64,000 nucleotides of DNA. Source: Arthrobacter sp. PAMC 25486 (GTDB taxonomy: Bacteria > Actinomycetota > Actinomycetes > Actinomycetales > Micrococcaceae). Both the position numbers and the translations under genes were made by a program. Position 1 is the first letter of the stretch; each line of letters begins with the position of its first letter. Below the pieces are notes generated by a model that did not search any database, was not told where the DNA came from, and was given only the letters and a program-made list of their open reading frames with translations. The DNA lies in contig NZ_CP007595.1 of the NCBI RefSeq assembly GCF_000785535.1, forward strand, positions 1,054,001-1,118,000, given 5' to 3'. Positions 1 to 64,000 of this stretch are shown in pieces.

Positions 1-1210
1 CCAACCAAGGTCGACGGCGAGCTCGGCCAGTTCCGCTGCCGGAATGGCGCGCGGAGAGTTGGACTGGGTCAGGCAGAGTTCCTGTGCCTCATCCCCGTAC
101 GCTTCCTTGAGTGAGTTCAGGATTTCCTCGGCGTCCTTTTCGGCCAGGACACCGAGCACCACCACGAGCTTGCTGAACGCGAAGGACTCCTGGAGGGCGG
201 CGGCGCTGGCGGCGATGCCTGCCGGGTTGTGTGCGGCGTCCACCACGATGGTGGGCGAGGTGCGCATGACCTCCAGGCGCCCGGGTGAGGTGACGGCGGC
301 GAATCCTTCCTGCACGAGGTCGTGGTTCAGTTCCTTCTCTCCCCCGCCCAGGAATGCCTCCAGGGCCGCAAGTGCGACGGCGGCATTCTGGGCCTGGTGT
401 TCGCCGTGCAGTGGGAGCAGGATGCCTGGGTAACGCCCGGCCAGTCCCTGCAGGTCGAGCATCTGCCCGCCCACGGCAACCGTGCGGGCCTCGACACCAA
501 ATTCAACACCTTCAAAGCGGAAGTCGGCGTGCTTGTCGCGGGCCGCATCCAGGATGACCTGGGCCGCGTCGGTGGGCTGGGCGGCGCTGATGACAAAGGC
601 ACCCTCCTTGATGATGCCGGCCTTCTCCTGCGCGATCAGCCCGGTGGTGTCCCCGAGGAGTTCGGTGTGGTCCAGGGAGATGGGGGTGATGACGGCGACC
701 TGGCCGTCACCCACATTGGTGGCGTCCGTGATGCCGCCCAGGCCCACCTCCATGACAGCCACGTCAACGGGTTCGTCGGCGAAGATGGCGAAGGCCAGGA
801 CGGTCAGGCACTCAAAGTACGTCAGGCGCACCTGACCCGCTGCTGTGAGCTCGGAGTCGACAATGTCCAGGTAGGGGCGGATTTCGTCCCAGATTCGCAC
901 AAACGTCTCATCGCTGACGGGGGCCCCGTCAATGCTGATGCGTTCGGTGACCTTTGTCAGGTGCGGGCTCGTGTACCGCCCGGTGCGCAGATCATGGGCC
1001 AGCAGGCCGGCCTCGATCATGCGGGCCGTGGAGGTTTTCCCGTTGGTGCCGGTGATGTGGATGATGGGGAAGGCCTTGTTCGGCTCCGCCAAAACATCCA
1101 TGGCCCGGAACAGCGGAGCCAGGCGCGGCTCCATCTTGTTTTCGGGCGCGCGTCCCAAAAGTTCGGCGTACACGCTCTCCACCGAGAATTCATCATGCTG
1201 GGCAGTCATG
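1..1210 (-). CDS. folC: Folylpolyglutamate synthase / dihydrofolate synthase, C-terminus cut by window edge
   Basis: Ligates glutamate to dihydropteroate or to folates, making retained polyglutamylated cofactors in the cytosol. About 403 codons are visible and the 3' end lies beyond base 1. The Mur-ligase P-loop HITGTNGKTS is at residues 51-60. The cis-peptide/Mg region follows, and a DAAHNP motif, typical of the C-terminal domain, lies near residue 335. The ATG (1210-1208) abuts the TAA stop of ileS (1213-1211) with no spacer, so the two are probably translationally coupled and share the ileS transcript. ileS-folC adjacency is common in actinobacteria. Family assignment is firm; only the truncation limits it. 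Confidence 0.95.
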
Positions 1211-4200
1211 TTAGACGATGCTCCGTTCAACTGTGATGGTGGTTTCAACGTCACCGGGGATGAGTTCCAGCTTCACCGTCAGGGTCTCACCCTTGAGCAG
1301 TTCGGCGTTGGCATGCAGCGCGTCAACCACGTCCTGCGGTGCGCTGATGATGGTGCGGATCCGGTCGCTGACGTGCAAGCCTGTTTCCTTGCGTGCCTGC
1401 TGAACGGCACGGATCATGTCACGCGCCGTTCCCTCGGCCTCAAGCTCGGGCGTCAGCTCGGTGTTGAGCACCACGAAGCCCCCGTGCGGCAGCATCGCAA
1501 CGGCACTCTTGCCGCCGTCGTGCGCGTCCGCAACCACCGTCTCGAGGGTGTACTCGGACGGTTCCAGGGCGAGGGAGCCTGCGGTAACAACCCCGTCGGT
1601 GACGGACCAGTCGCCGGACTTGGCACCCTTGATGGCCAGCTGGACGTCCTTGCCGAGGCGGGGCCCGGCGGCGCGGGCGTTGACCACGAGCTTTTGGGAG
1701 ATGCCGAATTCCTCCGGGGAGGCCTCGGCGGCGTCGACAAAGCGGATGGTGCGGATGTTCAGTTCGTCGGCGATGATCGCGGCGCCGTCGTTCAGGGCCG
1801 CGGCGTTGGGGGCCACGACGGTGAGTTCCGCCAGGGGCAGGCGCACGCGCAGCTTGGCGGCCTTGCGCAGGCTGGAACCGGTGGAGCAGATCTGCTGGAT
1901 CTTATCCATCTGTTCCACCAGCGCGGGGTTGGGGACGAAGAGGTCGGCGTTGGGCCAGTCGGTCAGGTGCACGGAACGGCCGCCGGTGAGCCCGCGCCAG
2001 ATCTCCTCGGTGAGCAGCGGCAACAGCGGGGCGGCCACGCGGCACACAGTTTCCAGTGCCGTGTAGAGCGCGTCGAAGGCGTCCGTGTTCTCGTCGAAGA
2101 AGCGGTTGCGGCTGCGGCGCACGTACCAGTTGGTGAGCATGTCCAGGTAGCTGCGCAGTGAATCGCAGGCGCCGGAGACGTCGTAGTCGTCAAGCTTGGC
2201 TGTCAGTTCACGCACCAGATCGCCGGTGTTGGCCAGCAGGTATTGGTCCATGGGATCCGAGTAGCCGTCAAAGCGCAGCGTCGCATCGTAGCCGTTGCCG
2301 CCGTTGGCCGTGTTCGCGTACAAGGTGAAGAAGCTGTACACGTTCCACAGTGGCAGGATGACCTGGCGGACGCCGTCGCGGATGCCTTGTTCGGTGACCA
2401 CCAGGTTGCCCCCGCGCAGGATCGGGCTGGACATGAGGAACCAGCGCATGGCGTCGGAGCCGTCACGGTCCAGGACCTCGGAGACGTCCGGGTAGTTGCG
2501 CAGCGACTTGGACATTTTTTGCCCGTCCGAGCCGAGCACGATGCCGTGGCTGATGACGTTGCGGAACGCCGGGCGGTCAAAGAGCGCGGTGGAGAGGATG
2601 TGCAGCATGTAGAACCAGCCGCGGGTCTGTCCGATGTACTCGACGATGAAGTCGGCCGGGTTGTGGGTGTTGAACCAGTCTTCGTTCTCGAACGGGTAGT
2701 GCACCTGTCCGTAGGGCATGGAGCCGGAGTCAAACCAGACGTCCAGGACGTCTTCGACGCGGCGCATGGTGGACTGTCCGTGCTCGGGGGTGCGGGGGTC
2801 GTCCGGGTTGGGGCGGGTGAGCTCGTCGATGAACGGGCGGTGCAGGTCCACCTCGCCCTCGTTGTTCACGGGGAGGCGGCCGAAGTCGGCCTGCATTTCC
2901 GCGAGGGAACCGTAGACGTCGGTGCGCGGGTATTCGGGGTCGTCGGACTGCCACACCGGGATGGGGGAACCCCAGTAGCGGTTGCGGGAGATGGACCAGT
3001 CGCGGGCGTTGGCCAGCCACTTGCCGAACTGGCCGTCCTTGACGTTGCCGGGGATCCAGTTGATGTCCTGGTTCAGTTCGACCATGCGGTCCTTGAACGC
3101 CGTGACTTCCACGTACCAGGAGGAGACGGCGCGGTAGATCAGGGGTGTGCGGCAGCGCCAGCAGTGCGGGTAGCTGTGCACGTAGCTGGCCTGGCGGACC
3201 AAACGGCCGGCGTCGCGGACAACGCGGGTGATGGTCTTGTTGGCGTCAAAGACCTGCACGCCGGCGATGTCGCCCAGTGGCCCGCCGGCAAACAGCGGCA
3301 GGAAGTTGGCTCCCTCGTCGACGGAGAGGACCACGGGGATGCCGTACGTCTCGCAGACCTTCTGGTCCTCTTCACCGTAGGCGGGGGCCTGATGGACGAT
3401 GCCGGTACCGTCGGTGGTGGTCACATAGTCGGCGAGCAGGAACTGCCAGGACTTGGCGGTGCCGTACTTTTCGTCGTCAGCAAAGTAGTCCCACAGCGGC
3501 TCGTACTTCAGGCCCTCAAGTTCGGCACCCGCGTAGCTGGCGGTGACGGCGGCAGTCGCGGCAGCACCGTCGTCGTACCCCAAATCCTTGGCGTGGGCAG
3601 CAACGAGGTCGGCGGCGAGCAGGAACTTTCCGGCAGAGGCGCCTGTTGCGGAACCGTTGGGACCCACAGGAACGACGGCGTAGCTCACCTTCGGCCCGAC
3701 CGCGAGAGCCTGGTTGGTGGGCAGCGTCCAGGGGGTGGTGGTCCAGGCGATGGCGGCAACCCCGGCCAGCTCCTGCGAAAGCGCGGATTCGCCGGCGAGG
3801 ATCGGGAAGGTGACGGTGACGGTCGAATCCTGGCGGTCCTTGTAGACGTCGTCATCCATGCGCAACTCATGGTTGGAGAGAGGGGTCTCGTCCTTCCAGC
3901 AGTAGGGCAGCACGCGGTAGCCGTTGTACGTCAGGCCCTTGGAGTGGAGCTGTTTGAACGCCCAGAGCACGGACTCCATGTACTCGACGTTGAGCGTTTT
4001 GTAGTCGTTCTCGAAGTCGACCCAGCGGGCCTGGCGGGTGACGTATTCCTGCCATTCGCCGGCGTACTTCATGACGGAGGAGCGGCAGGCGTCGTTGAAC
4101 TTGTCGATGCCCATGGCCTCGATCTGGGCCTTGTCGGTCATGCCCAGCTGCTTCATGGCTTCCAGTTCGGCGGGCAGCCCGTGCGTGTCCCAGCCGAAGC

Positions 4201-4501
4201 GGCGCTCAACCCGGCGCCCGCGCTGGGTCTGGTAGCGGGCCACGAGGTCCTTGGCGTAGCCGGTGAGCAGGTGGCCGTAGTGCGGCAGGCCGTTGGCGAA
4301 GGGCGGGCCGTCGTAGAAGACGAATTCGTTGGAGCCGTCCTCGCCGGCGTCGCGGGCGTCGATGCTGGCCTGGAAGGTGCCGTCCTGTTCCCAGTACTTG
4401 AGGACGAGTTCCTCCACTTCGGGGAAACGCACGGAAGCTGGCACATGGTTGGATTCGGCGTGCAGGCCGTGGGCCGCGGTTGCCTTGGGGAAGTGGGTCA
4501 T
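1211..4501 (-). CDS. ileS: Isoleucyl-tRNA synthetase
   Basis: Class I aminoacyl-tRNA synthetase that charges tRNA-Ile and edits valine. From the chosen ATG it has 1096 residues, the long form usual for actinobacterial and eukaryote-like IleRS. The HIGH-type motif PHYGH is at 73-77 and the KMSKS loop near 660. The CP1 editing domain lies between them and the anticodon-binding domain follows. The frame extends 21 codons upstream, but the start at 4501 is preferred: it follows an AGGATG Shine-Dalgarno sequence that is the regulated site of the T-box leader, and the upstream codons would run through that leader. folC follows directly. Confidence 0.97.
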
Positions 4502-4506
4502 CACAT

Positions 4507-4706
4507 CATCCTGGTTGGGGGCGTTCGTTTCAGGATGCAAGGACGGCTTGCGCCGCGGTACCACCTCGCTTGCCGCATTTGGTTTTTACGCCAAACGCGG
4601 CCGCTTGTTGACTGCTGTGACGGGCTTACCCGTCCGGTTCTACTGGCTTTGCTATTGCTCGGCGTTCTTCCGGAAGCTCACCGGTGATGGCCGGGTCAAC
4701 GCTTTG
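4507..4706 (-). promoter_or_regulatory. T-box riboswitch (translational, isoleucine) leading ileS
   Basis: Read on the minus strand, the leader holds a short Stem I with specifier codon AUC (4688-4686, within GGCCATCACCGG). The conserved T-box bulge sequence AGGTGGTACCGCG follows around 4570-4553. Downstream, CATCCTG (4537-4531) is exactly complementary to CAGGATG (4513-4507), which contains the ileS Shine-Dalgarno. Uncharged tRNA-Ile should pair with the specifier and T-box bulge and free the ribosome site. There is no U-rich terminator, so control is of translation start, as known for actinobacterial ileS T-boxes. A likely -10 element, TAGAAT, lies at 4718-4713; no clear -35. Confidence 0.93.
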
Positions 4707-4765
4707 CCCCTTATTCTACGGGATGTTGCGGGCCGGCGGGGACGCCCCCTTGCGGCGCCGTGTGC

Positions 4766-5533
4766 CTAGCGGCGGATCACCTTGTGGGCGGCGGCCTGGG
4801 CCACCGGGCGCATGACGATCGTATCCAGGTTCACATGATGGGCAAGCCCGACGGCGTAACCCACCACGCCTGCCACGTCCTCCCCCGTCAGGGGTTTCGC
4901 CACGCCCTTGTAGACGTTGTCGGCGGCTTCCTGGTTGCCGGCCAGGCGGTTGAGGGTGAACTCTTCCGTGTGCACCATGCCAGGGGCCACCTCGATGACG
5001 CGGATGTTGTGTTCGGCTTCTTCCAGGCGCAGGGCGTCATTGAGTGCATGCTGGCCAAATTTTGCGGCGTTGTAACCGGATCCGCCTTCGTAGGCGGTGT
5101 GTCCGGCCGTGGAGGTCAGGTTCAAGATGGTGGCGTTGCCGTGGCTGCGCAGCTCGGGCAGGAACGCCTTGATGACCCGGAGTGTGCCCAGGACGTTGAC
5201 CTGGTACATCCACTCCCAATCGTCCTCATGGGCGTTGGCCACACTGTCCACGCCGCGGGCACCGCCGGCAATATTGATGAGGGTGTCCGTCCCGCCCGCC
5301 GGGCCAAAGGTGTCGGTGGCGAACTCACGGAGGCGGGCGACGTCGTCGTCCTTGGTGACATCGGCGGCGCAGGCGATGGCACCGGTTTCCTGGGCGAGCG
5401 CCTCGAGGCGGTCCGTGCGCCGGGCCACGGCGATGACGTTCCAGCCGTCGTTGCGAAGCTGGCGGACCGTGGCGGCGCCGATGCCTGAGCTGGCGCCTGT
5501 GACTACTGCATTTTTGGAAGTGTTTTCAGCCAT
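4766..5533 (-). CDS. SDR-family NAD(P)-dependent oxidoreductase
   Basis: A 255-residue classical short-chain dehydrogenase. The cofactor-binding motif TGASSGIG is at residues 12-19, an NAG-equivalent (NIAGG) is near 88, and the catalytic Ser plus YxxxK (YNAAK) are near 140-160. The pattern is closest to the YdfG/serine 3-dehydrogenase-like group, which acts on hydroxy acids or small alcohols; substrate cannot be told from sequence. Its ATG lies 16 bases downstream of the DUF488 gene stop, so the two probably form an operon. It ends just beyond the ileS leader promoter. Confidence 0.9.
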   Translation of the reverse strand: MAENTSKNAVVTGASSGIGAATVRQLRNDGWNVIAVARRTDRLEALAQETGAIACAADVTKDDDVARLREFATDTFGPAGGTDTLINIAGGARGVDSVANAHEDDWEWMYQVNVLGTLRVIKAFLPELRSHGNATILNLTSTAGHTAYEGGSGYNAAKFGQHALNDALRLEEAEHNIRVIEVAPGMVHTEEFTLNRLAGNQEAADNVYKGVAKPLTGEDVAGVVGYAVGLAHHVNLDTIVMRPVAQAAAHKVIRR

Positions 5534-5549
5534 GGCTCAAATGTAGCTG

Positions 5550-5894
5550 CTATTGGGCTGCGTTCAGAAAATCCAGCAGCACGGCCGCCTGGTTTTCGTG
5601 GTGGTCCTTGGCCCCGTAGAGCAGCACCACATGGTCATGGGCGGCAATAGTCTCACGCAGCTGTGCCACGGCGGGGTTGTCCTGCAGTTCAGCCGTGTAA
5701 TCGCGAACAAAGGCCTTAAAGTTCTCTTCCTTGTGGCCGAAGGCGTGGCGGACCTCCGTGCTGGGGCCCGCCTCCTTGAGCCAGAGGTCAATTTTGTCCT
5801 TCGTGACCCCGCGCGGCCACAGCCTGTCGACCAGGACCCGGTACTCCCCCGGTTCAGGTTCCTCATAAACACGCAAGATTCTTAGAGTGCCCAT
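5550..5894 (-). CDS. DUF488 family protein (YeaO-like)
   Basis: A 114-residue protein with the family hallmarks RVLVDRLWPRG near residue 20, a W-KEAGPS segment near 40, and a C-terminal VVLLYGAKD stretch. DUF488 proteins are small cytosolic proteins of unknown biochemical function; some carry conserved residues suggesting nucleic-acid or metal binding, but nothing here settles that. First gene of a probable two-gene minus-strand unit with the SDR at 4766-5533. Confidence 0.85.
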   Translation of the reverse strand: MGTLRILRVYEEPEPGEYRVLVDRLWPRGVTKDKIDLWLKEAGPSTEVRHAFGHKEENFKAFVRDYTAELQDNPAVAQLRETIAAHDHVVLLYGAKDHHENQAAVLLDFLNAAQ

Positions 5895-6254
5895 ATTTGC
5901 ATCATAGCCCTGGCGCAGATACTTGGGTCAGCGGCCTCGGATGTCCTGTTCTGCGCCGAAGTGGACACCGTCCACTCGGTGCCCGATGCTCCAGCGCATG
6001 CTTGCGGCGTAATGGTGCGCCGGTTCGGCAGTGGGGCACCGTTGAGGGCAAACGGTGCGCAGCTCCAGTGGCACGCGCGCCGTCTGTGCCGCATCCTGAA
6101 CTCATGCGCAGCAGTCACTGCGAGTTCTGCGCATGCCTAAAGTTCCCTGAAGACATACGCGCAACTCCTTGTTACTGGTGCGTAGGGGCGCCTAGATGCA
6201 TCAGTAATAACGAGTGGTGCGTAGGTGCGGCGTCGTTTAGGCTCGCACGTCCAT
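5895..6254. other. Gene-free stretch with one perfect hairpin
   Basis: No convincing coding frame: all open frames lack family features and a ribosome site. An 8-bp perfect inverted repeat, GCACCGTT / AACGGTGC, lies at 6036-6058 with a 7-base loop. It could act as a terminator for the MepB-like gene read from the right, but no U-tract follows. Two imperfect copies of a GTGCGTAGG-containing phrase occur near 6180 and 6217. Confidence 0.6.
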
Positions 6255-6725
6255 TTAGGCCGAGTACAGCTCCAGCACCCGGGCCGCGGGCGCATCCATC
6301 GGCAGAAAGTAGTCGCACTGCCACGTCTGGCTGCGCCGGGCCTGGGCACTGGTGGTTTCAACGTCGGGCGTGTAGACGCGCATGGCCCGTTTGCCTCCCT
6401 TCCCGTCAATGGACACCACGCCGTGGCGGGCCAACGCTGCTTCGGGGAACACGAACTGTCCCAGCCCCGCACCCTGGCCGGCCTGGATGACAAACAGTGC
6501 AACGCCGTCGTGCGTGTCAAAGGGCCGGATGGGACCGTCCGCGGACCGCTGCCACAGCGTCACAAACTGCCCCAATTTGGTGGGCGTGGTCTTGGCCCTG
6601 CGGAACACAGCGGGCCGGCCGCCCAGCAAAAGGGAGTGGGCACGGTAGTCGGCACCCTCGGGCTCGGGCGCGACATCGTCCCAGGCCAGCCCCGCGGCCG
6701 CCCACATTTCCATCGACTGCTGCAT
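6255..6725 (-). CDS. MepB family protein
   Basis: A 156-residue protein matching the MepB family by its succession of motifs: KLGQFVTLW near 50, a HDGVALFVIQ stretch near 75, GQFVFPEAAL near 90, GKRAMRVYTP near 112 and SQTWQCDYF near 132. MepB is named after a gene beside the Staphylococcus MepA multidrug pump; its activity is unknown. No efflux pump gene is adjacent here. It is divergent from valS, with 53 bases between the two starts. Confidence 0.85.
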   Translation of the reverse strand: MQQSMEMWAAAGLAWDDVAPEPEGADYRAHSLLLGGRPAVFRRAKTTPTKLGQFVTLWQRSADGPIRPFDTHDGVALFVIQAGQGAGLGQFVFPEAALARHGVVSIDGKGGKRAMRVYTPDVETTSAQARRSQTWQCDYFLPMDAPAARVLELYSA

Positions 6726-6778
6726 GCTTAAATCTCCTGAATCTTAGGTTCTGGCCAACTCATGAAAGAATCGTGACC

Positions 6779-9400
6779 ATGGCTGACATCATTCCGGGCA
6801 CAGACACGCCCGCACCCACCTCAAGCAACGTCCCCGACAAGCCCGTTTTGGAGGGCCTTGAAGAGTCCCTGACCAAGCGCTGGCTGGCGGAGGGCACCTA
6901 CAAGTTTAACCGTGAAACCACCCGGGAGCAGGTGTACTCCATCGACACTCCCCCGCCCACGGCGTCCGGATCGCTGCACGTGGGGCACATGTTCTCCTAC
7001 ACGCAGACCGATGTGCTGGCGCGATTCCAGCGCATGACCGGCAAGAACGTGTTCTACCCGATGGGCTGGGACGACAACGGCCTGCCTACCGAGCGCCGCG
7101 TCCAAAACTACTACGGTGTGCGCTGCGATCCGAAGATTTCCTACGACGCCGACTACCGCCCTCCCGCAACCCCGGCCAAGAACCAGCGTGATTTCGATGC
7201 CGTCTCGCGCAGGAATTTCATCGAGTTGTGCGAGGAGCTCGCCGTTGAGGACGAGAAGGTTTTCCAGCACCTTTTCCAGACCTTGGGCCTGTCGGTTGAC
7301 TGGGATCTGACGTACCGGACCATCGACCAGCACTCCCGTGCCGTCTCACAGCGCGGTTTCCTGGCCAACCTGGCCGCTGGCGACGCCTACATGTCGGAGG
7401 CCCCCACCTTGTGGGATGTCACGTTCCGCACCGCCGTGGCCCAGGCCGAGCTGGAGGACCGCGAAATGCCGGGCGCGTACTACCGCTTCCCGTTCGTCGC
7501 CGAAGACGGCACGAAGATTTACATTGAGACCACGCGCCCGGAATTGCTCGCGGCCTGCTCCGCCCTGGTGGCGAACCCGGACGATGAGCGCTACAAGCCG
7601 CTGTTTGGCAAGAAGGTCACCTCGCCGCTGTTCGGGGTTGAGGTTGAGGTTCGCGCCCATGCGCTGGCCAAGCCCGACAAGGGCTCCGGCATCGCCATGG
7701 TCTGCACCTTCGGCGACCTGACCGACGTGACATGGTGGCGTGAATTGCAGCTGCCCACGCGTGCCATTGTTGGCCGCGACGGCCGCATCATCAGTGACAC
7801 CCCCGAATGGATCAGCACCGAGGAAGGCCGCGCCAACTACGCCGCCATCGCCGGCAAAACCGTCTTCAGCGCCAAGGAAGGCGTGGTTGCCATGCTGACC
7901 GATGCGGAACTGCTGGACGGGGAAGTCAAGAAGATCATGCACCCCGTGAACTTCTTTGAAAAGGGCGACAAGCCCCTCGAGATCGTCTCCTCCCGCCAGT
8001 GGTACATCCGCAATGGCGGACGCGACGAAGAACGCCGCGAACGCCTCATCAACCGCGGCAAGGAAATCGAGTTCCACCCGGCGTTCATGCGCTCGCGCTA
8101 CGACAACTGGATCTCAGGTTTGAACGGCGACTGGCTCGTCTCACGTCAGCGCTTCTTCGGCGTACCGGTTCCCGTTTGGTACCCCTTGGATGCCGACGGC
8201 AACCCGGACTATGACCACCCGATCCAGCCCACCACCGAAATGCTGCCGGTTGACCCCGCAGCGGATGCGGCCCCGGGCTACACCGAGGAACAACGCAACG
8301 TTGCCGGCGGCTTCGTGGGCGACGCCGATGTGCTCGACACCTGGGCCACCTCATCCCTGACACCGCAGATTGTTGGCGGCTGGGGCGTTGACGAGGAGCT
8401 CTTCTCCACCGTCTACCCCTTTGATCTGCGTCCCCAGGGCCATGACATCATCCGCACCTGGCTGTTCTCCTCCGCCGTGCGCGCCGACGCCCTCCAGGGC
8501 AGTGCACCGTGGAAGCATGCAGCGATCTCCGGCTGGATCCTTGACCCGGACCGCAAGAAGATGTCCAAGTCCAAGGGCAACGTGGTGGTCCCCACCGACG
8601 TGCTCAACGACTTTGGTGCCGACGCCGTCCGCTACTGGGCAGCCTCCGCCAAGCTCGGCGCCGACACGGCGTACGAAATTGCGCAGATGAAGATTGGCCG
8701 CCGCCTGGCCATCAAGCTGCTCAACGCCTCCAAGTTCGTGTTGAACCTGGGCGCCACCGAGGCGAATGTGCTTTCCAAGGACACCGCCGTGCTGACCAAC
8801 CCGCTGGACCGCGGCCTGCTGGCCCAGCTCTCGGAGGTTGTTGCTGCATCGACGGCCGCGTTTGAGAAGTATGACTACGCCCGTGCCCTGCAGCTGACCG
8901 AGAGCTTCTTCTGGCACTTCACCGATGACTACGTGGAACTTATCAAGGACCGCGCCTACGGTGCCAGCGGCGAGGAAGGCCAGGCATCAGTACTGGCCGC
9001 ACTCGCCACCACGCTGGATTCGCTGCTGCGCCTGTTCGCACCTTTCCTGCCGTTTGCCACGGAGGAAGTGTGGAGCTGGTGGCGTGCCGGTTCGGTGCAC
9101 CGCGCCGAGTGGCCCACCGCTGTTGGCGTCGACGACGGCGACACCACCTTGCTCGCGACGGTCGGGGACGCGCTTTCGGGCATCCGCAAGGCCAAGTCCG
9201 AGGCCAAGGTCAAGCAGCGCACCCAGGTGCTCACCGCGACGGTGACCGCCAGCGATGTTGAGGCAGCCCAGCTGGCCGCCGGTTTGGGCGACCTGAGGGC
9301 CGCCGCGAACGCCGTGGAGATCACGCTTGCCGTGGGCGAAGGCGAACTCACCGTGTCCGACGTCGAGCTGGCGCCGGCGCAGGAGCCAATCCAGGCCTAG
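6779..9400 (+). CDS. valS: Valyl-tRNA synthetase
   Basis: Class I synthetase charging tRNA-Val and hydrolysing mischarged threonine. 873 residues from the chosen ATG, the normal length. HVGH at 67-70, KMSKS near 594, CP1 editing domain between them, anticodon-binding domain and a short Ala/Val-rich C-terminal helical tail. The frame runs further upstream, through the region antisense to the MepB-like gene, but the start at 6779 follows a GAAAGA ribosome site; an in-frame GTG six bases earlier is possible. No T-box is seen upstream, unlike ileS. Confidence 0.97.
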   Translation: MADIIPGTDTPAPTSSNVPDKPVLEGLEESLTKRWLAEGTYKFNRETTREQVYSIDTPPPTASGSLHVGHMFSYTQTDVLARFQRMTGKNVFYPMGWDDNGLPTERRVQNYYGVRCDPKISYDADYRPPATPAKNQRDFDAVSRRNFIELCEELAVEDEKVFQHLFQTLGLSVDWDLTYRTIDQHSRAVSQRGFLANLAAGDAYMSEAPTLWDVTFRTAVAQAELEDREMPGAYYRFPFVAEDGTKIYIETTRPELLAACSALVANPDDERYKPLFGKKVTSPLFGVEVEVRAHALAKPDKGSGIAMVCTFGDLTDVTWWRELQLPTRAIVGRDGRIISDTPEWISTEEGRANYAAIAGKTVFSAKEGVVAMLTDAELLDGEVKKIMHPVNFFEKGDKPLEIVSSRQWYIRNGGRDEERRERLINRGKEIEFHPAFMRSRYDNWISGLNGDWLVSRQRFFGVPVPVWYPLDADGNPDYDHPIQPTTEMLPVDPAADAAPGYTEEQRNVAGGFVGDADVLDTWATSSLTPQIVGGWGVDEELFSTVYPFDLRPQGHDIIRTWLFSSAVRADALQGSAPWKHAAISGWILDPDRKKMSKSKGNVVVPTDVLNDFGADAVRYWAASAKLGADTAYEIAQMKIGRRLAIKLLNASKFVLNLGATEANVLSKDTAVLTNPLDRGLLAQLSEVVAASTAAFEKYDYARALQLTESFFWHFTDDYVELIKDRAYGASGEEGQASVLAALATTLDSLLRLFAPFLPFATEEVWSWWRAGSVHRAEWPTAVGVDDGDTTLLATVGDALSGIRKAKSEAKVKQRTQVLTATVTASDVEAAQLAAGLGDLRAAANAVEITLAVGEGELTVSDVELAPAQEPIQA

Positions 9401-9425
9401 CACGTCCAACGGCCCCGCACCGCCT

Positions 9426-9524
9426 CGCCGAGATGTGCGATGACGCCCTCCGGCTGTGGCCGCTGCCCGATCCGGGTGGCGGCCACAGCCGTCTCTCTCC
9501 GCCGAGATGTGCGATGACGCCCTC
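9426..9524. repeat. Two direct copies of a 25-base repeat flanking a hairpin
   Basis: Identical 25-base copies run 9426-9450 and 9500-9524, each beginning CGCCGAGATGTGCGATGACG and ending CCCTC. Between them is a perfect 12-bp inverted repeat (see the terminator entry). Diverged copies sit in the palindrome at 9540-9598 and in an inverted pair at 60161-60236. The family lies only in gaps between genes, like REP-type elements. Confidence 0.85.
9451..9491 (+). terminator. Hairpin downstream of valS, possible terminator
   Basis: CGGCTGTGGCCG at 9451-9462 pairs perfectly with CGGCCACAGCCG at 9480-9491 across a 17-base loop. It starts 51 bases after the valS stop. No U-tract follows, so this would be an actinobacterial-style hairpin terminator or simply part of the repeat cluster. 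Confidence 0.45.
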
Positions 9525-9539
9525 GCTCCCGCACCGCCA

Positions 9540-9598
9540 CCGCCGAGGTGTGAGATAAACCCCAACCGTCGGTTGGGGTTTATCTCACACCTCGGCGG
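9540..9598. repeat. Perfect 59-base palindrome, repeat-family member
   Basis: The two arms (9540-9568 and 9570-9598) are exact reverse complements of 29 bases around a single T at 9569. Each arm begins CCGCCGAGGTGTGAGATAAA and ends in CCCCAACCG. The outer part is a variant of the 25-base repeat nearby. It lies between convergent valS and the SGNH hydrolase gene, whose last five codons and TGA stop lie inside the right arm. It would form a very stable hairpin in either transcript and could terminate both. Confidence 0.9.
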
Positions 9599-10448
9599 AA
9601 TTGTTGGGGCGGAGTGGTTTTGTGCGGAGTTGCTGTTTTTGCTGGGATGCGCGGGCGAGCTTCTTCAAGCCCTTTTTCCGCGGCACGCGCACAGGCTCCG
9701 GCCAGCGGGGTGCCAACTCATCACCGAGGGTGGTGCCGCGCAGCTTGCGGCCAAACATGGGCAGCACCCAGTCGTTCATCCATAGATACTGGTCCCGAAC
9801 CCACTCCACTGTTCCCCGGGCGGCCGGCTCCGGCTTGTGCTTGAGCGCTATCCCGTGCGGAACGCCCAGCTGTTCCAAGACCCGCGCCGCCAGGTATTTG
9901 TGCCCGGCTTTGGACATGTGCAGCCTGTCAGAAGCCCACAGCCGAGGATGGGCGTAGACGCCAAAGGTGGCATAGTCCACCAAGACGGCCCCATACTTTT
10001 CGGCGATGGTCCGCACGCCGTCGTTATATGCGTGGTTTTTCCGCCGCAGCGGGGCCAGCAGGGGCGAGACTTCCACGTCATAGCCGGTGAAGAGCAGCAA
10101 TGTCGCTCCGGTCTGCGCCAGCCGTGCCACGATGTGTTCATACTCCTCCAGGATGTCGGCGACTCTAGTTCCCAGATCCATGACGTCGTTGCCGCCTGCA
10201 TACAGCGAAATTAGTGTTGGCTCCATGGCGATGCCGACTTCGAGTTGTTCGGCGATGATGTGCCGGAGCCGTTTGCTGCGGATGGCCAGGTTGGCGTACT
10301 CCCATCCGGGCTGGGCACGTGCCAGCCCTTCGGCCACGCGGTCCGCCCAGCCCCGGACGCCGTTCGGCAGGTGCGTGTTGGCATCACCCACACCCTCGGT
10401 GAATGAATCCCCGAGAGCCACGTACCGTCCGGGTCCGGCAAAGTTCAC
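9585..10448 (-). CDS. SGNH/GDSL-type hydrolase
   Basis: 287 residues; GTG start. Block I GDSFTEG with nucleophile Ser15, the GxND block (YAGGNDVMD) near 84, and the DxxH block (SDRLH) near 175 give a complete SGNH active site. Family members are esterases, lipases or acyl-hydrolases; the actual substrate is unknown. No signal peptide. The start overlaps the UDP-glucose dehydrogenase stop (GTGA), so it is the third gene of an operon with the glycosyltransferase. The C-terminal 40 residues are basic and Lys/Arg-rich, and the final NSAEV and stop codon come from the palindrome at 9540-9598. Confidence 0.9.
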   Translation of the reverse strand: MNFAGPGRYVALGDSFTEGVGDANTHLPNGVRGWADRVAEGLARAQPGWEYANLAIRSKRLRHIIAEQLEVGIAMEPTLISLYAGGNDVMDLGTRVADILEEYEHIVARLAQTGATLLLFTGYDVEVSPLLAPLRRKNHAYNDGVRTIAEKYGAVLVDYATFGVYAHPRLWASDRLHMSKAGHKYLAARVLEQLGVPHGIALKHKPEPAARGTVEWVRDQYLWMNDWVLPMFGRKLRGTTLGDELAPRWPEPVRVPRKKGLKKLARASQQKQQLRTKPLRPNNSAEV

Positions 10449-11815
10449 CGGGATTCAGACCACCGGCCGCAGCTCGGCAACCCGAGTCCGGTCTGTTGCC
10501 CCTCCGGTATTGCCGCGCCCGGTCCCATGGAACTCCCATCCGGCTGCGCGCCACGCTTCGGATCCAGCACGTTGCGGCCGTCCAGCATGACGGGCCGCCG
10601 GACAATGGCCGCGGCCCGTACCGGGTCCAAAGCAACATACTGCGGCCAGTGCGTCAACAACAGCACCAGCTCGGCACCACCGAGAGCGGCGTCAACGTCT
10701 GCGTCAAAGTTCAACTGCGGATGCTGCAGCCATGCATTGCCAACAGCCTGCGGATCGGTGACCGTCACAAGGGCCCCCTGCGCCGCGAGTTGGGTGGCCA
10801 CATCCAGTGCCGGAGAGTCGCGAATGTCGTCGGTGTGCGGCTTGAAGGCAGCCCCGAGCACCGTGATGCGCCGGCCCTTCACTGAACCACCACACAGGCG
10901 CAGCGCCGCCTCGGCCAGCCTGAACCGCGCGTCGGCGTTGATGCCGTCCACCACCGAGAGCAGCTCATCCAGGGCATCCATGCCGCATTTTTGCGCCTGA
11001 GCCCGGAATGCGCGCAGGTCCTTGGGCAGGCAGCCACCCCCAAACCCGGCACCCGCCTGCAGGTAGCTGCCACCGATGCGGCCGTCGTGACCCAGCGCTT
11101 CGGCAAGTTGTACGACGTCGGCCCCCACCTGATCGCACAACTCACCGACCGCGTTGATGTAGGAGAGCTTCATCGCCAGGAATGCGTTAGCGGATACCTT
11201 CGCCAGCTCCGCCGTCGCCAAGTTGGTGATCAGGCGCGGCGTTTCGCGCACCAGCAGCGGCGCGTAGACGGCGTCGAGCATGGCAGCGGCGCCAATGCCT
11301 GCGGCACCGTCGGTTACGCCGTAAACAAGCCGGTCCGGGTGCAGGGAGTCTTGCACGGCCGTGCCCTGGCGCAGGAATTCCGGGTTCCATGCGACGGTGG
11401 CTCCGCTCGGAGCGAGCCTGCGCGCGATGTCCGCTGCGGTCCCCACCGGAACCGTTGACTTGCCCACCACCAGGGCATCGGGGCGTAGCTGGGGCGCCAG
11501 CGCCGTAACGGCGGCGTCCAGGAAAGAGAGGTCGGTGTCGTTGGCCGTCTTGGACTGCGGCGTGCCGACACAGAGGAAGTGCACCTCAGCATCGGCCAGC
11601 CGTGCAGGGTCCGTGGTGAAGGTGAGCCGGCCGCCGTCGTGCCCTTCCTGCAGCAGTTCCGCCAGCCCCGGCTCATGGAAGGGCGCCGTGCCCGCCGCCA
11701 GCAGTTCAACCCGGGCCGGGTCTGTGTCGAGGCCGACGACTTGGTGGCCGAAGTGAGCCAGCGTGGCCGCGTGCACCGTGCCGAGGTAGCCAGCCCCAAT
11801 CACTGAGATTTTCAT
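10445..11815 (-). CDS. UDP-glucose / nucleotide-sugar 6-dehydrogenase, C-terminus apparently frameshifted
   Basis: NAD-dependent oxidation of a UDP-sugar to its uronic acid. Residues 7-12 carry GAGYLG for NAD binding. The catalytic cysteine is in FGGGCLPKD near 262, and substrate-binding segments are FLRQGTAVQDS and the C-terminal LDGRNVLDP. After LDP (about 10560) the frame diverges from the family. The neighbouring frame reads AWRAAGWEFHGTGR, the expected ending, and stops at 10457-10455. A missing base near 10556-10562 would explain this: a real frameshift or a sequence error. Catalytic parts are intact. ATGA overlap with the upstream glycosyltransferase. Confidence 0.88.
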   Translation of the reverse strand: MKISVIGAGYLGTVHAATLAHFGHQVVGLDTDPARVELLAAGTAPFHEPGLAELLQEGHDGGRLTFTTDPARLADAEVHFLCVGTPQSKTANDTDLSFLDAAVTALAPQLRPDALVVGKSTVPVGTAADIARRLAPSGATVAWNPEFLRQGTAVQDSLHPDRLVYGVTDGAAGIGAAAMLDAVYAPLLVRETPRLITNLATAELAKVSANAFLAMKLSYINAVGELCDQVGADVVQLAEALGHDGRIGGSYLQAGAGFGGGCLPKDLRAFRAQAQKCGMDALDELLSVVDGINADARFRLAEAALRLCGGSVKGRRITVLGAAFKPHTDDIRDSPALDVATQLAAQGALVTVTDPQAVGNAWLQHPQLNFDADVDAALGGAELVLLLTHWPQYVALDPVRAAAIVRRPVMLDGRNVLDPKRGAQPDGSSMGPGAAIPEGQQTGLGLPSCGRWSESR

Positions 11816-13026
11816 TTGATGCCCCTCATTTGAATTCCCTTCATAACGGATGGCAGCCGCAGGTGTTCGGCTATGGCTTGGGTGTAGTGGCCCATCAATT
11901 GTTCGCAGACCGTGTGCCAGCTGCGGCCCTGCACCTGCTCCACCGCAGCCTCACCGAAGGCAGCACGTTTGGCATCGTCGCCGATCAGGTCTTCGGCGTA
12001 CGTCCGCAACTGGTTGAGATTGCCCGGGGCGTAGAGCCAGCCGGTGCGGGAGGAGTCCACCAGGTCAACTGGGCCGCCTCGTCCGGTGGCCACCACGGGC
12101 ACACCAGATGCCATGGCTTCCTGAATGGTTTGGCAGAACGTTTCCAGCTCGCCCGGATGCACGAACAAGTCGAAGGAGGCCATGGCGGCGGCCAGCTCGT
12201 CGCCGCCGAGAAAGCCGGTGAAGTGCGCCCCGGGCAGGGCGGCTTCAAGGTGTGCGCGCTGTGGACCATCACCGACAATTGCCAGCCGGGTGTTTGGAAT
12301 GGACAGCACGGCGGCCAGGTCCTCCACCTGCTTCTCCAGGGCCAGCCGCCCCACGTATCCGATGATTCGTTGGCCCTGTGGGGCCACTTTGCGGCGGAAT
12401 GCCTCACTGCGCCTGGTGGGGTGGAACCGTGCGGTGTCCACTCCCCTGCGCCACAGCTCGACGCGCGGAATACCGTGCTTTCGCAGTTTCTGCAGCGAAT
12501 CCGTGGACGGAGCGAGCGTTTTGGTGGCGGCGGTGTGGATTCTCTCCACACGTTGCCACGCCCAGTTTTCCAGATAGGACAGTCCATACTTGGCCGCGTA
12601 CGCGGGGACATCGGTTTGGTAGACGCCCACTGTGGGTATGCCGAGGTCATTGGCCGCCCTGACGGCACGCCAGCCCAGCACAAAGGGTGAGGCCAGGTGG
12701 ACAACGTCCGGATGGAACTCGGCAAGCAGCGACTTCACCCTCGCGACACCGCCTATAGCAACTCGGATGTTTCGATAGCCGGCAAGGGGAACCGCCGGCA
12801 GCCGCCTGACGTCGGCTCCCTCCACAATGCTGGGAGCGTTTTCCAGGGTTGACGGTGCAATCACGAGCACGTCATCACCCCGGCGATCAAGGTGTTGCAG
12901 TATTTTCAACAGGGAATGGGTGACCCCGTTCATCTCGGGCAGGAACGATTCAGCAACTATTGCGATCCTCACGCCTTCAGCCTGACCGGCCAAGGTTGCC
13001 GCAGCGGATGGCCGTGGCAACGTCAC
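11812..13026 (-). CDS. GT4-family glycosyltransferase, mannosyltransferase MgtA-like
   Basis: 404 residues with GTG start, or 386 if it begins at the internal GTG encoding VRIAIVAESF. The N-terminal domain has ESFLPEMNGVTHS, typical of GDP-mannose-dependent alpha-mannosyltransferases of the MgtA/PimB group. The C-terminal domain has GYVGRLALEKQ, VGDGPQRAHLE and the E-x7-E type motif HPGELETFCQTIQEAMASG. Such enzymes build mannosylated membrane glycolipids or lipoglycans at the inner face of the membrane. First gene of the operon with the sugar dehydrogenase and SGNH hydrolase, which suggests surface glycan or glycolipid synthesis. Divergent from the TetR gene. Confidence 0.87.
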   Translation of the reverse strand: MTLPRPSAAATLAGQAEGVRIAIVAESFLPEMNGVTHSLLKILQHLDRRGDDVLVIAPSTLENAPSIVEGADVRRLPAVPLAGYRNIRVAIGGVARVKSLLAEFHPDVVHLASPFVLGWRAVRAANDLGIPTVGVYQTDVPAYAAKYGLSYLENWAWQRVERIHTAATKTLAPSTDSLQKLRKHGIPRVELWRRGVDTARFHPTRRSEAFRRKVAPQGQRIIGYVGRLALEKQVEDLAAVLSIPNTRLAIVGDGPQRAHLEAALPGAHFTGFLGGDELAAAMASFDLFVHPGELETFCQTIQEAMASGVPVVATGRGGPVDLVDSSRTGWLYAPGNLNQLRTYAEDLIGDDAKRAAFGEAAVEQVQGRSWHTVCEQLMGHYTQAIAEHLRLPSVMKGIQMRGIK

Positions 13027-13081
13027 GGTGAATGGTGGGTGAATTGCCGTTGTCGGCCATCATCCCTGGTGATAAGCTGGC

Positions 13082-13104
13082 GAACATGTTCAGTGAACGT
13101 GTTC
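13082..13104. promoter_or_regulatory. Tandem GAACNNGTTC palindromes over the TetR gene start, candidate operator
   Basis: GAACATGTTC at 13082-13091 is a perfect palindrome containing the ATG of the TetR gene. A second GAACGTGTTC lies at 13095-13104, 13 bases downstream. Two like-spaced inverted sites at the promoter/start of a TetR regulator suggest autoregulation, and perhaps control of the divergent glycosyltransferase operon 56 bases away. Confidence 0.5.
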
Positions 13105-13694
13105 ATTCAAGGCAGGCGCAACGGCAGGCAACCCAGCGCGTGGTGCTTGATGCCGCGGAGGCGCTGTTCCATGCCCAAGGCTTTAAGGCGACCACGGTGC
13201 GCCAGATTGCGTCAAGGGCGGGGGTGAGCATCGGCACCGTCATGGCCGCCGGCGACAAGGACCGCCTGTTGGTTTCGGTCATGGATCAACGCATCGAGCT
13301 CATGCATCAGGCACGCATGTTGCCGGAAACCGGGTTTCTGGCCATGAAGGCGGGAAACAATGCCCCGGAAATGGTTGCCGCCCTGGCCCACCCTTTCCTG
13401 GCGCTCTTTGCCGAAGACCTGGACCTGGCCCGGGAATATGGTGCCATCCTCATTAAGGGCCGGCACAATTCAGCGGTGTTCGGCGCCTTGGCATTCCAAC
13501 TGACAGCTGAGTTTGAACAGGCCTTCAAGCTGTTCGGTCTGCCCCGGGAGGCTGCCCACAGGGCCGCAACCACTGCCCATCTGTCCTACCTGGGCATTCT
13601 TCTGGCATGGGCCGGGGGTGCGTACGACCAGCAATCCGCCCTCCATCAGCTCAAGGAAACCGTTGGCGCCCTGATGGGCGCGGAAGGGAAATAG
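13086..13694 (+). CDS. TetR/AcrR family transcriptional regulator
   Basis: 202 residues from ATG 13086. The helix-turn-helix spans about 17-60 (AAEALFHAQGFKATTVRQIA, then AGVSIGTVMAAG). The C-terminal ligand domain is family-variable. The frame could extend 18 codons upstream, but the HTH position relative to the N-terminus favours 13086. The second-helix core GVSIGTVMAAGDKDRLL departs from the usual GVS-GTLYRHF wording but keeps spacing. Two bases separate its stop from the DoxX-like gene, so they are co-transcribed and that membrane protein is a likely target. Confidence 0.88.
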   Translation: MFSERVHSRQAQRQATQRVVLDAAEALFHAQGFKATTVRQIASRAGVSIGTVMAAGDKDRLLVSVMDQRIELMHQARMLPETGFLAMKAGNNAPEMVAALAHPFLALFAEDLDLAREYGAILIKGRHNSAVFGALAFQLTAEFEQAFKLFGLPREAAHRAATTAHLSYLGILLAWAGGAYDQQSALHQLKETVGALMGAEGK

Positions 13695-13695
13695 C

Positions 13696-14058
13696 ATGCT
13701 GCTTCTGCCGGAACTTTGGTGGCCAAGCACCGTGCTGGCCCTGGCGCTGTTCGCCGATGCCGTCTTGTCCATGCGGGCGCCACGATTCATTCGCGACTGC
13801 CTGAACGGAGTCGGCTTCCCGCGTGAGTGGTGGTGGGCCCTGATTGTCATCAAGCTGATGGCGGCCATCGGGCTGCTCGCTGGGCTTGCCGTACCGGGTG
13901 TGGGAATTGCTGCCAACATCGGGGTAGTGGCCTACTTCTTGACGGCAATATATGCACACATCAGGGCACGCTTCCTGAAACAAGAATTCTGGCTAAACTG
14001 TCTTGGCATGCTGACACTGGCCGTCGCCACACTGGTTTTGTCCTACGTTCCCTGGTGA
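13696..14058 (+). CDS. DoxX-like small membrane protein
   Basis: 120 residues with four predicted membrane helices (about 8-26, 45-65, 68-88, 100-118). The LNGVGFPREWWWALIVIKLM stretch is characteristic of the DoxX family (DoxX_2 type). Role not established; DoxX-type proteins have been linked to redox or thiosulfate metabolism and membrane stress. Transcribed with the TetR gene and followed by a strong terminator hairpin at 14142-14177. Confidence 0.8.
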   Translation: MLLLPELWWPSTVLALALFADAVLSMRAPRFIRDCLNGVGFPREWWWALIVIKLMAAIGLLAGLAVPGVGIAANIGVVAYFLTAIYAHIRARFLKQEFWLNCLGMLTLAVATLVLSYVPW

Positions 14059-14141
14059 GCGTAGGTGCCATCTGACGTGGCAGTCAGAGGTAGTTGCACT
14101 TTGCACCGCCCCACAGCCACCGCCCAGAGCAGCGCAAAGGG

Positions 14142-14177
14142 GAAGCCCCATCGGCTTGTTGCCGTCGGTGGGGCTTC
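14142..14177 (+). terminator. Hairpin terminator after the TetR-DoxX unit
   Basis: GAAGCCCCA at 14142-14150 pairs with TGGGGCTTC at 14169-14177, extended inward by TCGGC/GCCG. It is followed on the plus strand by GACTTTC, a weak U-run. It lies 84 bases after the DoxX stop. The rest of 14059-14396 shows no gene. Confidence 0.6.
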
Positions 14178-14396
14178 GACTTTCATGCCGCCTGTGATGT
14201 GACGGTCTAGTGGGTGTCATGGCTTTTCAGGACAAGTCACCGCATCACCGGTGTTAACGAACCTTTGCGAGCGTCCCGTCGAAACGGTGCTCAATTATCA
14301 GAACGGTTCAGTCACTGAATTTTATGATCCCTGCCAGCCCTTTCCTTGGCGGATTGGGTACTCATTAGTATGCTCCTGCCAGCTGCCCAAGACAAT

Positions 14397-14434
14397 GGCC
14401 GGGGTCAAAAATCTTTGACATTTTTACCCCGGCC
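14397..14434 (-). terminator. Terminator of the nitroreductase gene
   Basis: GGCCGGGGT and ACCCCGGCC, extended by AAAAAT/ATTTTT with one bulged C, form a long stem just beyond the stop at 14447. The A/T part supplies a U-run for minus-strand transcripts; it could also work on the other strand. Confidence 0.7.
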
Positions 14435-14446
14435 GTCTCCGGCAGA

Positions 14447-15073
14447 CTAGTCGAACTGCGGATCCTCCGTGCGGCTGCGCTTGATCTCAAAAAAGTACGG
14501 GAAACTGGCCAGCGTGACCGTGGCATCCCACAGCTTGCCGGCTTCTTCGCCGCGGGGAATGCGGGTGATGACCGGGCCAAAGAATGCCGTGCCGTTGAAG
14601 GCAACGATCGGAGTGCCAACATCTTGGCCCACCTTGCTGATGCCCTCTGCATGGCTGGCACGCAGGGCAACATCGTTGGCATCGGAGGTGGCTGCTGCAG
14701 CCAGTTCGGCGGGCAGGCCCACCTCGGCAAGTGACTTGGCGATGACGTCAGCCACGTCCCTGTTGCCGTTGTTGTGAATTTGGGTGCCCATGGCGTCGTA
14801 CAGCGGCTTAATAACGTCGTTGCCGTGCGCGGCGACGGCGGCCATGATGACACGGACCGGGCCCCAAGCCTTGTCCATGTGTGCCCGGTATTCGGGTGAC
14901 AGGTCCTGATTGTGCTCGTTCAGCACGGACAGGCTCATGACATGCCAGTCGACCTTGATATTGCGGACTTCTGCCACTTCGCCGATCCACCGGGACGTCA
15001 CCCAGGCGAAAGGACACGTGGGGTCAAACCAAAAATCGGCTGTTTCGGTGGTTTCCACAACATTCTCAGACAC
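14447..15073 (-). CDS. DsbA-family mycothiol-dependent nitroreductase-like protein (Rv2466c family)
   Basis: 208 residues from a GTG with AAGGAG ribosome site 6 bases upstream. Thioredoxin-fold DsbA/FrnE-like protein with strong likeness to Mycobacterium Rv2466c: ADFWFDPTCPFAW at 12-24, KVDWHVMSLSVLNE near 44, AWGPVRVIMAA near 72, VGTPIVAFNG and IPRGEEAGKLWDATVTLASF near 180, ending PQFD. Rv2466c reduces using mycothiol or thioredoxin and activates nitro prodrugs in the cytosol. The active site here is CPFA (Cys20, Ala23), so the second cysteine of the Rv2466c CPWC is absent and a monothiol mechanism is expected. Confidence 0.9.
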   Translation of the reverse strand: MSENVVETTETADFWFDPTCPFAWVTSRWIGEVAEVRNIKVDWHVMSLSVLNEHNQDLSPEYRAHMDKAWGPVRVIMAAVAAHGNDVIKPLYDAMGTQIHNNGNRDVADVIAKSLAEVGLPAELAAAATSDANDVALRASHAEGISKVGQDVGTPIVAFNGTAFFGPVITRIPRGEEAGKLWDATVTLASFPYFFEIKRSRTEDPQFD

Positions 15074-15210
15074 GTCAAAACTCCTTGGTAGGACTTGGAA
15101 TTGGGAAGGACAGCAACGCCCTGCTCCCCTCACTCATGTAACGGCGGGGATTCAGGAACTATTCCGCGATGCCGGTCCCGACCGAACAGGCCCGGACCGG
15201 ATGCGGACAG

Positions 15211-16497
15211 CTACGCCGACTTGTTCCGGCGTTTGGCAACAACCTCGTGCGGGATCAATGTGGGTTCAGCGGTCTTGGCCACGACCTCAGCGGTGACCAC
15301 AACGGTGGCAATGTCTTCGCGGCTGGGCAGGTCAAACATGACAGGCTGCAGGACTTCCTCAAGGATGGCGCGCAATCCACGTGCACCGGTCCCCCGAATC
15401 AGGGCGAGATCCGCGATGGCCGTCAGCGCATCGTCATCAAACTCGAGGTCAACGCCGTCGAGCATGAACATCTTTTGGTACTGCTTGACCAAGGCGTTCT
15501 TGGGTTCGGTCAGAATCTGGATCAAGGCACTCTGATCCAACTGGGTCACGGTGGTGATGACGGGTAGCCGGCCGATGAATTCAGGGATCAGCCCAAACTT
15601 CAGCAGATCTTCCGGCATGACGTCGGCGTAGCTGGCCTCCGTCTGCTTGAGCGCACTGAGTGGGGCACCGAAGCCGATGCCCTTCTTGCCGGCACGGGAT
15701 CCGATGATCTCCTCCAGCCCGGCAAAGGCGCCGGCCACGATGAAGAGCACATTGGTGGTGTCAATCTGGATGAATTCCTGGTGCGGGTGCTTGCGTCCGC
15801 CCTGCGGCGGGACGGAGGCAACAGTGCCTTCGAGGATCTTCAGCAGCGCCTGCTGCACACCTTCACCGGAAACGTCACGCGTGATGGAGGGGTTCTCTGA
15901 CTTGCGGGAAATCTTGTCGATTTCGTCGATGTAGATGATGCCCTGTTCGGCCTTCTTCACATCGAAGTCGGCGGCCTGGATGAGCTTGAGCAGGATGTTC
16001 TCCACATCCTCACCCACATAGCCGGCTTCGGTCAGTGCCGTGGCATCGGCGACGGCGAACGGAACGTTGAGCCGGCGGGCCAGGGTCTGCGCGAGGTACG
16101 TTTTGCCGCAGCCGGTGGGACCCACGAGCAGGATGTTCGACTTGGCGATCTCCACCTCGTCGTGGACACCTCCGGAAATGGTGGTGCTCTTGACAGCATG
16201 GCCGGACTGGATGCGTTTGTAGTGGTTGTACACGGCAACGGCGAGCGAACGCTTGGCTGGCTCCTGGCCGATGACATATTCCTGGAGAAAGTCGAAAATT
16301 TCGCGCGGCTTGGGCAGTTCAAAAGTGTCGAGGTCGGCGACCTCGGCCAGTTCCTCATCAATGATCTCGTTGCACAGTTCAATGCACTCGTCACAGATGT
16401 AGACACCGGGCCCGGCAATCAGCTTGCGGACCTGCTTTTGGCTTTTCCCACAGAAGGAACACTTCAGCAGATCGGTGCTTTCGCCCATCCTGGCCAT
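15211..16497 (-). CDS. clpX: ATP-dependent Clp protease ATP-binding subunit ClpX
   Basis: AAA+ unfoldase that feeds substrates to the ClpP1P2 peptidase. 428 residues from ATG 16497, which follows GAAGGA. The N-terminal zinc finger uses Cys13, Cys16, Cys35 and Cys38. Walker A GPTGCGKT is near 120, Walker [10 protein letters not shown] near 180, and the IGF ClpP-docking loop (GIGFGAP) near 270. Sensor-2 GTGARGLR is near 365. Separated from clpP2 by a terminator and preceded by its own -10 (TATAAA, 16555-16550), so it can be expressed apart from clpP1P2. Confidence 0.97.
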
Positions 16498-16549
16498 GGC
16501 TGTGTCCTTCCGCGAATAACCCACCAGCGGCGCGGTTACCTCTGAAACT

Positions 16550-16555
16550 TTTATA
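16550..16555 (-). promoter_or_regulatory. Probable -10 element of clpX
   Basis: TATAAA on the minus strand 53 bases upstream of the clpX ATG, inside the 186-base clpP2-clpX gap. No good -35 hexamer stands 17 bases further up. Confidence 0.4.
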
Positions 16556-16636
16556 CGTTCCGCAGCAGGCGCTGGGAACGGCCGTACAAATCATCTTCCA
16601 CTCTAAGCCACGGTACTGACATTGAGTGGAAAGCAA

Positions 16637-16668
16637 ACGCCGGAACAAGCCATTTCTTGTTCCGGCGT
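16637..16668 (-). terminator. Terminator of the clpP1-clpP2 operon
   Basis: A perfect 13-bp stem, ACGCCGGAACAAG (16637-16649) with CTTGTTCCGGCGT (16656-16668), six-base loop, 16 bases after the clpP2 stop. Minus-strand readout continues TTTGCTTTCC. Confidence 0.85.
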
Positions 16669-16683
16669 CTGCCTCAACTGCCT

Positions 16684-17358
16684 TTAGCGCGTGATGGCTG
16701 CAGGCTTCATCTTGCGCGGTGCGAGCACCTCGTCGATCAGGCCGTATTCCTTGGCCTGGGCAGCGGTGAGGATGTTATCGCGCTCAATGTCGTTGCTGAC
16801 CTGCTCCGGGGTGCGGCCGGAGAGGTCGGCCAGTGTGTTCTCAAGCCATTCACGCATGCGCATGACCTCGTTGGCCTGGATCTCCAGGTCTGAGGCCTGG
16901 CCGCCCTGGCCGCCGGAGAGTGCCGGCTGGTGGATCAGCACGCGGGCGTTGGGCAGTGCCAAACGCTTGCCGGGTGCACCGGCCGCGAGCAACACGGCAG
17001 CAGCCGATGCGGCCTGCCCCAGGCACACGGTCTGGATCTCGGGGCGGATGAACTGCATGGTGTCGTAGATGGCTGTCATGGCCGTGAACGATCCGCCGGG
17101 AGAGTTGATGTACAGCGTGATGTCGCGGTCCGTGTCATCAGCTTCCAGCACGAGCAGCTGGGCCATGACGTCGTCGGCCGAGGCATCATCCACCTGCACG
17201 CCGAGGAAGATGATGCGGTCCTCGAAGAGCTTGGTGTACGGGTCCTGGCGCTTGAAGCCGTAAGGGGTGCGCTCCTCGAACTGCGGAAGCACATAGCGGC
17301 TGGAGGGCAGGTTACCGGCAGTGTGGCCAAAAGCTGTGCCGCCAAAGTTGTAAGTCAT
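16684..17358 (-). CDS. clpP2: ATP-dependent Clp protease proteolytic subunit ClpP2
   Basis: 224 residues. Catalytic triad all present: Ser in GQAASAA near 116, His in LIHQP near 141, Asp in DIERDN near 192. In actinobacteria ClpP1 and ClpP2 form a mixed tetradecamer that degrades unfolded and tagged proteins with ClpX or ClpC. The N-terminal extension before [20 protein letters not shown] is the usual propeptide region. Second gene of the operon, 36 bases after clpP1, with a CAGGAGTAACC ribosome site. Confidence 0.96.
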
Positions 17359-17394
17359 GTCTGGTTACTCCTGAAGTTGTCTCTTTGGCTTGCT

Positions 17395-18015
17395 TTATTT
17401 GGCGTTGGTTCCGCCGCCACCGGCAACGGTTCCGGCGTGGCGGGCGATCTTGTCGAAGAAGCCGTATTCCAGAGCTTCAGTGGCTGTGAACCACTTGTCG
17501 CGGTCGTTATCGACCAGGATCTTCTCAATGGTCTGCCCGGTCTGTTCGGCCGTCAGTTCCGCCATGACCTTCTTCATGTGCAGGATCAGTTCGGCCTGAA
17601 TTTTAATGTCCGACGCCGTTCCACCGATTCCACCCGAGGGCTGGTGCATGAGGATGCGTGCGTTGGGCGTCGCGTAGCGCTTACCCTTGGTGCCTGAGGA
17701 GAGCAGGAACTGACCCATCGACGCGGCCAGCCCGGTGGCGACGGTGACGACGTCGTTCGGGATGTACTGCATGGTGTCATAGATGGCCATGCCGGCGGTG
17801 ACCGAACCACCGGGTGAGTTGATGTACAGGTAGATGTCCTTTTCAGGATCCTCTGCCGAGAGCAACAGCAGCTGCGAGCAGATCAGGTTCGCGTTGTCGT
17901 CTCGCACTTCCGAGCCCAACCAAATGATGCGTTCCTTCAGCAGGAGGTTGTAGATGTACTGGTCCGAGCCGGACGGGTCCGCGCTGGCCATCGTGGGGGT
18001 GGTTTGCTGTGCCAT
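17395..18015 (-). CDS. clpP1: ATP-dependent Clp protease proteolytic subunit ClpP1
   Basis: 206 residues from ATG 18015 (GGAGAGG 9 bases upstream); the open frame goes on 78 codons more but without family likeness. Triad: Ser in GLAASMGQF, His in LMHQPSG, Asp in NDRDKWFTA. Hydrophobic [18 protein letters not shown] is typical. Partner of ClpP2 in the mixed barrel. First gene of the operon, with a candidate ClgR site 121 bases upstream. Confidence 0.96.
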
Positions 18016-18135
18016 GGTGGGTTTACCTCTCCTTCGTGCGGTCGCCCGGGCGTGCCCGGCGGGACCATCACTAATGTTCACTACTTGGACAGTAGCCCTT
18101 TTCGGCACCCGTTTGGCGTCCATGCGGGTGCTGTT

Positions 18136-18146
18136 CGCTGTAGGCG
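18136..18146 (-). promoter_or_regulatory. Candidate ClgR operator upstream of clpP1P2
   Basis: On the minus strand CGCCTACAGCG fits the corynebacterial ClgR core CGCYNANRGCG exactly, and is followed by AAC as in the longer consensus (the leading A/T positions do not fit). ClgR is the actinobacterial activator of clp genes. The location, 121 bases before the clpP1 ATG, suits an activator site. Confidence 0.5.
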
Positions 18147-18216
18147 CACGATCCCCGTTCGCCCTGCGCGTAGGGGAATAAATATGCCCCTTGGCGTCCT
18201 TGGAATTGGGGCGCAA

Positions 18217-18256
18217 AAAGCCGTTGCCGGCTCCCAGGGGAACCGGCAACGGCTTT
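18217..18256 (-). terminator. Rho-independent terminator of tig
   Basis: AAAGCCGTTGCCGG (18217-18230) pairs perfectly with CCGGCAACGGCTTT (18243-18256). Read on the minus strand the stem ends in TTTTT. It lies 46 bases past the tig stop and separates tig from clpP1. Confidence 0.88.
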
Positions 18257-18301
18257 CAAATCATGTTTCCCTTGCGTCAAACGCAATTAGCGGGAGTGCA
18301 A

Positions 18302-19666
18302 TTAGATGCGGACTTCGCCCGGATCGGTCACTGCTGAGGGCTCGATGACCTCGTCCTCGGAAACTACTTCTTCTTCCTCGGCAGCGTTGACGAAATCGCT
18401 CAGGTCAATAACGACACCTTCGGAATCCTTGACAACAGCCTTGCCCAAAACAGCGGCAAGTGCCTTGCGGCGGCGGACTTCGCCAACAATCATGTTGACC
18501 TGGCCGGAGGAATCCAGCATCTGGGCGAACTGGTTCGGGTCCATGCCGTACTGGCTGGCGGAGGAGACGATGTAGTCGATCAGTTCAGCCTGGCTGACGC
18601 TGACTTCTTCCTTCTCGGCAATGGCGTCGAGGATGATCTCGTTGCGGAACGCGTTCTCGGTGTTGGTCTTGACCTCGGCGCGGTGCTCGTCGTTGTCGTG
18701 GTCTTCGCCGTGTGCGTTCTCGGGGCGGAAGTGCTGCTCGAGCTGCTCTTCGACGACGGAGTCCGGAACCGGAACCTCAACGAGCTCAACGAGCTTGGCC
18801 AGGACCTTGTCGCGGGCTTCTACACCCTGCTCGACAGTCTTGGACTCGGCGGCCTGCTTGGCCAGGTCTTCCTGCAGTTCGGCGATGGTGTCAAACTCGG
18901 AAGCGAGCTGTGCAAAGTCGTCGTTTGCCTCGGGCAGTTCGCGAACCTTGACGGAGGTGACCTTGACGGTGACCTGTGCTTCTTCACCTGCATGCTCGCC
19001 ACCGGCCAGCTTGGTGTTGAAGATGGCTTCTTCGCCGGCGGACAGGCCGGTCGCTGCCTCGTCCAGGCCGTCAAGCATGTTGCCTGCACCCACCTGGTAG
19101 GAGAGGTCGGCGGCGGAGTCAACCTCTTCGCCGTCGATCTTGGCATCGATGTTGATGGTGAGGAAGTCACCGTCGGCAGCCGGACGGTCTTCGACCTTCA
19201 GCGTGCCGAAACGGCCACGCAGCTCGTCGAGAGCCTTCTGGGTGTCATCGTCGGAAGCCTCAACAGTGGCAACCTCAACCTCGAGGCCCTCGTAGTCGGG
19301 CAGCTCGATCTCGGGGCGGATGTCCAGTTCAACCTGGAACTTCACAACACCGTCGGTGGCGGTCGGGTCGGGAACCTCGGTGATTTCAACCTCGGGACGG
19401 CTCAACGGGATGAGCTTGTTCTCGATGACAGCTTCCTGGTACCAGCCGTTGAGGCCGGAGTTGATGGCCGTCTCCAGGACGTGGCCACGGCCAACGCGCT
19501 GATCGATCAGCTTGTTGGGGACCTTGCCCTTACGGAAGCCAGGCACCTGGACCTGTGTGGCAAGTGTCTTGTATGCCTCAGTGATGCTGGGCTTCAATTC
19601 CTCAAAGGAAACCTCAACATCGAGCTTTACCCGAGTGGGTGTGAGGTTTTCGACAGCGCTCTTCAC
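18302..19666 (-). CDS. tig: Trigger factor, ribosome-associated chaperone
   Basis: 454 residues from a GTG with CAGGAG 10 bases upstream; 22 more open codons upstream look like leader. The N-terminal ribosome-binding signature GFRKGKVP is near 45. The FKBP-like peptidyl-prolyl isomerase domain spans about 150-245 and a helical C-terminal chaperone domain follows. The last ~25 residues are very acidic. It binds near the ribosomal exit tunnel and shields nascent chains. Next to clpP1P2-clpX as in many bacteria, but with its own terminator. Confidence 0.96.
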
Positions 19667-19755
19667 AGCGTGGTACTCCTGATGGTCTGTTGATGGATAT
19701 TTAGGCCCAGCACATGGGCAGCCACTGACCAAACGTGAACCGAATAATGCTGAAG

Positions 19756-19828
19756 TCGGGGCGACAGGACTCGAACCTGCGGTCTCCTGCTCCCAAAGCA
19801 GGCGCGCTAGCCACTACGCTACGCCCCG
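19756..19828 (-). tRNA. tRNA-Pro(UGG)
   Basis: Minus-strand cloverleaf: acceptor CGGGGCG/CGCCCCG, D arm, anticodon stem CCTGC/GCAGG around loop TTTGGGA (anticodon TGG), T arm with GGTTCGAGTCC, discriminator A. 73 bases; CCA is not encoded. Lies upstream of tig in the same direction. Confidence 0.97.
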
Positions 19829-20055
19829 TAGTGCCCGCAACAGTCTACGGGCAAAAGTTCCAGATGCACAATCGGCACTGCACCCGGGAAGATTCGTGCC
19901 GTGCGGCCTTAGTTTCTGCGTATTTCCACGCCCGACGGCGGCCACCTCGCCTTCCGCCGCCTGGCCCCACCGCGGTGGATCTGTGGAGCAGCTTGCTGCT
20001 GCGGATTTACTGCAACAACTGCCAGACACATTTAAAGAAGGCCCGAACAAAGAAA

Positions 20056-20080
20056 ATCCCCGGTCGCATTGACCGGGGAT
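20056..20080 (-). terminator. Rho-independent terminator of tRNA-Gly
   Basis: ATCCCCGGTC / GACCGGGGAT, perfect 10-bp stem with five-base loop, followed on the minus strand by TTTTCTTTG. Twelve bases beyond the tRNA 3' end. The rest of the gap between the two tRNAs holds nothing else that I recognise. Confidence 0.88.
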
Positions 20081-20091
20081 CACTTGTATTT

Positions 20092-20165
20092 TGGAGGGGG
20101 CGACGGGAATCGAACCCGCATAATCAGTTTGGAAGACTGAGGCTTTACCACTAAGCTACGCCCCC
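20092..20165 (-). tRNA. tRNA-Gly(UCC)
   Basis: Minus-strand cloverleaf: acceptor GGGGGCG/CGCCCCC, anticodon stem TCAGT/ACTGA with loop CTTCCAA (anticodon TCC), T loop GGTTCGATTCC, discriminator T and an encoded CCA (20094-20092). Confidence 0.96.
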
Positions 20166-20335
20166 GAATTTCGGGGCTGTTGCGGGCTTTCGCCGGAACA
20201 ACTCCGTAACCCTATCAACGACTTTGCCGGTCCTGCAAATCGACGGCTTTTCACACCGCCTGCGCGCCCTCCCCGGTTTCCGTGCACACGGGGAAGCGCG
20301 ATGCGTTCGCCGGTTAAGCTTGACGGCAAACGCGA

Positions 20336-21322
20336 TCAGCCGCCCTGGCAGGACGGGCACCAATACAGTTTCCGCCCGCCGAGTTCTTTCATCGCCACGT
20401 CGGTGCCGCAATGTCGGCACGGCAGGCCCTCACGTTTGTAGACATAGTGGGCATCTTCCACGGGCACGTCCTTGTTTGCCTGCCGTGCCCCGGCCAGGGC
20501 ACTGGCTGCATCTCCCGGCCGGTCCATGCGTTCGAGCCCGTGGCCCACCTCCGCACCAACACCCGAGGGCCTGTCCGCCAGTTCGGTGGTGATGATGCGG
20601 CCGTCCCGGACGCCGTCGGCCATGATGCGGGCAATGTCGTCCCACATCGCCGCAGCCTCCTCGGTCTGCATCGCCTTGCCGGACAGCATCGGGTCAAGGC
20701 CCAACCGGAACAGCACCTCGGCGCGGTACACATTGCCCACACCGGCCAGCACATCTTGTTTCATCAGCTGCAGTGCGATCGAGGTTGCACTCTTGCGGAG
20801 CCTGCGTGAAAATTCGTCGGCGTCTCCGGGCAGGTTGTTCAGTGGATCGGGCCCCAGCTTGCGGCGGACGCCAACTGACTCGGCGGGCGTGATGACCTCA
20901 CAGGCCGTGGGCCCGCGCAGATCGGCCCAACCATGCTCGGAAACGAGTCGCACACGCACGGCACCCTTGGGTTCGGGCGGGCCTTCGTACTCCCCGTACC
21001 CTCCCCCATCGCCAGCGCCACCGGCAACTTCCTGCTCACCGATACGCCGCGGGGCCCCAATGCTGGAGGCACCCGCAAAGGTGGAGTCGCCGCCAAAGTC
21101 CCAGGCGCCGTACAACCCCAGATGAATACGCATCACGAGGTCGTGCGCGAAGTAGAGGAACATTTGCTTGCCGTGCGCCTCGGCCCGTTCCAGCACATGC
21201 CCGTCGATCAGGGCGGCGCCAGCGGCGAACTTGCCCTGCGGACTGGACACGGCCAGCGCAGCGCCGCTAAAGACGTCGTTGAACTGCCTGGCCAGGCGGT
21301 GGACCGAGTGCCCCTCAGGCAT
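20336..21322 (-). CDS. nei: Fpg/Nei-family DNA glycosylase (endonuclease VIII-like)
   Basis: Base-excision repair glycosylase/AP-lyase for oxidised pyrimidines. 328 residues. Mature N-terminus PEGH with catalytic Pro2 and Glu3. Helix-two-turn-helix segment DVLAGVGNVYRAEVLF is near 180. The C-terminal zinc finger has CRHCG and CPSCQ cysteine pairs (about 300-326). The MPEGHSVHRLA start is the actinobacterial Nei type. A Gly-rich insert (GGAGDGGGYGEYEG, about 98-111) lies in the middle and looks like a linker. Twelve bases downstream of rpiB, so co-transcribed. Confidence 0.92.
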   Translation of the reverse strand: MPEGHSVHRLARQFNDVFSGAALAVSSPQGKFAAGAALIDGHVLERAEAHGKQMFLYFAHDLVMRIHLGLYGAWDFGGDSTFAGASSIGAPRRIGEQEVAGGAGDGGGYGEYEGPPEPKGAVRVRLVSEHGWADLRGPTACEVITPAESVGVRRKLGPDPLNNLPGDADEFSRRLRKSATSIALQLMKQDVLAGVGNVYRAEVLFRLGLDPMLSGKAMQTEEAAAMWDDIARIMADGVRDGRIITTELADRPSGVGAEVGHGLERMDRPGDAASALAGARQANKDVPVEDAHYVYKREGLPCRHCGTDVAMKELGGRKLYWCPSCQGG

Positions 21323-21334
21323 TCGCGCTTCCTT

Positions 21335-21808
21335 CTACTCGACGACTTCGCCCGTGGTCTCGTACGTGGCGATCTTGCCGATGCGGCGCACGTGGCGTTC
21401 GGCGTCGCTGAAGGGCTCGGCCAGGAACGCTTCAATGATTTCCGTGGCCTCCTCAACGCTGTGCTGGCGGCCGCCCACGGCGACGACGTTGGCGTCGTTG
21501 TGCTCGCGGGCCAGCTGCGCGGTGGAGAGATTCCAGGCCAATGCGGCGCGTACGCCCTTGACCTTGTTGGCTGCGATCTGTTCGCCGTTGCCGGAGCCGC
21601 CCAGCACGATGCCCAGCGCGTCCACGCCCGCCGCCTGATCCGCCACGACGGCAAGTGCTGCGTTGATGCAGAAGGAGGGGTAGTCATCCTCAGCGTCGTA
21701 GGCCTGGGGTCCGTGGTCGACCATCTCGTAGCCTTTGGCGGCCAGTGCCGTGATGAGGTGGGCGCTGAGCTCCATGCCGGCGTGGTCGGTTGCGATGTGA
21801 ACGCGCAT
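21335..21808 (-). CDS. rpiB: Ribose-5-phosphate isomerase B
   Basis: Interconverts ribose-5-phosphate and ribulose-5-phosphate in the pentose phosphate pathway. 157 residues of the RpiB/LacAB fold: TDHAG at 7-11 and VLGGSGNGEQIAANKVKGVRA near 70-90. The NDANVVAVGGRQ stretch is near 105. Two residues differ from the usual SGIGxSIAANK motif (GSGNGEQIAANK), as is normal for actinobacterial RpiB. Operon with nei. Confidence 0.94.
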   Translation of the reverse strand: MRVHIATDHAGMELSAHLITALAAKGYEMVDHGPQAYDAEDDYPSFCINAALAVVADQAAGVDALGIVLGGSGNGEQIAANKVKGVRAALAWNLSTAQLAREHNDANVVAVGGRQHSVEEATEIIEAFLAEPFSDAERHVRRIGKIATYETTGEVVE

Positions 21809-21881
21809 GAGGATTCCTTATGGTTCGAGGTGGTTTGTGCTCCAACAAGCCTACCCACCGCCGCGCAAGGTTTTGGCCGTG

Positions 21882-22877
21882 TCAGGGCTGTCGCGGCATT
21901 TTCCCGGCCCGGCGATTGAGAATCTCGGACAGTTCGTCCGCCAGGTCCAAGTTGGGCGCACCCACCACAACCTTCCCGCCGTCACTTTCTCGCAGCACGA
22001 CGGCGGCACCCGAGCGGGCAAGGAAGCTTGCGGATCCGCTGTGCTTGCGCAGGCCCCCCCCGCCGTAATCCTTCGCCACAACGTCCAGGGACACCGCCGC
22101 ATCCACCCCTTCGCACGGGGCGATCAGCACGGGGACGATGCCAAGGATCTTCACCGTCAGCGCCCGGCGGTCCACCTGCACCGTGGCGCACAGCATGGTG
22201 ATGGCCAGCAGCGCCGCAACCACCAGTCCGAGCAGGATCCACGGTGAAAGCAGGGCCAGCAAGGCGCCCGGGAGAACAGCAACCAGCAGGACCATCATGA
22301 TCACCGAGCCGCGAGGACGCAGAAAATAGGCGAGCTGGTCGTTGGCGGCGGTGGGGTCCTCCTCCTCGTCAAGCAGCCGGGCCAGGGCCTGGTCATCCAC
22401 CTGGGTCCACTGCTCATCCGGCTTGAACGTCAACGCGAGGACCACACCCATCGCCGCGGCCAGGCCCGAGCCCATGAGCAGGACATAACCATCTATTCGC
22501 GCGGCCGGCAGCTGGCCTCCGCCGGCCTGGCCCAAAAGGGTGGCAGCGAAAAGGGTGCAGGCACCCAGCTGCAGGGCCATCGCTACACCCAGAAGGATGC
22601 GGCGCAGGGTGCGGGGCAGCGAGGTCCGCGCCCCAAAGACTCCGATGCCGGCGCCAAGAACAAGAATGGAGGCCACGCCGACGGCAAGGAAGACGGTCAG
22701 TGGGACAGAGTTTCCGCCCAGGGGCGGGATGACCCCGTGCGGGAGTTGGGAACCCACCATGAGCCCGCCGGCCACGAGGGCCACGGACAGCAGTGCGGGG
22801 AAGATCAGGGCAAAGCGCAGTGCCCGGGCGTCGAGGTGCCGCTCGGTACTGGAATCGTGGCTTCTGTCGGGTGCCAT
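21882..22877 (-). CDS. Membrane protein with C-terminal PH-like domain, unknown function
   Basis: About 331 residues from ATG 22877. Five or so hydrophobic helices in the first 240 residues (near 25, 60, 90, 128, 190-235). A soluble C-terminal part follows: VDRRALTVKILGIVPVLI, a YGGGGLRKHSGS segment, and VVLRESDGGKVVVGAPNLD. That part resembles a bacterial PH-like fold and its twin in the next gene (YGGWGYRMNGGS, PALVMEAGF). The ATG overlaps nothing but stands 4 bases from the stop of the upstream gene, so the pair are an operon and probably paralogous. Confidence 0.6.
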   Translation of the reverse strand: MAPDRSHDSSTERHLDARALRFALIFPALLSVALVAGGLMVGSQLPHGVIPPLGGNSVPLTVFLAVGVASILVLGAGIGVFGARTSLPRTLRRILLGVAMALQLGACTLFAATLLGQAGGGQLPAARIDGYVLLMGSGLAAAMGVVLALTFKPDEQWTQVDDQALARLLDEEEDPTAANDQLAYFLRPRGSVIMMVLLVAVLPGALLALLSPWILLGLVVAALLAITMLCATVQVDRRALTVKILGIVPVLIAPCEGVDAAVSLDVVAKDYGGGGLRKHSGSASFLARSGAAVVLRESDGGKVVVGAPNLDLADELSEILNRRAGKMPRQP

Positions 22878-22881
22878 GCTG

Positions 22882-23919
22882 TTAGTTTGGCACCTTCCCT
22901 GCGTGGACGTAAGCGTTGACCAGTGCCGCAGCTTCGCCCGCTGTTGCCACATCCGGCATGGACACGACGAACTTCTGGTGGAATCCCGCCTCCATGACCA
23001 GAGCCGGGCCGCTGCCCATGATGAAGCCGATGGACCCGCCGTTCATGCGGTAACCCCAACCGCCGTAATCCATGGCCTTGATGTCTTCCACCGAGGCGGC
23101 CCGGACTTCCCTCCACTCCAGCGGCATGACCTTCCAGAAACCGCCGGCCAGCACCTTGTGTCCCTCCGGACCGATGACCACCGTGCCGTTGCAGAAAACC
23201 CAGGTGATGACGGCAGCCACCAGGCCCAGCAGCGCCAGGATCGGGAAGATGAAATATGTACTGGCGGCAACGATGGCGCCCAGGCCGAGGCTCAAGAGCC
23301 AGCTCCATTTACCCATGGACACCTTGATCCGCATTGTGTCCCCGCGGGCCGCCCGCGAAGCACCGGCCTGCGCCACGGGGTCACGGCCCGAGGTTGCGGC
23401 CTGGTTCATCCGCAGCACCTCCGGACCTTGCGTCCGGTCGACCTCGCCGGGCTTGTACAGCAGCATCCCCAGCACGCCGGCAACGAAGGCTAGTGCGACA
23501 CCGCCAGCCATGACGGGCCCGGACAGCTCAGCTTGTGAAGTGTCCGCCAGGTCGAGCTGGCCGGCCACCATTGCCACGGTCAGGGCAACCATGCCCACAC
23601 CGAACGCCAGCCCAAAACCCACCCCAATGCGGGCTGTCAGCGACGACGACGCCCGTAACAGTACCCCCAGCGGCGCAATGACGGCGCCCAGGGCGCCCAT
23701 CGCCACGGCCATCGCGGCCGCGCCGGCGACTGAGATCCAGCCGTCCACCTCATTTTTCGAGTTCCAGTGCGAGGCCAACTCTGCAGGCAGCCTGCCCTCC
23801 ACGGTGAGGATCCACACGGCGGCCAGAACCCCCATCAGCAGCGGGCCCACAATCAGCCCAACCAGCCACCTCTTGTTGTACGCCTTCTCCGCCTCAACAC
23901 TTCGCACTTGTTCCCCCAC
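22882..23919 (-). CDS. DUF1648-like membrane protein with C-terminal PH-like domain
   Basis: 345 residues, GTG start. Segment ELASHWNSKNEVDGWISV (about 45-62) after the first helix is the DUF1648 pattern (hydrophobic helix, P, HWN, G, DGW) seen in SdpI-like immunity/signal proteins. Helices continue at about 65-90, 100-125, 140-160 and 215-250. The C-terminal 100 residues carry a PH-like domain with IKAMDYGGWGYRMNG. Role unknown; SdpI-type proteins give immunity to toxins or act in signalling, but that is family background only. Confidence 0.6.
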   Translation of the reverse strand: MGEQVRSVEAEKAYNKRWLVGLIVGPLLMGVLAAVWILTVEGRLPAELASHWNSKNEVDGWISVAGAAAMAVAMGALGAVIAPLGVLLRASSSLTARIGVGFGLAFGVGMVALTVAMVAGQLDLADTSQAELSGPVMAGGVALAFVAGVLGMLLYKPGEVDRTQGPEVLRMNQAATSGRDPVAQAGASRAARGDTMRIKVSMGKWSWLLSLGLGAIVAASTYFIFPILALLGLVAAVITWVFCNGTVVIGPEGHKVLAGGFWKVMPLEWREVRAASVEDIKAMDYGGWGYRMNGGSIGFIMGSGPALVMEAGFHQKFVVSMPDVATAGEAAALVNAYVHAGKVPN

Positions 23920-24209
23920 CGAAAATTCCCGTCGTCAGCCCTGCATCAGCTCGTCTGCCTTAACCCTGCCCCACGGCACGAGCGCGGACAACTCCGCCAG
24001 CCAGCCCCGGCCACCAGCCCGTCGGACGGGTCCGGACGGGTCCGGCGCATCGGCCGTATCGGAGGCAACGGGAGAGATCCGGGACACATCCTGGAAGAAT
24101 TGGTGACAGAATCATTTCAACGGTTGCCGGACTACGCTCCGGCGGCTGCAGCCCGCGGCAAATCCTGCGGGCTGCCCAATACATCCGAACCCGAACGGAA
24201 GGCATCACC

Positions 24210-26768
24210 TTGCCTGGTATGAACCTCACCCGCGCCGAAGCCATTGAGCGCACAGCTTCCCTGACAGTCACCAGCTATGACGTCACTCTTGACCTGACCA
24301 CCTCGGAGAGAACTTTCGCATCCACCACCGTGGTGAGCTTCAGCGCGAAGGAGGGTTCGTCGTCGTTCATTGATGCGGTGACGGACAAGGTGCACCAGGT
24401 GACCCTGAACGGGGTTGAGCTTGACCCGGCGGAGGTGTCCGACGGCGTCCGCATCCAGTTGCCGGACCTCGCCGCCCAGAATGTGCTCACCGTCAAGGCC
24501 GACGGCCTCTACATGAACACGGGCGAAGGGCTGCACCGCTTCGTGGACCCGGTGGACGGCGAGGTGTACCTGTACAGCCAGTTTGAGGTGCCGGATTCCC
24601 GCCGCATGTTTGCCGTGTTTGAGCAGCCGGACCAGAAGGCAACGTTCACCTTCCATGTGACGGCACCGGCGCACTGGGACGTCATTTCCAACGCCCCCAC
24701 ACCCGCCCCGGAAGCTGCGGGCGAGGGCAAGGCCGTGTGGCATTTTGAACCGACACTGACGATGTCCAGCTACATCACGGCGCTCATCGCGGGCCCGTAC
24801 GAGTGCGTGCGCGGCGAGCTGACCAGCTCCAACGGGCGGATTGTGCCGCTGGGCGTGTTTGCCCGGAAATCTCTCATGGAGTTCCTCGACGCGGAGAACA
24901 TTTTTGAGCTGACCCGCCAGGGCTTTGAGTTCTTTGAGCAGCAGTTCGGTGTGCCGTACCCGTTCCCGAAGTACGACCAGCTTTTCGTGCCCGAGTTCAA
25001 CGCCGGCGCCATGGAAAATGCCGGCGCCGTGACGTTCCTGGAAAGCTACGTGTTCCGTTCCAAGGTCACCGACGCCATGGTGGAGCGCCGCGCCATCACC
25101 ATCCTGCACGAGCTCGCCCACATGTGGTTCGGGGACCTCGTGACCATGCGCTGGTGGAACGACCTGTGGCTCAACGAGTCGTTCGCCGAGTTCATGTCCA
25201 CGCTGGCCGCCGCCGAAAATACGAAGTATGTGGACTCCTGGACGACGTTCTCCTCCCTCGAGAAGTCATGGGCGTACCGTCAGGACCAGCTGCCCTCCAC
25301 CCACCCCATCAAGGCCGAGATCAACGACCTCGAAGACGTGCTGGTCAACTTTGACGGCATCACCTACGCCAAGGGGGCCTCGGTTTTGCGCCAGCTCGTC
25401 GCCTGGGTGGGGCAGGAGGAGTTCATGGCCGGTGTGCGCGCCTACTTCAGCAAGCATGCCTGGTCCAACACCGAGCTGCCCGACCTGATGGTGGAGTTGG
25501 AGGCTGCCAGCGGCCGCGACCTGTCCGTTTGGACGGAAAAGTGGCTGGAGACGGCCGGGGTGAACACGTTCAAGCCCGCCATTGAGGTGACGGACGACGG
25601 CGTGATCACCTCATTCTCGATTCTCCAGTCCGCTGTGGCCGAGCACCCGACGCTGCGCCCGCACCGTGCGGCCGTGGGTTTCTACTCCCTCGCCGATTCC
25701 GGGGAGGATGCGGGCAAGTTGGTGCGTACGCACCGGGTGGAGCTCGATGTTGATGGCGCCGAGACTCCCGTGCCGGAGCTCGTGGGCATGGCGCGCCCTG
25801 CCCTGATCCTGCTCAATGACGACGATCTGGCCTACGCCAAGATCCGCCTCGACGCGCAGTCACTGGCCACGGCCAAGACGCATCTGAAGGACTTTAAGGA
25901 TTCGCTGCCGCGCACCCTTGTTTCGGCCTCTGCCTGGGATGCCGCGCGCGACGGCGAAACCCCCGCCCGCGAATACGTTGACTTTGTGCTGGCCACGATT
26001 CGCTACGAAACTGACTCCACCGTCATCATGGTGCTGCTGCGCCAGCTGGCGACCGCCCTGCACTTCTATGTTGCCCCCGAGCGCCAGTTGGCCACGGCCG
26101 TCGCCGCCGCCGATTCCCTGTGGGAACTGGCCCAGGGCGCCGCGGCAGGTTCGGATGCGCAGCTGCAGTTCGTAAAGGCGTTCGCCGGGCACGCACAGTC
26201 TGCCACCCAGCTGGATTTGGTGCAGGCGCTGCTTGACGGCACGCGGGAACTGGACTCCCTGGCCCTGGACACCGACATGCGGTGGGAGTTCATCATCTCC
26301 CTGGCCGCCGGCGGCCGGGCCGATGAGACCGTCATCGACGCCGCATTGGCATTGGACAACACCCAGAACGGCCAGCTCGCGGCAGCCACCGCCCACGCGG
26401 CCATCCCCACGGCCGAGGGGAAGGCTGGGACGTGGGAGTCCGTCGTCGTCCGAGGGGATGGGGCCAACGCGGTCCAGCGCGCGGCAATCGACGGCTTCAC
26501 GAAGGTGTGGGACACGGCGCTGCTGCAGCCCTACGTGGCCAAGTACTTCGGCGCGATCCGGGAGGTGTGGGAGACGAAGTCGTACGAGACGGCGTCGACG
26601 ATCATCACCGGCCTGTACCCGGTGCAGCTGGTTTCCCAGGCCACTCTCGATGCCACGGATGCGTTCCTGGCGGAGCTCGGCACCGAGGTTCCGGCGTTGC
26701 GCCGCCTGCTCGTGGAAAGCCGCGACACCGTGGTGCGTGCGCTGCGCGCCCAGGCCGCGGACGTGTAG
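24210..26768 (+). CDS. pepN: Aminopeptidase N (M1 family)
   Basis: Zinc metallo-aminopeptidase trimming N-terminal residues from peptides in the cytosol. 852 residues. The exopeptidase signature GAMEN is near 267. The zinc site HELAH-x18-E spans about 300-323 (MWFGDLVTMRWWNDLWLNE between). The C-terminal ERAP1-like helical domain follows. The start is TTG at 24210, 9 bases after GGAAGG; the in-frame ATG at 24219 is the alternative, but its spacing is poor. Single gene, divergent from the membrane-protein pair. Confidence 0.95.
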   Translation: MPGMNLTRAEAIERTASLTVTSYDVTLDLTTSERTFASTTVVSFSAKEGSSSFIDAVTDKVHQVTLNGVELDPAEVSDGVRIQLPDLAAQNVLTVKADGLYMNTGEGLHRFVDPVDGEVYLYSQFEVPDSRRMFAVFEQPDQKATFTFHVTAPAHWDVISNAPTPAPEAAGEGKAVWHFEPTLTMSSYITALIAGPYECVRGELTSSNGRIVPLGVFARKSLMEFLDAENIFELTRQGFEFFEQQFGVPYPFPKYDQLFVPEFNAGAMENAGAVTFLESYVFRSKVTDAMVERRAITILHELAHMWFGDLVTMRWWNDLWLNESFAEFMSTLAAAENTKYVDSWTTFSSLEKSWAYRQDQLPSTHPIKAEINDLEDVLVNFDGITYAKGASVLRQLVAWVGQEEFMAGVRAYFSKHAWSNTELPDLMVELEAASGRDLSVWTEKWLETAGVNTFKPAIEVTDDGVITSFSILQSAVAEHPTLRPHRAAVGFYSLADSGEDAGKLVRTHRVELDVDGAETPVPELVGMARPALILLNDDDLAYAKIRLDAQSLATAKTHLKDFKDSLPRTLVSASAWDAARDGETPAREYVDFVLATIRYETDSTVIMVLLRQLATALHFYVAPERQLATAVAAADSLWELAQGAAAGSDAQLQFVKAFAGHAQSATQLDLVQALLDGTRELDSLALDTDMRWEFIISLAAGGRADETVIDAALALDNTQNGQLAAATAHAAIPTAEGKAGTWESVVVRGDGANAVQRAAIDGFTKVWDTALLQPYVAKYFGAIREVWETKSYETASTIITGLYPVQLVSQATLDATDAFLAELGTEVPALRRLLVESRDTVVRALRAQAADV

Positions 26769-26827
26769 CCCGTTCCACGCCGTGGCGGGGGGATGCGTCC
26801 CCCCGCCACATCAATTACGGTGGGAGC

Positions 26828-27310
26828 ATGGCCTTGAACCAGCATCACTATGAAGTCAGCGTCCATTGGACGGGCAACCGGGGAACCGGCACGTCCGCCT
26901 ACAAAGCGTACGGGCGCGACCACAGCGTGACCGCTGAGGGCCTGCCCGTATTGCTCGGCTCGGCCGACAAGACCTTTCACGGCGACAGGGACCGGTGGAA
27001 CCCGGAGCAGCTGCTGCTGACGGCCCTGGCGCAGTGCCACATGTTGTCGTACCTGCACGTGGCGGTGATGCACGGGGTGGTCGTGACGAAATATGAGGAT
27101 ACGGCCACCGGCACGCTGGTGCTGAACGCTGACGGCAGCGGCCAGTTTGAATCCGCCACCTTGCACCCCAAGGTCTACCTGGCCGACCCCGCCATGGCGG
27201 AAGTGGCGCTCTCCCTGCATGCCGAGGCCGCGTCCAAATGCTTCATCGCCCGCAGCGTCAACTTCCCCGTGCACCATGAACCGGGACTGCTCACGGCCAC
27301 CGTGGACTAA
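26828..27310 (+). CDS. OsmC family peroxidase-like protein
   Basis: 160 residues from ATG 26828, GGTGGGAG just upstream. The two conserved cysteines of the OsmC/Ohr fold are present in AQCHMLSYL near 66 and ASKCFIARSVNFPV near 139, as well as the NPEQLLLTALAQC helix. The arrangement fits the OsmC/YhfA-like group (HEP ending) rather than classical Ohr. Detoxifies organic hydroperoxides using thiols. Distinct from the Ohr at 40864-41286. Confidence 0.88.
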   Translation: MALNQHHYEVSVHWTGNRGTGTSAYKAYGRDHSVTAEGLPVLLGSADKTFHGDRDRWNPEQLLLTALAQCHMLSYLHVAVMHGVVVTKYEDTATGTLVLNADGSGQFESATLHPKVYLADPAMAEVALSLHAEAASKCFIARSVNFPVHHEPGLLTATVD

Positions 27311-27416
27311 AACCGTGGACCGGGGCAGGACTGGGCCGGGACTAAATGCGGGGCGGCTCCGCGTTAGGGTTGATGGAGACTCTTCCACAACCAGAACGGA
27401 CACGGGTACATTTCGC

Positions 27417-28139
27417 GTGCAGGCAACAAACCTCTTGGCTGAACCCAATGACAGCATCCTCGACCACCTGGCCCTGGCCGGCATCACCGTGGCGGTCGGG
27501 CTGCTGGTGTGGCTGGTGCTGCACTACCTGATCCGCATCGTGGTCAAGCGGGCCATGGCCGACCGTGCCCCGCTGGAACTCCGGACACTGCGCTGGGCGG
27601 CCCCCGTCCTGCGCACCATCGATCCTGTGGCTCGCGCCCTCGACAATGAACGCCGCGTACAGCGGGCACGCACCATCGGCTCTCTGCTGAACTCGACCGT
27701 GACAATCATGGTGGCCGTGGTGACCGGCCTCTACGTCCTGATGGCGTTCCAGATCGACATTGCCCCCTTGCTGGCCAGCGTCGGCGTGCTCGGCATCGCG
27801 ATCGGCTTCGGCTGCCAGCAGCTCATCCGCGACTTCCTCGCCGGTGTCTTCATCGCCATTGAAGACCAGTACGGCATTGGCGATGTCATCCAAACCAGCG
27901 AGGTCATCGGCACCGTCGAATACGTGGGCCTGCGCATCACCCGGGTCGTCGGCGAGGACGGCACACTCTGGTACCTGCGCAACGGCGAAATCCTGCGGCT
28001 GGGCAACCGCTCCAAGGGCAACTACCAGCCCCCCGCCGACGACACGCCGGCCGTCACCACCAGCACCCCGGCGGGCGCGCCCGCCCCGGCACCCGGACCG
28101 GTTCCGGCGTCGGACGCCCCCCACGAGACCACCGAATAA
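27417..28139 (+). CDS. Small MscS-family mechanosensitive channel
   Basis: 240 residues from a GTG. Helices near 17-38 and 90-112. The pore helix/beta junction VGVLGIAIGFGCQQLIRDFL (about 120-140) and the beta domain GVFIAIEDQYGIGDVI, GTVEYVGLRITRVVGEDGTLWYLRNGEI define the MscS core. It ends soon after LRLGNRSKG and continues into a Pro/Ala/Thr-rich tail of about 40 residues, so the usual C-terminal alpha/beta cage domain is absent. Likely an osmotic release valve. Transcribed with the globin gene 42 bases downstream. Confidence 0.85.
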   Translation: MQATNLLAEPNDSILDHLALAGITVAVGLLVWLVLHYLIRIVVKRAMADRAPLELRTLRWAAPVLRTIDPVARALDNERRVQRARTIGSLLNSTVTIMVAVVTGLYVLMAFQIDIAPLLASVGVLGIAIGFGCQQLIRDFLAGVFIAIEDQYGIGDVIQTSEVIGTVEYVGLRITRVVGEDGTLWYLRNGEILRLGNRSKGNYQPPADDTPAVTTSTPAGAPAPAPGPVPASDAPHETTE

Positions 28140-28181
28140 GCACACCACCGAACCGGCACTGCAGAAAGCAACGATCACACC

Positions 28182-28766
28182 ATGAGTTCCGAATACACCC
28201 CCACCTCGGCCAACGGCCCCGCCGCGAACGATGCCGCTCAAAAGGGCGCCGAGGGCACACCGATCCCCTCACGCTTTGGCGAGCCGCTGGCCACGTTGCT
28301 GCCGATCCCGACACAGCTGGGCCGGCCGCTGCCGTCCACGTCCGGCCCGGCCGCGGCGGAAGAAGTGGACTACTCGGACACGTTTTACGGTCAGGTGGGC
28401 GGGCATGAGGTCTTTAAAAAGATCATCCACGTCTTCTACCAGGGCATTGCCGCCGATCCGCTGCTGCGCGCCATGTACGCGGAAGAGGACTTGGGCCCGG
28501 CCGAGCACCGCATGTTGATGTTCACGGAGCAGTATTGGGGCGGTCCGCGCACGTATCTGGAAGAGCGCGGCCACCCGCGCCTGCGCATGCGCCACGTGCC
28601 GTTCGCCGTGACGCCGGAGGCACGCGACCGCTGGCTCGCCGCCATGCGCCAGGGCATTGACGCCGCAGAGCTCTCCCCCATGCACGACGCAACCCTGTGG
28701 GACTACATGGAGCGTGCCGCGCATTCGCTGGTCAACGCACCGTCGGACCCGTCGCAGGCGCTGTAG
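28182..28766 (+). CDS. Group II truncated hemoglobin (GlbO type)
   Basis: 194 residues. The globin core begins near 65 (TFYGQVGGHEVFKKIIHVFY). It includes the CD region AEHRMLMFTEQYWGG, the proximal histidine in RLRMRHVPFAV near 145, and the group II tryptophan G8 in EARDRWL. It binds O2/NO-type ligands; the actinobacterial homologue GlbO is linked to aerobic respiration. The ~65-residue Ala/Pro-rich N-terminal extension is longer than usual and shows no signal peptide. Confidence 0.92.
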   Translation: MSSEYTPTSANGPAANDAAQKGAEGTPIPSRFGEPLATLLPIPTQLGRPLPSTSGPAAAEEVDYSDTFYGQVGGHEVFKKIIHVFYQGIAADPLLRAMYAEEDLGPAEHRMLMFTEQYWGGPRTYLEERGHPRLRMRHVPFAVTPEARDRWLAAMRQGIDAAELSPMHDATLWDYMERAAHSLVNAPSDPSQAL

Positions 28767-28789
28767 GGTTCGACGAATTCCCGCCCCGC

Positions 28790-28930
28790 AATCGAGTTCT
28801 GACGTTAAAGATCGAGTTCTGACTGTCCAATAAGGTATGCGAGATAACAGATCGACTGCCCCTGGCGTCGAGATGCGTGGATATAGCGTGTATCTCCACG
28901 TGTGCATCTCCACGTGACAGTCAGAACTCT
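28790..28930. repeat. Short repeat cluster downstream of the globin gene
   Basis: ATCGAGTTCTGAC occurs at 28791-28803 and again at 28811-28823. The inverted copy ACAGTCAGAACT at 28917-28928 matches AGTTCTGACTGT at 28815-28826. Between them CATCTCCACGTG-like phrases are repeated (28891-28902, 28905-28915). The gap 28767-29034 has no coding frame with family likeness. It may be a small non-coding repeat or a MITE remnant. Confidence 0.55.
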
Positions 28931-29034
28931 ATTTCGCAGGTCAGGACTCGAAGCAGTCCACGGCCGCAACGGCCGGTGTGGGGCTGGCATTTCAGCCCCG
29001 GCGTCGTTGTGCCGGGGGCCGCCCCGGCTCTGCG

Positions 29035-29703
29035 CTACAGCAGCGACGCCGGCTTGACCAGGATGTGTCCTCGGCCGGTGCTCAGGCGCAGCCATTTGTG
29101 GGAGCTGTAAATCGAGGCACTCTCACCCGGAGTGAGGAACCCCAGCGCGTAGGCGGCGAAGGCCGCACCTCCGGGGAGCGCGGCGGGTGCGCCTTCCATG
29201 GGCCGGCCCCACACCGACGCGCGGATGTTATTGACCAGCAGGGCGCCCGGGTTCACGGGGATGATCTGGCCGATCTCTTGCACACCCACCTTGGCTACAT
29301 CGATCAGCGCATCAGTGGTCAGCGTGCCCATTTCCGACCAGGCACCACGCGGGGCGGCGATGCCGGCCCAAGACTCGTGCACCGTCATGGGCGGCACAGG
29401 CAGGCGGTGCTCGCCCTCGCCCATGCGGGCCAGCCGGTCGGCCACCGAGGACAGTGACACTGTCACGTCAATGGTCGACGGCGTCCCCAGGGCCATGGTG
29501 CGCAGCCCCAGAATCGTGGGGGTCCCCTCCCCCAAAAGCTTGCCGCGCATGACGCACACATACGCCGCGAGCACGTGACCGGCCCCCTGAAGGCGGATGG
29601 CGCCGTCGTCCGCGGTACGGGCACGGCTCACAAAGGTGCGCAAATCGGCAACGGTGCCAGCATCCTCGAGAACCAGTTCGTCGGTGTGGGTTGCGGTGGG
29701 CAT
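29035..29703 (-). CDS. Conserved hypothetical protein, possibly substrate-binding or redox-associated
   Basis: 222 residues; I do not recognise a named domain. Features: AIRLQGAGHVLAAYVCVM (40-57), a GTPTILGLRTMAL stretch near 60-72, a beta-rich middle and a Gly/Ala-rich GFLTPGE C-terminal region. No signal peptide or membrane helix. Its ATG overlaps the stop of the upstream thioesterase (ATGA), so the two are translated together; a role linked to acyl-CoA or small-molecule turnover is only inference. Confidence 0.7.
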   Translation of the reverse strand: MPTATHTDELVLEDAGTVADLRTFVSRARTADDGAIRLQGAGHVLAAYVCVMRGKLLGEGTPTILGLRTMALGTPSTIDVTVSLSSVADRLARMGEGEHRLPVPPMTVHESWAGIAAPRGAWSEMGTLTTDALIDVAKVGVQEIGQIIPVNPGALLVNNIRASVWGRPMEGAPAALPGGAAFAAYALGFLTPGESASIYSSHKWLRLSTGRGHILVKPASLL

Positions 29704-30185
29704 CAGCGTGCTCCTTCGGTGGAGGTGGCACGGGAGGGCCCGCGCCTGAATGGGACGGGCTCGCCGCGCCAGGCCTCAAGTGCCTCGCGTTGGGCCGTTG
29801 TGAGGCGGACCGGGCGGCCGGTGCTGCGTGAGACGAGCACCATGGATGTGGCGGCCTGGGCGTAAACCACCGTAGTGTCGGCCTCGGTGACGGTGTAGCC
29901 GAAGTCGAAGCTGGAGCCGCCGATACTAGTGACCCAAATGTTGACGAAGACGGGTGTTGGGCGGAAGCTGATGGGTGCCAGATACTCAATCTCATTGCGG
30001 CCGACCAGCGTGAACAGCTCGGTGCCCACGAGGTCCTGGAAAGTGCCGCCGCCGGGCAGTTCGGTGTAGGTCAGCTGAACGCGTGCATCCTCAAGATACT
30101 GCAGAAAAACCACGTTATTGACATGGTCGTACGAGTCAATGTCGCCAAAACGGATTTGCTGCATGATCTGAATTCCGGAAGCCAT
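29703..30185 (-). CDS. 4HBT-family acyl-CoA thioesterase
   Basis: 160 residues with the hot-dog signature RFGDIDSYDHVNNVVFLQYLEDAR at 12-35, in which Asp18 corresponds to the catalytic aspartate of 4-hydroxybenzoyl-CoA thioesterase / YbgC / FadM enzymes. Hydrolyses short or medium acyl-CoA in the cytosol; substrate unknown. First gene of the ATGA-coupled pair with 29035-29703, divergent from tesB. Confidence 0.88.
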   Translation of the reverse strand: MASGIQIMQQIRFGDIDSYDHVNNVVFLQYLEDARVQLTYTELPGGGTFQDLVGTELFTLVGRNEIEYLAPISFRPTPVFVNIWVTSIGGSSFDFGYTVTEADTTVVYAQAATSMVLVSRSTGRPVRLTTAQREALEAWRGEPVPFRRGPSRATSTEGAR

Positions 30186-30311
30186 GCTTTCATCATGTCA
30201 AAGGCGCGGGTGCCCCACCAATCGTTGTCTGCAAGATCACAGTCAAAGCACCGTGTTCATGCCTGATTGCCCATTTGTCGCAACGCCCCGCTGACACATA
30301 GAGTCACGTTT

Positions 30312-31217
30312 ATGAATGCAACGCCACCCAACACCGACCCCATGGAAACCCTCCTGCGCATCCTGGAGCTTTCCGATGCCGGCGGTGCCCAGACCGATGA
30401 AGACATTTTTGTGGGACTTGGTGATGCAAATGCCCCGCGGCCCAGGCTTTTTGGCGGCCAGGTGCTGGCGCAGTCGATCGTTGCCGCGGCCCGCACCGTG
30501 GACGAAGACCACCTTGTCCACTCCATGCACGGCTACTTCCTGCGCCCCGGCGATGCCGCCTCACCCTTGACGTTTGGCGTTCAGCGGCTGCGTGACGGGC
30601 GCTCCTTCTCCGCCCGCCGCACCCACGCCTATCAAGGCGCCGTGCCGATCCTGTCCATGATCGCCTCATTCCAACGCCCCGATTCGGGCATTGAGCACCA
30701 GGACACCATGCCTGAGGGCATTCCCGCCCCGGAGACACTCCCGACATCGGCCCAACTGTTGGGTGCGATCGACCATCCGGTGGCGAAGGCCTGGGCTTAC
30801 GAGCGCCCCTTCGACATCCGCCACGTTGGCGCCAACATTTACTTTGATGTCAAGGGCGAGCATGTGGCCCACCAGGCCGTCTGGCTCAAGACGTTGGGGC
30901 CCATGCCCACGGACCAGAACCTACACCGGGCAGCGCTTGCCTACGCCAGCGACTACACGTTGCTGGAGCCGTCTCTGCGCCGTCACGGCATCAGCTGGTC
31001 GACGCCGGGCATCAGCGTCGCCAGCCTTGATCACGCCATGTGGTGGCACCGGCCCCTGCAGGTGGATGACTGGCTGCTCTATGTGGCGCAGTCCCCGAGC
31101 GCCTCCGAAGCGCGCGGGCTCAACCTTGGCCGGTTCTTCAACCGCGACGGTGTACTTGTCGCCACCGTTGCACAGGAAGGCATGATGCGCATTCCGGAAG
31201 GCACCGTCGCGGACTAG
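30312..31217 (+). CDS. tesB: Acyl-CoA thioesterase II
   Basis: 301 residues of the double hot-dog TesB family. FGGQVLAQSIVAAARTV is near 43, the HSMHGYFLRPGD beta-hairpin near 69, and the catalytic-region SDYTLLEP near 215. The C-terminal domain has LDHAMWWHRP and WLLYVAQSPSA. Hydrolyses medium- and long-chain acyl-CoA. ATG 30312 is chosen because the family N-terminus (METLLRILEL) begins ten residues later; an upstream extension of 15 codons is unlikely. No strong ribosome site. A second thioesterase lies divergently next to it. Confidence 0.93.
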   Translation: MNATPPNTDPMETLLRILELSDAGGAQTDEDIFVGLGDANAPRPRLFGGQVLAQSIVAAARTVDEDHLVHSMHGYFLRPGDAASPLTFGVQRLRDGRSFSARRTHAYQGAVPILSMIASFQRPDSGIEHQDTMPEGIPAPETLPTSAQLLGAIDHPVAKAWAYERPFDIRHVGANIYFDVKGEHVAHQAVWLKTLGPMPTDQNLHRAALAYASDYTLLEPSLRRHGISWSTPGISVASLDHAMWWHRPLQVDDWLLYVAQSPSASEARGLNLGRFFNRDGVLVATVAQEGMMRIPEGTVAD

Positions 31218-31247
31218 CGTTCTGCGGGCGCCAGTCCGCGGCCCTGG

Positions 31248-33059
31248 TTACGTTTCCGGTTCTGTGTCTGGTGCCTGCGCCGGTTCGGATGGCGCCTCCG
31301 CAGCTGAGACCGAGGGGCCATCCTGGCCGATGGCCGGTTCCGACACTGTGGCGGACACCTTGTCATGCGGGTGGTGCCCGAACGGATCGATGCGGTTGCG
31401 CCGCACTGCCGGGATCTGTCCGCGCAGGCGGGCCGTGAGCTGCCGCAGGCTCGTCAGCGGGGAAATCTCGTTCGGGCCGTCAACCTCCAGCCCATAGAAG
31501 TCCCCAATGTGGTCAACAAACGCCACACGTTTGGCCCTCTCGTATGCCCGGGACTCGCGGGAGAAGGCGAGGTAGGTGGACCAGCTGATCAGGATGAGCA
31601 CGAGGCTGAAGGGTAAAGCAATGATGATCGCCGCGGTTTTTAGGGCCTCCAGGCCTCCGGACAGCAGTAATGCACTGGCCAGCAGTGACGTGGTCAGGGT
31701 GAAGAAGATGCGGATCCAGTTTTTGGGTTCCACGTCTCCGCCGCTGGCGATCATGCCCATGACCAGCGCGCCGGAATCGGCGGATGTCACGAAGAAGATC
31801 ACGATCATGATAATCGCGCCGATGGTGAGAACGGCTCCGGCTGGAACTTGGGCCAATGTTGCAAAGAGCGCGCCGGCGGTGTCGACCGTTCCGTCCGGCC
31901 CCACCAGCCCGCCCTTCCCGGAAAGTTCGGAGTACAGTGCGGTGCCGCCCAGTACGCTGAACCACAGCAAAGTGACGGTGGTGGGCACGAGGATGACCCC
32001 GGCGACGAACTGGCGCACGGTGCGTCCCTTGGAAATACGGGCGATGAAGATGCCCACGAACGGGGCCCAGGAGATCCACCAGCCCCAGTAGAACGTGGTC
32101 CACGTTGACTGCCAGGCTTCACCCTCCGCACCGGCGAAGGCACTGACGTTGAACGCCATGCCCACAAAATCCTGCAGGTAGTTGCCGGTGGACTGGACAA
32201 AGTTGCGCAGCAGGAACTGGGTGGGGCCCACCACCAGCAGGAAGACCACGAAAATGCCGGCGATGATGAGGTTGGTGTTGGAGAGCCATTTCATGCCCTT
32301 GCCGACGCCGGAGAGCACCGAGAACAGCACGAAGCAGGTGATGACGGCAATGATGACCAAGTCGATGAACATCGAGGAGGTGATCAGCCCGGCATGCTCC
32401 AGTCCCGCGCTGATCTGCAGCACCCCGAGTCCCAGCGACGTGGCAACGCCGAAGATCGTGCCAACCAGGGCCACGACGTCAATGACGTTGCCAAGCCCGC
32501 CGCGCACCCGTTTCTGCCCAAGCAGGGGTTCCAGCGCCCAGCGGATTGACACCGGCCGGCCGCGCCGGTGGATGGCATAGGCCAGGGCCAGGCCGATCAC
32601 CACGTAGATGGACCAGGCATGGACGCCCCAGTGCAGGAATGTCTGTGAGAGTGCGCTCTGGGCGATATCGGCTTGGCTGCCGGTGACGCCTGGCTTCGGT
32701 GAGGCGTAGTGACTTAGTGGTTCGCTGACCCCGTAGAACACCAGGCCGATGCCCATGCCCGCGGCGAACAGCAGGGAAAACCAGGAACCGAGAGAAAACT
32801 CGGGTTGGTCGTCGTCCTTGCCCAGCTTGATGTCGCCGAATCTACTAAATCCGACCCACAGGCTGAAGATCACCAGGGCGGTGGCCAAAAGCACGTAGTA
32901 CCAGTTGAAGTAGCCGACAATTGCGTTCTGGATGCTGGAGAACAGGGATTCGGCAGTGTCCGGTGCAATCATGGCAAATGATGCGAAGACAATGACGATC
33001 GAGGCTGCTGGCCAGAAGACCCAGCGGTGGACCGGATGCTTAGTTTTAGTCGCTGACAT
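31248..33059 (-). CDS. BCCT-family glycine betaine/choline transporter
   Basis: 603 residues, twelve membrane helices. Sodium-binding/substrate segment GMGIGLVFYGVSEPLSHY near 97-114. The BCCT signature WTTFYWGWWISWAPFVGIFIARISKG is near 318, with the tryptophan-rich aromatic box expected for trimethylammonium ligands. Secondary uptake of betaine-like osmolytes across the plasma membrane. The C-terminal ~80-residue cytosolic tail is acidic/Pro-rich rather than basic as in BetP, so osmosensing may differ. The start at 33059 is preferred to an upstream in-frame codon because the N-terminus then begins MSATKTKH before the first helix. Convergent with tesB. Confidence 0.93.
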   Translation of the reverse strand: MSATKTKHPVHRWVFWPAASIVIVFASFAMIAPDTAESLFSSIQNAIVGYFNWYYVLLATALVIFSLWVGFSRFGDIKLGKDDDQPEFSLGSWFSLLFAAGMGIGLVFYGVSEPLSHYASPKPGVTGSQADIAQSALSQTFLHWGVHAWSIYVVIGLALAYAIHRRGRPVSIRWALEPLLGQKRVRGGLGNVIDVVALVGTIFGVATSLGLGVLQISAGLEHAGLITSSMFIDLVIIAVITCFVLFSVLSGVGKGMKWLSNTNLIIAGIFVVFLLVVGPTQFLLRNFVQSTGNYLQDFVGMAFNVSAFAGAEGEAWQSTWTTFYWGWWISWAPFVGIFIARISKGRTVRQFVAGVILVPTTVTLLWFSVLGGTALYSELSGKGGLVGPDGTVDTAGALFATLAQVPAGAVLTIGAIIMIVIFFVTSADSGALVMGMIASGGDVEPKNWIRIFFTLTTSLLASALLLSGGLEALKTAAIIIALPFSLVLILISWSTYLAFSRESRAYERAKRVAFVDHIGDFYGLEVDGPNEISPLTSLRQLTARLRGQIPAVRRNRIDPFGHHPHDKVSATVSEPAIGQDGPSVSAAEAPSEPAQAPDTEPET

Positions 33060-33078
33060 TTTTCCAGCATAGGCGCAA

Positions 33079-33111
33079 AAATGGCCGGCCCCCATGAGGA
33101 ACCGGCCATTT
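33079..33111 (-). terminator. Terminator of ettA
   Basis: AAATGGCCGG / CCGGCCATTT, perfect 10-bp stem, reading into TTTTTGCG on the minus strand, 12 bases past the ettA stop. Confidence 0.82.
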
Positions 33112-33122
33112 CTTGTGTACTT

Positions 33123-34805
33123 CTAGTCTCGCGTGAGGCGACGGTGCGTTACGCGGTGCGGACGTGCAGCGTCGGCGCCGAGACGCTCAACCTTGTTGTC
33201 CTCGTATGCATCGAAGTTGCCCTCGAACCAATGCCAGTTGGCCGGATTCTCGTTGGTGCCTTCGTAGGCGAGGATATGGGTGGCCACACGGTCAAGGAAC
33301 CAGCGGTCGTGAGAGACCACGACGGCACAGCCGGGGAATTCCAGCAGCGCATTTTCAAGGCTGCTGAGGGTTTCCACGTCCAGGTCGTTAGTGGGCTCAT
33401 CCAAAAGCAACAGGTTGCCACCCTGTTTGAGGGTCAGAGCGAGGTTCAGACGGTTGCGCTCACCACCGGAGAGCACACCTGCCTTCTTCTGCTGGTCTGG
33501 TCCTTTGAATCCAAAGGCTGCAACATAGGCACGTGAAGGCATTTCAACGTTGCCGACCTGGATGAAGTCCAGTCCGTCGGAGACAACTTCCCACAGGGTC
33601 TTGTCCGGGTCGATGCCGCCGCGGTCCTGGTCCGCATAGGAGATCTTGACCGACTCGCCAACCTTGAGCTTGCCGCCGTCGAGCTCTTCAAGTCCAACAA
33701 TGGTCTTGAACAGCGTTGACTTGCCGACGCCGTTCGGGCCAATGACGCCGACGATGCCGTTGCGGGGCAGCGTGAAGGTTAGTCCGTCGATCAGGACGCG
33801 GTCGCCGAAGCCCTTCTTCAGGCTCTCGGCTTCAAGCACAATGCCACCCAGGCGCGGGCCCGGGGGAATCTGAATTTCTTCGAAGTCAAGCTTGCGAGTG
33901 CGATCGGCTTCGGCAGCCATTTCCTCGTAGCGACCCAACCGGGCCTTGGACTTGGTCTGGCGCCCCTTGGCATTGGAGCGGACCCACTCGAGTTCTTCGG
34001 TGAGGCGCTTTGCCTGCTTGGCGTCCTTTTTGCCCTGGACTTCAAGGCGGGCACGCTTCTTCTCCAGGTACGTGGAGTAGTTGCCCTCGTAGGGGTACAG
34101 GTGGCCTCGGTCAACTTCTGCAATCCACTCGGCAACGTGATCCAGGAAGTAACGGTCGTGCGTTACGGCCAAGACGGCGCCGGCGTAGTTCTTGAGGTGT
34201 TGTTCCAGCCAGTTCACGGACTCGGCGTCCAAGTGGTTGGTGGGCTCATCGAGGAGCAGCAGGTCGGGCTTCTGCAGAAGGAGCTTGCACAAGGCAACAC
34301 GGCGGCGCTCACCACCGGAGAGGACAGTGACGTCGGAGTCTCCCGGCGGGCACTGAAGAGCATCCATGGCCTGCTCGAGCTGGGAATCAATGTCCCAGGC
34401 GTCCGCAGCATCGATTGCTTCCTGCAGCTTGCCCATCTCTTCAAGGAGAGTGTCAAAGTCAGCATCGGGGCTGGCCATTTCCTCGGAGATCTCGTTATAA
34501 CGAGTGATCTTTGCGTAGATCTCGCCAACGCCTTCCTGGACATTGCCCAGAACTGTCTTTTCCTCGTTCAGCGGCGGCTCCTGGAGCAAGATGCCGACAG
34601 TGTAACCGGGGCTCAAGCGAGCCTCGCCGTTGGAAGGGATGTCCAAGCCAGCCATGATTTTCAAGATGGTGGACTTTCCGGAACCATTGGGTCCGACGAC
34701 ACCAATCTTGGCGCCCGGGTAGAAAGACATGCTTACGTTGTCAAGAATGAGTTTTTCGCCAACAGCCTTGCGGGCATTGGACATCGTATAAATAAATTCC
34801 GCCAT
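33123..34805 (-). CDS. ettA: ABC-F protein EttA, energy-dependent translational throttle
   Basis: 560 residues from ATG 34805, standard for EttA. Two ABC domains: Walker A GPNGSGKST near 38 and GPNGVGKST near 355, LSGGERRR and LSGGERNR signatures, and Walker B LLLLDEPTNHLD and LLLLDEPTNDLD. The arm and P-site interaction motif linker between them contains the characteristic ELEWVRSNAKGRQTKSKARL. Binds the ribosomal E site and gates the first elongation step by ATP/ADP ratio. No membrane segment, as expected for ABC-F. Followed by its own terminator. Confidence 0.96.
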   Translation of the reverse strand: MAEFIYTMSNARKAVGEKLILDNVSMSFYPGAKIGVVGPNGSGKSTILKIMAGLDIPSNGEARLSPGYTVGILLQEPPLNEEKTVLGNVQEGVGEIYAKITRYNEISEEMASPDADFDTLLEEMGKLQEAIDAADAWDIDSQLEQAMDALQCPPGDSDVTVLSGGERRRVALCKLLLQKPDLLLLDEPTNHLDAESVNWLEQHLKNYAGAVLAVTHDRYFLDHVAEWIAEVDRGHLYPYEGNYSTYLEKKRARLEVQGKKDAKQAKRLTEELEWVRSNAKGRQTKSKARLGRYEEMAAEADRTRKLDFEEIQIPPGPRLGGIVLEAESLKKGFGDRVLIDGLTFTLPRNGIVGVIGPNGVGKSTLFKTIVGLEELDGGKLKVGESVKISYADQDRGGIDPDKTLWEVVSDGLDFIQVGNVEMPSRAYVAAFGFKGPDQQKKAGVLSGGERNRLNLALTLKQGGNLLLLDEPTNDLDVETLSSLENALLEFPGCAVVVSHDRWFLDRVATHILAYEGTNENPANWHWFEGNFDAYEDNKVERLGADAARPHRVTHRRLTRD

Positions 34806-34887
34806 ACCACCAAGGTTAGTGGGTGCGGGCATATATCCCACATTTGCGACCGTCTATGTGAGCAAAGCGTCGACGGCGGCGCCGGTG

Positions 34888-35394
34888 TTAGTGGATGTCG
34901 CCTACGAAACAGCGGCCGCTGTTTAGCACTGGAAGCAGTGAAACAGCTACCTGGCCCTCGCGGACCTGGCCCACAACGCATTCCCCGTCAACCACGTCGG
35001 CAGCCTCGATGGCGTCCACGGCCAGCCCTGTCGGAGTGATGTCAACAGAGATTTCAAGAGTGTCGTTATTGGCCCCTGCTTCAACCATGGCCGCCCGTAT
35101 TTGATCGCGATTGGGCGATTTGGTGGTTGTGGCAAGGCTGCCGAGCGAGGCGGCGAGTTTCGTCGAGAATTCCTGTGCCGGAGTTTTGGGGGCCTCAGGC
35201 TGCGCGTTTTCCCCTGGTGCCGGTGCAGCCGGGGAGGTCGACGGGGCTGGGCTCGACCCCTCGTTTCCGAATGGCAGCAGTGAACATCCACTCAGAGCCA
35301 CGGAACCAGCCACCAGCAGCACAACGACCCTGGTACGGAATTTCGTCGACGCCGGCATGGGCTGGCGGCGGAATGTCATATGATCCAAGTTCAC
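34888..35394 (-). CDS. Putative secreted lipoprotein, unknown function
   Basis: 168 residues (156 if it starts at the second Met). A signal peptide VVVLLVAGSVALSGC ends in a lipobox LSGC, so Cys about 37 should be lipidated and the protein anchored outside the membrane. A Pro/Ser/Ala-rich linker follows. The compact domain (residues 75-168) contains conserved-looking DQIRAAMVEAGA, VDITPTGLAVDAIEAA and a CVVGQVREG...GRCFVG cysteine pair. This resembles a small actinobacterial DUF family (recalled as DUF6993, not checked). Lies between ettA and ssb with the same orientation. Confidence 0.72.
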   Translation of the reverse strand: MNLDHMTFRRQPMPASTKFRTRVVVLLVAGSVALSGCSLLPFGNEGSSPAPSTSPAAPAPGENAQPEAPKTPAQEFSTKLAASLGSLATTTKSPNRDQIRAAMVEAGANNDTLEISVDITPTGLAVDAIEAADVVDGECVVGQVREGQVAVSLLPVLNSGRCFVGDIH

Positions 35395-35447
35395 CCCGCC
35401 ATTCTGCCATGTTCACCGGCCGTATTCGTGACGGGTATTGGGCCCGG

Positions 35448-36092
35448 CTAGAACGGAGACCCGACTGATGTGATTTCACCCGTCTGTGAGTCGGCGTGCT
35501 CGCCTTCCTCCAGCCCACCATTGTCTTCAGTGCCTTCAGAGCTGTCTTCAGAGACAGAGCTTTCCCTGGCCGCAGTCTGGCCGTCATCGGCCATGTCGTC
35601 ATCGTCCTCGCCTTCCGGATCTGCGGGCTCGCTGCCTGCGGCGGGGCGACCCTCAGCCCCCACCAGCGAGAGCCCTCCCCCATAGGAGGCTCCGGCGTCG
35701 TTCTGGGAATTGTCCTGACCGACGGTGCGCAAACCGCCACCCCGGTGGTACGTGGCCGTGCCGAACTGGAGGTCCGGACCAATGCTGTCGGCGTCGATTT
35801 CCACACCGGTTCCGGGAGTGCCGTCCTTGCGCAGGAACGAGACTACTTTGAGTTTGCCAATGACCAAGACACGGTCGCCCTTGCCAATGCTGAGCATGGT
35901 GTTCGTGGCGAGAGACCTGAACATGTTGACCCGGAACCAGCTCGTCGGGCCGTCGACCCACTGATTCGTAATGGAATCTAGCTTGCGGATGGCGGAACCC
36001 ATCCGAAAGTTGCCGACGATCAGGCCGTTGTCCAGGGTGTGGGATTCAACGCTGGAACTGAGAAAGCCCCTGAGGGTGATCTGATTTGCCAT
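35448..36092 (-). CDS. ssb: Single-stranded DNA-binding protein (paralogue)
   Basis: 214 residues from ATG 36092, AAAGG upstream. The OB fold covers about 1-110: ITLRGFLSSS, FRMGSAIRK, SWFRVNMFRSLA and GDRVLVIGKLKV. The remainder is a long acidic tail. The C-terminus reads TSVGSPF rather than the DDDIPF-type tip by which replicative SSB recruits partner proteins. With its divergent OB core this suggests a secondary SSB (SsbB type, often linked to DNA uptake or repair) rather than the housekeeping copy. The 185-base gap up to the tRNA-Arg holds only the tRNA promoter region. Confidence 0.85.
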   Translation of the reverse strand: MANQITLRGFLSSSVESHTLDNGLIVGNFRMGSAIRKLDSITNQWVDGPTSWFRVNMFRSLATNTMLSIGKGDRVLVIGKLKVVSFLRKDGTPGTGVEIDADSIGPDLQFGTATYHRGGGLRTVGQDNSQNDAGASYGGGLSLVGAEGRPAAGSEPADPEGEDDDDMADDGQTAARESSVSEDSSEGTEDNGGLEEGEHADSQTGEITSVGSPF

Positions 36093-36277
36093 TGCACTGC
36101 CTTTCGATGGGCCGCAGTTGCGGCGGTGTTTCCTTGGTCTCCAGCAAACTCCCCTACAACAGCACTGACTAGGGTGCAATGACCAAATGTGGACATGTCG
36201 GCACCTGGCCCCACCTGTGGAGGAAGAGATCCCGCGATAAACCTGATAATTTAGATGCGGCCCTTGATTGGGCCAAC

Positions 36278-36350
36278 GCCTCGGTAGCTCAGCGGATAGA
36301 GCAGGAGCCTTCTAATCTCTTGGCCGCCGGTTCGAGTCCGGCCCGGGGCA
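36278..36350 (+). tRNA. tRNA-Arg(UCU), integration site
   Basis: Plus-strand cloverleaf: acceptor GCCTCGG/CCGGGGC (one T-G pair), D arm GCTC/GAGC, anticodon loop CTTCTAA (anticodon TCT), T arm CCGG-TTCGAGT-CCGG, discriminator A, CCA not encoded. The anticodon stem has a C-T mismatch at its lowest pair and a G-T at the top, so it is a little weak. Its 3' half is repeated at 40009-40050. Confidence 0.93.
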
Positions 36351-36372
36351 CAAAATGTCGCTCTGACCTGCG
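36316..36372. repeat. attL-type direct repeat
   Basis: From TCTCTTGG in the anticodon arm through the tRNA 3' end, core GCCCGGGGCACAAAA, then TCTGACCTGCG at 36362-36372. The same order and nearly the same spacing occur at 40009-40066, with substitutions mainly in the T arm that keep pairing. Confidence 0.82.
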
Positions 36373-36409
36373 GTTTTACTGTTTCTGACGTGCGCACTGG
36401 GGCGCCAAA

Positions 36410-36454
36410 TCACGTTCTACTCACGTTTTTGATCGAAAAGTTGATCACGTTTTT
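36410..36454 (+). repeat. Putative integrase arm-type sites, left end
   Basis: TCACGTTCTAC at 36410-36420 is followed directly by TCACGTTTTT at 36421-36430. A third TCACGTTTTT lies at 36445-36454. The right end of the island has the same tandem pair at 39871-39891. No gene is seen from 36351 to 36921. Confidence 0.55.
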
Positions 36455-36909
36455 GGCTTGTTCGGGTCCAATTAAGCCTCCGTTTATCGTCCCGTTTTTC
36501 AACCGGTGGGCGTAAAATCCGCGTGATTCCGGAGATTCTCCTGACCAACCTTGCTTTGGCCGGCGGCTGCAAAGTTTTGGCCCTCCGTTCACCGTACTCG
36601 CGGCACTGACGACCGCCAGTGAGCAGGAATCCTGCCCACAAAACAGCAAGAAGAACGCGTGCGGAAGCGTTAACCCTCCACCCCACGCAATTCGGCAATT
36701 ATTCCTCGCACCAACGGCCCAACGAACCACATCGACATGCCGCACCAGTCCGACTTTCTTCCGGTCAGCCAAAATCCCAACTTTCACAGTCCCGTAAGGG
36801 GAACCTTTACCGGGACAAGGACAATACCTAGAACGCATGTCCCTTAGCGAAGCAACTGCCCCTGCTGGCCTCACCTGAACGAACGGTAGCTTTCATGTTC
36901 CATGACGAC

Positions 36910-36928
36910 TATACTTTCCATATGGAAA
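36910..36928 (+). promoter_or_regulatory. Promoter and palindromic operator at a leaderless start
   Basis: A -10 hexamer TATACT at 36910-36915 ends seven bases before ATG 36922, so transcription should begin at or next to the start codon. A perfect 14-base palindrome, TTTCCATATGGAAA (36915-36928), covers the -10 edge and the ATG. This is where an autoregulating repressor, probably the winged-helix protein encoded downstream, would block transcription. Confidence 0.65.
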
Positions 36929-37779
36929 ACGAACAGGCTTACCCTTCTCAGGACAGTGCTGCAAGACAACTGCGGAACTACGAAGCCCTGCGCAGCAGGA
37001 CCAGTCTTCAGGGCCCGTCACGCGCGTTCGCACTGTTCACACTCTGGAGTGCGATCATCGTGGCCGTCTATGTAGCCGTGTTCTTGTTCTCCTTCGGTGG
37101 TCGGACCGTCAACGAGGTGGTGAGTGCGGGCGGCTACTCCAGCAGCGGAATCCTTGTCTTCCCCGTGCTGCTCTTTAGTTCGCTGGTGAGAGGCGCACGG
37201 GAGCGATTCGGCATCCGGACGAAACCGGCGCCAGGGCATTGGATCGCCTATGGGCTGATCATCGTCGGATTCATGACGCTCGCCGGACTCAGTATTGCCG
37301 GAGTGAACTATCCCTGGGGTCTAAATTTGCTCGTGGTGGTGGCAATATTTGTCACGATGGCGACCGGTCCGATTCGGCAGCTCCGCCGTTCGCCGGCGTC
37401 CGACTCCGACCGTTGGGGGAATGAGCCTCTGGATCGACTTGCGCGGCTGTCTACGACATTGATCGGTGTCGCCGCAGGACTGCTCGCGGCGACAATCACC
37501 CAGGCGTGGTTTCCACTCGTGTCGGCCGTGGTCATGATGTCGCTCGTTGTCGTGCTGATCGGTTGGCAGGCACGGTGGGGGCTTCCCCGGACGGGCTACG
37601 AGTGGGGACCAATCCATTGGATGGCGTTCGGAATCGTGGTCAGTGTGCTGTTCCTGCTGTCCGTGCTACTTTCGCATACAAGCTGGATTACAACCCCGAA
37701 TAGTGTGTCCGTAGGCATCCTCGTCTTCCTCGTTATGCTCATCGCATCCTTCCTGCCCACCCGGGCGCGACACAGATAG
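36922..37779 (+). CDS. Polytopic membrane protein of the island, unknown function
   Basis: 285 residues from the leaderless ATG 36922 (an ATG at 36895 is in frame but would precede the -10). After a polar 40-residue N-terminus there are about eight hydrophobic segments. They form two blocks of helix pairs (near 45-65, 80-98, 112-135, 138-155; then 185-205, 208-222, 238-258, 262-278), separated by a charged loop RRSPASDSDRW. No recognised family motif. Seven bases upstream of a winged-helix regulator, an arrangement frequent in actinobacteria for self-regulated membrane-protein cassettes. Confidence 0.8.
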   Translation: MENEQAYPSQDSAARQLRNYEALRSRTSLQGPSRAFALFTLWSAIIVAVYVAVFLFSFGGRTVNEVVSAGGYSSSGILVFPVLLFSSLVRGARERFGIRTKPAPGHWIAYGLIIVGFMTLAGLSIAGVNYPWGLNLLVVVAIFVTMATGPIRQLRRSPASDSDRWGNEPLDRLARLSTTLIGVAAGLLAATITQAWFPLVSAVVMMSLVVVLIGWQARWGLPRTGYEWGPIHWMAFGIVVSVLFLLSVLLSHTSWITTPNSVSVGILVFLVMLIASFLPTRARHR

Positions 37780-37786
37780 GTCGGTC

Positions 37787-38089
37787 ATGGCTCACCCACG
37801 ACACGGATTGGACGACGCCTTTCAGACACCGATCCGGTTCTCCCTGATGGCCGCGCTGGGACACCGTACTGAAGTTGATTTCCGTACCCTGCGAGATGTC
37901 CTCGAAGCCAATGACTCCGTGCTGAGCAAGGCCATCAGCCACTTGGAGAAGGTCGGTTACGTGAAAGTCACCAAGGGCTATGTCGGCAACCGTCCGCGAA
38001 CTTGGGTCGAGTCGACAATGAAAGGACATCGCGCATACCAGAATCACCTGCTCTCACTTCGTGCGATCAGCGAAGGCTATCTCGACTAG
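37787..38089 (+). CDS. Winged-helix transcriptional regulator
   Basis: 100 residues. Helix-turn-helix with RFSLMAALGHRTEVDFRTL near 17-35, recognition helix DSVLSKAISHLEKVGYV at 43-59 and wing KVTKGYVGNRPRTW near 60-73. This is the stand-alone wHTH (MarR/ArsR-like, HTH_34) type. Likely binds the TTTCCATATGGAAA palindrome and controls its own operon with the upstream membrane protein. Seven bases separate it from that gene. Confidence 0.85.
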   Translation: MAHPRHGLDDAFQTPIRFSLMAALGHRTEVDFRTLRDVLEANDSVLSKAISHLEKVGYVKVTKGYVGNRPRTWVESTMKGHRAYQNHLLSLRAISEGYLD

Positions 38090-38200
38090 ACCACACCTGT
38101 GTCTTCGAAGATTCGGGCTAGTGAATTTTCGTCCCGCAAGCCGGTCCCTCAGTGAGACAACCGCCTGCTGACCTGCCCTTTTGATATTGCCGCTCGATGG

Positions 38201-38257
38201 GTGTCCCGTATACCCCGCCCGAGATTAAGCCCGGTGATGGGAGGGTATACGGGACAC
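38201..38257. repeat. 15-base perfect inverted repeat in a gene-free gap
   Basis: GTGTCCCGTATACCC (38201-38215) is exactly complementary to GGGTATACGGGACAC (38243-38257), with a 27-base loop. Each arm contains GTATAC. No U-tract follows on either strand, so a protein-binding or recombination role is as likely as termination. It lies between the regulator and the small ORF. Confidence 0.75.
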
Positions 38258-38327
38258 ATCTCAACTTCGATTTCAGGGGAGTGGGTGGCGGTGCGAACTG
38301 GTCCCGATCTACAGTGTTCTGCTATCG

Positions 38328-38486
38328 TCACCGTCTCGAGAAAGTCATTCCTTCGTGTCCGAGGTGATGTTTCTGTTCTCGCAGAAGGCAGCCCCGAACC
38401 TCAACGAACATGCGCTTCTTATGCTCCTCCACGGCAATCTGGCCAAAGGGGTGCTTCGCCAACATCTCTTCGGTAGATGTTGCCAT
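38328..38486 (-). CDS. Possible 52-residue protein
   Basis: Minus-strand ORF starting at ATG 38486 after a good ribosome site (GGAGG nine bases upstream within TGGAGGGAGGCACAGG). The product begins MATSTEEMLAKHPFGQIAVE, is rich in charged residues (VEEHKKRMFVEVRG) and ends HEGMTFSRR. No family recognised. The gap 38487-38681 between it and the Abi gene holds nothing else. Could be a small accessory protein of the island or chance; the ribosome site is the main support. Confidence 0.4.
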   Translation of the reverse strand: MATSTEEMLAKHPFGQIAVEEHKKRMFVEVRGCLLREQKHHLGHEGMTFSRR

Positions 38487-38681
38487 CCTGTGCCTCCCTC
38501 CACATCTTCAATCAGCGTTGACTCCGTCGCTGCCCAAGAGCATCTACCAATAAATTCAAGTTCCACGAGGTCCTGACATGTCCGCGACAGGCCAGACCAT
38601 CTTGCTTGTTGTCGTTGACGCACATGACCGGGCTGAAAACCGGAGGTGGTGGACGTTCATTCAGCCACGGTGGCTCTGCCG

Positions 38682-39392
38682 TCAAGGTTTCGGACGTGCC
38701 TTCAGGGTGGCGCCGATTTTCTCCACGGATGCGAACCAGGAGAGTAGGTCCTGGTCGATAGCGCCGATGACTGTCCTCATGTTGGCCAGCTGTGCAGCGA
38801 TGCTGCTATTGATGAGTGGTTCTAAATGCGCCACCCTGTTTCTTAGGCGGTAGACACCGTCGACCGCCCGTTCAAGCTCGTGGACCGGTCGCCGAAGATG
38901 CGGGAAGGCATAGTGCAGTGCTTCATCCCAGAGCAGTTGCTTGCCCAGGTCCTTGCGTCCTGGGAGAAGGAATCGCCAGGTCCCCATGGACAAAGCGGCA
39001 AGAATGTCCGCGTGCAACGGATCACGCTGATCCTTGGGCCGGGCCCTGGTTGAATGACCGGCGCGATTCTTCGCTTCTGGCAGGTCCCGGCCAACGACGC
39101 GCTCCAGCAAGATGGAAGGATCCAGGAGCCAATCGCTGGAATGCGACTCCCGCGTAGTCGGGTCAACCTGACCGGCATTCCAAAGGCATAATTGCTCGTC
39201 CATAGCGTTACGCAAGACGACCTCAAAAATGTGCAGAGCCTCGTATACAGCCCCAGAAAGTTCAACGTTCCACCGATAGAGCCGCACAGCACCCTGCAGG
39301 CTCCCGGCCGTGTCGAGGTACGGCGCCAACCTCGGCGGACTCAGCCGCCGCAGCAGGACCGCCTCAACACTTATTTGTTCGCGCCTGTTCAC
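38682..39392 (-). CDS. Abi_2 (AbiD/AbiF-like) family protein with HEPN motif
   Basis: 236 residues, GTG start. Family pattern: ISVEAVLLRRLSPPRLAPYL (7-26), AVRLYRWNVELSGAVYEALHIFEVVLRNAMDEQL (35-68), LSMGTWRFLL near 134-143, and YRLRNRVAHLEPL (181-193). R184 and H189 form an Rx4H HEPN ribonuclease-type motif, with N185 beside R184. Such proteins cause abortive phage infection or act as RNA-targeting toxins. The start is probably leaderless: TACAGT (39406-39401) ends eight bases before GTG. A candidate small RNA begins divergently within 20 bases. Confidence 0.85.
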   Translation of the reverse strand: MNRREQISVEAVLLRRLSPPRLAPYLDTAGSLQGAVRLYRWNVELSGAVYEALHIFEVVLRNAMDEQLCLWNAGQVDPTTRESHSSDWLLDPSILLERVVGRDLPEAKNRAGHSTRARPKDQRDPLHADILAALSMGTWRFLLPGRKDLGKQLLWDEALHYAFPHLRRPVHELERAVDGVYRLRNRVAHLEPLINSSIAAQLANMRTVIGAIDQDLLSWFASVEKIGATLKARPKP

Positions 39393-39403
39393 AGTAGTAA
39401 ACT
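39375..39403 (+). promoter_or_regulatory. Promoter of the candidate small RNA
   Basis: TTGTTC (39375-39380) and TAAACT (39398-39403) with exactly 17 bases between. It points to the right, away from the Abi gene, and its -35 lies inside the first codons of that gene. ACAGT-N5-ACTGT across 39391-39405 is a small inverted repeat in the shared promoter. Confidence 0.55.
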
Positions 39404-39410
39404 GTAGTTG

Positions 39411-39485
39411 AAGACAGGGGCAGGTTCCCTGTTATGGATTACTGAGGGTCCCGTAGCCAGGAGCTGCGGGGCCCTCAGCTTTTAA
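39411..39485 (+). ncRNA. Candidate structured small RNA linked to the Abi/HEPN gene
   Basis: Plus-strand RNA of about 75 bases predicted from promoter, structure and terminator. Hairpin 1: ACAGGG (39414-39419) with CCCTGT (39427-39432), 7-base loop. Then an unpaired TATGGATTA. Hairpin 2: a continuous 16-bp stem, 39442-39457 with 39463-39478 (two G-U pairs), loop CAGGA, followed by CTTTTAA, a U-tract. Abi_2/abiF genes are known to be accompanied by a conserved structured RNA (the abiF motif, from comparative genomics); whether this one fits that model needs a covariance search. Confidence 0.6.
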
Positions 39486-39489
39486 CACC

Positions 39490-40008
39490 TGTCACCAATG
39501 ATCCCGGCGATCTCGTCGCCCACTCTCCCCTTGGCAATCCCCCGCGGGTATTCCGCGACCTACTAACTGTTCGCAATTTGGCTTTCAGAATTGATCCCAA
39601 TTTGGGCTGACAGGGTTGGCCTGTTGGAGGCAAACGGTCCCCAAATCATGGCAAATGACGCTCTACTCCGCCGACAAGAAGTCACCAAAAAGCATCTTAA
39701 ACGCCGATCTTGGCCGTACATCGGGCGGGACCGAAACCACGCCCTGAACAACGCGAATCAGTGACACACGACGGCTGTCCTTTCACAACTGGTGACATAC
39801 CGTCCACCGTGTCGATGAACCTGCGAACAGCCATCAAACTGCAGCTCCGGCACTTTGCTGCAGGTGCTCGTCACGTTTTACTCACGTTCTTCAACGACAA
39901 CCCGCAACAATTATTGGCATGCCAAAGGGGCCCCGTCGCGCCAGATTCACCCGGGAACACGGGGTTTTTGACCGTCAACGGAGTCTGTTGGCATGAGAGT
40001 CCTGAGTT
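39490..40008. other. Gene-free right part of the island with arm-type repeats
   Basis: No coding frame with family likeness or ribosome site. TCACGTTTTAC (39871-39881) and TCACGTTCTT (39882-39891) in tandem match the pair at the left end (36410-36430) in 19 of 21 positions, with the same spacing and orientation. In the excised circle the two pairs would flank the core on either side. Confidence 0.6.
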
Positions 40009-40066
40009 TCTCTTGGTCGTGGGTTCAATTCCCGCCCGGGGCACAAAAAAGCACCTCTGACCTGCG
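40009..40066. repeat. attR-type direct repeat, tRNA-Arg 3' half copy
   Basis: TCTCTTGG at 40009-40016, a T arm GTGGG-TTCAATT-CCCGC, core GCCCGGGGCACAAAA at 40034-40048 and TCTGACCTGCG at 40056-40066. Internal spacing equals that at the tRNA gene except for one extra base. Probably the original chromosomal 3' end of the tRNA, displaced when the island supplied a new one. The 40067-40390 stretch to its right holds no gene I can support. Confidence 0.82.
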
Positions 40067-40390
40067 TCAGGCGGGGTGACCGCCGTCGTTCTTCCGACCT
40101 AGCAACGGCAGTCATGTGGTTCCAGCGCTTTTCAACGTGGAAAGGGGAACGCCCACGTTGCCCATCTGCGCTACGCGCATTCCACCGGGAGCCACCTCAC
40201 GTCGGTCTTTTTAGACGATATGGCACCGCACTATTCCCCTGACGCCCTCCGGACGCAGCTTTCCGTTGCCCTCCGCGGGCCGGGGAGGGCCGGGCCGGGC
40301 ACGATTCATGCCCATCAATGGCATAGTGATTCGACGTCTCTCTGGAAGCTGCTGTCATTGGAAAGGCGTTTTCGATGCAAGTGGGAGGCT

Positions 40391-40792
40391 CTACGCCTTG
40401 GGGACGCTACGTGTTGACCACAGCGCCAAAACAAACAAAACAGGTTGGAAGAGACGGCGGATGGCACGCTTCCGGTTTGTGTCGAGCCCAAAGGCCGGCG
40501 TCTTGGTGACGAACTGGTTGATGTTGCCGGGAAAGATCAAGGCGAAGAACAACGCCGTGGCCCGCCCCACTCGAGCTTTATGCTGGGTTGCGGTCAGAAG
40601 AGCAGCATCAAGTGCAATCTCGATCCCGCAGGCGGCTTGAACAACGGTGTCTTTCGACGTGGGCAGCCACTCCGGAACTTGCTCCTGGAAATCTTTCCGA
40701 TGCTTGCCGAGATGGCCGGTCCCTGCCCTTATCAGGAAGCCGCAGAGTACCAGCCGGCCGACGGTCCGGGTCATGGTGGTGAGGCTGCGCAT
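40391..40792 (-). CDS. DoxX family membrane protein
   Basis: 133 residues from ATG 40792 (AAGGAG five bases upstream). Four hydrophobic helices. GHLGKHRKDFQEQVPEWLP (about 26-44) between helices 1 and 2, and FFALIFPGNINQFVTKTPAFGLDTNRKR (about 81-108) are typical of the DoxX-like group near YphA. Function not established. Downstream of ohr in the same orientation (71-base gap), so possibly part of the peroxide response. Confidence 0.82.
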   Translation of the reverse strand: MRSLTTMTRTVGRLVLCGFLIRAGTGHLGKHRKDFQEQVPEWLPTSKDTVVQAACGIEIALDAALLTATQHKARVGRATALFFALIFPGNINQFVTKTPAFGLDTNRKRAIRRLFQPVLFVLALWSTRSVPKA

Positions 40793-40863
40793 GTCGCTCC
40801 TTGCTTGGGGCGGCATGGAAGCTTTGGGCGGCCTGGAAAGGAAGCCTGTTCCAACTGACGGGA

Positions 40864-41286
40864 TCAGTCGTCAGTGACGTTGACGATGACGTCGATATTG
40901 CCGCGGGTGGCATTGGAATATGGGCAAACCAGGTGAGCTGCATCTGCCAAGGCCTGCGCCTGGTCGTGCTCCATCCCGGGGATAACCACCTCGAGGGTGA
41001 CAGCGAGAACAAAGCCACCATTGCCATTGGGCAGGAGGTGCACGCGACTGCCCACGGACGTGTCTGAGATGGCTACTTTCTGGTTGCGCGCAACCAACTG
41101 CAGTGCGGAGTGGAAGCAGGCGGCGTAACCTGCTGCGAATAGTTCTTCCGGGTTCGCACCATTCCCCGATCCACCCATTTCCTTGGGCATCGCCAGTCCG
41201 AGGTCGACCGTGCCCGAGGTGGTGGCGACGCGACCATTCCGGCCAGCTCCGGTGGAGAGTGCCTCTGCGGTGTAAAGGGGTGTCAT
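40864..41286 (-). CDS. ohr: Organic hydroperoxide resistance protein Ohr
   Basis: 140 residues. The two redox cysteines are C57 in AACFHSAL and C121 in LVCPYSNATRGN, both typical of Ohr; LYTAEALSTGAGRNGRV is the usual N-terminus. Reduces organic hydroperoxides with lipoyl thiols. The ATG overlaps the ohrR stop (ATGA), so ohrR-ohr is one translationally coupled operon under the palindrome at 41788-41812. Confidence 0.95.
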   Translation of the reverse strand: MTPLYTAEALSTGAGRNGRVATTSGTVDLGLAMPKEMGGSGNGANPEELFAAGYAACFHSALQLVARNQKVAISDTSVGSRVHLLPNGNGGFVLAVTLEVVIPGMEHDQAQALADAAHLVCPYSNATRGNIDVIVNVTDD

Positions 41287-41777
41287 TCGTTGTGCCTTTC
41301 CTGAAAGTGGACTCCCTGCGCAGTTGCGCTGGAGAGGTTGAAAGCTACGTCATGAAGCAAAGAGAGCGCCGATTTCCCATCAGCCACGGTGAGCTGGGTT
41401 GCCGCTGCAACGCATCCTGGAATGTGGGCCAGCTCTTCCTTCAAGGCCGCGCCGGCTTCGGTCAAGGAGACGATCACAGCGCGCTCATCGTCCATGGAAC
41501 GCTGCCGTTCGAGGAAACCCCTGGCCTCCAATCGTCGGATCAGCGGTGAGGTGGTGCCAGAATCCAGCTTCAAGTGCCCGGCGACGTCTTTGACGGCCAA
41601 GGATCGCCGTGACCATAACAAAACCAAAACCAAATACTGCGGATACGTCAATCCCCATGGCTTCAGAAGGGCAACGTAACGGCGGTTTGTTGCCCGCGCC
41701 GCGGCATACAGGGCAAAACAAACCATCTGGTCCAGAGGATCAGAATCTTCCTCAGTGAAACTTTGGCTGGCATCCAT
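41283..41777 (-). CDS. ohrR: MarR-family organic peroxide sensor OhrR
   Basis: 164 residues from ATG 41777; an alternative in-frame ATG at 41810 would place the operator inside the gene. Reactive Cys20 in DQMVCFALYAAAR is the OhrR sensor cysteine. Winged helix: TYPQYLVLVLLW, LAVKDVAGHLKLDSGTTSPLIRRLEARGFLER, DERAVIVSLT. Represses ohr until the cysteine is oxidised by an organic peroxide. Operon with ohr. Confidence 0.92.
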   Translation of the reverse strand: MDASQSFTEEDSDPLDQMVCFALYAAARATNRRYVALLKPWGLTYPQYLVLVLLWSRRSLAVKDVAGHLKLDSGTTSPLIRRLEARGFLERQRSMDDERAVIVSLTEAGAALKEELAHIPGCVAAATQLTVADGKSALSLLHDVAFNLSSATAQGVHFQERHNE

Positions 41778-41787
41778 AGTTGAAGCA

Positions 41788-41812
41788 TTGCACACAAGTA
41801 ATTTGTGCACAA
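41788..41812. promoter_or_regulatory. Likely OhrR operator
   Basis: TTGCACACAA (41788-41797), GTAAT, TTGTGCACAA (41803-41812): imperfect dyad with two mismatches, the right half being itself a perfect palindrome. It lies 11 bases upstream of the ohrR start, where autorepression is expected. Confidence 0.6.
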
Positions 41813-42032
41813 GCTAAATTGGCGGGCTGCACCCAAACAAGCTGACGGGGCGCCGGAGACAGAGCTTCCATCCGCTTCAACACCCGGGCTGGCGGCAGTT
41901 CCCCGACCGCACCCCGGCTTTCGGTGTGCGGACACCCGGGGTTTCCGGGGACCCCCTTGCTGGCTATGGTGTCGCTCACAGGCACTCTCAGGGCCTCCCA
42001 CGGACCCGGGCGGCGGGCGTAACGTGGTTGTC

Positions 42033-42938
42033 ATGAACAACCGCAGCGAGATCCGTGAGTTCCTTGCCTCCCGGCGGGCCAAGCTCACGCCGGCCCAGGT
42101 GGGGCTGCCCACTTTTGGCGGCATTCGCCGAGTGCCCGGGCTCCGCCGTGAAGAGGTGTCCCTGTTGGCCGGGGTGAGCGTTGAGTACTACACCCGCATG
42201 GAACGCGGCAGCCTGGCAGGAGCCTCGGATTCCGTCCTGGAGTCCATCTCCCGCGCCCTGCGGCTCACCGAGGCCGAACACCAGCACCTGTTCAACCTGG
42301 CCCGGGCTGCAGGCCCGGCGCCCCGGACACGGCGTCAGCCCGCCAAGGCAATCGACGCGAGCATCCAGTACATCCTGGACGGCATGACGGGGATCCCGGC
42401 CTTCGTGCAGAACGGGCATCTGGACGTTGTCGCAGCCAATGAACTGGGGCGCGCCCTCTACTCGGAGGCATACCAGGACCAGGCACAGCAGCTCAACTAC
42501 GCGCGGTTCGTCTTCTTCAACCCGCGCTCACATTCCCTGTACACAGACTGGAACCTGGCCGCAGACACCGTAGTGGCCATGCTCCACGCAGAAGCCGGAC
42601 GCGACCCCTATGATCGGTGCCTGACCGATTTAGTGGGGGAACTGTCCACCCGAAGCGAGGAATTCCGCCAGCGCTGGGCCCAGCACGACGTTCGCCACCA
42701 CCGCAGTGGAGTCAAGACCATCCGCCACCCGGCCGTGGGCGATCTCGAACTGCATTTCAACGCCTTGGAGCTGAGTGCCACCCCCGGCCTGACGATGTTC
42801 GCCTACAGCGCCGAGCCGGGATCCTCCTCAGAAGACGGCCTGCGACTGCTCTCCAGCTGGGCTGCCACCAACAAGGCCACCCAACCAGACCCCGACATCG
42901 AGGGGCACCGCACCACCTGGAATGCACTGCGCCGCTGA
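42033..42938 (+). CDS. XRE-family regulator with MmyB-like ligand domain
   Basis: 301 residues from ATG 42033. HTH near 30-65 (PGLRREEVSLLAGVSVEYYTRMERG), then the C-terminal MmyB-like domain: PAFVQNGHLDVVAANELGRALYS, FFNPRSHSLYTDWNLAADTVVAMLHAEAGRDPYD and LHFNALELSATPGLTMFAYSAEPGS. Actinobacterial members of this type usually control a neighbouring oxidoreductase gene; the alcohol dehydrogenase 140 bases downstream in the same direction is the obvious candidate. Confidence 0.9.
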   Translation: MNNRSEIREFLASRRAKLTPAQVGLPTFGGIRRVPGLRREEVSLLAGVSVEYYTRMERGSLAGASDSVLESISRALRLTEAEHQHLFNLARAAGPAPRTRRQPAKAIDASIQYILDGMTGIPAFVQNGHLDVVAANELGRALYSEAYQDQAQQLNYARFVFFNPRSHSLYTDWNLAADTVVAMLHAEAGRDPYDRCLTDLVGELSTRSEEFRQRWAQHDVRHHRSGVKTIRHPAVGDLELHFNALELSATPGLTMFAYSAEPGSSSEDGLRLLSSWAATNKATQPDPDIEGHRTTWNALRR

Positions 42939-43078
42939 CCCCTAGATCCAGGGCTGCTGCCCCTGCACCGGCAGAGGGCTTGCCAGGGACGACGGCGTGC
43001 CGTTGCCTTCGCGTTCAGCCTCACCCATTCCCCCATCCCCAAAAAATCTTTCCTTCACATCAACAACAGGAGTAAATA

Positions 43079-44119
43079 ATGTCTACAGTCAAGGCTTACG
43101 CCGCGCCCTCGGCCACCGGCGAGCTCATTCCCACCACCATCTGGCGCCGGGACGTCGGCCCGCACGACGTGTTGATCGACATCAAGTTTGCCGGCATCTG
43201 CCACTCCGACATCCACACTGTCCGCGGCGACTGGGGCCCTCAGCAGTACCCGTTGGCCCCGGGCCACGAGATCGCTGGGATCGTCAGCGAGGTCGGCTCG
43301 GACGTCACCTTGCATAAAGTCGGCGACCGAGTCGGGGTTGGCTGCATGGTCAACTCCTGCGGCGAATGCGCCAACTGCCAGGCTGGCGAGGAACAGTATT
43401 GCCTCAACGGCAACACCGGCACCTACGGCGCCATGGACCGCGACGGCACCATCACCCAGGGCGGCTACTCAAGCCACGTCGTGGTAACAGAAAACTTCGT
43501 GGTGAGCATCCCGGACGCCCTGGAGCTGGACGTCGCCGCCCCGCTGCTGTGCGCCGGCATCACCACGTTCTCACCCCTGCGCCACTGGGGTGCCGGGCCT
43601 GGAAAGAACGTCGCCGTCGTGGGCCTGGGCGGGCTCGGCCACATGGCCGTGAAGATCGCCCACGCCATGGGAGCCACTGTCACCGTGCTCTCCCAGTCGC
43701 TGAAGAAGCAGGAAGACGGCCTCCGTTTGGGCGCGGACCATTACTATGCCACCAGTGATGAGAACACGTTCTCGGATCTCGCCGGCAGCTTCGACCTGAT
43801 CATCAACACCGTCAGCGCCGTCATCGACATCAACGCCTTCCTCCAGCTGCTCAAGCTCGACGGCGCACTGGTCAGCGTGGGTGCCCCTGCCGAGCCTCTG
43901 CCCGTGCAGGCGTTCTCCTTGATCGGGGCACGGCGCACCTTCGCCGGCTCCGCGATCGGCGGCATCAAGGAAACGCAGGAAATGCTCAATTTTTGCGCCG
44001 AGCACGGCATCGGCTCCGAGATCGAGGTCATCCCGGCCAGCAAGATCAACGAGGCCTACGAACGAGTCCTGGCCTCCGACGTCCGCTACCGCTTCGTCAT
44101 AGACACAGCCACGCTCTAA
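43079..44119 (+). CDS. Zinc-dependent NAD(P)-dependent alcohol dehydrogenase (YahK/cinnamyl-type)
   Basis: 346 residues; AGGAGTAATA ribosome site. Catalytic zinc ligands in GICHSDIH (Cys near 40) and GHEIAGIV (His, Glu near 62), plus the second catalytic-site cysteine AAPLLCAG. The structural-zinc loop [17 protein letters not shown] (about 96-112) has four cysteines. Rossmann motif GLGGLG near 182. The pattern is that of the YahK/AdhC aldehyde reductase group acting on aliphatic or aromatic aldehydes with NADPH. Substrate unknown. Confidence 0.92.
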
Positions 44120-44416
44120 GGCACGATGAACGGGGCAGGGGCCACACGAGACATGCACTCGTCCCCGCCCGGTTGTTTCGGCAGGCTGCGCCGGAATTCG
44201 GCCCCAAGAACGGTATCGGATTCATTCCCCAAGCCTGCATTTCAGCCGCCGGGGCGCTCTGGACAACGCCAGCTGCGAGGAGCTCGCGGTTGCCGGCCAA
44301 CCCCTCCCAGCGCATCACCCAAAGGTTCCCGGTATTCACGTACCGCGGAGTGCTTCCACCAAACAATTACCCCAACACAGCAGACCGTCGGAAGCGACGG
44401 CTGACAGGAGAACACG
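44120..44416. other. Gene-free stretch between alcohol dehydrogenase and DJ-1 genes
   Basis: No frame with family features. The last 20 bases carry GACAGGAG, the ribosome site of the next gene. Nothing else was recognised. Confidence 0.5.
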
Positions 44417-45118
44417 ATGGCAAAGATCCTCATGGTCGTTTCGGCCGCCGATTCACTTACTATGCGTGACGGTAGTGTGCATCCCACCGGCTACTGGGCT
44501 GAAGAGTTGGTGGCCTCCCACCACACCCTGCGTGACGCCGGACATACTGTGGACTTCGCAACTCCGGGCGGGGTGAAGCCCACCGTGGACCAGGTCAGCC
44601 TGACTGCCGAGGCGGCCGGCAGCCTTGAAAAAGCGGACGATTTCCGCGCCTATATAGCAGCCATCGATGCCGAACTCTCCCACCCACTGGTGTTGGCCGA
44701 CGTCCGTACCGCCGATTACGAAGCCTTCGTCATGCCAGGCGGCCACGGCCCCATGGCGGATCTCGCCACGGATGCGGACCTGGGCAAGATCCTGATCGAA
44801 GCAGACCAGGCCGGTCGCATCATTGCACCGTTCTGCCACGCTCCCGCCGGCCTGCTCAGCGCCACCGATGACAACGGCACATTCCTTTTCACCGGCCGCC
44901 GCCTCACGGTCTTTACGGACGAGGAGGACTTGACCGGCGGCACCGGCCCCAACACACCCTGGTTCGTGGAAACGGTCTTACGGGATAAGGGAGCCATCGT
45001 GGAATCCGGGCCAGCATGGAACAGCCACGTGGTCCGCGACCGCAACCTCATTACCGGCCAGAACCCCCAGTCCAGCGAGGACGTGGCTAAGGAAGTCATC
45101 GCAGCGCTGGCTGAGTAG
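44417..45118 (+). CDS. DJ-1/PfpI superfamily protein, Hsp31-like
   Basis: 233 residues; GACAGGAG ribosome site. The nucleophile-elbow cysteine is in APFCHAPAGLL near 139 and the supporting glutamate in TGYWAEELV near 29. The YEAFVMPGGHGPMADLATD stretch is typical of the Hsp31/type-1 glutamine-amidotransferase-like class. Such proteins act as glyoxalase III or deglycase/chaperone against aldehydes. Beside an aldehyde-type alcohol dehydrogenase, which suggests reactive-aldehyde defence (inference). Confidence 0.9.
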   Translation: MAKILMVVSAADSLTMRDGSVHPTGYWAEELVASHHTLRDAGHTVDFATPGGVKPTVDQVSLTAEAAGSLEKADDFRAYIAAIDAELSHPLVLADVRTADYEAFVMPGGHGPMADLATDADLGKILIEADQAGRIIAPFCHAPAGLLSATDDNGTFLFTGRRLTVFTDEEDLTGGTGPNTPWFVETVLRDKGAIVESGPAWNSHVVRDRNLITGQNPQSSEDVAKEVIAALAE

Positions 45119-45698
45119 TCCAGCTTCCCGGGACTCACACCATAGGCAACTAACTTCTCCACCCAAGGACTGATCAAGCCGGCTCAGCGGCAACGAGGGA
45201 GCTCATTGATCGATGGTGGCAACCATCCGTCGTCTGGATGCACTTCCCACGGATGCTTGCTACACACGGCGTGGCTGCATGACAACAAGAGGGCCTCTGG
45301 GTGAAGTGGTGCTTGCGAGAGCTGTCACCAACGCCCGGGGGGCTTCTTGATGCCAGCCGCTGATGCCATTCAGGCTCCGAAGCGCGGCTCAACGACGGCC
45401 TGGCGCGTGGTGGCGGAGGGCCGGACGCCGTGCTGGCGACGGCTTCCAGGGAAGAAGCCCGAAGGCCACCCCTGCTGACGCCTCAATCACCAAACTACCC
45501 AACCCACAACAACAGGATTTACACTTTCACCCACACCGCCGGGGTCCTCGCTGCCGGCGAGTTCACCAAGGCGCGCACCGGTAGCAAGGCCGGCCACCGA
45601 CCGGATTTAATTTAACGGAAAGCCCTACGGCTCAGGCCCGAACTACGCACCTTCGGGAGGCCTGCCGCGGCCGACGTGGAAGTCGATGGTGGGAAAGC
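45119..45698. other. Gene-free, probably decayed stretch
   Basis: 580 bases without a supportable gene. Short open pieces read like fragments (TAGVLAAGEFTKARTGSKAG near 45532-45590 and, in another frame, NGKPYGSGPNYAPSGGLPRP near 45613-45670), which could be the remains of a disrupted gene. I cannot name the family. Confidence 0.45.
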
Positions 45699-46442
45699 TC
45701 AGTAGAGCTTGTTGGCTCCACCGTCCGCCATGAGGGTTTGACCGGTCATATACCGTGAATCGTCAGAGAGCAGGAATGCGACGATCGGTGCAACATCTGC
45801 TTCGGGATCCCCGAAGCGCCCCAGCGGCACCTTGGCGAGGGAATCCTTGTACATTTCCGGGAAGGCCTCGCTCCACGCCTTCACCCCTGCGGTGAGCGCC
45901 ATGGGCGAGACAACGTTGACGCGGATGTTGTCCTTGGCCCATTCGTTGGCAGTGACACGGGACAGCCCGCGGATAGCTTCCTTGGCCGAAGCATAGGCAG
46001 CCTGGGTCTGCTGTCCGACTATGGCGGAGCCCGAACCGAAGTTCACGACGGAGCCGCCGTTGACGGCCAGCAGCGGATAGGCAGCCACCATGAACTGGCG
46101 GGTGGCACGGAAACCCGTATTGAAGGACAGATCCCACTGTTCCTCGGTCAGGTCGTTGAACATGGCCTGTCGCGAAGCATGGGCGTTGTTAACCAAGCCA
46201 TCCAACCCGCCAAAGGTTGCGCCGGCCAGTTCGACGGCGGCCGCTGCAACCGCCTTCTCGCTGACATCGCCCAAGACGAACCGGACGTTCACCCCAAGTT
46301 CCTGCTTAAGGGATTCTCCCGCCTCTCCGTTGACATCAACCGCGACGACTTTGGCCCCGCGGGCCACTAACACCCTGGAAATCGCACCCCCAATTCCTGA
46401 AGCACCCCCGGTAACGACGACTACCTTGTTCTCGAGCTGCAT
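45699..46442 (-). CDS. SDR-family oxidoreductase (FabG-like)
   Basis: 247 residues. NAD(P) motif TGGASGIG (11-18), LVNNAH (an NNAG variant with His in place of Gly) near 85. The catalytic serine lies in NFGSGSA and the YxxxK in YASAKEAIRGL near 150, with a typical C-terminal YMTGQTLMADGG. A secondary-alcohol/keto reductase of unknown substrate. Its promoter region holds a perfect palindrome at 46510-46523. Confidence 0.9.
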   Translation of the reverse strand: MQLENKVVVVTGGASGIGGAISRVLVARGAKVVAVDVNGEAGESLKQELGVNVRFVLGDVSEKAVAAAAVELAGATFGGLDGLVNNAHASRQAMFNDLTEEQWDLSFNTGFRATRQFMVAAYPLLAVNGGSVVNFGSGSAIVGQQTQAAYASAKEAIRGLSRVTANEWAKDNIRVNVVSPMALTAGVKAWSEAFPEMYKDSLAKVPLGRFGDPEADVAPIVAFLLSDDSRYMTGQTLMADGGANKLY

Positions 46443-46509
46443 ATTGACTCCTTGGTTTCCGTTGGTGGAATCGGTCGATCCCTGGCTGTGGACAGCCCAT
46501 AAACAAAAT

Positions 46510-46523
46510 CACAAGATCTTGTG
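46510..46523. promoter_or_regulatory. Perfect 14-base palindrome upstream of the SDR gene
   Basis: CACAAGATCTTGTG, 68 bases before the SDR start. It looks like a dimeric repressor site of the MarR/TetR/HxlR type. No regulator gene is adjacent; the flanking 46443-46999 stretch may once have held one. Confidence 0.55.
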
Positions 46524-46835
46524 TATTGGCTGAAAGCTGGCCTGTGTCGGGCAGTGCGATGTGCCAAGTTGTCCCTACTACCGGTTCTGAGACGAATTTC
46601 CCAGCGCTTGGAATGCTCGGAACTCAAATTTTCCACGATTGCCATGGCCGCGCAGGCCACAGCCACGGCAGGAGTGCCTACTGGTCCACCATTTGCAGCA
46701 CTGCCCCTACCCCATGTGCACCATCAAATCCATTGTGCCCGGCTTTACTCAATCCGCCGTCCTGCTAAACACAGACAGCGGGCGAAAGCCAGCCTCGACT
46801 GCCACCGACGCCTTTTCGATCTCGGTGGCACAGTG

Positions 46836-46942
46836 CAGAGGCCTCGGCCATTCCCCGCGACGTCCTGGCTGCGGCCATGGAACTGGCCACAGCCAGCAAG
46901 CGCGACGGCGTGGACGTGGATGAAGCCGTTCGTGTCCTTTGA
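46836..46942 (+). pseudogene. Coding-like remnant, family unknown
   Basis: A frame ending at TGA 46940-46942 reads AEASAIPRDVLAAAMELATA then SKRDGVDVDEAVRVL, with strong third-position GC as in real genes. Upstream the same frame looks random, while the neighbouring frame reads more gene-like (TDSGRKPASTATDAF). This suggests a frameshifted 3' end of a lost gene. The rest of 46443-46999 shows no gene apart from the palindrome entry. Confidence 0.3.
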
Positions 46943-46999
46943 GCGGTGTGATCCGCCTAACACCCCCAGGCCTGCCCTGCGCGGGTCGGCCGGGATCAG

Positions 47000-47527
47000 C
47001 TACCTGCGGCCGCCCACCTCACGGTGCCAATACTTTGCGTCTTCGCTGCCCACACGCAAAATCGCATCCGGCTGCCACGTTGCAGGCCATAGTTCCAGCA
47101 GATAGAAGTCGAGGAGCTGGTCTGAGAACTCACCCTCCAAGCCCGCATCCCGGCCTCTGGCGCTGACCCGCAAACGATAGCTGCCCGGTTGCACGCCTTC
47201 CAGGGTCCCGCCGGTTTGGCCGGCCCAGCCGAACCACCACATCCCCTGCCCGGCGGGGACAACCATGGATACCTCGACGACGTCCTCCCACTGCAGGTCG
47301 TCGATGCCGGGAGCGGAATCCAACAGGACGATCCGCACACTGGAACCGCCGGAACGCCGGGCAAGTTTGAGGTACACACATTCCGGGGCTGCTGCACCAA
47401 CCAGCCCATTGACCTGGCCGGCAAAGTTGCGATCGAAGTTGCCATCGAACCCACCGCCCAATACCCACATGACATCGAACTGTCCATAGTCGGTGTCCAC
47501 GACCTGGTCCATCAGTACGATTTGCAT
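47000..47527 (-). CDS. Hypothetical protein
   Basis: 175 residues; no domain recognised. MQIVLMDQVVDTDYGQFDVMWV start, Gly-rich and aromatic (GMWWFGWAGQTGG), with a short YRLRVSARGRDAG beta stretch and DFYLLELWPATWQPDAILR near the end. No signal peptide or membrane helix; probably a small cytosolic beta-rich protein. It stands alone, 58 bases from the GNAT gene in the same orientation. Confidence 0.65.
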   Translation of the reverse strand: MQIVLMDQVVDTDYGQFDVMWVLGGGFDGNFDRNFAGQVNGLVGAAAPECVYLKLARRSGGSSVRIVLLDSAPGIDDLQWEDVVEVSMVVPAGQGMWWFGWAGQTGGTLEGVQPGSYRLRVSARGRDAGLEGEFSDQLLDFYLLELWPATWQPDAILRVGSEDAKYWHREVGGRR

Positions 47528-47585
47528 AAAATCAGGTTACCGTCCGGCTGCCAACAGAACCCCGCACCCCCAAAACGCGGTGCCG

Positions 47586-48131
47586 CTACTGCATATGCTC
47601 CCCGCGCAGCTTCGAAAAGAGCAGCGAGTCACGGCGCACGCCGTCGACCAGGCGGTGGGAGCGCAGCAATCCTTCATAACTGAAGCCGCACTTTTCCAGG
47701 ACGCGAATCGACCCAAAGTTTCCCGGATGGCAGGTGGCGCTGATCCGCTCCAGGCCCAAGGCATCGAACCCCAGGTGCAGCAGGTGGCCGACAGCCTCCG
47801 TCGCGTAGCCTTTGCCCCAGTGCCCACGGTGGAAGGTGTAGCCCAGCTCGCCGTTGCGGTCGTGCCCATCGGTGGTCCAGACGGATACCGACCCGATGGC
47901 CCGCCCGGCCACGACGGCGGCGAGGGCGAACGCCGTCGGGCTTCCCACGAGGCTCCCCCGCACGGCCTCCTCGACAAAGGAAGCGGTCTGGTCCAAGGTG
48001 TTGGGGCCCCACGTGGACCAGCGGCAGACTTCCGGGTCCGAGGCGTACTCGTGGACGGCCGGAATGTCGGCCGGCTTAAAGGCCCGAAATCCCAGGCCGG
48101 TCCCACGCTCGTGTGCTGCCAAATAATCCAT
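47586..48131 (-). CDS. GNAT-family N-acetyltransferase (RimJ-like)
   Basis: 181 residues from ATG 48131. The fold runs LGFRAFKPADIPAVHEYASD, VWTTDGHDRNGELGYTFHRGHWGKGYATEAVGHLLHLGFDALGLERI with the acetyl-CoA loop GHWGKGYATEA near 100, then NFGSIRVLEKCGFSYEG. This is the ribosomal-protein-serine/alanine acetyltransferase-like (Acetyltransf_3) subgroup; target unknown. The open frame continues further upstream, overlapping the divergent hydrolase, but without family likeness. Confidence 0.88.
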   Translation of the reverse strand: MDYLAAHERGTGLGFRAFKPADIPAVHEYASDPEVCRWSTWGPNTLDQTASFVEEAVRGSLVGSPTAFALAAVVAGRAIGSVSVWTTDGHDRNGELGYTFHRGHWGKGYATEAVGHLLHLGFDALGLERISATCHPGNFGSIRVLEKCGFSYEGLLRSHRLVDGVRRDSLLFSKLRGEHMQ

Positions 48132-48219
48132 GGTCCGCCCGTCCAGTTGAGTTCCGATCCACCAGCCTAACTGGCCGCCAGGGGTTGCCCGGCAGAAAGT
48201 TCGCTGTGAGACTTGCGGC

Positions 48220-49215
48220 ATGGCAACTTCAAGGGACGTGTCCTGGCAGCTTGGCGGGATCACCATGGAAGGCACAGCGCTCCGGCCAGACGGCGACGGA
48301 CCCTTCCCCGCCGTGGTGCTTGTTGCCGGCAGCGGGCCAACGGACAGGGACTGGTGCTCCCCTATGCTGCCCGGGCGTAACGGCAGCGGGCGGCTGTTTG
48401 CCGAAGAGTTCGCCCGCGCGGGAATTGGCTCCATCCGCTACGACAAGCAGGCTTCCGGTCCGCACGTTATGGATAATATTCCCCAGCTCATCGGGAAGCT
48501 GAGCATGCAGTCCCACCTGGACGAGTTGGCCGCCGCGGTCACCGCGCTCACGGCGTTGGACTGGGTGGATCGCGCGAAAATCATCGGCCTGGGCAACAGC
48601 GAGGGGACCCTGCATGTGCTCCATTACGCCACCAGTGACCAGCCCGTCCCCTTCGCCGGGATCGTCCTGGCCGCGCCGCCGGGCCGTCCGATCCAAGATA
48701 TCCTGCTCTCACAGCTGACCTTGCAGTCCGCCCAGGATCCCGGCGGCGCCGAGATGATGGCCAAGGTTGCGGAGGCCGCTGACCGCTACGCCGCCGGCGA
48801 GCCGATGAATCCGGATCCGGCCCTGCCAGACAGCGTCAAGCTGGTGCTGGCCAGTTTTGAAACACCCGCAAACCTCCCCCTGGCCCGTGAGCTGTGGACG
48901 GAGTCTGCGATCGACTCGCTGCGCCGGGTGGAGATCCCCACCTTGGTGTTGATCGGCGGCCGGGATGTGCAGATTGACCAGAAGCTCGACGGCGGGCCCC
49001 TCCAGGAAGCTGCCGGCGGGATGCCCAACGTGGCCTTCGCCTTCCCGCCGGACGCCAACCACGTGTTCAAGCACGACGCGCGGACCCCGGCAGAGGTGGC
49101 CGCGACGCCCGGCAACGGCTACAACGAAGCCGGCACGCGGCTCGATCCGGAAAGTCTGCAGACGATCCTGTCCTGGATCCGCCGGATCCTGGGCACGCAG
49201 CCCCTGGACACGTAG
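48220..49215 (+). CDS. Alpha/beta hydrolase
   Basis: 331 residues. Oxyanion region LVAGSGPTDRDW near 36-47, nucleophile elbow GLGNSEGT near 128 (Ser), acid in GGRDVQID near 248 and histidine in DANHVFKHD near 282. The whole triad is visible. The layout (GSGPTDRD, YDKQASG) is like the BAAT/YtaP-type serine hydrolases. Cytosolic; ester or peptide substrate unknown. Convergent with the FAD monooxygenase. Confidence 0.88.
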   Translation: MATSRDVSWQLGGITMEGTALRPDGDGPFPAVVLVAGSGPTDRDWCSPMLPGRNGSGRLFAEEFARAGIGSIRYDKQASGPHVMDNIPQLIGKLSMQSHLDELAAAVTALTALDWVDRAKIIGLGNSEGTLHVLHYATSDQPVPFAGIVLAAPPGRPIQDILLSQLTLQSAQDPGGAEMMAKVAEAADRYAAGEPMNPDPALPDSVKLVLASFETPANLPLARELWTESAIDSLRRVEIPTLVLIGGRDVQIDQKLDGGPLQEAAGGMPNVAFAFPPDANHVFKHDARTPAEVAATPGNGYNEAGTRLDPESLQTILSWIRRILGTQPLDT

Positions 49216-49227
49216 CCGTCGGCAGCA

Positions 49228-50346
49228 TCAGCGGCCCGGCGGCGCCCACGCCTGGAACTTGACGGCAGCCGCGCCAACCACTGACCCCGGCACCAGCCGC
49301 AGCGCAGCATCCCGCAAGCCGGCCGCAAACGGTGAGGACAGCTGCCCCACCCTTCCCATCACACGGGACCGGGAGGCAATCAACTGGCTGCGCCGCCGTC
49401 GTGCCTTGTCATAGGACGGCAGCCCCAGCCGTCCCTCGCGGGCCAGCAGGACGATCGCGGCGGCGTCCTCGATGGCCTGCCCGGCACCCTGGCCCAGGTC
49501 AGGGGTCATGGCATGTGCGGCATCACCCAGCAGGAGGGTGCGCCCGCGGCCATAGGACGGCAGCGGCGTGGCAAGGTCCCTGATGTCGTGTTTAAGGACG
49601 GCGTCCGGGGCGGTGTTTTCCAGCAGTGCGGCAATGGGTTGATGCCAGCTGCCAAAGCGGCACAGCAGCTCGGCGCGGTCATCCGCAAGGCGTGTTTCCG
49701 GGGGCAAATTTGCCGTGGCAAACCAATAAACCCGCCCGTCGGGCAGCGGCACCATGCCAAAGCGCTCGCCACGCCCCCACGTCTCCCCCGCTTCCCTGCC
49801 CAGGTCGAAGGGCCCGTCGGTGACGCCGCGCCAGGCCGTGTAGCCGGCGTAGCGCAGGCCGGGATCGAGGCCAAGTGCCTGGCGGGCGGCGCTGTTGATG
49901 CCGTCGGCGGCGATGACCAGGTCAAAGTGCCCGGTGCCGCCATTGACCGTGATCTCCGGGGCGCCCTCCGGGGAAACGGCGGCGTCAGCACCAAGGTGGA
50001 GCGTGCCCGGCGTGAGCGCTTCTGTCAGCGCGTTGTGGAGGGCCGCCCGGTGCACGGCGCGCAGGGAGGCGGTGGCTTTGGGCGGCAGCACCACCATCCA
50101 CGCGCCCGACGGCGAACGCTGGCCGGCCTTGAACGCGGCGGCTTCCCCGCTGGTCACCCGGCGGACGAGCGATCCCAGCCCAACGGCGTCGAGCGCGTCA
50201 AAGGAGTTTCCAAAAAGTGACAGGCCCGCACCGATGGCAGCCGGCCGGGCCTGTTGTTCGAACAGGTCAACCTGGTGCCCGTCGCGTTGCAGCCACAGGG
50301 CAGCGACCAGACCGCCAATGCCGGCCCCGATGATGCCGATCTTCAT
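49228..50346 (-). CDS. FAD-dependent aromatic-type monooxygenase
   Basis: 372 residues from ATG 50346 (GAAGGGA upstream). GxGxxG FAD motif IIGAGIGGL at 5-13, the DG motif VIAADGINSAAR near 150, and GDAAHAMTPDLGQGAGQAIEDA near 275: the PHBH/UbiH/salicylate-hydroxylase class. Uses NAD(P)H and O2 to hydroxylate an aromatic substrate or a polyketide. Divergent from 50477-51451. The frame continues upstream without family likeness. Confidence 0.92.
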   Translation of the reverse strand: MKIGIIGAGIGGLVAALWLQRDGHQVDLFEQQARPAAIGAGLSLFGNSFDALDAVGLGSLVRRVTSGEAAAFKAGQRSPSGAWMVVLPPKATASLRAVHRAALHNALTEALTPGTLHLGADAAVSPEGAPEITVNGGTGHFDLVIAADGINSAARQALGLDPGLRYAGYTAWRGVTDGPFDLGREAGETWGRGERFGMVPLPDGRVYWFATANLPPETRLADDRAELLCRFGSWHQPIAALLENTAPDAVLKHDIRDLATPLPSYGRGRTLLLGDAAHAMTPDLGQGAGQAIEDAAAIVLLAREGRLGLPSYDKARRRRSQLIASRSRVMGRVGQLSSPFAAGLRDAALRLVPGSVVGAAAVKFQAWAPPGR

Positions 50347-50476
50347 GCTGTGGGTCCCTTCGTGGTCGACAGCGGGGTACTTGACCCCCTCCATCCTATG
50401 GAACGCGGGTAGCACCGTCCGGCCCGGCGTGGCAGGCAAGGTGGCAACAGCCCGGTTGCGGGATAGGATTTCGTGC

Positions 50477-51451
50477 ATGGAGACGACCCGCACCGCACGG
50501 CTGCACCTTGAACTGGACCTGGAATTCACCGACGCCGGAGCGGTGCAGGCGCACGCCCGCTCGTGGGCGCAGAACAATGCCGGGAGCGATCCGGAAACTC
50601 TGGCCGGCATGCTGGAGCAGGCCGGCGAAGGGCCCGATGCCGCACTCATGATGCTGGTGGAACCGTCCGAGGTGGTCGGCGGCATTCCGGGTGTCGTGGC
50701 GGTGGGTGCCACCATGTGGGTGGACATGGCGGACGGCGCCGATCTTGCTGCGGACGATTTCGCGGCAGGCGAGGAGGAAGCCGGGACGGCTGCCCTGGAG
50801 TCCGGTGAGGGACTGAACAGTGAGGAAGACTGGCTGGCGAAGATTTTTGTCGATGCAGACAAGCTGCCGGGCCTGGACCTGGAACGGCTGGGTTACTACG
50901 CGGAAGAGGGCGATCCCGATGCCCGTGCCGAATCGTTGCATGGGGCCACGATGCTGCGCGGCGCCGTCCACTGGGCCTACGAATCGCTCATCGACGAACT
51001 CTTTGACGACATTTCCATGCTCCGCGAGGCTCCCGACGCCATCGATGAGGCATTGGCGCTGAGTAGCCTACCTCCCTTGCACAGCGCCAGTTATGGGCCG
51101 TTGTTCGCGCAGAGGTTCCTGGCCGTGGCACTCGATTTGGGCACCGCCTTCGCATCGTCCTTCACAGCACCGAGCTGTGTGGCGCAGGAGCTTGCGCTCC
51201 GGCTGGTCCTGGACGGGGTGGAAATCCTGCCGGACCTGTTCCCATCCCTGGAGCTGCCCGAGGACTGGCGCGGTTCCCTGGAAGACTCCCTCTTTGAAGA
51301 CCTGGACCACGAACTGCTCTACGATCCGGCGCTGGACGGGGTGGGCAGCGATCCCGCACTCGCGTCCCTCGGCATGGCGAACCTGGACATCTCGGACTGG
51401 TTCGTCCCCTTCGCCGACAAGACGGTCAACCCCTACGCCGCCGACCAATAG
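50477..51451 (+). CDS. Hypothetical acidic protein
   Basis: 324 residues; no named domain. Rich in Asp and Glu (DLAADDFAAGEEEAG, LFEDLDHELLYD, EEDWLAKIFVDADKLPGLDLE) with no Cys cluster, signal or membrane helix. The helical, Leu-rich middle suggests a cytosolic all-alpha fold. A weak AGGA lies upstream. Frames further up extend it but overlap the divergent monooxygenase and look antisense. Confidence 0.65.
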   Translation: METTRTARLHLELDLEFTDAGAVQAHARSWAQNNAGSDPETLAGMLEQAGEGPDAALMMLVEPSEVVGGIPGVVAVGATMWVDMADGADLAADDFAAGEEEAGTAALESGEGLNSEEDWLAKIFVDADKLPGLDLERLGYYAEEGDPDARAESLHGATMLRGAVHWAYESLIDELFDDISMLREAPDAIDEALALSSLPPLHSASYGPLFAQRFLAVALDLGTAFASSFTAPSCVAQELALRLVLDGVEILPDLFPSLELPEDWRGSLEDSLFEDLDHELLYDPALDGVGSDPALASLGMANLDISDWFVPFADKTVNPYAADQ

Positions 51452-51583
51452 GCCGCGTCTGACGAGGCTGTTGCGCGGCTGCTGCCGGGGTTGCTGACGG
51501 AACTGCGTCCGGGGTTGCTGACAGCGCGGCGCTTGTAGACTGGAGGGAATTCCATCAGTCGGCTGCTGCAGTTGGGAATGAGA

Positions 51584-52369
51584 ATGGCCACGTTTCGGGA
51601 ACTTCATCAAGGCAATGCCCCACTGGTGCTGCCCAATGCGTGGGATGTCGGCTCGGCCCTGGCTTTCGTGGCGGCGGGCTACCCGGCGGTGGGCACCACG
51701 AGTTTCGGCATTGCCGCCAGCGCGGGAATGCCCGACGGCGGCCGCTCCAGCAGGCTGGCCACCATCGCCCTGGCCACCCAATTGCGCCCTCTCAAGGTTC
51801 ACCTCAGCACAGACATCGAGGACGGCTATGCCGATGTCCCCGGCGACGTCGCTGACCTTGTTGCCGAACTGTCAGCATGGGGCGTGGCCGGGGTCAACCT
51901 GGAGGACAGCACCGACGGGCAGCTGGTGGATCCGGCTGCTTCCGCCGCCAAGATCGCTGCGGTCAAACAGCGCAGTCCCGGGGTGTTCATCAATGCGCGC
52001 GTGGACAATTTCTGGGTGTCTGAACAGGCCACCGTGGATGCCGTCCTGGCCCGCGCCCGCCGCTACGAAGAGGCTGGCGCGGATGGGATTTTTGTTCCCG
52101 GCCTGGCCCGGCCGGAGGACATCCAAGCCATTACTGCCGGGATCACCCTGCCGGTCAACGTCTTGGCGCATCCAACACTGGCCGTGGCCCAGCTCGGGGA
52201 ATTGGGTGTCCGGCGTGTCAGTTCCGGCTCGTTGCCGTACCGCCGCGCCGTGGACGCGGCAGTTGACGCGGTCAATGCCCTGCGCGACGGCCGCCAGCTG
52301 CCCACCGCCACCCCCTACTGGGACATGCAGCGGCAGCTCACGGCCTTCCGCACAGGCCTCACCGAGTAA
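51584..52369 (+). CDS. Isocitrate lyase / PEP mutase family enzyme
   Basis: 261 residues from ATG 51584 (GGGA six bases upstream; ATG 51578 is also possible). The TIM-barrel pattern is LPNAWDVGSALAF near 18-30, TTSFGIAASAGMPDG near 41, LSTDIEDGYAD near 79 (Mg-binding Asp/Glu), GVAGVNLEDS near 107 and NARVDNFW near 142. This matches the oxaloacetate/2-methylisocitrate lyase and PEP-phosphonomutase superfamily. Which bond it breaks or makes is not decided by sequence. Confidence 0.9.
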   Translation: MATFRELHQGNAPLVLPNAWDVGSALAFVAAGYPAVGTTSFGIAASAGMPDGGRSSRLATIALATQLRPLKVHLSTDIEDGYADVPGDVADLVAELSAWGVAGVNLEDSTDGQLVDPAASAAKIAAVKQRSPGVFINARVDNFWVSEQATVDAVLARARRYEEAGADGIFVPGLARPEDIQAITAGITLPVNVLAHPTLAVAQLGELGVRRVSSGSLPYRRAVDAAVDAVNALRDGRQLPTATPYWDMQRQLTAFRTGLTE

Positions 52370-52471
52370 GGCACGTGGCCGTGTAAGGCCTCGCCGGGCA
52401 AGGGACCGTCGGAGCAGCGACCCTGCCGGGCATAGATCGGCCAAAGCTATTCCACCCCGCTCCGGGAAAAG

Positions 52472-52933
52472 TTACGCGCGGCCGCCGGGAGGGCCAACAA
52501 ACATCATGGTCCCCATGATGCCGCCGACAAACACCACGAACAGCACGCTGAGCAGCACCGGGCGGTTGAGCATCCAGCGCAGCACAATCTGCACCCAGTG
52601 CCCGTCGCCCGGGTGGCTGGTCGCGGAGGTGCGCCATTCGCCGTCGAGCTTGCCCTGCTTTTCAAGCCGTCTGTCGAAGGGAATGGTCAAGTACGGTACG
52701 AAGGCGGTCAACGCGGCCCCCACGATCATCCGCGGGCGCCAGCGTTGGTTCAGCCCCACCAGGACGGCCGTGGTCACGTAGGCGATGAACACGAGACCGT
52801 GCGCAAATCCGCCCACAGTAACAGGCCAGTCCCCCATCTTCAGGGCGTATTTCATGATCATTCCGGCGATCAGCAGCGTCCAGGTGACGGCCTCGGCGAT
52901 GGACAGTGCGCGGTAGAAAGTGCGTGGCGACAT
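52472..52933 (-). CDS. DUF3817 membrane protein
   Basis: 153 residues from ATG 52933. Family start FYRALSIAEAVTWTLLIAGM, GGFAHGLVFIAYV near 41, and NQRWRPRMIVGAALTAFVPYLTIPFDRRL near 60-90; a C-terminal helix pair. Four predicted helices. Role unknown; DUF3817 proteins occur widely in actinobacteria and resemble YdbT-like small membrane proteins. 58 bases downstream of the MpaB-like gene. Confidence 0.88.
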   Translation of the reverse strand: MSPRTFYRALSIAEAVTWTLLIAGMIMKYALKMGDWPVTVGGFAHGLVFIAYVTTAVLVGLNQRWRPRMIVGAALTAFVPYLTIPFDRRLEKQGKLDGEWRTSATSHPGDGHWVQIVLRWMLNRPVLLSVLFVVFVGGIMGTMMFVGPPGGRA

Positions 52934-52991
52934 GGGCTGGGTACAGTCCTTGGTTCGAAAGCGAAAAGGTCGGCAAAGTGCCGTGAACAGC

Positions 52992-53915
52992 CTACCGGCG
53001 TTTGCTGGGAGTCCCCTCCAAACCCAGCCGCTTCCGGCGGGCAAGGGCTGACGCCTCGCTGGGTCCTTGGGCGCCCAAACTCCAATGCACGACGGCGAGC
53101 ACGGCCTTCGCGGGCACCGTCACCGGCAGCGGCACCCGGCCAAGTTTCGGCACTTCCAGCCGCAGCAGGTCCCGGTATTCCTTCGGAAGGGAGGCCACGG
53201 CCGCGGCGAAGAGCACCTGGTAGCCGCCCTGCTGCGACTGCGGCAGCGGCGGGTGCTTGATGAACGCGAGCGTTTCGGCCACGCGGTCGTCGTAGCGCAG
53301 CTCGGGGCGGAAGGCCGCCAGCTGGGCCTGCAGTTCGGCCACGGTGGTGGGCGGGTTGTCCACGCGCATCAGCGCCCCGGCCACAGCCCAGTCTGAAATG
53401 TAGGCGTCGGGCCCTCCCGGGATGGCGGCGCCGTAGGCCTGGTGGGTGCCGAGGAAGGCCTGGGTGAACGCGAGGTGGATCCAGCGCAGCAGGTCCGGAT
53501 CGTTGGCGGTGTAGGGACGCTGTTCACCGGTGTTGGCGGTGTAGCGCCCGCGGATGTACTCGTGAATGCGCAGCACCTTCTCCGACGCCGCCCGGGCTGC
53601 CGCGGTGTCGCCGTAACTGACGGTGAAGATCCAGCGGATGGTGCCGGCCAGCCTGCCCAGCGGGTCGGTGCGGTAGCTGGAGTGGTCGTGGACGCCTGCG
53701 AGCGCTCCCGGGTGCAGCGCCTGGATGAGCAGTGACTGGATGCCGGCCACGAGCGTCGTCATTGAGCCGTGCACAGCCCAGGCCGCCGATTCCGGCCCAA
53801 AGTACCCTCCGTCGTCGCCCTTTTCCAGGTCAAGCTCCCATTGCGGAACGGTGGGCGAGTTGTTGCTGAATGTGCCGCGCAGCTCCCTGCGCCAGCGGGC
53901 CACCATGTTTTCCAT
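52992..53915 (-). CDS. MpaB-like oxygenase (DUF2236 family)
   Basis: 307 residues. Family motifs: AWAVHGSMTTLVAGIQSLLIQALHPGALAGVHDHSSY near 45-81 with the conserved histidines, DPLGRLAGTIRWIFTVSYGD near 84-103, and RWIHLAFTQAFLGTHQ near 144-159. MpaB/Lcp-type proteins are heme oxygenases; rubber oxygenase Lcp and the mycophenolic acid enzyme are members, while most bacterial ones are uncharacterised. Located between DUF3817 and the two-component genes, all on the minus strand. Confidence 0.88.
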   Translation of the reverse strand: MENMVARWRRELRGTFSNNSPTVPQWELDLEKGDDGGYFGPESAAWAVHGSMTTLVAGIQSLLIQALHPGALAGVHDHSSYRTDPLGRLAGTIRWIFTVSYGDTAAARAASEKVLRIHEYIRGRYTANTGEQRPYTANDPDLLRWIHLAFTQAFLGTHQAYGAAIPGGPDAYISDWAVAGALMRVDNPPTTVAELQAQLAAFRPELRYDDRVAETLAFIKHPPLPQSQQGGYQVLFAAAVASLPKEYRDLLRLEVPKLGRVPLPVTVPAKAVLAVVHWSLGAQGPSEASALARRKRLGLEGTPSKRR

Positions 53916-53933
53916 GTCCCCAGTCTGTCGCTT

Positions 53934-54590
53934 TCAGGCCGGAACCGCACCTTGGGTGCCAAGATAGGCGATGACGGCCAGGACGCGGCGGTGGTCGTCG
54001 GAGCCCAGCGGCAGTTGAAGCTTGTTCAGAATGTTGCTGACATGCGTTTCGACGGTCCGCGGGGTCAGCCACAGCCTGTGCGCTATCCCCGTGTTGGTGA
54101 GACCTTCCGCCATGAGGGCAATCACCTGGTGTTCCCTGGGCGTGAGCTGGGCCAGCCTGTTGTCGGCCCTGCGGGCGCCCAGCAGCCGGGCAACCACTTC
54201 GGGATCGAGGGCGGTGCCGCCGTCGCGGACACGTTCCAGGACGTCAAGGAACTCGTCAATGTCCAGCACCCTGTCCTTGAGCAGGTAGGCGAAGCTGCCC
54301 GCCCCCACCAGGTCTGCGGACAGGCGTGCCTGCACGTGTTGGGACAGGAGCACAAGGCCCATGTGGGGGAACTCGCCCCGGGCCGTGACCGCCACGCGGG
54401 CGCCGTCGTCGGAGCAGTCCGGCGGCATCCGGATGTCGAGGATGGCCAGGTCCGGGGCAAGGGCACGGATGGCTGCCAGGGCGGTGACGGCGTCGGGCAC
54501 GGCTGCGAGGATCTCGTGGCCCGCATCCGCCAGCAGGCGGGCGAGGCCGTCCCGGAAGAGCGCCGAATCCTCACCAATGACTAGGCGCAT
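53934..54590 (-). CDS. NarL/LuxR-type response regulator
   Basis: 218 residues. Receiver domain 1-120 with phospho-acceptor Asp52 (ILDIRMPP) and Lys near 105 (LLKDRV). LuxR HTH at about 148-205 (LTPREHQVIALMAEGLTN, then RTVETHVSNILNKL). Its ATG lies ten bases inside the end of the histidine kinase gene, so the two are coupled. Probable regulator of the divergent membrane protein at 56725-57459 (inference from position). Confidence 0.94.
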   Translation of the reverse strand: MRLVIGEDSALFRDGLARLLADAGHEILAAVPDAVTALAAIRALAPDLAILDIRMPPDCSDDGARVAVTARGEFPHMGLVLLSQHVQARLSADLVGAGSFAYLLKDRVLDIDEFLDVLERVRDGGTALDPEVVARLLGARRADNRLAQLTPREHQVIALMAEGLTNTGIAHRLWLTPRTVETHVSNILNKLQLPLGSDDHRRVLAVIAYLGTQGAVPA

Positions 54591-56572
54591 GGCAGTTCCG
54601 CCTCCACGAGCGTGCCGTGGCCTGCCGGGCTGAGCACCTGCAGGGTGCCGCCCTGTGCCGCCACCCTATCCATCAGTCCCGCCAGGCCCCCGCCTCGCCG
54701 GAGCACTGCCCCGCCGCCGCCGTTGTCGCGCACACCGATGCGGATCACGCCCCCACCGTGCTCAAGGCAGACGGCGATCCTGCTGGCCTGGGCGTATTTT
54801 GCGGCATTGGCCACGGCTTCGCTGGCAACAAAGTACGCGGTGGTGCCCACCATTTCCGGGATGGCGGCCTCCGGGTTCCCGGCGGGGCGAAGCTCCAGGT
54901 CCACCTGGAATGGTGCCGTGTGGCACAGCTGCTCCAAGGCCGCTGGCAGGCCTGCTTCCAGGCTGCTGGGGCGGATCCCGTGAGCCAGCTGGCGGATCTC
55001 CGCCACCACCGTCCCCAATTCCGCCACGGCCGCATCCATGACCCCGTGCAGCTCATGTTGCTCGATCCCCAGGTGTCGCTGGGCCAGGCGCAGCGACATG
55101 CCCAGTGCCACCAGCCGCTGCTGGGCACCGTCATGCAGGTCCCGCTCCAGCCGTTGGCGCTCCACATAGCCCGCTGCCAGGATACGGGCCCGGCTAGCTT
55201 CGACCTCTGCCAGCGCCATGGACAGCTCCAGACGCAGCCGCACCAGTTCCATGGGCCTGGCGAGCGCGGCCATGAGGACCCGGTCAGGCGTTCCCGTGTG
55301 CCCCAGTTCGGGGACATGGTCCAGGAATCCCACGGCCTCGCCGGCCACCACAACAGCAATGGCTGAGGTGTCCGGCAGTATTGCCCCGCCCCTCGCATCG
55401 ACTACTTCCCCCGTGCCAGGCAGCACATAGCCGACCTCCAGGCTCGGCACCGACAGGGCGGCCCTTAGCCGTATATCCAGGTCTTCGGGCAGGGCCCTTC
55501 CGGCGTACACGTCATGTTCCAGGGCAGCAACAGACTGCATGATCAGCCACCGCTGTGGGAAAAGCCGCCTGTCCACCCATCGCACCAGCATCTTGTGCAC
55601 CGGCAACAGCAGGAGCACCATGACTGCCGTGGCGGCCGCCGTGGCCGCCGTCGACTCCTGCCCCAGTGCCGCACCCGCCCAACCTCCAATGGCTGCCAGC
55701 ACTGCCAGTGCAACGGCACCAAGTCCAGTCCCAACAAGCCCTGCAGCAAGAACCCGGTCAACGTCGAAAAGCTCGGCACGCAGCACGGCAACAGCCACCA
55801 GCGCGGGAAGGAGCAGGTAGATCAGCAACAGCCCGACAACCACAACATCCGAGGAACCGCCCAGCAGGTAGCCTGCCCAGCACAACAGCAAGGTGGCGGG
55901 GACCAGAGCACCGGCGGCGGCCAGCCACCGCATCTGCACCCGCTCAGCCGCGGGTGCGTGGCTGAACCGGACGGCAAAACGAACCACGCAGACCAACAGT
56001 GCCCCGAAAAAGAGCGGCAGCAACAGCACGGCCACTACATCCGCCCCCGGCACGAGTGCCACGTCCCGGTTTGCCTCGGGCAGGGGTGAAGCCACGGGTC
56101 CCAGCGCCGCAAGTAGATTGAACAAAACCACAATTGAGGGCAGGGCGGCCGCCACTATCCGGTCAAGCCGGTTGGCGGGGGCGCCGCTGGGAAACACCAG
56201 CAAAAGCCAGGCCCAGGGCAGGTAATACAGCATCCAGCTTCCCTGCGCCGCAGCCACGGAGGCACCATTGACGGGAATGCTGCCCGTTCCGGTTTCCTGC
56301 AGGAGCTGGGCCACCTGCAGGTAATTGTCAACGCCGGCCAGGAGGAGGGCGACAAACCCGGCGAGTGCCAAAAGCAGTCCGGTCCGGTTGTGCGGGCGCA
56401 GCCACAGCAGGGCCACGCCCAGCGCCAGGGACGGCAGGCCGGCCGCCGCAGACAGCACCGGCCACAGTTCGGGCGGCTCCCCCGAGACCACCGCCGGCAG
56501 CAGAAATCCCATGGCCGCAACCCCAAGGGACACTGCCACAATGCCAACTGGTTCAGCCCGCAACCGCCGCAT
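54581..56572 (-). CDS. Sensor histidine kinase, HisKA_3 type
   Basis: 663 residues from ATG 56572. Two blocks of hydrophobic helices (about 10-270 and 260-340, roughly ten in all) form the sensor. Next comes a GAF-like cytosolic region. Then HisKA_3 with ERQRLERDLHDGAQQRL (phospho-His near 480) and an HATPase domain with EAVANAAKYAQAS, VRDNGGGG and GGGLAGLMDRV. Belongs to the NarX/DesK-like kinases. Partner of the response regulator, ten-base overlap. Confidence 0.92.
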   Translation of the reverse strand: MRRLRAEPVGIVAVSLGVAAMGFLLPAVVSGEPPELWPVLSAAAGLPSLALGVALLWLRPHNRTGLLLALAGFVALLLAGVDNYLQVAQLLQETGTGSIPVNGASVAAAQGSWMLYYLPWAWLLLVFPSGAPANRLDRIVAAALPSIVVLFNLLAALGPVASPLPEANRDVALVPGADVVAVLLLPLFFGALLVCVVRFAVRFSHAPAAERVQMRWLAAAGALVPATLLLCWAGYLLGGSSDVVVVGLLLIYLLLPALVAVAVLRAELFDVDRVLAAGLVGTGLGAVALAVLAAIGGWAGAALGQESTAATAAATAVMVLLLLPVHKMLVRWVDRRLFPQRWLIMQSVAALEHDVYAGRALPEDLDIRLRAALSVPSLEVGYVLPGTGEVVDARGGAILPDTSAIAVVVAGEAVGFLDHVPELGHTGTPDRVLMAALARPMELVRLRLELSMALAEVEASRARILAAGYVERQRLERDLHDGAQQRLVALGMSLRLAQRHLGIEQHELHGVMDAAVAELGTVVAEIRQLAHGIRPSSLEAGLPAALEQLCHTAPFQVDLELRPAGNPEAAIPEMVGTTAYFVASEAVANAAKYAQASRIAVCLEHGGGVIRIGVRDNGGGGAVLRRGGGLAGLMDRVAAQGGTLQVLSPAGHGTLVEAELPCA

Positions 56573-56724
56573 GTTTCCAGTGTATTCCCGCACCCCTCCG
56601 GTAGTCCTCCGTACTGGCACGCAGACAATTCCCGGTGCCGGCCACCTGCCGCACCGCGACCCGCCGGGCCACGCTTAAACCACCGGCCGAAGCGGCCGGC
56701 ACACACAATTGACAGGAGCCGGCC

Positions 56725-57459
56725 ATGAGCCGCACACAAGCATTGACCACCACTGATACCGCAGCGCGGCCGGTGCGGGATCTCCGCCGTTTCTGGCGCA
56801 TCGGCGCCGCGGTGCTCATCCCGCTGGGTCCCCTGGGCGTCACGATCGGCAGGGGCATCATGCCGTACTGGACGGACCAGAACCCCGACACCATCGTGGA
56901 CAACGTCCTGGCCAACCCCGGCTCCATCACCGTGCTGAACTGGATGGGGCTGCCCCTGATGCCGGCACTGCTGCTGGGCGCCTTGGCCATGGGATTTGTG
57001 GCCCGGCGCGGGGCCCCCGTGCTGGCAACTATTGGTGCGGGCCTGTTGTTCGTGTCGTGGGTTGGCAGCACCAACACCGCCAGCACCGACTATCTGACAA
57101 ATCTGCTGGGCAACAACGGCTTTGACGCAGCGCAGCTTGTCCAGATCAACGCCTTGATCGTTGATGACCCCGTTAACGCGGTGGCCGGAATCTTCTGGTT
57201 GTTCGGCCACCTGGCCGGCATGATCGTCCTGGCGGTGGCCCTGGGCAGGGCAAAAGTGGTGCAGCCCTGGGTCTGGATTGCGCTCATCGCCTCGCAACCC
57301 GTGCACTTCATTGCGGCCGTCGTCATTCCCAGCCGGCTGCTGGACCTGACCCTCGGCTGGGGTCTGACCACCCTGTGCACGGTGATGGTCTCAACCGCCC
57401 TTGTGAAACTGTCCGACGACGAATGGGATCTTGCGCCGCTGACCCGCCGTGCGTTGTGA
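56725..57459 (+). CDS. Polytopic membrane protein, unknown function
   Basis: 244 residues with six hydrophobic segments (near 25-45, 68-92, 96-115, 150-172, 180-200, 205-228). No family I can name with confidence. N-terminal polar region of 20 residues. Divergent from the sensor kinase (152-base gap), the usual place for a target of the system. Followed after 91 bases by a 55-residue ORF. Confidence 0.75.
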   Translation: MSRTQALTTTDTAARPVRDLRRFWRIGAAVLIPLGPLGVTIGRGIMPYWTDQNPDTIVDNVLANPGSITVLNWMGLPLMPALLLGALAMGFVARRGAPVLATIGAGLLFVSWVGSTNTASTDYLTNLLGNNGFDAAQLVQINALIVDDPVNAVAGIFWLFGHLAGMIVLAVALGRAKVVQPWVWIALIASQPVHFIAAVVIPSRLLDLTLGWGLTTLCTVMVSTALVKLSDDEWDLAPLTRRAL

Positions 57460-57550
57460 TCACCTCATGACAATCCTCCGGCAAAGGACCACAATGAAGG
57501 TAGGGCCCCGCGGCACCCAATTGCCGCCCGGCAGGAAGGAAGGCATCATC

Positions 57551-57718
57551 ATGGGCAACTTAACAGCTTCGGGTTCACCGCACACGACAGCCGCTGAAGG
57601 TGAGGCGGGCAGTCCACGTGAACACAGCGAAACCGCCGTCGAAGGAAATGACGGACTCGACATGCCTGAGATCCGCATGCACTCGCAGGCAGCCGCAGAG
57701 GGGCCCGACGACGATTAG
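57551..57718 (+). CDS. Small acidic protein, unknown function
   Basis: 55 residues, MGNLTASGSPHTT start and GPDDD end, hydrophilic, rich in Glu/Ala/Gly, low-complexity, likely disordered. A strong ribosome site (GGAAGGAAGG, 7 bases upstream) supports this start over longer alternatives. Same direction as the membrane protein before it. Confidence 0.6.
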   Translation: MGNLTASGSPHTTAAEGEAGSPREHSETAVEGNDGLDMPEIRMHSQAAAEGPDDD

Positions 57719-57737
57719 CTGATCCCGTCTTGTGGTC

Positions 57738-57787
57738 GCCCTGTGGACCGGCGCACAACCAGTGCTGACCCTGCCGATCCACAGGGC
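57738..57787. terminator. Inverted repeat, possible terminator
   Basis: GCCCTGTGGA (57738-57747) pairs with TCCACAGGGC (57778-57787), 30-base loop. It lies 19 bases after the small ORF and 58 bases before the SRPBCC start; no U-tract. Confidence 0.4.
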
Positions 57788-57845
57788 CTTGAACAATGCT
57801 GCGTGCGCTGCGGACATGATGCAGGCAAAGGCATAGGCTGTCCCC

Positions 57846-58310
57846 ATGTCCACCTTCAGTATCTCCCGCAGCGCCTTCCTACCCGCCCCTGCAGAGGAAA
57901 TCTACCCGCACGTCATCGGCTTCCGGGGCTGGCTGAGCTGGTCCCCGTGGGAAGGCATTGACCCGTCAATGCAACGGTCGTACTCTGGTCCGGCTGAGGG
58001 CGTTGGCGCCAAGTACGCGTGGCGGGGCAACGGCAAGGCTGGTGCCGGCACCATGGAAATCCTGGAGGCCTCCGAGCCCTCCAGGATTCACATCCGCCTT
58101 GCGTTCACCAAGCCAATGAAGGCGGTCAACCCCACCACCTTCACGTTTGTCCCGGAAGGCACCGGAACACGCGTCACATGGATGATGACAGGGGAAAACA
58201 AGGGGGTGGGACGGGTGTTTGCCTTATTTGTGAACATGGACAAGCTGGTGGGTGCCGACTTTGAAAAGGGCCTGGCTCAATTGGCTGCCGCTGTGGCCGC
58301 AGGGCGCTGA
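57846..58310 (+). CDS. SRPBCC-family protein
   Basis: 154 residues of the START/Bet v 1-like fold: ISRSAFLPAPAEEIYPHVIGFRGWLSWSPWEGIDPSM at the start, GTMEILEASEPSRIHIRL near 73, and GTRVTWMMTGENKGVGRVFALF near 115. Binds a hydrophobic ligand or acts as cyclase/aromatase in related families; target unknown. Its last 34 bases overlap the convergent flavoprotein monooxygenase gene. Confidence 0.88.
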   Translation: MSTFSISRSAFLPAPAEEIYPHVIGFRGWLSWSPWEGIDPSMQRSYSGPAEGVGAKYAWRGNGKAGAGTMEILEASEPSRIHIRLAFTKPMKAVNPTTFTFVPEGTGTRVTWMMTGENKGVGRVFALFVNMDKLVGADFEKGLAQLAAAVAAGR

Positions 58311-59425
58311 CTTTCCCGCCGGGCAATGCGGGCCGCAACATGGGCGGCATCCCGGCCCACCCCACCCAGCAGGGTAGACGTCAGTCCGTACTGAAACGGC
58401 AGGCCCACAAAGTACAGTCCCGGAATCTCAGGGACTTCGCCCCTTTGCGTCACGGGCCAGCCCCTGCCGTCCACAGGAAGACCGACGCCGGGCAGCTCCC
58501 CACCGGGCTGCCCGTCAATCCAGCCATAGTCCGGCTTGTAACCGGTGGCCCACATGACCGTCGCGATGTCCAAGGCGGGCCGGTCCGCGAAAACCGGCCG
58601 TCCGCCGTCGTCAAGGTCTTCAAGCCGCGGCAGGCACCTGACGCCGGCCCGCTCGGCGTCGGCAATGGACACCGAAATGAGCGGACCTCCCTGCGCCGTG
58701 AAGTCCCGGGCAATCTTGCGCCCCAGCGGTGTCCGGCGCGTCAGCACCCTGTTGATGAATTGCCAGTACGCCCCGCCGGCATGTTCCAGCACGGCATCGG
58801 GAATGTGGAATGGCGCCCGGCCCGCCAGCCACACCTCATGGTCCTGGGCCAGTTCGATGGCGATTTCCATGCCGGACGTTCCGGCGCCCACTACGAGCAC
58901 GCCGCCGTCGGGCAGCTGGGCGGCATTCCTGTACTCACTGCTGTGCAGCTGGTGGACGGCGGGGGAAAGCTTGCCCGCCAGGTCGGGGGTGCAGGCTGTG
59001 GAGGTTGCCCCCGTGGCGACGACGACGTGGCGTGCAGTGAGCTCCCCGGCGGAGGTGTCCAGCGTGAAGGCGGCACCGTCCCGGTGGGCCCCGGCCGCGG
59101 AGACCCCCGTTGAGGAAATGCCAGTCACGGAAACCCCGGTGGTGACATTCAGCTCTTCCGCGTAGGCACCCAGATAGTCGGCGACCTGGTCCTTCGTGGG
59201 AAAACTCCCCTTGTCTGCCGGAAACACCCTGCCCGGAAGTGAGCAATATTGTGCCGGGGTGAAGAGCCGCAGCGAGTCCCAGCGCTGCCGCCAGCTGTCC
59301 CCCAGGGAGTCGGCGGCTTCCAGTAGGCGGCAGTCCAGGCCCCTGGCCCGGAGCGCAAACGCTGTTGACAGGCCGGCCTGTCCCGCGCCAACAATGACGG
59401 TGTCGCCCAACTGATGTCCAGTCAT
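58277..59425 (-). CDS. Flavin-containing monooxygenase-like protein (CzcO/YUCCA type)
   Basis: 382 residues. FAD site IVGAGQAGLS at 11-20; LGDSWRQRWDSLRLFTPAQY near 41-60; NADPH site VVGAGTSGMEIAIEL near 174; and ATGYKPDYGW near 315. Group related to YUCCA and steroid/Baeyer-Villiger monooxygenases; substrate unknown. Divergent from the TetR gene with candidate operators between them, so probably repressed by it. Confidence 0.92.
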   Translation of the reverse strand: MTGHQLGDTVIVGAGQAGLSTAFALRARGLDCRLLEAADSLGDSWRQRWDSLRLFTPAQYCSLPGRVFPADKGSFPTKDQVADYLGAYAEELNVTTGVSVTGISSTGVSAAGAHRDGAAFTLDTSAGELTARHVVVATGATSTACTPDLAGKLSPAVHQLHSSEYRNAAQLPDGGVLVVGAGTSGMEIAIELAQDHEVWLAGRAPFHIPDAVLEHAGGAYWQFINRVLTRRTPLGRKIARDFTAQGGPLISVSIADAERAGVRCLPRLEDLDDGGRPVFADRPALDIATVMWATGYKPDYGWIDGQPGGELPGVGLPVDGRGWPVTQRGEVPEIPGLYFVGLPFQYGLTSTLLGGVGRDAAHVAARIARRESQRPAATAAAN

Positions 59426-59455
59426 GATGCGCCTCCACGAAGCAGCCGTAAAACC

Positions 59456-59496
59456 ATTCCATTAGAATACGCTTCCACTGACTGGAATGCTATTCT
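59456..59496. promoter_or_regulatory. Paired palindromes in the TetR / monooxygenase gap
   Basis: ATTC-CATTA-GAAT (59456-59468) and GAAT-GCT-ATTC (59485-59495) lie in the 77-base gap between the divergent genes. AGAATA (59464-59469) and TATTCT (59491-59496) also form a wider inverted repeat. They suit a TetR-type dimer site controlling both promoters. Confidence 0.5.
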
Positions 59497-59502
59497 TTTT
59501 TT

Positions 59503-60138
59503 ATGGTTCAAACCGCAGACACACCAGCACGCCCGGGCCGCCGCCAGGTCCAGTCGCTGCAGACACGGGAGCTAATTGTGGCCTCCGCCGGGGAGCTATT
59601 TTTGGCCAACGGCTACATGTCCACCTCCATCGAGGCGATAGCCACCCGGGCAGGTGTTGCCATTCAAACCATTTACAACTCCGTGGGCAACAAGCCGGCC
59701 TTGCTGTCAGCCGTCCTTGACGCCGCCGTGGCCGGGCCGAACGCCCCGGCTACCGTGCCGGAATTCATGCAGGAACGGGTGGCTCAGGCGGAGGGGGTGG
59801 AGGGCGTCGTCGGCGTCCTGGCCGACTGGTTTGCCGAAGGGATGCCCCGCAGCCAGGCCGTCTTCACCATCATCAGCCAGGCCGCCGCCGTCGACCCCGC
59901 CGTGGCAACGTTGCGAGACAGGCGCGCCGGGCAACGACTCGCCAATTACCGCCTGGCCGCAGCAGCCCTCCGTGCACGCGGCGGGCTCGGCAATGGTATG
60001 AGCGACGACGACGCCGCTGCGGCCATCTTCGCACTGGGACACCCCGACAGTTACGCCACGCTCGTGGCGCATCTCGGCTGGAGCGTGCCCCGCTACCGCG
60101 ACTGGATCCACACGGCACTGCTGGCCACCCTGTCTTAG
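59503..60138 (+). CDS. TetR/AcrR family regulator
   Basis: 211 residues. HTH near 25-65: REL IVASAGELFLANGYMSTS, then EAIATRAGVAIQTIYNSVGNKPALLSAVLD, a textbook TetR domain. C-terminal ligand-binding part variable and Ala-rich. Probably regulates the adjacent monooxygenase gene and itself. Confidence 0.9.
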   Translation: MVQTADTPARPGRRQVQSLQTRELIVASAGELFLANGYMSTSIEAIATRAGVAIQTIYNSVGNKPALLSAVLDAAVAGPNAPATVPEFMQERVAQAEGVEGVVGVLADWFAEGMPRSQAVFTIISQAAAVDPAVATLRDRRAGQRLANYRLAAAALRARGGLGNGMSDDDAAAAIFALGHPDSYATLVAHLGWSVPRYRDWIHTALLATLS

Positions 60139-60160
60139 CCCCAAGCCCACCCTCCCCCTC

Positions 60161-60236
60161 CGTCGAGATGTCAGATGACGCCCTCTCGCAACACGGATGG
60201 GTCGCTGACAGAGGGCGCGATCGCACATCTCGACAG
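60161..60236. repeat. Inverted pair of the intergenic repeat, second locus
   Basis: A copy starting CGTCGAGATGTCAGATGACG and ending CCCTCT runs 60161-60186. An inverted copy (AGAGGGCGCGATCGCACATC, then TCGACAG) runs 60210-60236. Both are close variants of the unit at 9426-9450. The loop of 23 bases is unrelated. It lies between the convergent TetR and universal stress genes. Confidence 0.85.
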
Positions 60237-60267
60237 AGCGGGGAAGGCGCGATGCCGAGCAACTTTC

Positions 60268-60768
60268 TCAGCCGTGCAGTGGCGGGTGCGCATCGACACG
60301 GGGGATGGCCAGGACCGGGATCGACTGGGTAGCCAGTAACTTGCGGATCACCGAGCCGGTGAGCACTTCGTTGACACCGGCAAGCAGGCCCGAGCGGCGG
60401 GCCCCGACCACGATGACCGCCGCATGGCAGGCTTCCGCCAGCCGGCCAAGCGCCATGGCAGGGTCCCCACCCAGGACACGAAAGCTGTGCTGCAGCCCAT
60501 ACTGCTGTGCCAGTTCCTCCAGCAACGGTCCCAGCTCAAGCACGGCAGAGGCCGCCTCATCATCAGGGTCCAGAGCCCTGTTCAGGGACTTGCCCAAGAC
60601 ATTTCCGCTGGGATCCCACTCAATCAGGTAGCTGCCTGGATCAACGTAGGCAGCAACCAGTTCGACCCCCAAGGCCGCTGCCAAGGCGCCTGCCTCGTTC
60701 TGCACCGCCGGATCCTGCTCGGGCAACACGCCCACTACCACTGCTCCTTGGCCAAATCGGGGTTTCAT
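60268..60768 (-). CDS. Universal stress protein (UspA family)
   Basis: 166 residues. Single Usp domain with ATP-binding loop VIVVGARRSGLLAGVNEVLTGSVIRKLL (G-x2-G-x9-GS pattern) near 118-145 and typical beta1 VVVGVLPEQDPA. ATP-binding subclass. Role: persistence under stress, partner unknown. Monocistronic. Confidence 0.9.
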   Translation of the reverse strand: MKPRFGQGAVVVGVLPEQDPAVQNEAGALAAALGVELVAAYVDPGSYLIEWDPSGNVLGKSLNRALDPDDEAASAVLELGPLLEELAQQYGLQHSFRVLGGDPAMALGRLAEACHAAVIVVGARRSGLLAGVNEVLTGSVIRKLLATQSIPVLAIPRVDAHPPLHG

Positions 60769-60928
60769 GGCGTGCCCTATTCGTTGGAGCCCGCAGCGAC
60801 TGGCCGGCTTTCACTCAATTTTCGCGCATCCGGCGCCATTGGGAAAGGCCCGCTTTTCCGCCACTCCAGCACCGCTCCGCGGCGGGGCACGTCACTGCCG
60901 GAGGACGCGTCAGTGGCGGCGGGGTACG

Positions 60929-62296
60929 TCAGTGGTGGAACGCCACCCGGTCCGGTTGACGCCCCGCCAAACGCTGCACCGACTTGGCCAGGTCCGCCAG
61001 AAACATTCCGGCCAAATCAAAGGTGAAGCCGTTGCGCACCACCACGCGCAGCACATCAACATCAGCCATCCCTTCAGGCATGGGGTACGCAGGCACTATC
61101 CAGCCAAAGCTGCGCAGCTCATGCGAGAGGTCATAGACCGACCAGCCGTCCGGCGTCGTGAGTTTAAAGGCGAGGACCGGAAGCTCATCGCCGCGGCTGA
61201 GCAGCGTGAACGGGCCCACCGCCTCCACTCCGCTGGCAAGGACGCCCGCAATGTCGCGGGAGCGCTGCTGGATGCGCCGGTAGCCGTCGAACCCGTAGCG
61301 CACCAGCGTGTAATACTGGGCGATGACTTGGGCAGCCGGGCGCGAAAAATTCAGCGCAAAGGTGGGCATGGAGCCGCCCAGGTAGTCGACGCTAAAGATC
61401 AGCTCCGCTGGCAGGTCCTCGGAACTGCGCCACACGACCCAGCCAACACCGGGATAGACGAGCCCGTACTTGTGTCCGGAGGAGTTGATGGATTTCACCC
61501 GGTCGAGCCTGAAATCCCACAGCAGGTCCGGATCCAGGAACGGAGCAATGAACCCGCCTGAGGCAGCGTCCACGTGCAGTGGCACGTCCAGTCCGGTGGC
61601 TGCTGCGAGCGCATCGAGGGCGGCGGCAATCTCGGCCACGGGTTCGTAGGACCCGTCAAAGGTGGAGCCCAGCACCGCGACCACGCCGATGGTGTTTTCA
61701 TCGCACGCGGCAGCGGCTTGGTCGGCGGTCAGGTGGGTTGCGCCGTCGAGCGGGATCAGCCGGGCCTCCACATCCCAGTAGCGGGCGAACTTTTCCCAGC
61801 ACACCTGGACGTTGGCACCCATGACCAGGTTGGGCCTGCTGGCATCGAGCCCGGCGGTCTCCCGGCGCGCACGCCACCGCCATTTCAGCGCCATCCCCGC
61901 GAGCATCGCCGCCTCCGATGACCCGGTCGTGGAACATCCGACGGCGTCCGCCTCGCCTGTGGGTTCAGGGGCATGCCACAGGTTTGCCAGAATATTCACG
62001 CAGCGCCGCTCAATCTCGGCCGACTGCGGGTATTCGTCCTTGTCGATGATGTTCTTTTCCAGGGACGCCTGAATCAAGGCCGACGCCTGCGGCTCCATCC
62101 AGGTGGTGACAAAGGTGGCCAGGTTTTGCCGTGCATTGCCATCAAGCATGAGCTCGTCCCGGACGAAGCGCATGGCCGCATCCGCATCCTGCGTGCCCTG
62201 CGGCAGTGTGTGCCTGGGGATCGCATCGAGGCCCGAATCAAAGGCGCTCCCGGCAATCGTTACATCACGGTCGCTGTGCTGGCTGTGCAAACTCAT
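60929..62296 (-). CDS. gad: Glutamate decarboxylase
   Basis: PLP enzyme converting glutamate to GABA, consuming a proton. 455 residues, near the usual 460. Pyridoxal lysine in SSGHKYGLVYPGVGW (Lys near 275), the PLP/substrate region VGCSTTGSSEAAMLAGMALKWRWR near 123-146, HVDAASGGFIAPF near 243, and a C-terminal FHH ending that closes the active site at neutral pH. No antiporter gene (gadC) is adjacent. Confidence 0.94.
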   Translation of the reverse strand: MSLHSQHSDRDVTIAGSAFDSGLDAIPRHTLPQGTQDADAAMRFVRDELMLDGNARQNLATFVTTWMEPQASALIQASLEKNIIDKDEYPQSAEIERRCVNILANLWHAPEPTGEADAVGCSTTGSSEAAMLAGMALKWRWRARRETAGLDASRPNLVMGANVQVCWEKFARYWDVEARLIPLDGATHLTADQAAAACDENTIGVVAVLGSTFDGSYEPVAEIAAALDALAAATGLDVPLHVDAASGGFIAPFLDPDLLWDFRLDRVKSINSSGHKYGLVYPGVGWVVWRSSEDLPAELIFSVDYLGGSMPTFALNFSRPAAQVIAQYYTLVRYGFDGYRRIQQRSRDIAGVLASGVEAVGPFTLLSRGDELPVLAFKLTTPDGWSVYDLSHELRSFGWIVPAYPMPEGMADVDVLRVVVRNGFTFDLAGMFLADLAKSVQRLAGRQPDRVAFHH

Positions 62297-62406
62297 GCAG
62301 TTCTCCTTCGAAGGAGTTAGGGTACGGACCCCGAACCGGGGCGGGTATACCGAGGCTAGCCAGTTCCGCCGTCGAATAGAAGACCCTGCCCGCTGTCACC
62401 GGTCTT

Positions 62407-63300
62407 TCAGTGGGCCGTGACTACGACGCCGTCCAGAGCCTCGCTGACTGCCGTGCCCGTCACAAATCCATGACCAGCCAGGATGGCGGCACTACGCGAG
62501 GCCTGCTTTTCGCTGCATTCAAGGAGCACTGTTCCACCGGGACGCAGCCAGGCACCGGCCTGTTCGGCGATCCTGCGGTGCAGCGCAAGCCCGTCAGCCC
62601 CGCCGTTGAGCGCGATGTCGGGCTCATGCAGCCGCGCCTCTTGTGGCATGAAGGCAATGGCGGCTGCGGGAACGTACGGGGCGTTGGCCACGATCACGTC
62701 GATGCGCCCCCGCAGGTGTTTCGGCAGCGCGGCAAAGAGGTCGCCACAATGGGCGCGCCCGCCAAAGGGTGCAATGTTGCCCGCGGCACAGGCAACGGCT
62801 GTGGCGTCAATGTCGGCCGCATGCAGCTCACACTCCGGCAGCGCGCAGGCGATGGCGGCACCGAGCGCCCCGGTGCCGCAGCAGAGGTCCACAATCACCG
62901 GCCGCAGCGGTGCGGCGACGGCGTCAGTGTCGGTGTCAGCCCGGACTGAATGGGCGAGCACCGCGAGGGCCTGTTCCACAAGGAACTCGCTGCGCTTGCG
63001 CGGCACAAACACGCCCGGGACCACGGCGACGCGCCGCCCGCAAAACTCCGCCCACCCCACAATGTGTTCCAGCGGGATTCCCTGCCTGCGCTGTTCCAGC
63101 ATCTGGGCCAGCCTGTCCCCCGGGCCAGCTGCCGCGGCGGTTCCCGGGCAGGCCACAGCGTCCTCCGCCGAACCTGCCGTCGGCCGGGCTGCTTCCAGCA
63201 GGATCGCTGCTTCTTCCTCCGCATGGACGCATCCGGCCAGGCGCAGGGCAACAATCAGTTGCCCGGCTGTCAATGCAGTGCTTTGCTCCATATATTCCAC
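62407..63300 (-). CDS. Putative protein N5-glutamine methyltransferase (PrmC/HemK-like)
   Basis: 297 residues. SAM site VIVDLCCGTGALGAAIA near 133-149 and VIVANAPYVP near 203, the NPPY-equivalent (Asn, Ala, Pro, Tyr) of N5-glutamine methyltransferases. GIPLEHIVGWAEFCGRRVAVVPGVFVPRKRSEFLVE near 73-109 is typical of the family's substrate-guiding helix and hairpin. Actinobacterial members of this shorter type are annotated as putative; the true release-factor methyltransferase prmC usually lies next to prfA. Start at first Met or Met4. Confidence 0.85.
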   Translation of the reverse strand: MEYMEQSTALTAGQLIVALRLAGCVHAEEEAAILLEAARPTAGSAEDAVACPGTAAAAGPGDRLAQMLEQRRQGIPLEHIVGWAEFCGRRVAVVPGVFVPRKRSEFLVEQALAVLAHSVRADTDTDAVAAPLRPVIVDLCCGTGALGAAIACALPECELHAADIDATAVACAAGNIAPFGGRAHCGDLFAALPKHLRGRIDVIVANAPYVPAAAIAFMPQEARLHEPDIALNGGADGLALHRRIAEQAGAWLRPGGTVLLECSEKQASRSAAILAGHGFVTGTAVSEALDGVVVTAH

Positions 63301-63328
63301 ATGCTACTGCCGCAGCTAATGTTGTGGA

Positions 63329-64000
63329 ATGACTTCCCCTGAACCGGCCGGCATCCCGGGCCCCGCCAACGCGGCTTTTCTCCAGGCGTTGGGACAGGCA
63401 CTGAACGAGGTTGCCATCCCGGAAAAGGCTGAGGGCATGGCTGCCTACATGAAATCCGCCATGCCGTTCCTCGGGGTCCCCTCGCCCGCTGTGCGCCGGA
63501 CGGTGCGCTCGCTGGCCCGCACCCACCCGTTTTCCGGGGCCGACCAGCTGCTCGCGACCGCCATGGAGTTGTGGGCCACCGCCCAACACCGTGAAGAACG
63601 CTATGCCGCCATCATGCTCACCGACTCACGCCTGGGCAGGGGTGAGGCGCGGCTCCTGCCCTTGTACGCCGTCGTTATTGAGACAGGGCAATGGTGGGAT
63701 TTTGTTGATGCGGTTGCGCCGCGCCTGTGTGAACTGCTGCAAGTTGAGCGCGGGATGATGGAGTCGCTGCTGCGGGAGTGGAGTGTGCATCCGAACTTTT
63801 GGTTCCGGCGTGCCGCGATCATTGCCCAGCTTCCGGCCAAGGGCGCCACGGATGTGCAGCTGCTGCGCGACGTGATTGAACCAAACCTGGCCGACAGGGA
63901 ATTCTTTATCCGCAAGGCGATCGGCTGGGCGCTGCGCCAACATGCCAGGACCGATCCCGGCTGGGTGCTCCGTTTTGTCGCGGAACACGAACTCAGCCCG
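63329..64000 (+). CDS. DNA alkylation repair protein (AlkD-like), 3' end cut
   Basis: 224 codons visible; the frame is open at the right edge. HEAT-like repeat protein: YMKSAMPFLGVPSPAVRRTVR near 41, EERYAAIMLTDSR near 88-100, LYAVVIETGQWWDFVDAVAPRL near 110-131 and FFIRKAIGWALRQHAR near 192-207. These match AlkD, which removes 3- and 7-alkylated bases without base flipping. ATG 63329 fits the family start; short gap to the divergent methyltransferase. Confidence 0.88.
   Translation, partial: MTSPEPAGIPGPANAAFLQALGQALNEVAIPEKAEGMAAYMKSAMPFLGVPSPAVRRTVRSLARTHPFSGADQLLATAMELWATAQHREERYAAIMLTDSRLGRGEARLLPLYAVVIETGQWWDFVDAVAPRLCELLQVERGMMESLLREWSVHPNFWFRRAAIIAQLPAKGATDVQLLRDVIEPNLADREFFIRKAIGWALRQHARTDPGWVLRFVAEHELSP

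Follow-up and report, generated by a model that had tools for sequence, protein, structure and literature searches.

A gene for an abortive-infection-type protein with a HEPN motif lies, in the window (the whole stretch of DNA analysed, 64,000 nucleotides), beside a segment that could encode a small folded RNA on the other strand, and the question is whether the two belong together and, if so, what the RNA would do to the protein. The first-pass annotation had paired an Abi_2/HEPN gene, carrying an Rx4H motif, with a divergent RNA preceded by a -35/-10 pair with a 17-base spacer and consisting of a first hairpin and a 16-bp continuous stem with a U-tract. It also described the two promoters as overlapping, saw an island setting, suggested a relation to the abiF motif of Rfam, and named covariation at homologous loci and presence of the RNA beside close homologues as checks. 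The features considered here are listed in Table 1.

Table 1. Features of the abi locus and its surroundings in the window.
Feature	Position	Strand	Basis or remark
att-like core: 3' half of tRNA-Arg(TCT) (36278-36351) and flank	36316..36355	+	
Second att-like core, 85% identical, 3693 bp further	40009..40048	+	
abi ORF, 236 aa, GTG start	38682..39392	-	Abi_2-like/PD-T4-5-like HEPN protein
HEPN Rx4H motif, R184-N-R-V-A-H189 (RNRVAH)	38826..38843	-	conservation in 48-row alignment
-35 element TTGTTC of divergent RNA	39375..39380	+	sequence; within first codons of abi
-10 element TAAACT of divergent RNA	39398..39403	+	conserved TANNNT
Candidate abi -10, TACAGT	39401..39406	-	sequence; overlaps RNA -10
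Structured small RNA, about 75 nt	39410..39484	+	covariance models R1/R2
Hairpin 1, 8 bp, loop CAGGU	39413..39433 (39413-39420/39426-39433)	+	33/39 aligned relatives keep loop
Hairpin 2, 16-bp continuous stem, terminator-like	39442..39478 (39442-39457/39463-39478)	+	folding, covariation
U-tract TTTT after hairpin 2	39480..39483	+	sequence

The abi gene and its protein

The abi start has no evident Shine-Dalgarno sequence. The RxxxxH signature of HEPN RNases is present in the protein, as first described, and it is conserved across a 48-row alignment that includes the window protein, with N185, R186, A188 and H189 invariant and R184 and V187 kept in at least 90% of rows. The Abi_2 label holds for the family, 42 of the 48 aligned members matching the Pfam profile (PF07751) at E <= 0.01 (best 5.6e-06), whereas the window protein itself scores 19.9 bits, under the gathering threshold of 25.6. 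The PADLOC model for PD-T4-5 is matched by 48/48 aligned members at E <= 0.01, and by the window protein with 31.3 bits (E 2.9e-08). The predicted fold is similar to AbiF, the top fold match being the AbiF:ncRNA structure 8vz6 (PbAbiF). When PDB sequences were searched with the profile of the protein, only coiled-coil and comparable chance matches came up, and these were discarded. The protein is best explained as an Abi_2/AbiF-group HEPN RNase, with the PD-T4-5 defence family as its nearest relative, and by analogy with AbiF it is probably a dimer.

A covarying two-hairpin RNA upstream of the gene

Folding of the plus strand at 39406-39484 reproduced both hairpins of the first description (-46.3 kcal/mol, z -5.77, with 0/200 shuffles as good). 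The reverse strand of the same segment folds more weakly, though still better than chance (-36.0, z -5.08), so fold energy alone cannot fix the strand. The RNA begins about 17 bp outside the abi gene and does not overlap it. Its -35 and -10 elements were located as described, separated by 17 bases on the plus strand, and among 34 distinct upstream regions the first T of the -35 is conserved at the same spacing in 73% and the G in 70%. TACAGT on the gene strand, if it is the abi -10, would yield a near-leaderless mRNA, and its position over the -10 of the RNA agrees with the overlap noted earlier; a gene-strand TANNNT occurs at this place in many relatives and is absent from L057, L058, L060 and L071.

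Covariation was measured in two sets of sequences. In the first (14 sequences, 13 distinct), 96.5% of cells pair and 8/20 pairs show changes on both sides; the covariation score was reached by 0/500 shuffles, and the count of further pair types was at chance (233/500 shuffles). The second, A9, aligns 39 RNAs, 38 of them distinct, by sequence alone. It excludes L046 (the window itself), L073 (a duplicate of L011), one of two identical copies in L072, L070 (the decayed copy of the own genome), and the rows resembling terminators (L065, L066, L079, L083, L085 and L087-L090). Here 95.2% of cells are paired and 13/20 pairs are changed on both sides, none of 500 shuffles matched any of five covariation measures, and partners slid out of register pair in 35–57%. 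The expected covariation is therefore present, and it extends to both hairpins: 5/8 pairs of hairpin 1 have both-side changes (96.7% of cells paired), as do 8/12 modelled pairs of hairpin 2 (94.2%). The loop CAGGU is absent from the distant copies L120, L122 and L123, and the U-tract is poorly conserved, with at least four T in the last six aligned columns in only 9/39 relatives.

The suggested abiF motif, by comparison, was not borne out. Up to E 10, Rfam matched nothing in 38400-39900, RF03085 included, and gave no RF03085 match anywhere in the window at the gathering threshold; in 12 further homolog loci there was none at E <= 0.5. Elsewhere, an RF03085 abiF motif (39.3 bits) occurs at L027 3084-3119, on the same strand as a distant abi homolog and about 860 nt ahead of it, with no clear link to it or to a partner gene.

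Strand of the RNA

A true G-U pair turns into A-C when the opposite strand is read, so the two readings of the alignment can be told apart. The 38 distinct RNAs hold 116 G-U cells vs 9 A-C cells on the plus strand (45 vs 5 in 13 sequences after clustering at 75% identity), and pairing drops from 95.2% on that strand to 81.1% on the gene strand. The promoter speaks for the same direction: a TANNNT on the RNA strand starts 11-13 bases before the RNA in 28/28 copies linked to a whole or broken abi gene, against a mean of 1.6 and a maximum of 8 in shuffles (n=1000), and the -10 is kept in 8/12 RNA copies not counted as divergently linked. Both lines uphold the original reading of the RNA as divergent from abi.

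The converse reading puts the RNA on the gene strand, where it would serve the abi mRNA as a 5' leader or attenuator in the manner of AbiD1 and RCd22. The gene strand does fold, and L010, L011 and L036 show GAAA loops on it. Against this stand the loss of pairing, the G-U excess and the near-fixed -10 of the divergent strand, as well as the promoters of gammaproteobacterial relatives, which are divergent in every chosen case (see below), and we regard a gene-strand leader as very improbable.

Linkage of the RNA to abi genes

For every homolog at least 50% identical, about 110 bp of upstream DNA are conserved between subgroups while the DNA beyond differs between them, which was the first hint of an RNA family; the nearest relatives also share some flank beyond this point. 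Among 197 relatives, the RNA motif adjoins 13/13 homologs at least 50% identical over at least 164 residues, a count that leaves out a 49-residue match in G191, and it also lies beside an abi gene fragment in G026. A search of the family with covariance model R1 gave matches in 24/395 genomes at 33 places, 30 of which were taken as loci, window included. An abi gene, whole or broken, is divergent and adjacent in 22 of these and present as a remnant in one; seven have none, and two of those (L065 and L066) resemble plain terminators. Model R2 matched 12/396 order genomes and 5/394 class genomes, own genome counted in each. The order search added 14 loci, six with an abi gene or piece, all divergent, and eight without, three of them terminator-like. 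The four class-wide matches outside the own genome were weak and terminator-like, apparently chance terminators, and were not considered further.

We also approached the question from the protein side, with 62 loci fetched by protein in named genomes. The RNA is directly upstream on the opposite strand in 35 (E <= 0.001), and it was detected beside 24/26 intact toxins at least 43% identical, the exceptions being L110 and L121. Together with the 13/13 above, this places the RNA beside close homologues, as the first-pass annotation would have it. In 11 of the 35 RNA-bearing loci (L104, L115, L116, L119, L124, L129, L130, L134, L141, L147 and L150) the toxin is frameshifted, truncated or fragmentary and the RNA is kept, with the proviso that some frameshifts may be sequencing or assembly errors. 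Three broken toxin pieces (L118, L131 and L142) had no detected RNA; two of the three lie near a contig start. Loss of the toxin with retention of the RNA, the reverse being rare, is the pattern that an antidote predicts.

Some RNAs stand by themselves. L044, L056, L061, L069, L076, L077 and L084 have a -10 and no abi homolog by tblastn in the surrounding stretch, and could be retained antidotes; judged by eye, ORFs adjoining L077 and L084 resemble helix-turn-helix/PIN proteins. The own genome holds a second copy (L070, G000:C1:516529-516603; 86% identity across 77 nt). It lacks a -10 at the expected position, has one hairpin-1 pair broken and unrelated genes around it, and is likely a decaying RNA copy. 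In L036 the RNA is tandemly duplicated (5955-6050 and 6403-6498), and the duplication also takes in the abi 5' end and the end of the preceding gene.

Distant relatives

At L012, whose protein is 34–38% identical, the RNA (E 3.7e-07) is downstream of the gene, convergent, with its own TAAAGT; L016 has a similar layout at an E-value of 0.3 only. Unfiltered R2 searches of 14 of the 22 named loci below 40% identity placed the best match in the divergent upstream window in 10/14, with single E-values of 0.04–0.6; in L155 and L133 it fell outside that window, and in L132 and L144 there was none up to E 2. Folding of five upstream segments from named loci of this range gave z of -3.7 to -5.6. No clear RNA came up at the own-genome paralog or in four further long stretches, the best match (E 0.02) being one in L042 that lies about 5 kb away from the gene, and consensus folding of five distant upstream regions, from pieces cut at unequal places, yielded no consensus. 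A terminator scan of 43 distant homologs found a hairpin with a T-run on the divergent strand in 39/43 and on the gene strand in 26/43 (divergent better in 30, gene strand better in 10, tied in 3), which lends weak support, as start points were hand-set from alignments, no shuffles served for comparison, and a symmetric hairpin counts for either strand. Clade-specific upstream hairpins were seen in distant abi clades (L025, L027 and L041; L022, L023 and L039; L017, L020, L030 and L032), and several such clades have a divergent-strand TANNNT near the start codon with a terminator-like hairpin on the same strand; these are possibly further divergent RNA families.

For gammaproteobacterial PD-T4-5-like genes we chose seven loci (L154, four of 25 listed rows and two of 40 listed rows), one of them on the E. 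coli plasmid pLAO39. The divergent strand carries TTGAC-N-16-18-TANNNT in 7/7 and the gene strand in 0/7, with 0.11 expected in shuffles; the seven form two groups of similar sequences and hence are not independent. The promoter is followed by a hairpin and a terminator-like stem. Four segments folded with z of -1.33, -2.54, -6.13 and 0.28 (the L157 and L154 pieces stop before the terminator T-run); given these mixed values, the RNA body is less certain here than the promoter. The seven RNAs resemble the window RNA in layout, not in sequence, and none matched an Rfam family above its gathering score.

Proposed function and alternatives

The pairing of a HEPN gene with a divergent RNA, as first read, is thus supported by covariation, linkage and strand evidence, and the part that the RNA would play can be proposed from AbiF. 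We consider it likely that the locus is a two-component toxin-antitoxin or abortive-infection module, with a HEPN RNase as toxin and a dedicated divergent RNA as antitoxin. The RNA would be transcribed from its own promoter, opposite in direction to the toxin, and fold into two hairpins; by analogy with the action of AbiFr/RCd22 on AbiF, it may then attach to the HEPN dimer, whose RNase site it would block or hold. With overlapping -10 elements and the RNA -35 placed within the opening codons of the toxin, a strongly transcribed RNA would hold toxin transcription low, and its own promoter would keep the RNA in excess. Once host RNA is shut off or degraded during phage infection, this short RNA would be the first to go, and the freed RNase, presumed toxic, would stop growth before phage release.

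The antitoxin role is favoured by the covariation, the strand, the conserved -10, and linkage across subgroups whose further flanks differ; by an RNA that outlives its toxin (11/35 broken toxins vs 2/26 intact toxins without detected RNA); and by the 8vz6 fold match and the divergent promoter of the chosen gammaproteobacterial relatives. Weighing against it, toxin-less RNAs are not rare (7/30 family and 8/14 order loci, 5/15 terminator-like), L110 and L121 have intact toxins without detected RNA, RF03085 is unmatched, and the U-tract is poorly conserved. Since in AbiF and the described type III systems the RNA comes before the toxin on the same strand, the present RNA could also have another job. 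It might be a cis-only regulator, acting by promoter occlusion or transcriptional interference, with a folded body that merely ends a short transcript; the overlapping -10 elements would suit this, as would hairpin 2, which resembles a terminator and, in the window and its near relatives, has a U-tract. Interference would not call for conservation of the RNA body; nevertheless, hairpin 1 covaries and its loop is kept in most aligned copies; moreover, the downstream, convergent RNA of L012, with a promoter of its own, cannot use the toxin promoter jointly, and the -10 persists in most copies not counted as divergently linked. A purely cis-acting RNA is in our view unlikely.

Two further readings are less probable. 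The RNA could be a sensor or guide that activates the HEPN protein, directing or licensing cleavage in a Cas13-like way, with the protein inactive by itself. AbiF with its RNA has been proposed as the root of Cas13 (PMC12373285, PMC12737573), which lends this some appeal; the alignments, however, show no spacer-like variable segment of fixed length, and broken toxins with an intact RNA are commoner than intact toxins without a detected one, which an antidote fits better, making an activator distinctly unlikely. Lastly, the element might be an ordinary bidirectional terminator or a mobile hairpin repeat unlinked to the toxin, as the solo own-genome copy without a -10 among unrelated genes and the terminator-like class-wide matches could suggest. 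With a divergent toxin gene, whole or broken, at 22/30 family-search loci, a remnant at one more, and covariation in both hairpins, this is scarcely credible.

Comparison with known systems

The antitoxin reading places the locus near AbiF-AbiFr/RCd22, an Abi_2 HEPN toxin with a non-coding RNA antitoxin. RCd22 of C. difficile lies upstream of abiF on the same strand, is co-transcribed with it and contains two RF03085 motifs; it is described as neutralising the AbiF toxin by direct RNA binding and as lowering abiF by premature termination, and the HEPN residues R202/H207 of AbiF are required for toxicity (PMC12373285). The window RNA differs in that pairing and promoter assign it to the opposite strand, where it has a promoter of its own, and in having no RF03085 match. 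PD-T4-5 is a plasmid-borne E. coli Abi defence with an Abi phenotype, a distant relative of AbiF/D (PMC9519451), whose PADLOC model all aligned family members share. The available part of that account mentions no RNA component (PMC9519451); here, a divergent RNA was examined in relatives such as L161. In the type III families (ToxIN, CptIN, TenpIN/AbiQ), RNA repeats, a terminator and the toxin follow one another, in one bicistronic operon as for ToxIN (PMC4147584). The present locus shares with them an RNase toxin, a folded RNA and a link to phage defence, and by the same analogy its RNA may neutralise the toxin by direct binding; in place of tandem repeats in one operon with the toxin, it has a single two-hairpin divergent RNA. 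As in type I systems (PMC4147584), the RNA has its own promoter on the opposite strand; unlike them, the toxin is a HEPN protein, and, as there is no overlap between RNA and toxin gene, antisense pairing would be possible only with a leader upstream in the abi mRNA.

In the literature searched, none of the matches listed described a divergent RNA accompanying Abi_2/PD-T4-5 genes. A sister set of HEPN defence genes, protein-only in databases, appears to carry an RNA partner of opposite orientation. We lean, with some reserve, towards the view that PD-T4-5-like Abi_2/HEPN genes, in Actinomycetota and Gammaproteobacteria at the least, generally have a second component that has been overlooked, a divergently transcribed structured RNA. 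It would be an autonomous antitoxin, able to switch gene ends and to outlive the toxin as a solo antidote, in a branch of AbiF/Cas13 with the opposite RNA orientation. Were this to hold, PD-T4-5-type defence could be tested as an RNA-controlled toxin, the RNA could be annotated with the covariance model, and the locus would offer a comparison case for the origin of RNA control over HEPN RNases.

Genomic setting

The island setting seen at first pass takes the form of a 3.7-kb module holding abi and the RNA, bounded by att-like repeats of the tRNA-Arg 3' end. A mobile, island-borne module of this kind fits a defence role. Congeners carry the core many times over, often at intervals of a few kb, and it lies 525-552 bp beyond the RNA 3' end in 6/11 RNA places of the genus. 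It consists of the tRNA-Arg 3' half and a conserved flank (CTCTGACCTGCG), with ACTCACGTTTT-like direct repeats nearby. In G005, eight att-like cores lie between 1260478 and 1335003, and such arrays look like small modules serially integrated at tRNA-Arg.
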